Positions 1-33,124 of a DNA stretch of 33,124 nucleotides are shown here, one piece after another. The DNA is from an uncultured Elusimicrobiales bacterium (lineage in GTDB: Bacteria; Elusimicrobiota; Elusimicrobia; Elusimicrobiales; Elusimicrobiaceae): assembly GCA_944324695.1 (NCBI GenBank), contig CALUXH010000037.1:1-33124 (forward strand), read 5' to 3'. The notes under the pieces were generated by a model. That model was given only the letters and a program-made list of their open reading frames with translations. It did not search any database and was not told the DNA's origin. Position numbers and translations under genes: made by a program. Position 1 is the first letter of the stretch; each line of letters starts with the position of its first letter.

Positions 1-122
1 TTTCCCCTTTCCTATATTCTGCGCCTTTCTCGTATATAACAAAAGGGCCAAAAGTCCTATTTTCAAAAGCACTTTAGTCCTAGAAATATCTCCCCGCAGA
101 ATTTATTCTGTATTCCGGCACA

Positions 123-150
123 AAAAACCCGCTTTAAAAAGCGGGTTTTT
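123..150. terminator. Bidirectional intrinsic terminator
   Basis: The stem AAAAACCCGC (123-132) pairs with GCGGGTTTTT (141-150), and the inner TTT/AAA extends it. It has a T run on both strands. On the minus strand it would end the trxB-side transcript about 275 nt beyond the trxB stop. Confidence 0.75.
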
Positions 151-315
151 AGTCAGAGAAACAAAAATTGTTTGGCTGAAAATATCATGCATGGCCGCCT
201 GCGGGCCTTTCCAAAAACAAACGTCCGGTTCCGACGAAAGTGCAATGGAAAACATGCCCCTTTTGACCACGCAGTGCCATGACGGAACGAATTTCAATAC
301 GCTTTTGCCGTCTTT

Positions 316-353
316 CGGGCCGTAATATGCTTTTCAATCCGACATACGGCCCG
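316..353. repeat. Inverted repeat downstream of trxB
   Basis: CGGGCCGTA (316-324) and TACGGCCCG (345-353) are a perfect 9-bp inverted repeat around a 20-nt loop. No T run follows on either strand, so it is more likely an mRNA 3' stabilising or processing structure than a terminator. Confidence 0.4.
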
Positions 354-425
354 GGTGCATTTATAAAACAAGATTAATTTTTCATGGTGCAGGCAACGGC
401 GGCCGCCCGAAACAGAATGCCTGTA

Positions 426-1352
426 TTATCGGTGCAGGTTCACAAAAGACGCGGCGCAAATGCCCGCCTTGGCCCCCGAACCGGCGGCTACGACGGCCTG
501 GCGGAACTCGCTTTCCGTGCAGTCCCCGGCGGCAAAAATGCCGTCTATATTGGTGCGCTGGTGGGCGTCCACCTTTACCAAACCGGACGGATCCAGCTCC
601 ACCCCGCTGCCCTGCAGCCAGGCGGTCTGCGGCACGGCCCCGACGGCCACAAAAATCCCCGCGCACGGCACCTGCGCCGTCTCTTGGCTTACAACGTTGC
701 GCAATACGGCACCCGTTACGGTTTGCTCGCCCAGCACTTCTTCCACCACGCAGTTGAGCATCATGGAAATATTGGGCGTATTTTTCACTTTTTCCACGGT
801 AACCGCGTCGGCGCGGAAACCTTCGCGCCGGTGCACCAGCGTTACTTTGGGGCAAATCTGCGAAAGGAACAGCGCGTCTTCAAAAGCGGTATTTCCGCCG
901 CCCACAACCATGACTTCCTTGCCTTTAAAGAAAAAGCCGTCGCAGGTGGCGCAGGCGGATACGCCGTGGCCTTTGAGATTCTCTTCTCCTTTTACTCCCA
1001 GCCAGCGCGCGCCGGCCCCGGCGGCGATGATGACGGCCAAAGCCTGATATTGTTTACCGCCGGCGGCGGTTAGCGTAAACGGGGGCTTGTCGCCTTCCAG
1101 TTTTATGATTTCGTCCGACGTGATTTCCACGCCCAGGCGTTTGCACTGTTTGTGCATATTGTCCATCAGCTCATAGCCCGGGACGGGGTTAATAAAACCC
1201 GCGTAATTTTCAATGTCATTCGTCTGCAAAAGCTGTCCGCCGGGCATGGCCCCGCCGGCAATAACGGTCTTCACGCCGCTGCGCGCCGCGTATACCGCCG
1301 CGCTGCAGCCCGCAGGGCCCGCGCCGATAATCAGTAAATCCGTCTGCGTCAT
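426..1352 (-). CDS. trxB: Thioredoxin reductase (NADPH)
   Basis: Cytoplasmic FAD flavoprotein that passes electrons from NADPH to thioredoxin. The 308 aa match the usual family length. Visible motifs are the N-terminal FAD-binding GAGPAG (residues 10-15), the redox-active disulfide CATC (C134 and C137) followed by DG, the NADPH-binding GGGNTA (151-156), and the C-terminal FAD contact AAGDC. It is the last gene of a minus-strand unit. Its ATG overlaps the maf stop (ATGA, 4 bp), so translation is probably coupled. Neighbourhood with maf is not functionally required, so co-transcription looks like general housekeeping. Confidence 0.97.
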   Translation of the reverse strand: MTQTDLLIIGAGPAGCSAAVYAARSGVKTVIAGGAMPGGQLLQTNDIENYAGFINPVPGYELMDNMHKQCKRLGVEITSDEIIKLEGDKPPFTLTAAGGKQYQALAVIIAAGAGARWLGVKGEENLKGHGVSACATCDGFFFKGKEVMVVGGGNTAFEDALFLSQICPKVTLVHRREGFRADAVTVEKVKNTPNISMMLNCVVEEVLGEQTVTGAVLRNVVSQETAQVPCAGIFVAVGAVPQTAWLQGSGVELDPSGLVKVDAHQRTNIDGIFAAGDCTESEFRQAVVAAGSGAKAGICAASFVNLHR

Positions 1353-1903
1353 TTTTCAAACTCCTTTAGCATTTTTTTAAAAAGTTCCACGGGGAAGCCC
1401 ACCACATTGCTGCGGCTGCCCCGCATTTTCTCTATAAACCGGTCGTCTTTGTCCTGTACGGCGTAGGCGCCGGCTTTGTCCATATGTTTGCCCGCCATTT
1501 CTTTCAGTTCTTTTAAAGAAAGATTGCGCGCCTTGCAACAGGTCTTTTCCACGCCGCGCACGCATTTTCTGCTTTTTAAATGGACCAGCGTTACCCCCGT
1601 ATACACCGTCTGCCAGGAGCCGTTTAATTTGCGCAAAATGCGCAGGGCGTCCTTTTCGTCTTTGGGCTTGCCGATGACTTCGCCTTTACAGAACACCAAG
1701 GTATCGGCCCCTATCACGACGGCGTCAGGATATTTCCGCGCCACTTCCAACGCCTTATGCGCCGACAAATCCGCCACCTTTAAATGCGGGCGTTTATATT
1801 TCGTCCGCTCCGGGGATATGGCGGGGCAGACGTCAAATTTTTTGCCCAATTCTTTCAGCAGCGCCATGCGCCGCGGCGAGCGGGAAGCCAAAACCAGTTT
1901 CAT
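1349..1903 (-). CDS. maf: Maf family nucleoside triphosphate pyrophosphatase
   Basis: House-cleaning enzyme that hydrolyses dTTP/UTP or modified nucleotides to the monophosphate plus pyrophosphate. The 184 aa are typical. The family N-terminus LASRSPRR (residues 5-12) forms the phosphate-binding loop, and GADTLV (about 65-70) carries the catalytic Asp. The YAVQDKDDRFIEKMRGSRSNVVGFP segment is the conserved C-terminal block. The start lies one base after the stop of the upstream membrane peptide (TAA-T-ATG) with no clear ribosome binding site of its own, suggesting translational coupling. Which subfamily it belongs to (dTTP/UTP or m7GTP) was not resolved. Confidence 0.95.
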   Translation of the reverse strand: MKLVLASRSPRRMALLKELGKKFDVCPAISPERTKYKRPHLKVADLSAHKALEVARKYPDAVVIGADTLVFCKGEVIGKPKDEKDALRILRKLNGSWQTVYTGVTLVHLKSRKCVRGVEKTCCKARNLSLKELKEMAGKHMDKAGAYAVQDKDDRFIEKMRGSRSNVVGFPVELFKKMLKEFEK

Positions 1904-1904
1904 A

Positions 1905-2123
1905 TTATTTGCGCACGAATTTGGAAATAATTACGTATCCCAACACCAGCCCGACGGCCCCGCAAATATTAATATGCAAAGCCAGCGGATGTATGCCCAC
2001 GCCGTATACGCGGCTCAGCGCGCCGGCCATTTGCGCGGGAAGGAAAGCGGCCAGCCACTCCAACCCCAGCGCAATGACTCCGCCCAAAATCAATGTCAAT
2101 ACCGTAAAAACTATGCCTCTCAT
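1905..2123 (-). CDS. Small two-helix membrane protein, DUF4321-like
   Basis: A 72-aa hydrophobic protein. I start it at the ATG at 2123 and not at the upstream in-frame ATG (2171), because AAGGAGA lies 6-13 nt before it. Two membrane segments are visible: residues about 3-23 (VFTVLTLILGGVIALGLEWL) and about 46-67 (LHINICGAVGLVLGYVIISKF), with a short basic tail. Length, topology and position directly upstream of maf resemble the DUF4321 membrane peptides that sit next to maf in Clostridia. That family assignment is from memory and tentative. Function unknown. Confidence 0.75.
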   Translation of the reverse strand: MRGIVFTVLTLILGGVIALGLEWLAAFLPAQMAGALSRVYGVGIHPLALHINICGAVGLVLGYVIISKFVRK

Positions 2124-2185
2124 GATGTTCTCCTTTTGTAAATGGTAATATAAATCCGCCCCGCCGCGCAAAGGCCGGCGCGGTT

Positions 2186-3433
2186 TTAATGCAGGGTAAC
2201 CGTATCTTTCTTAATAGGCACGGGGGCGGTAAATTTGCCGTCTTCTTCATCGCTCAATTTATGCCTCAGGGCGTAAAAGCCCAGCCCCGCCGTGACGGCC
2301 ACCGCCCCGACAATCAGCCACGGCCCGGGCAAATAAACCGGCGCGACATACTGCCCCAGCCACCCGGCCGCAAAAAATCCTAAAGAAGAGCCCATATTAT
2401 AAAACACCATAATCATACCCAAATACCGGCCGCGCGTCTGCGGGGAGGCGATATTGGAGGTCAGGGTCTGCTCACCGGGGCTGACAATCAGCTCTCCCAT
2501 AGCCGCCAACAGCACGCCAAAAGCAATGGGCGTAAAACTGCCAAAAAACCCGACGGAGCCGTAACCCACCGCATACAGCACGCAGCCAATCAGCATGGAG
2601 GTGGTCAGGCGGATGCGTTTCATCAGCAGGCTGGCGTGATACTGCAAAAACACCACCGCCAGACCGTTAATCGTAAAAAACCAGCCGATGTAATGTTCCG
2701 GCATATGCAAATAGGTATTGCAGTGAATAGACAGCCCCACCACCAGCTGGGAATTGACCGCCGTAATCAGCAATACATACAGGCAAATTTTGGCCAGGCG
2801 GCTGTCTTTTAAAGACAGAATCAGCGACACAAACTGCGGCCGGCGGCTGCGGCTTTTGGCTTCGGCGTAATCGTCTTTTAAAATACGCTGCAAATACAGA
2901 ACGGTCAGACAATAAGACAGCGCCGTTAAATAAAAAGCATAGCTGTAAGACCAACGCACCAAAAATCCCCCCGCCGCCGGGCCCAGGGCCCAGCCCAGAT
3001 TCAGCCCCACGCGGATAATGCCAAAGGCTTCCACGCGTTGTTTGGGGGTGGTGTTGTCGGTCACCCAGGCATTGGAAGCGGGGCGAAACGCCGCCCCCAA
3101 AAACGTAGTCAGAAAATAACACAAAAGCAACCAACCCGTTTGAAAATGATACTCAATACACAAGGCCAAACCCAGCATGGCCGCCACTTCCAGGGCAATG
3201 CCCCACAGCATGATGTTTTTGCGGCCGAACACATCGGACAGTTCCCCCGCCGCCGCGCTGGAAATACTGCGGCTTAACGCCGACAGGGCAATAATCAGCC
3301 CGGCCATGGAAGCGGAAAGGCCTTTTTGGCTAATCAAATACACGGTAAAAAACGGAAGGGAAAGACCATAGCCGAAAAGCAACAGCCCGTTGGCTACGGC
3401 TACGGAGATCATGGCGCGGCGCGTATGGTTCAT
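2186..3433 (-). CDS. MFS transporter (drug-efflux-like)
   Basis: A 415-aa major facilitator with about 12 hydrophobic segments. The signature loop between helices 2 and 3 is present as GELSDVFGRKN (about residues 62-72), and a second-half equivalent is weaker. It belongs to the drug:H+ antiporter-like group of MFS proteins, but the substrate cannot be read from sequence. It is the first gene of the run MFS, DUF4321-like, maf, trxB, with 62 nt to the next gene. A -10 box (TACAAT, 3441-3446 on the complement) lies 7 nt before the ATG and no Shine-Dalgarno is present, so the mRNA is probably leaderless. Confidence 0.9.
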   Translation of the reverse strand: MNHTRRAMISVAVANGLLLFGYGLSLPFFTVYLISQKGLSASMAGLIIALSALSRSISSAAAGELSDVFGRKNIMLWGIALEVAAMLGLALCIEYHFQTGWLLLCYFLTTFLGAAFRPASNAWVTDNTTPKQRVEAFGIIRVGLNLGWALGPAAGGFLVRWSYSYAFYLTALSYCLTVLYLQRILKDDYAEAKSRSRRPQFVSLILSLKDSRLAKICLYVLLITAVNSQLVVGLSIHCNTYLHMPEHYIGWFFTINGLAVVFLQYHASLLMKRIRLTTSMLIGCVLYAVGYGSVGFFGSFTPIAFGVLLAAMGELIVSPGEQTLTSNIASPQTRGRYLGMIMVFYNMGSSLGFFAAGWLGQYVAPVYLPGPWLIVGAVAVTAGLGFYALRHKLSDEEDGKFTAPVPIKKDTVTLH

Positions 3434-3440
3434 ATATTAT

Positions 3441-3446
3441 ATTGTA
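3441..3446 (-). promoter_or_regulatory. -10 box of the MFS gene (probable leaderless start)
   Basis: On the minus strand TACAAT is followed by 7 nt and then ATG. No ribosome binding site fits in that gap. An overlapping TATAAT (3436-3441) is too close to the ATG to be the main -10. Confidence 0.5.
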
Positions 3447-3487
3447 ATAAATTAAAAGACGGCGGGAAGCCCTCTCCGCATCCCGGA

Positions 3488-3533
3488 CCGGGCATGAGCG
3501 CTCTGAACATAAAAACCCCGGGCTCATGCCCGG
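3488..3533. repeat. 12-bp inverted repeat overlapping the terminator
   Basis: CCGGGCATGAGC (3488-3499) is the exact reverse complement of GCTCATGCCCGG (3522-3533). The second arm is also one side of the terminator hairpin at 3516-3535, so the two structures exclude each other in an RNA that covers both. Confidence 0.6.
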
Positions 3534-3535
3534 GG
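3516..3535 (-). terminator. Intrinsic terminator of the Cys-rich secreted protein gene
   Basis: CCCCGGGC (3516-3523) and GCCCGGGG (3528-3535) form an 8-bp GC stem with a TCAT/ATGA loop. On the minus strand a T5 run follows. It lies 23 nt after the stop of the gene that ends at 3559. Confidence 0.8.
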
Positions 3536-3558
3536 TTGGATTTTCAAACATATCCCTT

Positions 3559-4758
3559 TTAGCCTGTATAGGCCCAACAGCTACATGGATCAAGCCCTGT
3601 ACCCAAACCTTCACACTTGGCACATTGCGTCGTGCACTGGTACAGGATGGGTCCGGTTAACTGGGCCGGGGTAATATCTCCGCCCCATTCCGGCATGACC
3701 GTGATATAACCATTTTGTAATTTATCAAAATCATCCCTATCCACCGTAACCTGAAAATTCGTGTTGGCTTGCGTCCACTGGCCGCTGACGGCCGTAGTCA
3801 TCTGGCTATTTGCTCTGGTGGAAGAGCCTGTCCCTGCCGACATAATAGCCTGCAAATTGGAAATGTTGGAACATTGATATTCTGCCGGGGTCCCATAACG
3901 CTCTTTGCTATAATAAAAAGCATCCGGATCATCCCCGCTTATACAAGCCGCCTTGGCCTCTTCATAGCTGGCATATTTGTTTTCATTCACCTTCAGGCCA
4001 GACGACCGTGACGTGCAATAGAAATAATAGGTTTCCTTCTTAATGCAGCATTCGCCGTCTTCTTCATACTGCACGCCGGGGTCACGCTCATATCCGCTGG
4101 AGCAGGTGGACGGGCAAAGAGTCTTCTTTTCTTCCTCCACCGTTTCTCCGGCGCATTTGCCGTATCCCAGCACATTATAGCTCTGGTAGGAGTTCTCCCC
4201 CGTCTGCGCCAACACCGGATACCACCCCAGCTCACTGCACGATAAACTGCTCGCCGGCACAGGAATTCGGTTTCCTCCCAGCGTAAAGCCGCTCGTTGGG
4301 GCATTGGTGTACGACCGGCTGCTCTCCCCGCTTACTTCCACATCGGCCAGCTTTAACACATTCGCTCTCAGACGCAGCTTTACCCCGCTGTAATTGTTAT
4401 AGTTCATAGTCGTTATCCGGCTATCCGCTTCATCGCCTACGAAAGAAGCCGTCCCGCTGCTGTACAAAATCCCCACGTTGAAGGCCGTGTCTTCCATATC
4501 CAGCGTATGGGCCACGTCTCCAAACACCGCCTGGTAATTGCCGCTGTTCTCTATGCTCACCGTACCGCCGGATTGCACCGTCATCGCGCTGGCGTTTATC
4601 CCCCCGGCAGAACTCAGCCCTCCGGAGATCTTCAGATTCTCATACAACCCCATACGAGAAGGGTTGTATGAGACGGAATCAATCGTCTCCATCGTTTGTG
4701 CCGGCGCCCAAGAAGCACATAAACACAATGCCGGCAATATATAGAGTAATTTTTTCAT
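3559..4758 (-). CDS. Cys-rich secreted protein of unknown function
   Basis: A 399-aa exported protein. I start it at 4758, where a signal peptide begins (MKK, hydrophobic LLYILPALCLCASW, then APAQ as cleavage site) and AAAGGGG lies just upstream; a longer in-frame start at 4854 would bury the signal. The first ~150 mature residues are Cys-free, Ser/Gly/Asn-rich and alternate as beta strands. The second half carries 14 cysteines, including LCPSTC, ECC, QCTTQCAKC and DPCSCW, an even number that suggests disulfides. The Cys-rich half recalls the C-terminal parts of the pilin-like proteins in this window (AACIS, QCSN), but there is no pilin N-terminus. It may be an adhesin or pilus-associated surface protein; that is a guess. 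Confidence 0.8.
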   Translation of the reverse strand: MKKLLYILPALCLCASWAPAQTMETIDSVSYNPSRMGLYENLKISGGLSSAGGINASAMTVQSGGTVSIENSGNYQAVFGDVAHTLDMEDTAFNVGILYSSGTASFVGDEADSRITTMNYNNYSGVKLRLRANVLKLADVEVSGESSRSYTNAPTSGFTLGGNRIPVPASSLSCSELGWYPVLAQTGENSYQSYNVLGYGKCAGETVEEEKKTLCPSTCSSGYERDPGVQYEEDGECCIKKETYYFYCTSRSSGLKVNENKYASYEEAKAACISGDDPDAFYYSKERYGTPAEYQCSNISNLQAIMSAGTGSSTRANSQMTTAVSGQWTQANTNFQVTVDRDDFDKLQNGYITVMPEWGGDITPAQLTGPILYQCTTQCAKCEGLGTGLDPCSCWAYTG

Positions 4759-4795
4759 ACGAAAGCCCCTTTCCTGCAAATGTTTATACAACAAA

Positions 4796-4824
4796 AATCT
4801 ATCAAAAAACGCTCCCCGGGTCAA
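4796..4824 (-). promoter_or_regulatory. Sigma-70-type promoter of the secreted protein gene
   Basis: On the minus strand TTGACC (4819-4824), a 17-nt spacer ending in T6-GA, then TAGATT (4796-4801). This resembles the pilin promoters of the window (T run plus GA directly before the -10) but has a shorter T run and a leader of about 30 nt. Confidence 0.55.
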
Positions 4825-4878
4825 GCCGTTTTTGCGCGCTCGCGCCGAACGCATTTTTTATATACTATTAGTATAAGT

Positions 4879-5625
4879 ATGATTTCCATATTTTTCCAGT
4901 CCGTTTTTTCATTTCGTTCTTACCACCGCCTGCGCGCTTTAGGCCCGTGGAGGACGGGGCTTTTTGTGTTTTATCTGCTGCTTTTAGGCGTATTGACGCT
5001 TAATATTTGGTTCGCCGTACAGCTTAACGAAAAGCTGCCCGTTTTTCTGCGCGCCGTACCGGAACTGACGTTTGAAAAAGGCGTGCTGACCGCACCGGAA
5101 AAGACGCTGTCGGTCAATATACCGGGCGCCGATTTCACCGCCGTGTTTGACGCGACAGCAAAAAATCCCCCCTCCCGCCAGGAATTTATAAACAAACGCA
5201 TTTTGTTTTTTATCGGCGGGAACAAAATTTACACCGTTTCCGTGGCGGGCGTGCAAAGCCAAACTTTGCCGCCGAGGCTGAACATGAAAGTCACCCCGCA
5301 GCTGCTGGAAAAGTACACTCCTTCCATTAAATCGGTTTTACAGGCGGCGGCTTTCTTCGGCTCTTTCTTGGCGCTGGGGCTGTTTTTCCTTTTTTCCTTC
5401 CTGCTGGCCGCCAGCGCGGTGTATATGTGGAGCGGCTGGAGGCGCACGCCGCTGCCGGCTGGGGTCATCCTGCGCTGGGCGGCGTTTTTGCAGGGGCCGG
5501 CACTGGCGCTGTGGATAGTGAATTTGTTCTGGGGCGTGCCGCTTTTTGTATTTGGTATGTTTATTTTGTTTATGATATACACGCAGCAGATTTTTAACGT
5601 CATGCCCGAAGAAAAAAAGAGGTAA
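4879..5625 (+). CDS. DUF1189-like membrane protein
   Basis: About 248 aa, starting at the ATG at 4879 (upstream in-frame ATG 4780 would place a charged, non-hydrophobic stretch in front). Visible plan: an amphipathic N-terminus (FFQSVFSFRSYHRL), membrane helix at about residues 26-47, an extracytoplasmic domain of about 120 residues with the phrase LTFEKGVL, then a cluster of three or four hydrophobic segments before a charged tail. This plan matches the DUF1189 family of bacterial membrane proteins. Function unknown. Only 2 nt separate it from queD, so it heads the queD-fol operon. Confidence 0.8.
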   Translation: MISIFFQSVFSFRSYHRLRALGPWRTGLFVFYLLLLGVLTLNIWFAVQLNEKLPVFLRAVPELTFEKGVLTAPEKTLSVNIPGADFTAVFDATAKNPPSRQEFINKRILFFIGGNKIYTVSVAGVQSQTLPPRLNMKVTPQLLEKYTPSIKSVLQAAAFFGSFLALGLFFLFSFLLAASAVYMWSGWRRTPLPAGVILRWAAFLQGPALALWIVNLFWGVPLFVFGMFILFMIYTQQIFNVMPEEKKR

Positions 5626-5627
5626 AA

Positions 5628-5975
5628 ATGCTACTAAAAATCATCCGCAAATTCAGCTCCGCCCACCGCCTGCCCCATTACGACGGGGAATGCCACAACC
5701 TGCACGGACACACCTGGAAGGTGGTGTTTTTGCTGGAAGGAGAAATCAAACAAGACGGCATGGTGGCGGATTTTAAACGGCTAAAACCCCTGCTGGACGC
5801 ACAGCTGCCGGACCATTGTTATTTAAACGATTTGCTGGAAAACCCAACGGCGGAAAATTTGGCCCCGTATCTGTTTGACAAAACATCCGCCGCGCTCAAA
5901 CCGCTGGGGCTGAAAATCCGCACGCTGGAACTGTGGGAGAACGAAAATGCCGCGGCCGTTGTTGAAGGTAAATGA
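5628..5975 (+). CDS. queD: 6-carboxy-5,6,7,8-tetrahydropterin synthase
   Basis: Converts 7,8-dihydroneopterin triphosphate to 6-carboxytetrahydropterin, the second step of queuosine/preQ0 synthesis. 115 aa, typical of small QueD. Zinc ligands H13, H26 and H28 (SAHRL, LHGH) and the catalytic Cys C22 (GECHNLHGH) are all present, as is the C-terminal substrate-binding Glu in LELWEN. AGAGG overlapping the end of the preceding gene is the ribosome binding site. It overlaps queE by 29 bp. Comparison with the second PTPS-family protein at 8126-8476, which has no Cys, supports a division of labour. Confidence 0.96.
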   Translation: MLLKIIRKFSSAHRLPHYDGECHNLHGHTWKVVFLLEGEIKQDGMVADFKRLKPLLDAQLPDHCYLNDLLENPTAENLAPYLFDKTSAALKPLGLKIRTLELWENENAAAVVEGK

Positions 5976-6540
5976 AATTTTTTACTCCCTGCAAGGCGAA
6001 GGGCCGCACACCGGCATGGCGGCGGTGTTTCTGCGCCTGGCCGGATGCAGCATGAACTGCCCTTTTTGCGACACTAAATACGCCGCCGCGCAAGGCCGCG
6101 AAATGACGGACGGAGACATCATTTCCGCCCTGGAGCAGTACCCCTGCCGCAACGTGATTATCACGGGAGGGGAGCCCACGGAGCAGGACTTTGCGCCGCT
6201 GGCCCGTGAACTAAAAAAACGCGGCTGGACCGTGCACATGGAAAGCAACGGCGCACAGGACGCAGACGTAAGCGACATTGATTTTTTGGTGGTGTCTCCC
6301 AAAAAGCACGTCCATGAAAACATGCTTAAAAAAGCCCACGCCATTAAAATAGTGGTCGGACAGGACACGGATTTCACCGAAATAAAAAAATATTTCCCGT
6401 ATGCAAACGCCCGCACCGCCGTTTGCCTGCAGCCGGAAAGCAACAAACAGGAGAACATAGACCTATGCGTAAAACTCGTCAAACAACATCCCTTTCTAAG
6501 ACTCAGCCTGCAAACGCACAAACTGGCAAACATAAGATAA
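5947..6540 (+). CDS. queE: 7-carboxy-7-deazaguanine synthase (radical SAM)
   Basis: Radical SAM enzyme that contracts 6-carboxytetrahydropterin to 7-carboxy-7-deazaguanine, directly after QueD. 197 aa. The N-terminus reads EIFYSLQGEGPHTG, typical of QueE, followed by the cluster motif CSMNCPFCD, which has the QueE/radical SAM CxxxCxxC spacing, and by the SAM-binding TGGEP (about residues 74-78). GGAG lies upstream inside queD. The 3' end overlaps the folE start by 76 bp. queC and queF are not in this window. Confidence 0.96.
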   Translation: MPRPLLKVNEIFYSLQGEGPHTGMAAVFLRLAGCSMNCPFCDTKYAAAQGREMTDGDIISALEQYPCRNVIITGGEPTEQDFAPLARELKKRGWTVHMESNGAQDADVSDIDFLVVSPKKHVHENMLKKAHAIKIVVGQDTDFTEIKKYFPYANARTAVCLQPESNKQENIDLCVKLVKQHPFLRLSLQTHKLANIR

Positions 6541-7085
6541 GCCAGGAAAAAATATTGCAAAACCTGCGCGAAATTTTGGCCTATATCGGAGACGACCCCT
6601 CCCGCGAAGGCCTGCTGGAAACCCCGCACCGCATTCTGCGCAGCTGGGAGAAACTTTTCGGCGGATACAAAATGCGTCCGCAGGACGTGCTCAAAACGTT
6701 TACCGAAGGCTCCTGCGAAGAAATGGTAGTGCTCAAAGACATAGAATTTTATTCCACCTGCGAGCATCATTTGCAGCCGTTTTTCGGCTCCATCAGCATC
6801 GGCTATCTGCCCAAAGGGCGCGTGTTGGGCATATCCAAATTGGCGCGGCTGGTGGAGGTGTTTGCGCGGCGTTTGCAAATACAGGAAAAGTTGGTGGCGC
6901 AAATTGCCGACAGCCTAATGGAAACCCTGCAGCCCTACGGAGTGATGGTAGTCTGCAAGGCCAAGCATTTGTGCATCAGCTCACGCGGGATAGAAAAGCA
7001 CAACGCCGTTATGGTGACCAGCGCCATACGCGGCGCGTTTAAAAAGATGGAAGTAAGAAACGAGTTTTTGGATATGATAAAGTAG
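6465..7085 (+). CDS. folE: GTP cyclohydrolase I (FolE type)
   Basis: Opens the GTP ring to give 7,8-dihydroneopterin triphosphate, the shared precursor of folate and of queuosine, which explains its place between queE and folP. About 206 aa from the ATG at 6465, chosen because CAGGAG lies about 11 nt upstream; an earlier ATG (6423) in the same frame has a poorer context. Zinc and catalytic residues are visible in STCEHH and in KHLC near the C-terminus, with the PSREGLLETPHR block near residue 40 and SSRGIEKHNAVMVTSAIRG at the end. The first ~30 residues are a basic, poorly conserved extension that overlaps the queE end. Confidence 0.95.
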   Translation: MRKTRQTTSLSKTQPANAQTGKHKISQEKILQNLREILAYIGDDPSREGLLETPHRILRSWEKLFGGYKMRPQDVLKTFTEGSCEEMVVLKDIEFYSTCEHHLQPFFGSISIGYLPKGRVLGISKLARLVEVFARRLQIQEKLVAQIADSLMETLQPYGVMVVCKAKHLCISSRGIEKHNAVMVTSAIRGAFKKMEVRNEFLDMIK

Positions 7086-7088
7086 GAT

Positions 7089-7116
7089 GATACTTTTTTC
7101 ATTGCAAAAAAGTATC
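7089..7116. terminator. Hairpin directly after folE
   Basis: GATACTTTTTT (7089-7099) and AAAAAAGTATC (7106-7116) form a perfect 11-bp stem with a CATTGC loop, 3 nt after the folE stop. The stem is AT-rich and no separate T run follows, so it may be a weak terminator, a processing site or a 3' stabiliser within the fol operon. Confidence 0.45.
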
Positions 7117-7142
7117 CCAAAAAGCTAACCGCATACAGCGCG

Positions 7143-7224
7143 TAAAATTATATTTTTTGGGGATTTTATAAACTCGCGATTTGCTCAAACATATAAAATC
7201 CTTCTTCCAAAAAATATAATTTTA
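7143..7224. repeat. Long AT-rich imperfect inverted repeat in the folE-folP gap
   Basis: The arm 7143-7170 (TAAAATTATATTTTTTGG then GGATTTTATA) is matched in reverse complement by 7192-7224, with a 5-nt insertion (AAGAA on the complement). The arms are about 28 bp with a loop of about 21 nt. It lies between two genes of one pathway and is not followed by a T run. Confidence 0.6.
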
Positions 7225-7279
7225 CCAACGCACTGAAATGCGGCGGGGAAAAACAGAAGACATATAATTTTACAAACGC
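7214..7279. repeat. Direct repeat of an ATATAATTTTAC motif
   Basis: ATATAATTTTACCAACGC (7214-7231) recurs with one change at 7262-7279, 48 nt apart. A third copy lies inverted at 7141-7152 (GTAAAATTATAT). The motif contains TATAAT, so the copies could be promoter elements or binding sites for a regulator. Confidence 0.5.
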
Positions 7280-7334
7280 TCCTATTTTCGCTGAAAAATA
7301 CAAAGACATAATGCACGGCAAATATATAGATATT

Positions 7335-8129
7335 ATGACCAAACAAATCATGGGCATCGTTAATGCGACGCCGGACTCTTTTTACGACGGGGACCCGCAA
7401 AACAATTTAGACAAGCTGCTGGCCAAATGCCAAAGTCATTTGGAAGACGGGGCCGACATTTTGGACATCGGCGGCGAATCCACCCGCCCCGGCGCAACCC
7501 CCATATCCGCGCAGGAAGAACTGGCCCGCACGCTGGAACTGATTAAACAGGCGCGCAAACGCTGGCCGCAGGCGGTCATTTCCCAGGACACCTTTAAAAT
7601 TCCCGTCGCGCTGGAAGGCCTGAAGGCCGGCGTAAACCTCATCAATGACGTCAGCGGCACGCCTGATGAAGAAATGTTCAAACTGGTCAAAGATTTCGGC
7701 GCGCAAATCGTCATCACGCACAGCCGCGGCAACCCGCAAACCATGCAGACGCTGACGCAATACACGGATTTAATTGGAGAAATAAAAGACTTTCTGGCTC
7801 TTAAAATCGCACGTGCGCAGGCCTGCGGGCTGAAAAAAGAGCAAATTATTATTGACCCGGGCTTCGGCTTTGCCAAAACGCGGGAGCAAAATTACAAACT
7901 TTTGGCGCACGCCAAAGAATTTGCTACATTGGGGGTAAGGCTGCTTATAGGCCTGTCTCATAAAAAATTTTTAAGCCAGCCCTCAGAAAAGCCGCCCAAA
8001 CGCAAAACCCAGACGCTGTGCGCCAATTTCGCCGCGCTGGAAGCGGGAGCTGACATTCTGCGCGTGCACGACGTGCGGGAAACAAAAAAAGCAGTCAATT
8101 TCTTTTTGGAACTGGAGGAAAACGCATGA
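7335..8129 (+). CDS. folP: Dihydropteroate synthase
   Basis: Joins 6-hydroxymethyl-dihydropterin pyrophosphate to p-aminobenzoate; the sulfonamide target. About 264 aa from the ATG at 7335; an in-frame ATG at 7311 would add eight residues. Family blocks are clear: MGIVNATPDSFYDGD at the N-terminus, DIGGESTRPGA (about residues 47-57), QDTFK, NDVSGT, ITHSRG, and DPGFGFAKT. The start was hard to fix because no ribosome binding site precedes either ATG; TATATA (7323-7328) 6 nt before 7335 would allow a leaderless start. The 3' end overlaps the next gene by 4 bp (ATGA). Confidence 0.95.
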   Translation: MTKQIMGIVNATPDSFYDGDPQNNLDKLLAKCQSHLEDGADILDIGGESTRPGATPISAQEELARTLELIKQARKRWPQAVISQDTFKIPVALEGLKAGVNLINDVSGTPDEEMFKLVKDFGAQIVITHSRGNPQTMQTLTQYTDLIGEIKDFLALKIARAQACGLKKEQIIIDPGFGFAKTREQNYKLLAHAKEFATLGVRLLIGLSHKKFLSQPSEKPPKRKTQTLCANFAALEAGADILRVHDVRETKKAVNFFLELEENA

Positions 8130-8476
8130 GTAAAGTATTTTTAACGCAGGCTGGTTCGTTTAAAGCCATGCACAGCCACGACGGCACACTGGCAGAACCT
8201 TTGCACGAACATCTCTTCCGCTATGAAGCCACCTTTTACGGAGACATCAACGAAGAACGCTTTTTGGTGGACTTCCGCCAGATAAGCGGTATGTTTAAAA
8301 ATGAACTGGAAAAAATGCTCAACGGCTCCGACCTGACCACCTTCCTTCCGTTCCCGACGGCGGAATCCCTGGCCATTTGGCTTTATGACCGCATCAAGGC
8401 CAAAATGCCCAAACTTTACAGCGTCAAAGTGGCCGAAGCCGAAGACCGCTGGGTGGAATACCGGGGAGAAGAATAA
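8126..8476 (+). CDS. PTPS-family protein, probable PTPS-III substituting for FolB
   Basis: A 116-aa 6-pyruvoyltetrahydropterin synthase paralogue lying between folP and folK, overlapping both (ATGA and TAATG). The zinc ligands align with QueD: H16 (KAMHSHDG), H27 and H29 (LHEH). The protein contains no cysteine at all, so it lacks the QueD/PTPS nucleophile. A Glu (E24, in AEPLHEH) sits close to that position. Established knowledge: PTPS-III enzymes, with Glu in place of Cys, cleave dihydroneopterin triphosphate directly to 6-hydroxymethyl-dihydropterin and replace FolB in Plasmodium and some bacteria. Context (no folB, inside a fol operon) supports this. The alternative is a second QueD-like enzyme. 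Confidence 0.8.
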   Translation: MSKVFLTQAGSFKAMHSHDGTLAEPLHEHLFRYEATFYGDINEERFLVDFRQISGMFKNELEKMLNGSDLTTFLPFPTAESLAIWLYDRIKAKMPKLYSVKVAEAEDRWVEYRGEE

Positions 8477-8967
8477 TGCCTTTAGCCGTACTGGGACTGG
8501 GCAGCAATCAGGCCGGCCCCCAAGAACAGCTGGACCGCGCCGTGGAAGCCTTAGCCTCTTTGGGCCAAATCAAAGAAGTGGCCCCTTATATCCTGTCCAA
8601 ACCCGAAGGCTATGACGCCCAACCGGACTTTGTAAATACGGTGGCGCTCCTGTCCACGCCGTACCGGCCGGCGGATCTTTTGCGCAAGCTCAAAGAACTG
8701 GAAAAAAAGCTGGGCCGCGTTCCCACGTTTAAAGACGGGCCGCGCGTCATAGACCTGGATATTTTATTTTACGACGACCAGGTAATCTTTGACACGGACG
8801 CCATGCTTTTTGTCCCCCATCCGCGGCTGCATGAGCGGGAATTTGTCTTAAAACCTTTAAGCTATCTGCTGCCTGATTTTGTGCACCCCAAGCTGGGCAA
8901 AAGCGTTACAGACCTGTACCGAGAACTAATGCGCAATAAAGGTGTGCCAACCTGTAAAATTTTGTAG
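8476..8967 (+). CDS. folK: 6-hydroxymethyl-7,8-dihydropterin pyrophosphokinase
   Basis: Transfers pyrophosphate from ATP to 6-hydroxymethyl-dihydropterin, giving the FolP substrate. 163 aa, usual length. The GLGSN start (residues 7-11), FVNTVALL (about 54-61), ELEKKLGR, and the signature GPRVIDLDILFYDD with its catalytic Asp pair are present, followed by PHPRLHEREFVLKPL. Its ATG overlaps the stop of the PTPS-like gene by one base. It is the last recognisable fol gene of the operon. No fused FolB or FolP domain is attached. Confidence 0.96.
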   Translation: MPLAVLGLGSNQAGPQEQLDRAVEALASLGQIKEVAPYILSKPEGYDAQPDFVNTVALLSTPYRPADLLRKLKELEKKLGRVPTFKDGPRVIDLDILFYDDQVIFDTDAMLFVPHPRLHEREFVLKPLSYLLPDFVHPKLGKSVTDLYRELMRNKGVPTCKIL

Positions 8968-8970
8968 AAT
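8965..8970 (+). promoter_or_regulatory. -10 box of the first OmpA-type lipoprotein gene
   Basis: TAGAAT preceded by TTG, at the folK stop and 33 nt before the lipoprotein ATG. It allows transcription independent of the fol operon. Confidence 0.4.
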
Positions 8971-9003
8971 AAAAACGGAAGTTTCAAAAACGGAGATTTA
9001 TAC

Positions 9004-9432
9004 ATGAAAAAACTGGTTTTATGTTGTGCGGGCGCTTTGCTTTTGACCGCCTGCGCCACGGGACCCAAACAGCCCGGCCGCGTGGGGCAAATGTATTTTA
9101 CCACCATTGCTTTTGACGTAAACGGGGACGAAATCGCCACCGCTTCGTATAAACAAATTGACGAAGCCGTCAAAGTATATATGAAAGATCCGTCCGTCAA
9201 AGTGGAAGTGCGTGGATATACCGATTCCAGCGGCAACGCCCAAAGCAATTTGCGCCTGTCGCAAAAACGCGCCGACCGCGTGGCAAAAGCGCTGCAAATC
9301 CGCGGCGTGGACAGAAACAATATTACGGCCAAAGGCTATGGCTCTGAAAAACCCATTGTATCCAACAATACGCCCGAAGGCCGCCAGCAAAACCGCCGCG
9401 TGGAAATAGAATTCCCGTATCCGGACAAATAA
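9004..9432 (+). CDS. OmpA-domain (Pal-like) lipoprotein
   Basis: A 142-aa outer-membrane lipoprotein. The signal (MKKLVLCCAGALLLTAC) ends in the lipobox LTAC with Cys17 as lipidation site. Residues about 30-140 form an OmpA/Pal/MotB peptidoglycan-binding domain: FDVNGDEI, VRGYTDSSGNAQSNLRLSQKRADRV and NRRVEIEF. It should anchor the outer membrane to peptidoglycan. GGAG lies 10 nt upstream. The next gene is a paralogue with the same plan. The domain is shorter than full Pal proteins and there are no tol genes here, so I do not call it pal. Confidence 0.92.
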   Translation: MKKLVLCCAGALLLTACATGPKQPGRVGQMYFTTIAFDVNGDEIATASYKQIDEAVKVYMKDPSVKVEVRGYTDSSGNAQSNLRLSQKRADRVAKALQIRGVDRNNITAKGYGSEKPIVSNNTPEGRQQNRRVEIEFPYPDK

Positions 9433-9495
9433 TTTGACGTTTGCGCCCGAGGCAATATGCAGCGGGCGCGTTTTGCAAGCAAACAAGGAGAAGTC

Positions 9496-10113
9496 ATGAA
9501 GAAATTAGCTTTGTTGTGCGCCGCCGCTTTATTTTTGACGGCTTGTCACTGTGAAAGAAGAACCACCGGCACCCCTTGCCGCAAGGGTGTTTGCCAGGCC
9601 GAGCTGCAAAGCCAGCGCGAAGCCGAAGCCGCGCGCAGAGCCGCCGAAGCGCGCCGCCGCGCCGAGGCCGAACGCCGCGCCGCCATGCGCCGTGCCGCGG
9701 AAGAAAGAGCCGCCGCACAGGAACGCCATTATGCGGAAATCGGCCGCGCCAAACGCCGCGGAAATGTTATTACCGTGGAATATGAAAAACCCATTCAGTT
9801 CGGTCATAACAGCGACCAGATAGATCCTTCTTCTTTTAAAGAGCTGGACCGCACCGCCCGTCTGCTTAAAAGACATCCGGAAAATAAAATTACGATCAAA
9901 GGCTATACCGATTCTCTGGGAGACCCGGCTTACAACGTCGATCTTTCCCAGCGGCGCGCCAAATCCGTGGCGGACGCTTTGATTGAACGCGGCGTACCCG
10001 CTGAAAACGTCAGCTATGCCGGTTACGGCGCAGCCAACCCGGTGGCCACCAATGACACGCTGCTCGGTCGCCGTGCCAACCGCCGCGTGGAACTGGACAT
10101 CAGCGTACAGTAA
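9496..10113 (+). CDS. OmpA-domain lipoprotein with Ala/Arg/Glu coiled-coil linker
   Basis: A 205-aa lipoprotein starting at 9496, where AAGGAG precedes the ATG; an earlier in-frame ATG (9457) would mask the signal. The lipobox LTAC ends at C17, with a second Cys at 19. Residues about 35-85 are an almost pure A/R/E/Q stretch (AEAARRAAEARRRAEAERR) predicted to form a long helix or coiled coil. Residues about 95-205 are the OmpA/Pal domain (GYTDSLGDPAYNVDLSQRRA, NRRVELDI). The helix could span the periplasm between the membrane anchor and peptidoglycan. It lies 63 nt after its shorter paralogue and is followed by a strong terminator. Confidence 0.92.
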   Translation: MKKLALLCAAALFLTACHCERRTTGTPCRKGVCQAELQSQREAEAARRAAEARRRAEAERRAAMRRAAEERAAAQERHYAEIGRAKRRGNVITVEYEKPIQFGHNSDQIDPSSFKELDRTARLLKRHPENKITIKGYTDSLGDPAYNVDLSQRRAKSVADALIERGVPAENVSYAGYGAANPVATNDTLLGRRANRRVELDISVQ

Positions 10114-10132
10114 AAAATAACATTGTGTCTTT

Positions 10133-10158
10133 AAACCCCGGTCAAGCCGGGGTTTTTT
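10133..10158 (+). terminator. Intrinsic terminator after the lipoprotein pair
   Basis: AAACCCCGG (10133-10141), loop TCAAG, CCGGGGTTT (10147-10155), with the T run reaching 10158. It lies 20 nt after the stop and would end the fol/lipoprotein transcript. Confidence 0.9.
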
Positions 10159-10444
10159 ATATGTCCGAAAAAGCCGACAAGATATTGCAGAATGGCTCTT
10201 TTGCCTTTCCGGCCGGGACTGGAAAGACTTCCCCGGTTAGAGCAATCCGGAAAATCAGGCCGGACGCAGAAATATCTTTTCAGCCCTGTTCCAATGAACA
10301 GATCCGTCAAACGGACGCGACATACCAACAAAGTCTGCTCCTTTTAACCCGTATTGCATCTGTTCCGTATGGCAAAAGTACCGCCCCTTCCGACAAAGTA
10401 TTTTAGGAACAAAGCCAAACGGGAAAGCCACACAAGCCGAAGAA

Positions 10445-10470
10445 AAAACCCCGCCCAAAGGCGGGGTTTT
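10445..10470 (-). terminator. Intrinsic terminator of the CBM48-type gene
   Basis: CCCCGCC (10449-10455) and GGCGGGG (10460-10466) with flanking A and T runs. On the minus strand T6 follows the stem, 15 nt after the gene's stop. It has T runs on both strands and may act on both. Confidence 0.85.
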
Positions 10471-10484
10471 AGGAAAACGGTTCT

Positions 10485-11129
10485 TTATTTTACGATTAGA
10501 ACAGATCGTCCGTCCTCTTCTTTTGAATAAGGATCCAGCGTCTGTTTCCCATCTACAATATAAAGAAATTTATAGGTACCGGGCGCAATGCCAAGCGTCA
10601 CTTCCCAGACGTTTCCTTTTTTCTTCAAAGCGCGCGGCTTGGACATGGTAAACCCGCTGACTACGGATACGCTGTCCGCCTCTCCAAAATAGCGGAAGGT
10701 TACCTGGCGGTATTTGCTTTTGGGATTTGTTTTCACAATAACGCTGTCTTTCTTTTCCGCAGGTTGCGCCGGAGCCGGCTGTTCGGCAACTTGTTGCTCT
10801 TTGACCTCAGGCTGCGGTTTGGCCTCAACCGACGCCGCAGGCTGTGCGGGTGTGGCGGACGGCGTAACCGTTACCGTTTCTTCCGTCACGGTAACTTCTT
10901 GCGTTATCGGTGCAGAAGTTTCCGCTACGTCAGAAACTGCCGGGACCGGCTTTTCAACCGAAGAAAACAGGCGGGCAGACAAATTTTTATATAGGAAGAA
11001 CCCGAATACGCACAGGAAAATGACGTCCACGATAATCAAAAACAGCCATAAATCCTTATTGCCGGTCTGGGCAGAAAGCTTCGCCTCAAATTCCGCCACA
11101 TCGGGAGTATTTTTTTCTTCGTCTGCCAT
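10485..11129 (-). CDS. Membrane-anchored protein with a CBM48/AMPK-type glycogen-binding domain
   Basis: A 214-aa protein starting at 11129 (MADEEKN), with AAAGGTG upstream; an in-frame ATG three codons earlier is less well placed. Plan: acidic N-terminus, one membrane helix at about residues 27-47 (LWLFLIIVDVIFLCVFGFFLY), a linker of about 90 residues rich in Pro, Ala, Val, Thr and Glu, and a C-terminal domain of about 75 residues. The last resembles the AMPK/CBM48 glycogen-binding fold: VTFRYFGEADSVSVVSGF, WEVTLGIAPGTYKFLYIVDG, then DPYSKEEDG. Such domains bind alpha-glucan in the cytoplasm, or act as periplasmic adaptors. Partner unknown. tRNA-Gly ends only 21 nt upstream on the same strand. 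Confidence 0.8.
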   Translation of the reverse strand: MADEEKNTPDVAEFEAKLSAQTGNKDLWLFLIIVDVIFLCVFGFFLYKNLSARLFSSVEKPVPAVSDVAETSAPITQEVTVTEETVTVTPSATPAQPAASVEAKPQPEVKEQQVAEQPAPAQPAEKKDSVIVKTNPKSKYRQVTFRYFGEADSVSVVSGFTMSKPRALKKKGNVWEVTLGIAPGTYKFLYIVDGKQTLDPYSKEEDGRSVLIVK

Positions 11130-11150
11130 AAAGCACACCTTTATAAAAAG

Positions 11151-11221
11151 AGCGGGCGAAGGGAATCGAACCCTCGTCTAGAGCTTGGGAAGCTCCCATT
11201 CTACCATTGAACCACGCCCGC
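11151..11221 (-). tRNA. tRNA-Gly (anticodon CCC)
   Basis: 71 nt fold as a full cloverleaf on the minus strand: acceptor GCGGGCG / CGCCCGC, D stem GTTC/GAAT, anticodon stem GGAGC/GCTCT around loop TTCCCAA (anticodon CCC, reads GGG), and T arm GAGGG-TTCGATT-CCCTT. The discriminator is U. CCA is not encoded in the DNA, so it depends on tRNA nucleotidyltransferase. It sits 21 nt upstream of the CBM48-type gene on the same strand and may share its transcript. Confidence 0.95.
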
Positions 11222-11245
11222 ATAAATAAGCGTAACTGCGTTTAT

Positions 11246-11254
11246 ATTATAGCA
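11246..11254 (-). promoter_or_regulatory. Extended -10 promoter of tRNA-Gly
   Basis: On the minus strand TGC-TATAAT (preceded by AAT) ends 24 nt before the tRNA 5' end. It is a close match to the extended -10 TGCTAnAAT seen at many genes in this window. Confidence 0.6.
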
Positions 11255-11281
11255 ATTGTGCGGCCTTTTTGCATCATAAAA

Positions 11282-12787
11282 CTACTTATGCCCGCCGTAT
11301 CGGCGGCGGATAAATTCCAGCGCGCTTTGCCGGTCGCTCACTTCTCCCTCCACCTGCGCCAGCGCAACGGCTTCCAATATTTCCCCCACCAACGGCGAGG
11401 GCGTCAAAGACAGGCTCTGCATAACGTCGCGGCCGTCCAGCAGGCGGGTGGGTTTGATTTTTTGGGGAGAGTCAAAATATTTTTTCAGCAACAAAGACAG
11501 CACCTGCATATGCCGCAGCGTTTTGCCCACATTGGCCGTTTTTTTGGCCTTTTCAATACTCATCAGCTTATCGCCGCTTTTGGGCAAAATGCGTTTTAAT
11601 TGTGCATCGGAAATATAGCTGGTGTAGTCGGCCCAGCATAAAAGCAGCATAGGCAGGGCCGCATCCCCCAAGTCCCTGAAAAATTTATAAGCCCCTCTGT
11701 CGGTAATAACGTCATTGCTGGCCAGGTTGCTTGGGCGCAGATGCTCTCCTATCATCGCGCAGATTAAACGGCTGTCCGCTTTGCTGTAATGCAGGCGCTC
11801 CAAAATGCCCTTGGCCATACGCGCGCCTTTCTGCTCATGGTAAAAAAAGCGCAGCCGGTCCCCCACCACTTTGGCCGTAGCGGGCTTGGCCACGTCATGC
11901 AAAAGCACGGCCGTTTTAAATAATGCTTTATCCGCGGCCACGGGAGCCAGTTTTTTATAATATTTCGGAAACGCTTTTGGCAGGTTCTCCAGCAGCCACT
12001 CTTCCCGCTTGAAGCAATCCAGCGTATGTTTAAGCACCCCGCCTTTGCCGTAATAACATTCGGCACAGGTGCGCTGAGCCTCCAGCTCCGGAAACAGTGC
12101 CGTCAGCAGGGCGGTTTTCTCCATCAAAAGCACGTTTTCATAGGCACGAGGAGTATGAAACAAACGTTTAAGCTCTTCCTGCACGCGTTCGCCGGCGGAC
12201 CGTACTATCAGCGGTGCGTCTTTTTTTATTTGTCTCAATACGGCGGGAGTGACGGTAAATTTCAGCTCCGCGGCGTGGCGGAAAACGCGCAACATGCGCA
12301 GCGGATCTTCGGCAAACACGCGGGAATTGTTCAGGCGGATCCGGCGTGAGGCCAAATCTTTCACGCCGTCCTTCAAATCTATTAAAAACTTTTTTTGCAG
12401 GTTTTTAAAACGGATCTGCGCCTTTTGCCCTTTGGCCGTTTTGACTTCCAGCGCCAGCGGCGCGGTGACGGGATAAGCCAAAGAGTTAAACGTAAAATCA
12501 CGCCGCAGCAAATCCTCTTTTAAATCCTTCCCTTGGAAAGCGGTTAAATCCAGTTGCAAATTTTCTTTGCGCGTCACCAGCCGCCATACGCCAAACTGCG
12601 CGTCCATTTCAAACGCGGCGGCTTTTAGCGCTTTGGCCAAAGCCAGTGCGGCGGGTTTGACGCGGGCTTTGGGCAGGGCCAAATCTATATCGCCGGACGG
12701 TTTCTTCAAAAGCGCATCGCGCACCGCACCGCCCACATAATAAGCATCCGGCACAATGCCGCGCAGTATATCGGCCAAACGGTCCAT
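11282..12787 (-). CDS. Class II tRNA nucleotidyltransferase with HD domain (CCA- or CC-adding)
   Basis: 501-aa enzyme that adds nucleotides to tRNA 3' ends. Motif A: GGAVRD (residues 19-24) and the catalytic DID in SGDIDLAL. Motif B: RRDFTFNSLA. Motif D, which reads ATP/CTP: EDPLRMLRVFRHA. The head and neck are followed by a C-terminal HD phosphohydrolase-type domain (LLHDVAKPATAK), which some CCA-adding enzymes use for phosphatase activity. GG, DxD and HD are all intact. The start overlaps the stop of the acyl-CoA ligase by one base (TAATG), so translation is coupled. A second family member lies at 20617-21717. Whether this one adds CC or CCA cannot be told from motifs alone. Confidence 0.9.
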   Translation of the reverse strand: MDRLADILRGIVPDAYYVGGAVRDALLKKPSGDIDLALPKARVKPAALALAKALKAAAFEMDAQFGVWRLVTRKENLQLDLTAFQGKDLKEDLLRRDFTFNSLAYPVTAPLALEVKTAKGQKAQIRFKNLQKKFLIDLKDGVKDLASRRIRLNNSRVFAEDPLRMLRVFRHAAELKFTVTPAVLRQIKKDAPLIVRSAGERVQEELKRLFHTPRAYENVLLMEKTALLTALFPELEAQRTCAECYYGKGGVLKHTLDCFKREEWLLENLPKAFPKYYKKLAPVAADKALFKTAVLLHDVAKPATAKVVGDRLRFFYHEQKGARMAKGILERLHYSKADSRLICAMIGEHLRPSNLASNDVITDRGAYKFFRDLGDAALPMLLLCWADYTSYISDAQLKRILPKSGDKLMSIEKAKKTANVGKTLRHMQVLSLLLKKYFDSPQKIKPTRLLDGRDVMQSLSLTPSPLVGEILEAVALAQVEGEVSDRQSALEFIRRRYGGHK

Positions 12788-14409
12788 TACGCTCCAGCCT
12801 CCGGCCCGGCGAGTTCAGCATGTTGTTTCATTTTTTCTACGGCATCTTCGCGCAATTTGCGTTTCAACACTTTGTTTAAGCTGTTCTTAGGCAAACCGTC
12901 TACAAATTCAAAAGTGCGCGGACGTTTATACGTATCCAAATTCTGTTTCAGAAATTTGCGGAACTGCTCATCCGTCAATTCCGCGCCTTCTTTTTTGACG
13001 GCATAACATTTAACGAATTCTCCGCCTTTCCCGTCCGGCACGCCGACAATGGCGCATTCTTCTATGCCCGGGCAAGACGCAATAGTCGCCTCCACCTGTG
13101 CGGAAAATACTTTCAGACCTTTAATAATAATCATGTCTTTCTTGCGGTCTTTGATAAAGATAAAACCGTCGTCGTCCACGGATACGATGTCGCCGGTTTT
13201 GAACCAACCGTCTTTGGTAAACGCGTCACGCGTGGCCTGCGGGTTGCCGAAATATCCACGGAACACATTGGGCCCTTTGACGCACAGTTCTCCTTCGTGG
13301 TTGCGCGGCACTTCATTGCCCTCATCGTCCAGCACGATAGTGCTGACGGAAGGAATGGCCGGGCCGACGGATTTGATTTTCTGCAATTCTTCCGTATTTA
13401 CGCTGACCACGGGGCTGGTTTCGGTCAGGCCGTAGCCCTCCAAAATTTTTACGCCGATTTTCTTTTCAAAACGGTCTTTAATCTCCTGCGTCAGCGGCGC
13501 CGCGCCGGACACGGCAAAGCGCACGTTTTTAAACGGCCAGAACTGCAGATACAGCCGTTTAAAGCCTTTGGCTTCTTTGGACAGAACGGCCAAAATTTGC
13601 GGCACGGCCAAAATCAGCGTGACATTTTCGCTGCCCATAGCCGACAGCCAGGTCTTAGCCGGCATAATATTGGCCACGATAACCACCTTTAAATTTAAAT
13701 ACAGCGGGATAACCACGCAGGTCGTCCACGCAAAAGAATGAAACATCGGCAGCAGACACAGGAAGCAGTCTTCATCGGTAATTTTAAAAATCTGCGCGCA
13801 GGAAATCACGTTGCTGGCCAGGTTGCCGTGCGTTAAAATGGCGCCTTTGGGCTGCCCCGTAGTGCCGGAGGTGTACAAAATAAAGGCGTCATCTTCCGTG
13901 CGGGCGCAGGGTCCGGCCGTTTCGTCATGATAGGTGGATTTATTGATTTGCTCCCAAAATTTTTGCACATGAGGGTCGTCCTGCGCGGACTCGGGTATCG
14001 TATCCGTGGAGAAAATATACTTCAAGTCAGGCAGGGACGCCCGGGCCTTCAAATAATGGCGGATAAATTCCGCCTGAGTCACCACGGCTTTGGCGCCGGA
14101 ATTGTTCAAAATAAACAAAAGCTCTTCCTGTTTGGTGACCATAAAGTTCATCGGAATAGCCACCGCACCGATTTTATACAAACCGTAATTGGCCACCACC
14201 ACGTCTATGGCGTTGCGGTGGGCGATGGCCACGCGGTCGCCTTTGCGTATGCCGTGTTCCCAAAACATATCGGCCGCGCGGTCCACCTGCATCAGCAAAT
14301 CCAGATACGTTACTTTTTTGCCGGTGGCGGCCTCCACCAAAGCGATTTTCTGCGGGAAGCGGTACGCACTGTCACTTAAAGACGTATATAAATCTTTTCT
14401 GCGAATCAT
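12787..14409 (-). CDS. Long-chain acyl-CoA synthetase-like AMP-binding enzyme
   Basis: 540-aa adenylate-forming ligase that would activate a fatty or aryl acid with ATP and CoA. Motifs: YTSGTTGQPKGAI (about residues 174-186, phosphate-binding loop), GYGLTETSPV (about 320, adenine site), GDIVSVDDDGFIFIKDRKKDMII (about 400) and the C-terminal lysine segment NSLNKVLKRKLRED. Closest by appearance to FadD-type fatty-acid ligases, but the substrate cannot be fixed from sequence. It lies 50 nt downstream of dppC on the same strand but has its own promoter and a good ribosome binding site (GGAGAGG). Confidence 0.92.
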   Translation of the reverse strand: MIRRKDLYTSLSDSAYRFPQKIALVEAATGKKVTYLDLLMQVDRAADMFWEHGIRKGDRVAIAHRNAIDVVVANYGLYKIGAVAIPMNFMVTKQEELLFILNNSGAKAVVTQAEFIRHYLKARASLPDLKYIFSTDTIPESAQDDPHVQKFWEQINKSTYHDETAGPCARTEDDAFILYTSGTTGQPKGAILTHGNLASNVISCAQIFKITDEDCFLCLLPMFHSFAWTTCVVIPLYLNLKVVIVANIMPAKTWLSAMGSENVTLILAVPQILAVLSKEAKGFKRLYLQFWPFKNVRFAVSGAAPLTQEIKDRFEKKIGVKILEGYGLTETSPVVSVNTEELQKIKSVGPAIPSVSTIVLDDEGNEVPRNHEGELCVKGPNVFRGYFGNPQATRDAFTKDGWFKTGDIVSVDDDGFIFIKDRKKDMIIIKGLKVFSAQVEATIASCPGIEECAIVGVPDGKGGEFVKCYAVKKEGAELTDEQFRKFLKQNLDTYKRPRTFEFVDGLPKNSLNKVLKRKLREDAVEKMKQHAELAGPEAGA

Positions 14410-14446
14410 AAAGACCTCTCCAGGGGGGTTAACCGTCTTTTTCTTT

Positions 14447-14454
14447 ATTGTAGC
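14447..14454 (-). promoter_or_regulatory. Extended -10 of the acyl-CoA ligase gene
   Basis: On the minus strand GC-TACAAT lies 37 nt before the ATG, in the 50-nt gap after dppC. It matches the recurrent GCTAnAAT motif and allows transcription independent of the opp operon. Confidence 0.5.
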
Positions 14455-14459
14455 TTAAA

Positions 14460-15332
14460 TCAGCCCTGACGCGGGTCCAAAATATCTCTAAACCCGTCGC
14501 CCAGCAGGTTCCAACCCAACACAAACAAAAAAATCACGCCGCCCGGCACCGCCACGGTGTACCAGTAAGCAAAAGTGTTGCCGCTGCTGCCCAGCACCCA
14601 GTTGCGCGCCATGGCAATGAGCTGGCCCCAATCCGCCGTGCCCGGCTGCGCCCCCAGTCCCAAAAAGGACAAAGAGGCCGCCGTCAGCACGATATAGCCG
14701 ATGTCCAGGCTGGCCACCACCACGGAAGGATAAATGGAATTGGGCAAAATGTGTTTAAGCAACAGGCGCGGGCCGCGCGCGCCCAGCGCGCGCGAAGCGG
14801 TGACAAAGTCGCGGTTTTTCACGGATAACACGTCTCCGCGCACCAAACGCGCATAGGAAGGCCACGCCACCGCCGTCAGCGCAATCATCATATTCTTTAT
14901 GTCCGGCCCCAACATGGCGGCTATCACCATGGCCAGCACCAGCGAAGGCACGGCAAACACGATATCGGTAAAACGCATGATAATCTCGTCCGCCGCCCCG
15001 CCGAAATACGCCGCCGCGGAGCCCAAAAAGAGCCCGATAAGAAACGCAAAAAACGTCACCGTAATGCCTATTTTAAACGCCAGACGCGTGCCCCACACCA
15101 CGCCGTAATATAAATCATACTGCTGCTCCGTGGTGCCGAATATATGCTGTGCCGAAGGCGGTTGCGGGGTCACCTCGTAACCGGCCTGCGGCAGCTGGTA
15201 AGGATTATGCACATTATGCACGGGGGCCAAGAGCGGCGCAAACAAGGCCACCAGCGCAAAAAACGCCACCAGAATAAACCCGGCCAAAGAGGCTTTGTTT
15301 TTAAAAATCCGTTTCAGAATACGGTTATTCAT
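14460..15332 (-). CDS. dppC: Peptide ABC transporter permease, DppC/OppC type
   Basis: Inner-membrane permease of a peptide/nickel-type importer. About 290 aa from the ATG at 15332 (MNNRILKRIFKNK, the usual basic N-terminus with a RxxxNK-type first block); an in-frame ATG at 15395 lies inside dppB and is rejected. Six hydrophobic segments are visible. The EAA loop that contacts the ATPase is SRALGARGPRLLLKHILPNSIYP. It overlaps the dppB end by 8 bp. The gene is the last of the opp-type unit. Confidence 0.93.
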   Translation of the reverse strand: MNNRILKRIFKNKASLAGFILVAFFALVALFAPLLAPVHNVHNPYQLPQAGYEVTPQPPSAQHIFGTTEQQYDLYYGVVWGTRLAFKIGITVTFFAFLIGLFLGSAAAYFGGAADEIIMRFTDIVFAVPSLVLAMVIAAMLGPDIKNMMIALTAVAWPSYARLVRGDVLSVKNRDFVTASRALGARGPRLLLKHILPNSIYPSVVVASLDIGYIVLTAASLSFLGLGAQPGTADWGQLIAMARNWVLGSSGNTFAYWYTVAVPGGVIFLFVLGWNLLGDGFRDILDPRQG

Positions 15333-16353
15333 GCAGTTTAATCCTCGGGTCCACCGCCGTATAAAGTATGTCCGATAATAAATTGCCCAGCACAAACAGC
15401 ACCGCCACCATCAGCGAAAAGCCCATAATGCCGGCAATGTCCAGCTGCTGCGCCGCCGTCACGCCGAAACGGCCTATTCCGGGATAATCAAAAATCGTTT
15501 CCACAATCACCGTACCGCCCAGCAAGCGGATGAACTGTATGCCCGCCAGCGTAATGACGGGGATAACGGCGTTTTTGCCCGCGTGGCGGTACACCACGGC
15601 GCTTTCCGCCAGACCTTTGGCGCGCGCGGTGCGCACATAGTCTTTGCCCAATTCTTCCAGCATGGAAGAACGCATCACGCGCACCATCAGCGCAAAGGAA
15701 CCGATGCACAGCGTCACCGCCGGCAACACCAAATGGCGCGCCACATCCCAAAATACGCCGATATTTCCGTTTAACAAAGAATCAATAAGCAAAAAGCCCG
15801 TATAGGTGTGAAAGGACGGAGAGTGAATAATAACGTCCGTTGTAATGGAATATCCGCCCGGGGGAAACCAACCCAGCTTGCCGTAAAACACCATCAACAG
15901 CAGAAGCCCCAGCACAAAAATAGGCAGCGAAAATCCGCCCACCGACAACAGCCTGGCGCAGACGTCCTGCCATTTGTCCTTTTTTACGGCTGACACCGTG
16001 CCGAACCACACGCCGAAAAATACCACCAGCACAATCGTTACCACCGCCAGCTGCACGGTGGCGGGCAGGTATTCTTTTATGGCGCGCGCCACGGGCATAT
16101 TGGCGCTGTGGCTGTAGCCCAAATCCCCCGTCAACGCGCCGGAAAGCCAGCGGCCGTACTGTTTAAACACATTGTCGCGCAAACCGTATTTTTGAATGAC
16201 TTCTTCCAATGCACCCATTTGGCGCGGGTCTTTGATGTATAAAGACGCGCGCATCTCGGGGCTGAGGCGTTGGGTCAGCAGAAACAGCAGAAACGTGACT
16301 CCCAACACCACCAGCGGCAAAAGAAGAAGTCTTCGCAAAATATAACGCAACAT
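15325..16353 (-). CDS. dppB: Peptide ABC transporter permease, DppB/OppB type
   Basis: Permease partner of the DppC-type protein; 342 aa. The N-terminus (LRYILRRLLLLPLVVLGVTFLLFLL) is the typical first membrane segment with basic start. A periplasmic loop follows, then five or so more helices. The EAA motif reads RTARAKGLAESAVVYRHAGKNAVIPVITLAG. The start is 3 nt after the peptidase stop, so it is co-translated with it. Substrate specificity (dipeptide, oligopeptide, other) depends on a binding protein not found in this window. Confidence 0.95.
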   Translation of the reverse strand: MLRYILRRLLLLPLVVLGVTFLLFLLTQRLSPEMRASLYIKDPRQMGALEEVIQKYGLRDNVFKQYGRWLSGALTGDLGYSHSANMPVARAIKEYLPATVQLAVVTIVLVVFFGVWFGTVSAVKKDKWQDVCARLLSVGGFSLPIFVLGLLLLMVFYGKLGWFPPGGYSITTDVIIHSPSFHTYTGFLLIDSLLNGNIGVFWDVARHLVLPAVTLCIGSFALMVRVMRSSMLEELGKDYVRTARAKGLAESAVVYRHAGKNAVIPVITLAGIQFIRLLGGTVIVETIFDYPGIGRFGVTAAQQLDIAGIMGFSLMVAVLFVLGNLLSDILYTAVDPRIKLHE

Positions 16354-16356
16354 GAT

Positions 16357-17508
16357 TTATTTACCGTAAGCCAGCACCACGTCCAGCGTAATGGCCGCGG
16401 CCTGGTAAAACTCCTTCAAATCCAGATATTCCTGCGTGGTGTGACAGTTCTGGCAGCCCACTCCCATATTGGGCATTACCAGCCCGTGCTGACACATCAC
16501 ATTGGCGTCGCAGCCGCCGCCCGAAGGACCGGCCGTCATTTTAACGCCGTATTTTTTGGCCGCCGCCATAACCAGTTTTACCGCCGGCGCCGTTTTAGGC
16601 ACGGACAGCGCGCCGTAACGAAGCGGCGTTTCTATGGTAATAACAGGCTTAATCGTTTTCCCGTCCACGCGTTTGGTAAACGCCTTGGCCGCTTTGGCGA
16701 AACAGTCTTTCATGTGTTTGATCTGTTTTTGCAATTTTTGGGGATACAGACTGCGCACCTCGCCTTTCAGCGTCAGCGAAGACATGACTACATTGGTCAC
16801 TTCCCCGCCGTTTACCACGCCGAAATTGCAGACGGTGTCTTTATCTATACGGCCCAGTTTCATGACGGACAAAGCCTTGGCCGCCACTTCCAGGGCGGAA
16901 ATTCCTTTCTCCGGGTAAACCCCCGCATGCGCGGCCACGCCCTGAATGGTAACCTGAAAATCACACACCTCCGGCCCCTGTATCAACAGTTCGCCGACGC
17001 TTTCATTGTCCAAAATCAGCCCGTCGCGGCCTTTAACTTTGGAATAATCCATATTTTTGGCGCCGCCCATGCCGTTTTCTTCATTAAGCGTAAACAGGGC
17101 CTGTACGGGGCCGCAATCCGGCTTTTGTTCTTTAAGCGTACGCAGAACTTCCAACACCACGGCCACGCCGGCTTTATCATCCGCGCCCAAAATGGTCGTA
17201 CCGTCGCTGGTGACGCGGCCGCCTTTCACCTGCGGTTTAATGCCTTTGCCGGGTTTTACCGTATCCATATGCGTGGAAAGCAAAAACGGTTTGCCCGTGC
17301 GGGTGCCTTTCAAAGACGCAATAATATTGCCCGGCGCGTCGGAACCGATTTTTTTGCCGGCTTTGTCCACAAATACGCTGCAGCCGGCCTTTTTGAGTTC
17401 CGCCAGCAAGTGCTTATGGACGGCCCCCTCGTTGTAGGACTCGCTGTCAATGCTTGCCAGTTTTAAAAAAGTATCCAAAAGTCTTTTTTCATTGATTTTT
17501 ACGTTCAT
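16357..17508 (-). CDS. M20-family peptidase, PepT-like
   Basis: 383-aa metallopeptidase of the M20 clan, closest in layout to the PepT-like group. The zinc-site residues are visible: STHMDTVKPG (His and the first Asp), GADDKAG (bridging Asp), NEENGMGG (catalytic and metal Glu), DNES, and the late His in NCHTTQEY. The insertion domain (VAAHAGVYPEKG) is the dimerisation lid. It is embedded between oppF and dppB of a peptide importer, so it probably trims imported peptides in the cytoplasm. It starts 13 nt after the oppF stop with AGGAGG upstream. Not called pepT, because tripeptidase activity is unproven and this subgroup is broader. Confidence 0.9.
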   Translation of the reverse strand: MNVKINEKRLLDTFLKLASIDSESYNEGAVHKHLLAELKKAGCSVFVDKAGKKIGSDAPGNIIASLKGTRTGKPFLLSTHMDTVKPGKGIKPQVKGGRVTSDGTTILGADDKAGVAVVLEVLRTLKEQKPDCGPVQALFTLNEENGMGGAKNMDYSKVKGRDGLILDNESVGELLIQGPEVCDFQVTIQGVAAHAGVYPEKGISALEVAAKALSVMKLGRIDKDTVCNFGVVNGGEVTNVVMSSLTLKGEVRSLYPQKLQKQIKHMKDCFAKAAKAFTKRVDGKTIKPVITIETPLRYGALSVPKTAPAVKLVMAAAKKYGVKMTAGPSGGGCDANVMCQHGLVMPNMGVGCQNCHTTQEYLDLKEFYQAAAITLDVVLAYGK

Positions 17509-17521
17509 ATTTCCTCCTGAG

Positions 17522-18517
17522 TTATACGGCGTAAAGGCTTTTTTCTTTTTGAAACGGCAGGACCGCGCAAGCGCAAAAATGGCCCTCCTGCGTTTGTTTC
17601 AGTTCCAGCGGCACACGGCACTGCGCCGCCTGATAATAACGGCAGCGCGCCGCATACGGGCACGGGCAGGAACCGCGCTTTCTTTGCGTTTTTGTTTCCA
17701 CCGGCTCCCGCTTCTTTTGCAGCTGCGGATCCGGCACCGGCACGGCCGAAAGCAGAGCCTCCGTATACGGATGCTGCGGGTTGTGCAGCAATTCCTCCGC
17801 TGGGGCCGTTTCCAGCACGCGCCCGCGGTACATCACGGCAATGCGGTCGCACAAAAACCGCGCCACGGCAAAATCATGCGAAATAAACAGCATGCTTAAC
17901 GCGCGGCGGCGGCTGATGTCTTTAAGCAGATTTAATATCTGCGCCTGTACCGATACGTCCAGCGCCGACACGGGCTCATCGGCCACCAGCAATTTAGGCT
18001 CCAGCGCCAAAGCGCGCGCGATGGCAATGCGTTGGCGCTGTCCGCCGGAAAATTCATGCGGGTAACGATTCAAATGCGCCGCGTCCAGTCCCACGGCACG
18101 CACCAACTCCCGCAGGGCGTTTTCCCGCTGGGCTCCGTCTGCATACAGAGCGTGTATGTCCCACGGCTCGCACAAAATTTGGCGCACGGTTTGGCGCGGA
18201 TCCAAGCTGGAGTAAGGGTCTTGGAACACCACCTGCACTTGGCGGCGCAGTTTTTTAAACCCGGCTTTGGTCAGCTCTTTCAGCTCCAGCCCGTTGACTT
18301 TAACGGAACCGGACTGGTATTTTTCCAGCCCCAGCACCACTTTGGCCAGCGTGGTTTTGCCGCAGCCGGACTCCCCCACCAGGCCCAATATTTCACGCTC
18401 CCCCACACGCAAAGAAATATCCTCCAGCACGGGTTTGGCCTCGGTCCGGCTCCAAAACTTTACGCCGCCGCGGTCATAGCTTTTGTACAAATGTTCAATT
18501 TCTACCGGAGTTGTCAT
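17522..18517 (-). CDS. oppF: Oligopeptide ABC transporter ATPase, OppF/DppF type
   Basis: 331-aa ATPase of the peptide importer. I start it at 18517, where GGAG lies 7 nt upstream; the in-frame ATG at 18829 lies within oppD. Walker A GESGCGKT (about residues 48-55), Q-loop QDPYSSLDP, signature FSGGQRQR, Walker B LLVADEP and the switch His in SHD are present. The C-terminal oligo/HPY tail has a four-Cys cluster (CPCPYAARC...C), as in OppD/OppF proteins that can hold an iron-sulfur cluster. It overlaps oppD by 23 bp. Confidence 0.94.
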   Translation of the reverse strand: MTTPVEIEHLYKSYDRGGVKFWSRTEAKPVLEDISLRVGEREILGLVGESGCGKTTLAKVVLGLEKYQSGSVKVNGLELKELTKAGFKKLRRQVQVVFQDPYSSLDPRQTVRQILCEPWDIHALYADGAQRENALRELVRAVGLDAAHLNRYPHEFSGGQRQRIAIARALALEPKLLVADEPVSALDVSVQAQILNLLKDISRRRALSMLFISHDFAVARFLCDRIAVMYRGRVLETAPAEELLHNPQHPYTEALLSAVPVPDPQLQKKREPVETKTQRKRGSCPCPYAARCRYYQAAQCRVPLELKQTQEGHFCACAVLPFQKEKSLYAV

Positions 18518-19490
18518 CTTTCTCCTGCAGCCAGCAGCGCACCCGGCGGCCGTTTTTTTCAAAAAGCGGAGGCAGGCGGTCATGGCATTTGTCCCAAGCG
18601 CGGGGACAGCGCGGCGCAAACGGACAGCCCTCTTTGGGCGTACCGGGCGCGGGCGGGTATCCTTCAATGGCCGGCAAATGTTCTTCCTTGCGTTTGAGCG
18701 ACACCAGCGAATGCAACAGCCCCTGTGTATATGGGTGCAAAGGCTTGGCAAAAAGTTCGTCCGCGCGGGCCTCTTCCACGCAATATCCGCCGTACAGCAC
18801 CAGTACCTCATCGGCGATATCGGCCACAATGGCCAAATTATGCGTGATAAACACCGCTGACATATGGTTTTTTTGCTGCAAATTTTTAATCAGCTTTAAA
18901 ATCTGCGCCTGGATGGTCACGTCCAGCGCAGTAGTCGGCTCGTCGGCAATCAGCAGGCCCGGGGTTAAACACAAAGCCATGGCAATCATAATGCGCTGGC
19001 GCTGCCCGCCGGAAAACTGGAAAGGATACTCATCCATCCTTTTGCGCGGGTTTTCTATGCCCACCTGTTTAAGCAGGCGCATGGCACGGGCCCTGGCCTG
19101 CAGTTTAGTGCAGTCCGTATGTGCCAAAATGGTTTCCGTTATTTGACTGCCGACGGTGCGTATGGGGTTGAGGCTGGTCATCGGGTCCTGGAAAATCATG
19201 GCTATTTCCGCCCCGCGCAACCTGCGCAGTTCCTGCGGCGGCAGGGACAAAACATCTTTTCCCTGATAATATACATGCCCTGCGGCAATCTCCCCGCCGG
19301 AGGGCAAAAGGTTCAGCAGGGAAAGCGCATGTACCGTCTTGCCGCAGCCCGACTCTCCCACCACGGCCAGCACTTTGCCTTTTGGCAAACGGTAACTTAA
19401 CCCATGAAGCACTTCCGTCTTTCCTTCCTCACTGCGAAAAGAAACCCGCAAATCCTCCACGCTCAGCAAAATGTCTTCACGCGCGTTCAT
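18495..19490 (-). CDS. oppD: Oligopeptide ABC transporter ATPase, OppD/DppD type
   Basis: 331-aa ATPase, first gene of the opp-type unit. Walker A GESGCGKT (about residues 42-49), Q-loop QDPMTSLNP, signature FSGGQRQR, Walker B LLIADEP, switch His in THN, and the C-terminal CPFAPRCPRAWDKC cluster of the oligo/HPY tail. A TATAAT with TGC in front lies 6 nt before the ATG and no Shine-Dalgarno is present, so it is predicted to be read as a leaderless mRNA. The operon continues through oppF, the peptidase, dppB and dppC. Confidence 0.95.
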   Translation of the reverse strand: MNAREDILLSVEDLRVSFRSEEGKTEVLHGLSYRLPKGKVLAVVGESGCGKTVHALSLLNLLPSGGEIAAGHVYYQGKDVLSLPPQELRRLRGAEIAMIFQDPMTSLNPIRTVGSQITETILAHTDCTKLQARARAMRLLKQVGIENPRKRMDEYPFQFSGGQRQRIMIAMALCLTPGLLIADEPTTALDVTIQAQILKLIKNLQQKNHMSAVFITHNLAIVADIADEVLVLYGGYCVEEARADELFAKPLHPYTQGLLHSLVSLKRKEEHLPAIEGYPPAPGTPKEGCPFAPRCPRAWDKCHDRLPPLFEKNGRRVRCWLQEKDDNSGRN

Positions 19491-19496
19491 ATATTT

Positions 19497-19505
19497 ATTA
19501 TAGCA
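19497..19505 (-). promoter_or_regulatory. Extended -10 of the opp operon
   Basis: On the minus strand TGC-TATAAT, then 6 nt, then the oppD ATG. There is no clear -35, as expected for an extended -10 promoter. Confidence 0.6.
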
Positions 19506-19594
19506 ATTTGGCCTTTCCTCTTGGGAGGGCGGGCCAGGCCGCCCAAACGCCGGTACCCCGTTATTTCCTCTCCCCTATGGCCCGTTTACAGCAA

Positions 19595-19625
19595 CACCCC
19601 CGCATCCGGTTTGGGTGCGGGGGTG
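19595..19625 (-). terminator. GC-rich hairpin after pilin A
   Basis: CACCCCCGCA (19595-19604) and TGCGGGGGTG (19616-19625) form a perfect 10-bp stem 23 nt past the pilin A stop. No T run follows on either strand, so termination may be factor-assisted, or the hairpin may protect the pilin mRNA from 3' decay. Confidence 0.5.
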
Positions 19626-19648
19626 CTGGTAAACGATAACTTAACAAC

Positions 19649-20209
19649 TTACGAGGCGGCGTCTGCCGTAGTGCAGGAGTTACCCGTCAGTGAATCAATA
19701 CCGCAGTATTCCGCACAGATGGCTGCGTCTTCAGAAGAAGTACCCTTCGTGCAAGTCACCACCGTGCTCTGGTACGGGCGGCTCAGCGTATAGGTATATT
19801 GACTGTTGTTCACACGTTCAGCAGTTACAGTACCATCCGCCAACTTGTTAAAGTTGGTCTGATCCAGCGTAATGGCAAAGCCGTTGCCGGCGCAAGAAGC
19901 GGGAGTAGCTGCTGCGCCATCTTCTCCCGGAGTAGAAGGCGTATAGTTCCCTTTTGTGCAAAAAGTAGGCTGGGCTGCACTGGTAGGAGACACATCCAAA
20001 CCGCTAAACAGCTTAGAGTAGTTACCTACCTTCATCCAGCGTCTCTGCTGCGCCTGCGCAATGCTGCCCAGCAGCGTGTCCGCTTCAGCCATGCGCGCAC
20101 GTTCCACCGACTTGAAATACGCCGGCAATGCCATAGCGGCCAAGATGCCGATGATCAATACCACCACCAGCAGCTCAACCAGCGTGAAGCCTTTCTTGTT
20201 ATTTTTCAT
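19649..20209 (-). CDS. Type IV pilin-like protein A
   Basis: 186-aa prepilin starting at 20209 (MKNNKK; GAGGAG upstream). The leader peptide ends at G-FTLVE, with the Glu at +5 of the mature protein: the canonical prepilin peptidase site. The hydrophobic alpha-1 helix (FTLVELLVVVLIIGILAAM) is followed by a head domain of about 140 residues holding six cysteines. Head phrases such as YTYTLSRPY and ISxLTGNSC-like ends recall PilE-type pilins. Unlike pilins B and C it has a Gly at -1 and a leader of about 90 nt with a ribosome binding site. No pilus assembly genes (pilB, pilC, pilD, pilQ) are in this window, so its role could be pilus, secretion or uptake pseudopilus. Confidence 0.9.
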   Translation of the reverse strand: MKNNKKGFTLVELLVVVLIIGILAAMALPAYFKSVERARMAEADTLLGSIAQAQQRRWMKVGNYSKLFSGLDVSPTSAAQPTFCTKGNYTPSTPGEDGAAATPASCAGNGFAITLDQTNFNKLADGTVTAERVNNSQYTYTLSRPYQSTVVTCTKGTSSEDAAICAEYCGIDSLTGNSCTTADAAS

Positions 20210-20304
20210 ACTAATCTCCTCGGGTTCTGTTAAACCCCTTTTGTGCGAGCCGGAGAAGGCAACTGTAGGAGGTTTTAAACAACCTTTTTCTGCCCTCTTC
20301 AAAA

Positions 20305-20332
20305 AATGTATCAAAAAAAAAAAAAGAGTCAG
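20305..20332 (-). promoter_or_regulatory. Pilin A promoter with T13 spacer
   Basis: On the minus strand CTGACT (-35), a 16-nt spacer C-T13-GA, then TACATT (-10). The ATG is about 95 nt downstream. Same plan as the promoters of pilins B and C: the spacer length is conserved although the T run is one longer. Confidence 0.65.
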
Positions 20333-20569
20333 GGGGGGGGCTTTTTGGCGGTGCAAACGGCATTTTCAATCAAAGAACACCAAAAGCGGGATTTGTAATT
20401 ATTTACGCTTTGATGCAAAGTGCGGGGCGGGCTGAAAACAGGGCAAAATAAATAGGGCAAAGACGTTGATATTTTCGGGGCCGGCCCGGGGGGCGCCATT
20501 TGGCTTATACGGAAAACTCCGAACATAACAAACATCTCCGGCCACGCCGGTGGTTTTCTTGATACAGAA

Positions 20570-20598
20570 AACGCTTCCGGCATAAAACCGGAAGCGTT
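20570..20598 (-). terminator. Intrinsic terminator of the second nucleotidyltransferase gene
   Basis: AACGCTTCCGG (20570-20580) and CCGGAAGCGTT (20588-20598) form a perfect 11-bp stem with a 7-nt loop. The stem's 3' arm on the minus strand ends in TT and is followed by TTC. It lies about 19 nt after the stop. Confidence 0.8.
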
Positions 20599-20616
20599 AA
20601 CAGATTTTCCTTTTGT

Positions 20617-21717
20617 CTAACGTTCCAAATATTGCAGGGCTTGCTCCCGGCTGGCGATGCGCCCCTGCCACTGCAACTTGCAAAAGCGGTCTATATTGCT
20701 GGATATCTTCCGCCCGCTTAACCCCATTTCCCGCAGTTCACGCCCTTTGACAAAACACGGCTCCAGCGCCGTGCGTTTCAGTCCCGGGCAGACCGCGCGC
20801 ACCACGGACTCCTGCAAGGCGCTCATCGGCATGGTGGGCGACTTCTGCTCGTCATACACCGTCCACGCGCCCATCAGCTCGTGCACCGTTTCCTTGGGCA
20901 AGTGCAAATGCAAAAGGAACTCCTCCCCGGAGGCCCCCAACAAACAGGCGCAAATGCCTATTTTGGCCGGCGTATTTTTGCCTTTGGCAATGGCGCAGTT
21001 CCACTTTAACCCCGGATAAACAAATTGGGCCAGACCGTACTTTTCCAGCTGGGCAAACACTTCGCGCAATTTTTTTTCTTCCAGTACTTTGACAAATTCC
21101 TGCCGCACCCGCTCGCGGGAAAGCACCAGCGGGTACTCTTCCCGCGCCGCGTCCTGCATCAGACGCGCGGTATTGCGCTCAATGCTCCAGCCGAAACGCC
21201 CCGCAAAACGCGCCGCGCGGTACAGTCGGGTGGGATCGTCGGAAAAACTTTTGTCGTGCAGAATTTTGATAACCCCCTTGTCTATGGCTTTCTGCGCGCC
21301 GAACGGGTCATAGGACTGGCCGAAATTTTTGGGCAAAATGCTCAGCGCCCAGGCATTGGCCGTGAAATCCCGCCGGAACAGATCGTCCTTAATCGTAGAC
21401 GGGGACACCTGAGGCAGGGCCCCGGGACGCGCGTAATATTCTTTGCGGGCTTGGACCAGGTCCAGCTTCAGGCCGTTATTTAATTTGACGCGGTAGGTGT
21501 TAAACTGGGAAAAACGTTTTTTCGCCCCGCCCCATTTTTTGACGCAAAATCCGGCCACCGCCTCCGGCGAACCTTCAAAAGTCAGGTCTAAATCCTGCGT
21601 GTCTTTGCCGCGGTAAAAATCCCGCACGGCACCCCCGACGACCCAAGCCTTTATCCCCAATTTGCCCGCATACTCCCCTATACTGTACAGCAGTTCTCTA
21701 TGTTTTCTCGGTATCAT
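20617..21717 (-). CDS. Class II nucleotidyltransferase, CCA/A-adding or poly(A) polymerase family
   Basis: 366-aa relative of the enzyme at 11282-12787 but without an HD domain. Motif A: VVGGAVRDFYRGKDTQDLDLTF (GG plus catalytic DLD). Motif B: RRDFTANAWAL. Motif D: DDPTRLYRAARFAGRFGW, with DDPTR where the other enzyme has EDPLR. Motif E: SRERVRQEF. Together with its paralogue this suggests separate CC- and A-adding enzymes, as known in Aquifex, Deinococcus and Geobacter; it could also be a poly(A) polymerase. It overlaps the CpXC gene stop by 4 bp (ATGA). The protein has intact catalytic carboxylates. Confidence 0.88.
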   Translation of the reverse strand: MIPRKHRELLYSIGEYAGKLGIKAWVVGGAVRDFYRGKDTQDLDLTFEGSPEAVAGFCVKKWGGAKKRFSQFNTYRVKLNNGLKLDLVQARKEYYARPGALPQVSPSTIKDDLFRRDFTANAWALSILPKNFGQSYDPFGAQKAIDKGVIKILHDKSFSDDPTRLYRAARFAGRFGWSIERNTARLMQDAAREEYPLVLSRERVRQEFVKVLEEKKLREVFAQLEKYGLAQFVYPGLKWNCAIAKGKNTPAKIGICACLLGASGEEFLLHLHLPKETVHELMGAWTVYDEQKSPTMPMSALQESVVRAVCPGLKRTALEPCFVKGRELREMGLSGRKISSNIDRFCKLQWQGRIASREQALQYLER

Positions 21718-22352
21718 AATATATCGGGTGCTTTCACCCTTCCCCCCTCCATCAGTTTGGCAAAGTGCTCCAACAGCGGGCTTTGCAGCCCTCCTTGCAG
21801 CACCTTCCGCGCAGCCGCGGCAAACCCTTCGGCCGTGCCGTCTGCACCAGCGGGCACGTATAACGGGCTCTCATGCTCCCGCGCCCACTGCGGATGCAAA
21901 CGCGCCACTTTCAGCCCCAGCGCGGCCGAAGCCGCGGCCACGGCCTCCGACTCATCCGTACAATGCTGCTGCTTTTGCACCACCTCCTTCAGTTCCTCCA
22001 GCCCAAACACGTATAACGGGCCGACGTCCAGCTTCAGCTGCTTCAACAAATTGTCCTTAAGCAGGGCATAATCACGCCGCATTTTTTCCAGCAGTTCTTT
22101 TTGATTTTGGCGGTTTTTATCCGAGAAAACAAATACCAACAATCCAGCCTGTTCGTCCAAATAAATTAAATCCGTATCCCCGTGAAAAAAAGCGCTGCAC
22201 TGCGGACAGCAAAACAAATTCAGTTCCCCGCCGAGCACGGCGTCTTTGAGTTCGGGGTTTTGGGTTACGTTGACAAACGACCAGCGATCGGCTTCAAACG
22301 GTTCGCAGCCGTTGGGGCAAGTCACAGTTTCGGAAAATTTAAGGGATCTCAT
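21714..22352 (-). CDS. CpXC-domain protein
   Basis: 212-aa protein starting at 22352 (MRSLKFSETVTCPNGC). The N-terminal ~70 residues fit the CpXC domain, with Cys pairs TCPNGC and FCCPQC separated by about 35 residues (LKDAVLGGELNLF), likely one zinc site. The remainder is helical and charged, without a recognised domain. A -10 (TATAAA with TGC before it) lies 6 nt upstream of the ATG, predicting a leaderless mRNA; an in-frame ATG at 22439 is upstream of that promoter and is rejected. Co-translated with the nucleotidyltransferase, but a functional link is not known. Confidence 0.8.
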   Translation of the reverse strand: MRSLKFSETVTCPNGCEPFEADRWSFVNVTQNPELKDAVLGGELNLFCCPQCSAFFHGDTDLIYLDEQAGLLVFVFSDKNRQNQKELLEKMRRDYALLKDNLLKQLKLDVGPLYVFGLEELKEVVQKQQHCTDESEAVAAASAALGLKVARLHPQWAREHESPLYVPAGADGTAEGFAAAARKVLQGGLQSPLLEHFAKLMEGGRVKAPDIL

Positions 22353-22358
22353 AGTTTC

Positions 22359-22367
22359 TTTATAGCA
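22359..22367 (-). promoter_or_regulatory. Extended -10 of the CpXC gene
   Basis: On the minus strand TGC-TATAAA, then 6 nt (GAAACT), then ATG. It fits the leaderless pattern and the TGCTAnAA consensus. Confidence 0.5.
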
Positions 22368-22448
22368 TATACGAAAGGGATTGTCGCAAAAAATTTGCAA
22401 AATATGAAAAATAATAGTTTTAGTGTAAAAGAAGCGCATGCGGAAAAA

Positions 22449-22457
22449 TGCTAGAAT
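22449..22457 (+). promoter_or_regulatory. Extended -10 of tRNA-Arg
   Basis: TGC-TAGAAT ends 10 nt before the tRNA 5' end, so transcription would start within a few bases of the mature tRNA. Confidence 0.6.
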
Positions 22458-22467
22458 AAAGAAAACC

Positions 22468-22540
22468 GCCCCGTTAGCTCAACTGGATAGAGTACCGGTC
22501 TTCGGAACCGGTGGTTCGGGTTCGAATCCCGCACGGGGCA
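22468..22540 (+). tRNA. tRNA-Arg (anticodon TCG)
   Basis: 73 nt cloverleaf: acceptor GCCCCGT / ACGGGGC, D stem GCTC/GAGT, anticodon stem CCGGT/ACCGG around loop CTTCGGA (anticodon TCG, reads CGA), T loop TTCGAAT. The outer T-stem pair is T-C, a mismatch; the other four pairs are intact. Discriminator A. No CCA encoded. Confidence 0.94.
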
Positions 22541-22617
22541 GGTTTTGTTTTGGCGGAAATGCGGTCCGGAGTACGGCCCAGAGGGCTTTGGTTCTTTGTT
22601 TCAGCCTTTCCAAAATT

Positions 22618-22626
22618 TGCTAAAAT
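22618..22626 (+). promoter_or_regulatory. Extended -10 of yebC
   Basis: TGC-TAAAAT lies 36 nt before the yebC ATG, preceded by TT. It matches the recurrent TGCTAnAAT element. Confidence 0.55.
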
Positions 22627-22662
22627 AAAAGTATCTAATCTTGCAGTTCAAGGAGTAAACCC

Positions 22663-23418
22663 ATGGGTGGACATTCGCACTGGGCAGGAATAAAACACAA
22701 AAAGGCCCTTGTTGACGCCAAAAAAGGCAAAGTATTTACCAAAATTTTAAGGGAAATCACCATCGCCGCCAAAATGAGCGGCGGCAACCCCGACCAGAAC
22801 CCCCGCCTGCGCAAAGCCATGGACGACGCGCGCGCGGCCAACATGCCTTCCGATAACGTCAAACGCGCCATCATGAAGGGCACCGGCCAGCTGCCCGGTG
22901 TGTCTTACGAAGAAATCACTTACGAAGGCTACGGTCCTGGCTCTACGGCGGTCATTGTGGAATGCACCACGGACAACAAAAACCGCACCTTCGCGGAAAT
23001 ACGCAAAATTTTTACCAGCCGCGGCGGCTCCATCGGCACTTCCGGCTGCGTGTCTTATATGTTTAAAAGCAAAGGCCTCATCGTGGTCAATAAAGACGCC
23101 ATCAGCGAAGACGACCTGATGAACGTAGCGCTGGAAGCCGGAGCCGAAGACGTGCGCACGGAAGGCGACGCCTACGAAGTCATCACCGCGCCGGACGCCA
23201 CCTTTGAAGCCGTCAAAAAAGCCATTGAAGCCAAAGGCATTACGCCCGAATCGGCCGAGCTGACCATGCTGCCCGACACGGAAGTAAACATCACCGACGA
23301 GCATGTGGCCGAATCTCTGCTGAAGATGATGGAAGATTTGGACGATCACGACGACACCAAAAACGTCTATTCCAACTATAATATCCCCGACGATATTATG
23401 GCCAAACTGGACAAATAA
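22663..23418 (+). CDS. yebC: YebC/PmpR family protein (translation/transcription factor)
   Basis: 251 aa, standard length. Opens with the family hallmark MGGHSHWAGIKHKKALVDAK, and has NPRLRKAMDDARAANMPSDNVKRAI and YEGYGPGSTAVIVE in the first half. YebC proteins were named transcriptional regulators; recent work gives them a role in translation of difficult (polyproline-type) sequences. AAGGAG lies 7 nt before the ATG. It sits directly upstream of ruvC, a widespread arrangement, although ruvA and ruvB are not in this window. Confidence 0.97.
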   Translation: MGGHSHWAGIKHKKALVDAKKGKVFTKILREITIAAKMSGGNPDQNPRLRKAMDDARAANMPSDNVKRAIMKGTGQLPGVSYEEITYEGYGPGSTAVIVECTTDNKNRTFAEIRKIFTSRGGSIGTSGCVSYMFKSKGLIVVNKDAISEDDLMNVALEAGAEDVRTEGDAYEVITAPDATFEAVKKAIEAKGITPESAELTMLPDTEVNITDEHVAESLLKMMEDLDDHDDTKNVYSNYNIPDDIMAKLDK

Positions 23419-23433
23419 TTTTCCTTCACCCAA

Positions 23434-23467
23434 ACGCCCGCCTTTACCTCAGGCGGGCGTTTTTTTT
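23434..23467 (+). terminator. Intrinsic terminator of yebC
   Basis: ACGCCCGCC (23434-23442), loop TTTACCTCA, GGCGGGCGT (23452-23460), then T7. The last T (23467) is also the first base of the ruvC -10 box TACAAT. Confidence 0.9.
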
Positions 23468-23472
23468 ACAAT
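23467..23472 (+). promoter_or_regulatory. -10 box of ruvC
   Basis: TACAAT followed by 6 nt and the ruvC ATG. It overlaps the terminator's T run by one base. No ribosome binding site fits in the gap. Confidence 0.55.
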
Positions 23473-23478
23473 AATTGT

Positions 23479-24051
23479 ATGACTGCAGAAAATTCCACCG
23501 TGTTGGGCATAGACCCGGGCCTGGACCGCACCGGCTGGGCCGTGGTGCGCCGCGGCCAAAGCGGAGCTCTGTCGTTGGTGGCGTGCGGACTGATACACAC
23601 CGCCGCGGGACAAGACTTACCCAAACGCCTGGATTATATTTACCAACAGATGCACAAAATCCTGGCCAAATACCGCCCCGCACAGGTGGCTATGGAGCAG
23701 AACTTTTTCTTAAAGCGCGCCATCACCATGGCCAACACCGTTATGACGCGCGGCGTAATTATTTTGGCGTGCGAGCAGGCGGGAAAAACTGTTTTCTTCT
23801 ATCCGCCCAAACGCGTTAAAATGATTTTGTGCGGCACGGGAGCGGCGGACAAAAAGCAGGTGCAGCGCATGGTCCAGCTGACGTTAAACCTGGACAAAAA
23901 ACCGGAACCGGACGACGTGGCCGACGCGGTGGCCATCGGCATTTGCCACCAGAAAACCGCCCCGCTGAACCAAAAACTTTCCGTCCAGGCCGCCTTCCTG
24001 GAAAAAATAAAGGCGGCCAAAGCCGCCCAGTTAAAAAAATTTGGAAAATAA
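23479..24051 (+). CDS. ruvC: Holliday junction resolvase RuvC
   Basis: Cuts Holliday junctions in the RuvABC pathway; 190 aa, a little longer than the E. coli enzyme. RNase H-fold catalytic acids: Asp in LGIDPGLDRTGW (residue 12), Glu in AMEQNFF (about 74), and the late Asp pair in PDDVADAVAIGICH (about 146-149). The basic C-terminus (LKKFGK) is an addition. The gene has its own promoter overlapping the yebC terminator and probably makes a leaderless mRNA. Its stop is 1 nt from the convergent pilin B stop, with no terminator between. Confidence 0.97.
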   Translation: MTAENSTVLGIDPGLDRTGWAVVRRGQSGALSLVACGLIHTAAGQDLPKRLDYIYQQMHKILAKYRPAQVAMEQNFFLKRAITMANTVMTRGVIILACEQAGKTVFFYPPKRVKMILCGTGAADKKQVQRMVQLTLNLDKKPEPDDVADAVAIGICHQKTAPLNQKLSVQAAFLEKIKAAKAAQLKKFGK

Positions 24052-24052
24052 A

Positions 24053-24508
24053 TTATTTTTTCATACAGTACCTGTTCCAATATCCCTGAGGTCCGACACC
24101 CCCCTCCTCATAAAATTCTCCCAAAGAAGCACAAAAATGTTTGGCTTCATCATGTTCGGGACGGGCATTGCAGATTTTGACACAGGTTGAATTTCCCGGC
24201 AGCCATTGCAAATAAATAGGTTCATACAACAATGTACAACCAGCCGTGCTGCACCGGTAAAGCGCCTTCTTAAAATCCGGCAATTCTATATCCAGGGCCT
24301 CCAGGGTAGTATCATAGCTTCCGTTGGCCATATAATAAATTTCATTGGCTTTAATCAGCGCGTCAAACCCCACCAATGCCTGCGTGGCGCGGGATTTGAA
24401 TACCGCTTTTTGATATTGCGGTACGGCTATAGCGGCCAAAATACCAATAATTAAAACAACGACTAACAATTCTATTAAGGTAAATGCGGCGTTTTTTTCA
24501 TTCTTCAT
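24053..24508 (-). CDS. Type IV pilin-like protein B
   Basis: 151-aa prepilin. N-terminus KNEKNA-AFTLIE: leader of 8 residues ending in Ala (not Gly) before Phe, with Glu at +5. The alpha-1 helix is AFTLIELLVVVLIIGILAA, then IAVPQYQKAV. The head has six Cys (YRC, AGC, STC, KIC, HFC, RYC) and phrases YYMANGSYDT and DEAKHFCASLG. It shares promoter, leader and helix almost base for base with pilin C (32178-32675) but the head differs. A -10 lies 6 nt before the ATG, so it is likely leaderless. It converges with ruvC. Confidence 0.92.
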   Translation of the reverse strand: MKNEKNAAFTLIELLVVVLIIGILAAIAVPQYQKAVFKSRATQALVGFDALIKANEIYYMANGSYDTTLEALDIELPDFKKALYRCSTAGCTLLYEPIYLQWLPGNSTCVKICNARPEHDEAKHFCASLGEFYEEGGVGPQGYWNRYCMKK

Positions 24509-24514
24509 GCCAAA

Positions 24515-24542
24515 AGTGTATCAAAAAAAAAAAACGAGTCAA
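24515..24542 (-). promoter_or_regulatory. Pilin B promoter with T12 spacer
   Basis: On the minus strand TTGACT (24537-24542), 16-nt spacer CG-T12-GA, TACACT (24515-24520), then 6 nt and ATG. The architecture is identical to that of pilin C. Confidence 0.75.
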
Positions 24543-24626
24543 GGCAAGGCCGTTAAACGACAAAAACATCCGGCGAAAAACAGTAACAACAAGCGGCGTA
24601 ACGACCGCGACAAAAAAGACTATTTT

Positions 24627-24646
24627 CTGAAATAATTTCCGGATGA
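24627..24646. repeat. CTGAAATAA element, copy 1
   Basis: CTGAAATAATTTCCGGATGA here and CTGAAATAAGTTCAGGATGA at 32836-32855 differ at two positions. Both lie upstream of pilin genes. The second copy forms a clean hairpin; this one does so only partly. Confidence 0.45.
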
Positions 24647-24813
24647 CGGCTGATTTGGGAGGACTTTATAGTTATGCCCCAGGACGCTGTTTTTAGGGTT
24701 CGGGATGATTTTTAAAATAAAAGCTCATGCCGAATGTATGTCAGCATTTTCTCCGCTCTTATAACCTCCCCGGGTTTACGCCCGGGATTTATTGTGAGCG
24801 GTATTTATAAAAT

Positions 24814-24836
24814 GCCCGCGTTTTTTAAACGCGGGC
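24814..24836 (-). terminator. Intrinsic terminator of the dnaJ-like gene
   Basis: GCCCGCGTTT (24814-24823) and AAACGCGGGC (24827-24836) form a perfect 10-bp stem with a 3-nt loop. On the minus strand it is followed by ATTTTAT. It is 28 nt after the stop. Confidence 0.8.
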
Positions 24837-24864
24837 GTTTTATTCCATAGTGTATGGAGAAAAA

Positions 24865-25836
24865 CTAACTGATCTGCGCCAAACGCGCAAACAGGTCTTT
24901 CTGCTCTTTGGTCAGCGTGCGCGGCACGTCTATGGTCAGCGTAACGTAAAGACTGCCTTTGCTGTTTAAGCCTTTGCCGCTGAGTTTAAGTTTTTTGCCG
25001 TTGTGCGTACCGGCGGGCACTTTAACTTTGACGGGCCCGTCCAGCGTCGGCACGTAAATGGTGCCGCCCAGCGCGGCCGTCCACGGCATCAGCGTAACGG
25101 GCACATGCAAGTCGTCGCCTTCCAAGCGGTAGGTTAAATGCGGGCGGATTTTAATGGTTAAATACAAATCTCCGTTCCCGCGTGAAGTCGGGTTGCCCAA
25201 TCCGGTGAGATTGATGCGCTTGCCTTCCCCCACGCCGGCGGGAAGTTTCACCGTTACATTGCGTCCGCCGGGCAAAGTCAGCTGCATGGGGCCGCCGCGG
25301 TGCGCATCTTCCAAATTTAACGCCAGTTCCGCTTCCATATCTCCGCTGCGCTGGGAAGCCCCCGCGCCGCGGCCGCCGCCGAAACCTGAAAACCCGCCAA
25401 ATCCGCCACCCATTCCGCCAAAAATGCTTTGGAAGAAATCGCTGAAATCGGCCCCGCCAAAATTACCGCCGCCGTTGGAACTGAAATTATAATAGGTGTT
25501 TCCGTTGCCTCCGCCGTACTGTTGGTATGCGCCGCCGAACGGATTGCCTCCGGCATAAGAACGGCTGCGGGCGCCGGACGCGCCTCCGCCGCGCGCATAA
25601 TTTTGGTAGCCTTCCTGGCCCACCTGGTCATAAATGGCGCGCTTCTGTTTATCCGACAACACCGCATAGGCTTCGTTTACGTCTTTAAATTTTTCGGTCA
25701 TGGCCGCTTTTTCGCTTTCCGGGTGCAAATCCGGATGGTATTTGCGCGCGGCCGTTTTGAACGCTTTTTTAATTTCGGCGTCCGTGGCGTTTTTGTTCAC
25801 GCCCAAAATTTTGTAATAATCTTTATACTCTGCCAT
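24865..25836 (-). CDS. J-domain co-chaperone, CbpA-like (DnaJ type II)
   Basis: 323-aa Hsp40 that stimulates DnaK ATPase and delivers substrates. J domain at residues 1-72 with the HPD triad in KYHPDLHPE. A Gly/Phe/Tyr-rich region (about 80-165, with runs such as GGGFGGFSGFGGG) links to the C-terminal peptide-binding domains (LPGGRNVTVKLPAGVGEGKRI, VKVPAGTHNGKKLKLSGKGL). The Cys-rich zinc finger (CxxCxGxG repeats) of true DnaJ is absent, so it is CbpA-like. A ribosome binding site (AAGGGGGAAAG) precedes the ATG. dnaK and grpE are not nearby. Divergent from an MFS gene. Confidence 0.94.
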   Translation of the reverse strand: MAEYKDYYKILGVNKNATDAEIKKAFKTAARKYHPDLHPESEKAAMTEKFKDVNEAYAVLSDKQKRAIYDQVGQEGYQNYARGGGASGARSRSYAGGNPFGGAYQQYGGGNGNTYYNFSSNGGGNFGGADFSDFFQSIFGGMGGGFGGFSGFGGGRGAGASQRSGDMEAELALNLEDAHRGGPMQLTLPGGRNVTVKLPAGVGEGKRINLTGLGNPTSRGNGDLYLTIKIRPHLTYRLEGDDLHVPVTLMPWTAALGGTIYVPTLDGPVKVKVPAGTHNGKKLKLSGKGLNSKGSLYVTLTIDVPRTLTKEQKDLFARLAQIS

Positions 25837-25885
25837 ACTTTCCCCCTTCTGCCCCCCATTTTATATAATTTCTCCAGGGGAAACA

Positions 25886-27214
25886 ATGCTGCTCATATCA
25901 CAACACGCAAACAGCAAAACGCCGCTTCGGCTGCTTTGGACGGCCGAAGGCGTTTCGTCTTTGGTAAACCAGTTCATGCAGCTGCTGCTGCCGTGGTATG
26001 TTTTAAGCACCACCGGCAGCCTGCTCTGGACGGGGTTTATCGCTTTTTGCGCACTGCTGCCCAATATTTTTTCCTCGCTTTTCGGCGGACAGGTTATAGA
26101 TAAGTTGGGCCGTTCCAAAACCATGCTGGGCTGTGAGCTGATTCAATTTATCCTGCTGGGACTGATTCCCGTTTTAATTCTGCGGGGAATAGATTACCCC
26201 TGGCTTATCGGCCTGCTGATTTTTTTAAGTTCCTTTTTTGACGCACCCGGCCAGCTGGCGCGCACGGCGCTGGCGCCCACATTCTCCCGCTATGCCGAGG
26301 TGCCTCTTTCGCGCACGACGGGCGTGGTGGAAGCGCTGGACGGATTTATGGCCGTGTTCGGCCCGCTGCTGGGCGGCATTTTGATAGCGGCGGCGGGGCT
26401 GTTTGCCTCCTGGCTGGCCGTGGCGGCGATGTGTTTGATAATTGTTATATTAAGCGTCCAAATTTACAGCCGCCGCAACAAACGCACGCAGCCAAACGCC
26501 ACCTCTTTCCGCCACGCCCGCGATTTACTGCGCAAAGACGATATCCTGCGCCAAAGCATTTTGTTTACCATGCCCTTCTTTATCTTGGGGCAGTCCTGGG
26601 AGCTGCTGTTGGTACCCGGATATATTTATCACTATGGCTATGGCACGGTATACCTGGGGCTGCTGGGGGCCTCTTTCGGATTGGGAGCTTTCCTCGGCGC
26701 CGTGAGTTTCGCCCGCGCCGCGAAAAAATTTAAATTTTTTACCCTGCTGACGGCCAATTACGCCGCCTATTTGCTGTCCGTTTTAGTGCTGTATTTTAAT
26801 TTGCCCAAACCATTGGTACTGGCGGCCACGGTGTTGTGCGGTATGCCTTTCGGCGCGTTTTCCGCCATGATATCTACGCTGATTTTACTGCGCGCTCCGG
26901 AAAACGTGCGCGGCAAAATACTGGGACTTTTCGGCACGGCCTCTTACACGGTGGAAAGCGTCTGCGTACTGCTGATTGCCCTGCTGATGCACGCCGCGGG
27001 CCTGCACGTCACGCTGGCGTTTATCGCGTTGGTCTTTGCGGGGCTGGTGATTTGGAGCGTAACGCGGCGCAGAGACAAAGATTTTTGGGCCGCCACCTCC
27101 GGGAAAACACCACTGCCTCCGGAAGAAAAAATCAAAAAGAAACAACAAGCTCTTTTAGAGTACAAAGCGGGCACCCGGGTGCGGCGCACGGCGCACCTGC
27201 CGCAGACCAAATAA
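25886..27214 (+). CDS. MFS transporter (EntS/MFS_3-like)
   Basis: 442-aa major facilitator with about 12 hydrophobic segments and a 45-residue charged cytoplasmic tail. Starts at 25886 with AGGGG 5 nt upstream. The helix 2-3 loop reads GGQVIDKLGRSK. The N-terminus (LRLLWTAEGVSSLVNQFMQLLLPWYVLSTTGS) resembles the MFS_3 / enterobactin-exporter-type group. The substrate is unknown. The short 49-nt gap to the divergent dnaJ-like gene holds both promoters. No siderophore or drug-resistance genes lie nearby to suggest a role. Confidence 0.9.
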   Translation: MLLISQHANSKTPLRLLWTAEGVSSLVNQFMQLLLPWYVLSTTGSLLWTGFIAFCALLPNIFSSLFGGQVIDKLGRSKTMLGCELIQFILLGLIPVLILRGIDYPWLIGLLIFLSSFFDAPGQLARTALAPTFSRYAEVPLSRTTGVVEALDGFMAVFGPLLGGILIAAAGLFASWLAVAAMCLIIVILSVQIYSRRNKRTQPNATSFRHARDLLRKDDILRQSILFTMPFFILGQSWELLLVPGYIYHYGYGTVYLGLLGASFGLGAFLGAVSFARAAKKFKFFTLLTANYAAYLLSVLVLYFNLPKPLVLAATVLCGMPFGAFSAMISTLILLRAPENVRGKILGLFGTASYTVESVCVLLIALLMHAAGLHVTLAFIALVFAGLVIWSVTRRRDKDFWAATSGKTPLPPEEKIKKKQQALLEYKAGTRVRRTAHLPQTK

Positions 27215-27261
27215 TTTTCCCGACGGGAAAATGAACTATTTACAAAGTATTTTTTTTTAGG

Positions 27262-27267
27262 TAAAAT
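27262..27267 (+). promoter_or_regulatory. -10 box of tRNA-Asn
   Basis: TAAAAT lies 28 nt before the tRNA. It resembles the TAnAAT hexamers of other promoters here but has GG and not GC in front. Confidence 0.4.
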
Positions 27268-27295
27268 AAATAGGTCGGAAGTAAACACGATTTAT

Positions 27296-27367
27296 TCCCC
27301 GATAGCTCAATGGTGGAGCGACCGGCTGTTAACCGGTAGGTTGTAGGTTCGAGTCCTACTCGGGGAG
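27296..27367 (+). tRNA. tRNA-Asn (anticodon GTT)
   Basis: 72-nt cloverleaf: acceptor TCCCCGA / TCGGGGA, D stem GCTC/GAGC, anticodon stem ACCGG/CCGGT around CTGTTAA (anticodon GTT), T arm GTAGG-TTCGAGT-CCTAC, discriminator G. CCA is not encoded. It is a complete gene with its own terminator just downstream. Confidence 0.96.
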
Positions 27368-27385
27368 CATTTTTAAGACGGAGTA

Positions 27386-27430
27386 CTGCCAAATTTACCG
27401 CTAAATGACTGTGGATTTGGCAGTTTTTTT
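27386..27430 (+). terminator. Intrinsic terminator after tRNA-Asn
   Basis: CTGCCAAAT (27386-27394) and ATTTGGCAG (27415-27423) form a 9-bp stem, then T7 (27424-27430). It starts 19 nt after the tRNA. Confidence 0.85.
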
Positions 27431-27440
27431 ATATCAAAAA

Positions 27441-27469
27441 CCCCCAGCCTCGCACTGGGGGATTTTTTT
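27441..27469. terminator. Bidirectional terminator between tRNA-Asn and cupin
   Basis: CCCCCAG (27441-27447) and CTGGGGG (27455-27461), with T7 on the plus strand and T5 on the minus strand. It would end both the plus-strand tRNA transcript and the minus-strand cupin transcript, about 130 nt after the cupin stop. I see no convincing gene in that gap (27470-27598). Confidence 0.85.
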
Positions 27470-27598
27470 AGCAACACTTAAATTTTTTGCGCATGGCAAA
27501 TTCTTCTTTTTTGCCTGTCTTCCAACCCGGCTGTGAAGATGTACAAGCTATCCATAAACATCCCCGCAAGCATGGAGAGAACGAAAAAGCCGGCAGAT

Positions 27599-28036
27599 TC
27601 ATTTCCACTTGGCCACTGCTTCTGCAGGCAGACCGTCATCGCCCGTCCACTCCCGCAGGGAACCGGCTTTGGACTGTATACACATAAACACCAAGCCGCC
27701 TTTGCCGGCTTTGATATTGCGCACGCCTTTGGGGCTTACGCGCACGACGGATCCTTCTTTAATTTCAAACACTTCCCCGTCAATCTGCATTTGTCCTTGT
27801 CCTTGCAGCACGATATAGACTTCTTCGTTTTCTTTGTGCGTATGGAAAAACGGCACGGCCGCCCCTTCGGGCATGGAACCGAAAGAGATTTCACTGCCGG
27901 TGGTGCCCAGCGCCTCTTTCAAAAACACTTTCCCCTGAAACGGGCCCGTTACATACTGCGCAATTTCCGCCCACGGACCGGCGTTGACGGCTTTAAAATT
28001 TTCGCCCCGGGCGAGAGTTTGCAATTCTTTGCTCAT
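27599..28036 (-). CDS. Cupin-domain protein
   Basis: 145-aa single-domain cupin. The metal-binding motif 1 reads PFFHTHKENEEVYIVLQGQG (two His and a Glu, about residues 62-80) and motif 2 is degenerate (SVVRVSPKGVRNIKAG; the usual PxGxxH His is an Asn). It is a likely small-molecule or redox-linked enzyme or sensor; no substrate is predicted. The ribosome binding site AGGAGG lies 6 nt before the ATG. It is divergent from an HxlR-type regulator, and HxlR-type regulators are often placed next to the genes they control. Confidence 0.88.
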   Translation of the reverse strand: MSKELQTLARGENFKAVNAGPWAEIAQYVTGPFQGKVFLKEALGTTGSEISFGSMPEGAAVPFFHTHKENEEVYIVLQGQGQMQIDGEVFEIKEGSVVRVSPKGVRNIKAGKGGLVFMCIQSKAGSLREWTGDDGLPAEAVAKWK

Positions 28037-28088
28037 AAGAGCCTCCTGTAAATGAATTTTATAGTATAATAAAATTTGTAAGCGCTAT

Positions 28089-28116
28089 TTGTAAAGTAGG
28101 CACTTTTTTGTATTAT
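28089..28116 (+). promoter_or_regulatory. Promoter of the HxlR regulator gene
   Basis: TTGTAA (28089-28094), 16-nt spacer, TATTAT (28111-28116). The ATG is 52 nt further on, with GGAG before it. Confidence 0.5.
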
Positions 28117-28138
28117 AAGTACCTTTTAGTAACTATTA
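28117..28138. promoter_or_regulatory. Candidate HxlR-family operator
   Basis: AAGTACCTTTTAGTAACTATTA directly after the -10, with the near-palindromic core TAGTAACTA (28127-28135). The motif recalls the AGTAACTA-type sites of YodB/HxlR-family regulators. It is tentative and is supported only by position and resemblance. Confidence 0.35.
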
Positions 28139-28168
28139 GCCGCACCGCCGGCCTGAAACGGAGAAATT

Positions 28169-28516
28169 ATGCCACAAAAACCTTTGCCCCCCTGCCCCGT
28201 CGCCACAACGGTGGAACTGATTGGCAATAAGTGGAAACTGCTGATTCTGCGCGACTTAATGGGCGGTACACGTCGCTTTGGACAGTTGCGCGCCTCCGTC
28301 AGCGGCATCAGCCAAAAAGTGCTGACGCAAAATCTGCGCTCCATGGAGTCTGACGGCCTGGTTCTGCGCAAAGTATACGCGGAAGTTCCCCCGCGCGTGG
28401 AATACAGCCTGACCCCTATGGGGCGTTCCCTCGCGCCCGTTATAGACATAATGGCGCAATGGGGCGAAAAATACAAAAAAGCCGCCGCGCGCAGAACCAA
28501 CAAAAAGGGCGTTTAA
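28169..28516 (+). CDS. HxlR-family winged-helix transcriptional regulator
   Basis: 115-aa winged-helix protein. Starts PLPPCPVATTVELIGNKWKLLILRDLMGGTRRFGQL, the HxlR hallmark with a single N-terminal Cys (C9) at the position that senses oxidants or electrophiles in YodB/HypR-type proteins. The recognition region ISQKVLTQNLRSMESDGLVLRKVY and wing PPRVEYSLTPMGRSL follow. It probably controls the divergent cupin gene and/or the two OsmC genes 87 nt downstream. An operator candidate lies in its own leader. Confidence 0.94.
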   Translation: MPQKPLPPCPVATTVELIGNKWKLLILRDLMGGTRRFGQLRASVSGISQKVLTQNLRSMESDGLVLRKVYAEVPPRVEYSLTPMGRSLAPVIDIMAQWGEKYKKAAARRTNKKGV

Positions 28517-28603
28517 CATTTCTGCCCGCAGCTTAATATAATTCTTTTTTCTTCTTGCCGCCAGACGGCGCAAAAAGATAGACTGTGAAAAACGGGAGGC
28601 TTT

Positions 28604-29002
28604 ATGACCAAAATCACATCCGTTTACTTAGGCGACGGCCAAACCGAACTGACCCACGGCCCCACGGGTGAACAAATTCGTACCGATCTTCCGCCCGACA
28701 ACGGCGGCAAAGGCCGCTTGTTTTCCCCCACCGATTTGCTGGCTTCGGCCTTTGCATCCTGCGTTTTGAGCATTATGGGCAAAATGGCCGCACGCACAGG
28801 CGAAGACCTAACGGGCACACGCATAGAAATAGACAAAGTCATGGCCGAAAGCCCGCGCCGCGTGGGTGAATTTGTGTTAGACATTACTTTTCCCGCGCAT
28901 TTTACCCAAGAAATGAAAGAGCGTTACGCCGGTGCGGTAAACGCCTGCCCCGTACACCACACTTTACGCGCGGACGTCAAAACGACCGTGCACATTCATT
29001 AG
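28604..29002 (+). CDS. OsmC-family peroxide-reducing protein, copy 1
   Basis: 132-aa OsmC/Ohr-like protein. The two redox Cys are in ASCVLSIMG (about residue 50) and NACPVHHTL (about 113), the spacing expected for thiol peroxidases of this superfamily. It reduces organic or other hydroperoxides with lipoyl or thiol donors in the cytoplasm. GGGAGG lies 6 nt upstream. It belongs to the YhfA-like branch of OsmC. The next gene is a paralogue 10 nt downstream, so the pair is co-transcribed, probably under HxlR control. Confidence 0.93.
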   Translation: MTKITSVYLGDGQTELTHGPTGEQIRTDLPPDNGGKGRLFSPTDLLASAFASCVLSIMGKMAARTGEDLTGTRIEIDKVMAESPRRVGEFVLDITFPAHFTQEMKERYAGAVNACPVHHTLRADVKTTVHIH

Positions 29003-29012
29003 GAGGATTTTT

Positions 29013-29402
29013 ATGGCAAACGAAATTATATGCACCTACACGGGCAACACCTGCGTCAGCATGGCTAAAGACGGCGTCAAAGATACGCTGCACACCGAAC
29101 ACAACGATAAACACGAACACATGACCCCGGGTGATATGCTGGTGGCCGCGCTGGGCGCGTGCACGCTGACTATGATGAGCGTGGTGGCGCAGAAATACGG
29201 GCACAATATGGACGGCACCAAAATCGTGCTTTCGTCCGTTTTCGGTCCCAATGCCGGCGGTCTGGAAGAAGTGCACCTGCATATTACCTTCCCGCAGGGC
29301 ACCGATGAAGACATGAAAAAACGCTATTTGGGCGTGGTCAATCTCTGCCCCGTACATAAAAGTTTAAATCCGGCCATTAAATTTACCGTAGAAGCGCATT
29401 AA
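29013..29402 (+). CDS. OsmC-family peroxide-reducing protein, copy 2
   Basis: 129-aa paralogue of the upstream gene. Cys in GACTLTMMS and LCPVHKSL mark the active site; the intervening segment FPQGTDEDMKKRYLGVVN mirrors FPAHFTQEMKERYAGAVN of copy 1. The two are clearly homologous but well diverged, so the duplication is old or the pair was assembled. AGGAGG lies 7 nt before the ATG. A strong terminator follows 6 nt after the stop. Confidence 0.93.
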   Translation: MANEIICTYTGNTCVSMAKDGVKDTLHTEHNDKHEHMTPGDMLVAALGACTLTMMSVVAQKYGHNMDGTKIVLSSVFGPNAGGLEEVHLHITFPQGTDEDMKKRYLGVVNLCPVHKSLNPAIKFTVEAH

Positions 29403-29408
29403 AACGCA

Positions 29409-29432
29409 CCCCGCCTTCGGGCGGGGTTTTTT
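29409..29432 (+). terminator. Intrinsic terminator of the OsmC pair
   Basis: CCCCGCC (29409-29415), loop TTCG, GGCGGGG (29420-29426), then T6. The next promoter begins 18 nt later. Confidence 0.92.
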
Positions 29433-29449
29433 ATACTGCGGGGTAAACT

Positions 29450-29458
29450 TGCTACAAT
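29450..29458 (+). promoter_or_regulatory. Extended -10 of the trkH-like gene
   Basis: TGC-TACAAT, then 5 nt (AAAAT) and ATG. Too short for a leader with ribosome binding site. Confidence 0.6.
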
Positions 29459-29463
29459 AAAAT

Positions 29464-30843
29464 ATGTTTGCAAATTTTTCCTGGCGCAATGCCTGGCAGT
29501 CCGCCCGGGCATTCACCCATACGGCACTGCGCAAATATGCTATGTTCGTGCTGCGCCTGTCCCCTTCGCAAAATATTTTGCAGGGTATGCTGCTTTATAC
29601 GTTTTTGGGCTGGATTGCACTGTCTCTGCCGTTTATGGACAACGGCCAGGTGGGACTGCTGGACAATCTGTTCACCGCCGCGTCCGCCATGTCCACCACC
29701 GGACTGAGCAGCGTCAATTTTGCCGACTCATACACTTTTCTGGGCAAGCTGGTCGTCCTGATACTTATGCAGGCGGGCGGTATCGGCTATATGACGATGT
29801 CCTCTTTCTTGTACCTGTCTTTTTCGCGCCGTCTGCGCCTGCGTCATAAAGAAGTGCTGAACACGGAGTTTGCCCTGCCGCGCACCGTGCGGCTGCAGGA
29901 CTTTTTGCGTACGGCCATTATTTTTACGTTTATGGCGGAAATTATCGGCGCGGCGTTTCTAACAAATTACTTTTACCGCCACGACTATGGATTTATGCAG
30001 GCTCTTTGGTACGGCATTTTCCACAGCGTATCGGCTTTTTGTACGGCGGGCATTACGCTGTTTCCGGACAATCTGATGTCTTTCGCCGACAGCAAAACCA
30101 TCAACATCGTCATTTCCGTACTTTCGCTGGCGGGAGCCATGGGCTTTATCGTGGTGACGGATATGTTTAACTGGCTGGTGCGCCGAAGCAAAGAAATTTC
30201 CTATACCAGCAAAATTATTATCGTATTTACGCTGGGCGCTTTGCTGTTGGCCACATTCTTTATTCTTATTACCAATCCGCACCTGACGGCTGCGCAGGCG
30301 GCCTTTCAAGCCACGGCAGCCATGACGACGGCGGGATTTAATACGGTGCCGCTGTCCGCCCTGTCGGCCGGCGCGCTGATGGTGCTGATGGCGTTAATGT
30401 CTGTAGGAGGTTCCCCTTCCGGCACCGGCGGCGGCATCAAAACAACAGCCGCCACCTGCCTGCTGGCTATTGTATCCAGCCACCTGCAGGGACGCAAGCA
30501 AATTACCTTCCTAGGCAAAGAAATTCCCACTTACCGTCTATACATCGCCACGTCCAGTTTTATCTTTTATATTTTCCTGCTGTTTGTTACGCTGTTTTTA
30601 CTGGTATGGACGGAAAGTCTGCCGTTTTTGGATTTGCTGTTTGAAGCCACGGCCGCACTGGCTACGGCGGGCATCGGCTCCGGTGTGACGGAACAGTTAA
30701 GCCCGCTGGGCAAACTGATTATCATAGCGGCCATGCTGGTGGGCCGCGTAGGCGTTGTTACCTTCGGCATGGCTCTGCTGAACCAAACCGACGAAGACGA
30801 AGAACCGCAAGCGCCCGCCAAACACGAAGATTTGGCCGTTTGA
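29464..30843 (+). CDS. TrkH/KtrB-family potassium channel subunit
   Basis: 459-aa inner-membrane K+ translocation subunit. Four pore-loop repeats with selectivity-filter glycines: MSTTGLSSV, CTAGITLF, MTTAGFNTV and LATAGIGSG. The hallmark GGSPSGTGGGIKTT (about residues 316-330) lies in repeat 3. About eight to ten hydrophobic segments. It is about as long as KtrB and smaller than E. coli TrkH. The regulatory subunit (TrkA/KtrA, with RCK/KTN domains) is not adjacent. Leaderless start predicted. A basic N-terminal 40-residue stretch precedes the first helix. Confidence 0.94.
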   Translation: MFANFSWRNAWQSARAFTHTALRKYAMFVLRLSPSQNILQGMLLYTFLGWIALSLPFMDNGQVGLLDNLFTAASAMSTTGLSSVNFADSYTFLGKLVVLILMQAGGIGYMTMSSFLYLSFSRRLRLRHKEVLNTEFALPRTVRLQDFLRTAIIFTFMAEIIGAAFLTNYFYRHDYGFMQALWYGIFHSVSAFCTAGITLFPDNLMSFADSKTINIVISVLSLAGAMGFIVVTDMFNWLVRRSKEISYTSKIIIVFTLGALLLATFFILITNPHLTAAQAAFQATAAMTTAGFNTVPLSALSAGALMVLMALMSVGGSPSGTGGGIKTTAATCLLAIVSSHLQGRKQITFLGKEIPTYRLYIATSSFIFYIFLLFVTLFLLVWTESLPFLDLLFEATAALATAGIGSGVTEQLSPLGKLIIIAAMLVGRVGVVTFGMALLNQTDEDEEPQAPAKHEDLAV

Positions 30844-30864
30844 CCTCTGCATAACGGCCAAAAC

Positions 30865-30873
30865 TGCTAGAAT
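30865..30873 (+). promoter_or_regulatory. Extended -10 of rimO
   Basis: TGC-TAGAAT, then 6 nt (ATATAT) and ATG. No ribosome binding site is present. TTGACC (30839-30844) lies upstream, but 23 nt from the hexamer, so it is not a good -35. Confidence 0.6.
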
Positions 30874-30879
30874 ATATAT

Positions 30880-32166
30880 ATGAAATTTTCCCTTATCAGT
30901 CTGGGCTGCCCCAAAAATTTAACCAACAGCGAAGAGTTCTCCGCCCGCCTGATCGGCAAAGGGCATGAGCTTTTGCTCTCTCCCGAAGGGGCGGACGTAC
31001 TGATTATTAATACCTGTGCGTTTATCGCTTCTGCGGTGGACGAGGCGCACCAGACCATAGCCGACGCGCTGGAACTGAAAAAACAGGGCTTGATCAGCCG
31101 TGTGGCCGTAACGGGCTGCCTGGTGGAACGGTATAAAGAACAAATTTTGAAAGAATTTCCGCAAGTGGATTTGGTGTTTTCCATCGGGGAGCAGGAAAAA
31201 ATAGAAAAGACGCTTACGCAAAGCGGCGCGCTGCTCTCCCCGCTTCCCAAAACGCTGTACCTGCCCGAATATAAAATGAGCCTGACCGCGCCGCATACGG
31301 CCTATTTAAAAGTGGCCGACGGCTGCAACAACCTCTGCGCTTACTGCACCATTCCGTTTTTGCGCGGGCCGTACCGCTCCAAACCCATGGACGACATTTT
31401 GCGCGAGGCGGACCTGATGGCGCAAAACGGCGTAAAGGAAATTTCGCTCATTGCCCAGGACACCACTTCTTACGGGCAGGATTTATACGGCAGACCCTGC
31501 CTGAGCGAGCTGTTGGAAAAACTGTTGGATAACCGCCGCATAAAACGTTTGCGCATTATGTACGGATATCCGCACCGCGTCACACGGGAGCTGGCGCAGC
31601 TGATGGCTTCCACGCCGCGCATTTTCCATTACCTGGACATTCCCCTGCAGCACATCGCCGACCCCGTGCTAAAACGCATGAACCGTCACTGCGACGCGGC
31701 GCAAATACGCCGCACGCTGGATATGCTGAAAAAACACGTCAGGGACATTTCCCTGCGCACCAATTTTATCGTGGGTTTTCCGGGCGAAACGGAAACGGAT
31801 TTCAAGGAACTGCTGGCTTTTGTAAACGATTATGAGTTTGACAATATGGGCGTGTTTGAATATTTCCGCGAAGAAGGCACCGCCGCTTACGCCCTGCCGG
31901 ACCAAATCGCTCCTGAACTGAAGCGCGAACGCCGCCTGCGGTTGGAAGAGGTCCAAAGCCGCGTCATAGACCGCATCAACAAACGCCTGCTGGGCAGCAC
32001 GCTGGAAGCCATTTCCGACGGGGAAACTTTCGGCCGCACCTATAAAGACGCGCCGGATATTGACGGACAGGTTACCTTTACCCACTCCGTGCCCGCCGGA
32101 CGCATTTTTAAGGCGGAAGTTATCAAAACCGAAGGATACAAACGTACGCTCAGGCCGCTGATTTAA
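30880..32166 (+). CDS. rimO: Ribosomal protein S12 methylthiotransferase RimO
   Basis: Radical SAM enzyme that methylthiolates Asp88 of ribosomal protein S12. 428 aa. The N-terminal UPF0004 domain has three Cys that hold the auxiliary cluster (LGCPKN, NTCAFI, TGCLVE). The radical SAM motif is CNNLCAYC (about residues 149-156). The C-terminal TRAM domain (YKDAPDIDGQVTFTHSVPAGRIFKAEV) ends the protein. RimO and not MiaB is suggested by SLGCPKN with the SEE-type follow-up and by DTTSYGQDLYG. Leaderless start predicted; the stop is 11 nt from the convergent pilin C stop. Confidence 0.95.
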   Translation: MKFSLISLGCPKNLTNSEEFSARLIGKGHELLLSPEGADVLIINTCAFIASAVDEAHQTIADALELKKQGLISRVAVTGCLVERYKEQILKEFPQVDLVFSIGEQEKIEKTLTQSGALLSPLPKTLYLPEYKMSLTAPHTAYLKVADGCNNLCAYCTIPFLRGPYRSKPMDDILREADLMAQNGVKEISLIAQDTTSYGQDLYGRPCLSELLEKLLDNRRIKRLRIMYGYPHRVTRELAQLMASTPRIFHYLDIPLQHIADPVLKRMNRHCDAAQIRRTLDMLKKHVRDISLRTNFIVGFPGETETDFKELLAFVNDYEFDNMGVFEYFREEGTAAYALPDQIAPELKRERRLRLEEVQSRVIDRINKRLLGSTLEAISDGETFGRTYKDAPDIDGQVTFTHSVPAGRIFKAEVIKTEGYKRTLRPLI

Positions 32167-32177
32167 TAAATAGCACT

Positions 32178-32675
32178 TCAGCGCAGTTCATAAGTTTTAT
32201 GGTTGTTTTCTGTGCTCTTGTAAACGACGCCGAAACTTAGGCAAACGCGGTTTGCCTCGTCGCTCTCTTCCGCCGCATAACAATACCGCTTTTCCCCATA
32301 TTTGGGGCTGGCGGAATAGGCCAAATAAGGGGGGGGCCGGCTCGCACAATATGCTACTCCTGTCGTCCCGCCTCCGGTACCGTCGTTGGTGTAACAGGTA
32401 AAATTTTTCGCAAAGCAAGCACCTCCGGCCTCATTGATCGTGCACGGAAGTCCAATATCCAAATCTTCTATCTGCGTCGTATAGTACCCATTGGCCATAT
32501 AGTATCTGTCCTGGGCCTGGCGTATGGCATTGCCCAATATTATCATTTGGGTATAGCGCGCCTTCATCACCGCCACTTGATACTGCGGCACGGCTATAGC
32601 GGCCAAAATACCGATAATTAAAACAACCACTAACAACTCTATTAGCGTAAATGCGGCGTTTTTCTCACTCTTCAT
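32178..32675 (-). CDS. Type IV pilin-like protein C
   Basis: 165-aa prepilin. N-terminus MKSEKNA-AFTLIE, as in pilin B, with Ala at -1 of the cleavage site and Glu at +5. Helix AFTLIELLVVVLIIGILAA, then IAVPQYQVAV. The head has six Cys (LPC, GAC, FTC, AYC, RYC, RVC), YYMANGYYTT and DEANRVCLSFG. From about residue 40 on it diverges from pilin B in length and sequence. Leaderless start predicted. It converges with rimO, as pilin B does with ruvC. Confidence 0.92.
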   Translation of the reverse strand: MKSEKNAAFTLIELLVVVLIIGILAAIAVPQYQVAVMKARYTQMIILGNAIRQAQDRYYMANGYYTTQIEDLDIGLPCTINEAGGACFAKNFTCYTNDGTGGGTTGVAYCASRPPPYLAYSASPKYGEKRYCYAAEESDEANRVCLSFGVVYKSTENNHKTYELR

Positions 32676-32681
32676 GCGAAA

Positions 32682-32709
32682 AGTGTATCAAAAAAAAAAA
32701 ACGAGTCAA
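32682..32709 (-). promoter_or_regulatory. Pilin C promoter with T12 spacer
   Basis: On the minus strand TTGACT (32704-32709), spacer CG-T12-GA (16 nt), TACACT (32682-32687), then 6 nt and ATG. The two hexamers and the spacer are identical to those of pilin B. Confidence 0.75.
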
Positions 32710-32834
32710 GGAAGAAAGATTAAACCGCCTAACACTCCAACGAAAAAACAACAGACGATACAACACTCTTATTTCCTCAATCAGAATGGACTTTTCGGCA
32801 GTCTCTTCATTTTCGCTTTCATAAAGGCGGAGAA

Positions 32835-32851
32835 CCTGAAATAAGTTCAGG
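32835..32851. repeat. REP-like hairpin element, CTGAAATAA copy 2
   Basis: CCTGAA (32835-32840), loop ATAAG, TTCAGG (32846-32851), followed by ATGA. It resembles the CCTGAA...TTCAGGAT palindromes scattered in many bacterial genomes. A relative lies upstream of pilin B (24627-24646). Confidence 0.5.
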
Positions 32852-33040
32852 ATGATATGGTTTAAAAAGGCGGTTTTATAATTTAGACGACATACGAAGA
32901 AGCCCCTCTTCAAAACGATTTTTATTCTCCATAATTTATCAACCAAACAGTATAAGCTTTTTTAAAAGACGCAAACAAATAAACAGGGCCTTCTTTAAAC
33001 GAAGACAGCGCCTTCCCCTCTTCTCAAAAGCCGTCTAATA

Positions 33041-33049
33041 TGCTATGCT
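33041..33049 (+). promoter_or_regulatory. Extended -10 of the deoA-like gene
   Basis: TGC-TATGCT, 37 nt before the ATG. It fits the TGC extension with a weaker hexamer. Confidence 0.4.
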
Positions 33050-33086
33050 GGAAGTCCGCCCCCTGGGGGCCGGAGGAGGCCGCACC

Positions 33087-33124
33087 ATGAGAATGATTGA
33101 CCTGATTATTAAAAAACGCGACGG
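33087..33124 (+). CDS. deoA: Pyrimidine-nucleoside/thymidine phosphorylase, 5' end only
   Basis: Only the first 12 codons are present, running off the window: MRMIDLIIKKRD. This is the characteristic start of DeoA/Pdp proteins (MRMVDLIEKKRDG-type), which phosphorolyse thymidine or uridine to the base and (deoxy)ribose-1-phosphate. A very strong ribosome binding site GGAGGAGG lies 7 nt before the ATG. The call rests on these residues alone; whether it is the thymidine-specific or broad pyrimidine enzyme cannot be told. Confidence 0.7.
   Translation, partial: MRMIDLIIKKRD

Follow-up and report, generated by a model that had tools for sequence, protein, structure and literature searches.

The stretch of DNA analysed here, referred to as the window, is 33,124 nucleotides long and forms one contig of an Elusimicrobiaceae genome of 1.41 Mb that is 83% complete. 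It carries an operon with the gene order queD-queE-folE-folP-PTPS-folK (positions 5628-8967, Table 1). Gene calls and profile matches bore out the order folE, folP, PTPS-like, folK given in a preliminary description of this DNA, and a search with PF02152 likewise found no folB in the window. The overlapping stops and starts mentioned in that description are present between folP and the PTPS gene (ATGA) and between the PTPS gene and folK (TAATG), and queD/queE and queE/folE overlap as well, but folE and folP lie about 225-250 nt apart; an in-frame ATG is also present upstream of the folP start, at 7311. The spacer between folE and folP has a terminator-like hairpin and, further along, a perfect 19-nt inverted repeat, and a second full copy of this element was not found in the host genome. 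In many members of the genus folE and folP abut or overlap, unlike in the window. In one genome (G010) two open frames were seen for folE (L072:5949-6569), which may reflect an error in the MAG or a gene that is broken. On the 3′ side of folK, two adjacent OmpA-like lipoprotein genes were recognised by eye.

Table 1. Genes and elements in and next to the operon, with the evidence for each assignment
Feature	Position	Strand	Evidence
queD (PTPS-I)	5628..5975	+	PF01242 8.9e-28; TIGR03367 3.9e-23, under cut-off
queE	5947..6540	+	TIGR04322 2.3e-36, under its cut-off
folE, GTP cyclohydrolase I, dihydroneopterin triphosphate source	6465..7085	+	PF01227 8.6e-70; TIGR00063 over cut-off
folE-folP spacer	7086..7334	+	hairpin and inverted repeat
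Terminator-like hairpin in spacer	7089-7116		z -6.35 computed for spacer structure
Perfect 19-nt inverted repeat in spacer	7142-7160 / 7207-7225		
folP, dihydropteroate synthase	7335..8129	+	PF00809 6.4e-74; TIGR01496 over cut-off
PTPS-III-like gene, 116 aa	8126..8476	+	PF01242 4e-15; family alignment; AlphaFold; Foldseek
folK (HPPK)	8476..8967	+	PF01288 3.4e-32
Two adjacent OmpA-like lipoprotein genes	9004-10113		read by eye

The queD product is of the usual type, with Cys22 in the motif CHNLHGH, as had been described before, and with the Asp-His pair kept (PDHCYLND). The second PTPS-like protein of the operon was matched only by PF01242, with a score of 56 bits against a cut-off of 22.4 that makes it a member of the PTPS superfamily, and gave no match to the FolB profile PF02152. 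It contains H16, E24, H27 and H29, in agreement with the preliminary description, as well as E104 as a putative pterin anchor and H18, which is specific to its family; the Asp-His pair is absent. The earlier statement that it has no Cys anywhere is correct for the window copy but not for the family, as a Cys occurs at other positions in 27 of the 41 orthologues, frequently at position 9; none has one in the catalytic place.

An alignment of the 41 family sequences showed that H16, H18, E24, H27, H29, N42, E44, D49, F50, R51, L70, T78, E80 and E104 are invariant, and H16, E24, H27, H29 and E104 are unchanged down to about 33% identity. The three His residues H16, H27 and H29, putative metal ligands, correspond to the metal-binding residues characteristic of PTPS-III. 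The middle residue of the HxH motif varies (Glu in 13 sequences, Thr in 7, Asp in 6, others, Gly in 1), and so do the positions of the Asp-His pair, which is kept in QueD, in the hybrids described below and in the Plasmodium PTPS. H18 is restricted to this Elusimicrobiaceae family, whose first hairpin is shorter. An AlphaFold model of the window protein had a mean pLDDT of 95, and Foldseek returned TM scores of about 0.85-0.89 to QueD and of about 0.78-0.80 to the Plasmodium PTPS.

Published signatures distinguish QueD (CxxxHGH), PTPS-III (ExxHGH) and hybrids able to serve both pathways (CExxHGH) (PMC5041015). The Plasmodium PTPS has the motif FRETLHGH, and its Glu-38 cannot be exchanged for Cys, Gln or Leu without loss of the 6-hydroxymethyl product (PMC2229834). 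In the motif EPLHEH of the window protein, E24 is located three residues ahead of the second metal His, in the ExxH register. Because this register equals that of Plasmodium Glu-38, E24 is not shifted relative to PTPS-III; the offset of one residue noted before exists relative to the QueD Cys, and as the mark of a new subtype the shifted Glu was rejected. The full ExxHGH signature was not found, the window protein having ExxHEH, and with no Cys and no HGH it carries neither the CxxxHGH signature of QueD nor the CxxxxxHGH signature of PTPS-II. It also lacks the Asp-His pair as it occurs in Plasmodium (LDHHF in the rows 1Y13 and 2A0S). The proposal of an atypical subtype was therefore right in that HEH for HGH is a real departure and wrong with respect to the Glu, whose position is canonical; the absence of the Asp-His pair, which is a greater deviation, had been overlooked.

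The genome-wide search for folB proposed in the preliminary description gave no PF02152 match in the 83%-complete host genome or in 60 relatives, and the positive controls were detected; of these 61 genomes, 42 reach a completeness of 90% or more. For the phylum, 248 evenly sampled Elusimicrobiota genomes were surveyed. Genomes were typed with PTPS, FolB, FolK and family profiles and with a DNA pattern for GKCExxHGH, those missed by the pattern were read by sequence, and the genome sets behind the tallies were compiled by hand from the search tables. In this sample folB was absent from every Elusimicrobiaceae genome and was found in 33 genomes, all from other families of the class, with three matches under the curated cut-off. 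A PTPS was present in 230 of the 248 genomes, and 173 of these contained folK and no folB. An ExxH-type PTPS occurred in 172 of the 173 compared with 0 of the 33 folB-containing genomes, counts that take in related genomes without phylogenetic correction; as related genomes are not independent, Fisher tests on this co-occurrence were not taken as probabilities. The 172 genomes comprise 59 with the window-protein family, 112 with a CE or DE type, and G243, whose PTPS has TTEPLHGH (L193). The lone exception, G118 (L192), has folK, no FolB match and no ExxH-type PTPS, its PTPS motif being CRHLHGH. In the sister family f2, a Glu follows the Cys in 19 of 19 genomes with folK versus 3 of 14 without it. 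In many f2 genomes (e.g., L082 and L084) folK has apparently been lost, and the Glu after the QueD Cys has usually been lost too.

In a phylogenetic tree the PTPS-III-like proteins formed one clade (100/99) present in three genera, and the QueDs from the genomes bearing the PTPS-III-like gene formed another (97/89). The family stood apart from QueD and also from the canonical Cys-less PTPS-III rows, in a tree in which the Plasmodium row is a long branch and the bacterial PTPS-III rows come from within Elusimicrobiota; of the two placements discussed for the window protein, clustering with QueD was not observed, and neither was grouping with PTPS-III. Sister to the QueDs of the bearers (99/96) was a hybrid QueD with CEALHGH from G165 (genus g14), which has the same operon without the PTPS-III-like gene. 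In the 41 bearers checked, the residue following the QueD Cys was H, R, Y, A, Q, S or N and in no case E. The tree and these residues fit the replacement of a presumed dual enzyme by two specialists. Families f4 and f11 contain a separate clade of Cys-less PTPS-III with DEPLHGH or TTEPLHGH (L132, L137, L175, L193). The DEPLHGH copies of f4 (L132, L137, L175) carry Tyr at the position of the catalytic His, which suggests that this His may serve Cys chemistry only. Three genomes (G070, G136 and G148) encode an extra, longer PTPS-like protein with GEA[QS]YLHGH (L197, L198 and L196, respectively).

The six-gene order was found in most members of the genus and in the related genus g12. In G090, whose genome is a single contig, the PTPS gene is still next to folK, and the two are some 150 kb away from queD-queE-folE. 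Five genus members (L047, L048, L050, L051, L052) have a PTPS-FolK fusion, a single open frame containing both Pfam domains. The family profile scored above 100 bits in just three genera of Elusimicrobiaceae (g1, g12 and g13), the next match reaching 54 bits, and a contig search returned close relatives only, the nearest named ones being Candidatus Avelusimicrobium and other Elusimicrobiales MAGs. No relatives were found in the viral contigs searched, all plasmid matches were below 60% identity and those listed were QueD or unannotated, and PHROGs gave at most a weak QueD-like match.

Taken together, the computed gene order, residues, fold, family, folB absence, FolK fusion and phylum co-occurrence are best explained if positions 8126-8476 encode an enzyme of a divergent PTPS-III-like kind, specific to Elusimicrobiaceae, that takes over from the absent dihydroneopterin aldolase, a reading to which we assign a probability of about 0.87. 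Loss of the Asp-His pair, the near-universal replacement of the HxH Gly, the failure to group with canonical PTPS-III and the exception G118 count against it. The PTPS-III-type folate route with a FolE product shared between two enzymes, as originally proposed, is strongly supported by the absence of folB, the operon, the FolK fusion and the co-occurrence. For the PTPS-III-like protein itself we infer the substrate, the product, the metal and the catalytic role of E24. FolE would make 7,8-dihydroneopterin triphosphate, part of which QueD would divert to queuosine by means of Cys22, a branch that is plausible because QueC is also encoded in the host genome. In the PTPS-III-like protein, E104 would bind the pterin, H16, H27 and H29 would hold the metal, and E24 would act where QueD uses its Cys, so that the side chain is cleaved to give 6-hydroxymethyl-7,8-dihydropterin, which FolK and FolP would then use for folate.

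Judged by its residues, the window protein is not a member of PTPS-III in the sense of the strict published signature, yet we predict with high confidence that it works like one. As the Gly of HGH is missing and the Asp-His pair is absent, we refer to it as a PTPS-III-like variant. With PTPS-III (COG0720; P. falciparum 1Y13; bacterial enzymes replacing FolB) it has in common the PTPS fold, the three metal His residues, the Glu three residues before the second of them, the lack of a catalytic Cys, and a place among folate genes in genomes that lack folB. It differs in that its family has the HxH Gly in 1 of 41 sequences, has lost the Asp-His pair, has an invariant His18 and a shorter first hairpin, and forms its own clade. 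The hybrids of the CExxHGH type (G165, G171, folK-containing f2 members and other classes of the phylum) have the same Glu register and the same correlation with folK and folB absence, but they keep the Cys and the Asp-His pair and are thought to serve both pathways, whereas the window genome splits the jobs between two proteins. QueD (E. coli 4NTK/4NTM) is similar in fold (TM about 0.87-0.89), metal His residues and the pterin-anchoring Glu, yet the catalytic Cys, the Asp-His pair and the HGH that it has are all missing from the PTPS-III-like protein. FolB occupies the same place in the pathway without sequence homology and with a weak structural match (TM about 0.5). The Asp-His pair, part of the ancestral triad, is apparently dispensable for the PTPS-III-like enzyme. 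Tentatively, and with the odds somewhat against it, the family might even constitute a separate folate PTPS subtype that cleaves the pterin side chain with just the metal and one Glu, has shed the Asp-His pair, perhaps with His18 taking over, and arose as a dual CExxHGH enzyme gave way to two specialists.

A sub-variant of this explanation, compatible with its main claim, is that the enzyme acts mainly on dihydroneopterin or its monophosphate, replacing FolB step for step while the phosphatase step is kept. Archaeal PTPS-III members may use a monophosphate substrate (PMC5041015), and loss of the Asp-His pair implies a pocket different from that of the Plasmodium PTPS; as the phosphorylation state cannot be read from a sequence, we consider this version possible and rather unlikely. 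Much less probable is a non-catalytic partner, such as a scaffold for FolK or a regulator, with another aldolase making the folate precursor: the Glu and the metal site are all that is left of the catalytic set, and some species have the FolK fusion, but the metal His residues and E24 do not vary in any of the 41 sequences, and the distribution of ExxH in the phylum follows the absence of folB. A second QueD or a BH4-type PTPS without a folate role would agree with the operon shared with queD and queE and with Pfam and NCBIfam seeing only the PTPS superfamily. This assignment is slightly less probable still, because the protein lacks the catalytic Cys and the Asp-His pair, scored 29.5 bits on the QueD model against a cut-off of 89.25, belongs to a clade separate from QueD, and is encoded by a gene that tracks and fuses with folK. 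Decay of a queD duplicate, which the lost QueD catalytic residues might suggest, can practically be dismissed in view of the intact operon in three genera, the invariant residues and a median dN/dS of about 0.08 (15 genus copies, many saturated pairs left out), which indicates purifying selection and argues against a pseudogene.

The PTPS-III bypass as such is already known, and the novelty of the PTPS-III-like enzyme lies in the variant, in which most of the ancestral catalytic residues have been lost and the one Glu known to permit the bypass has been kept. Current HMM libraries see a generic PTPS only, under the QueD and subfamily cut-offs, so that the assignment would also be a gain for annotation. 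The phylum provides an unusually clean natural experiment, the PTPS Glu being present with folK in the absence of folB and absent where folB is found, and the divergent family poses the question of which ancestral residues the Glu-type reaction needs. For the organism and its relatives, the PTPS-III-like enzyme would close an apparent gap in the folate synthesis of a gut-bacterial family.
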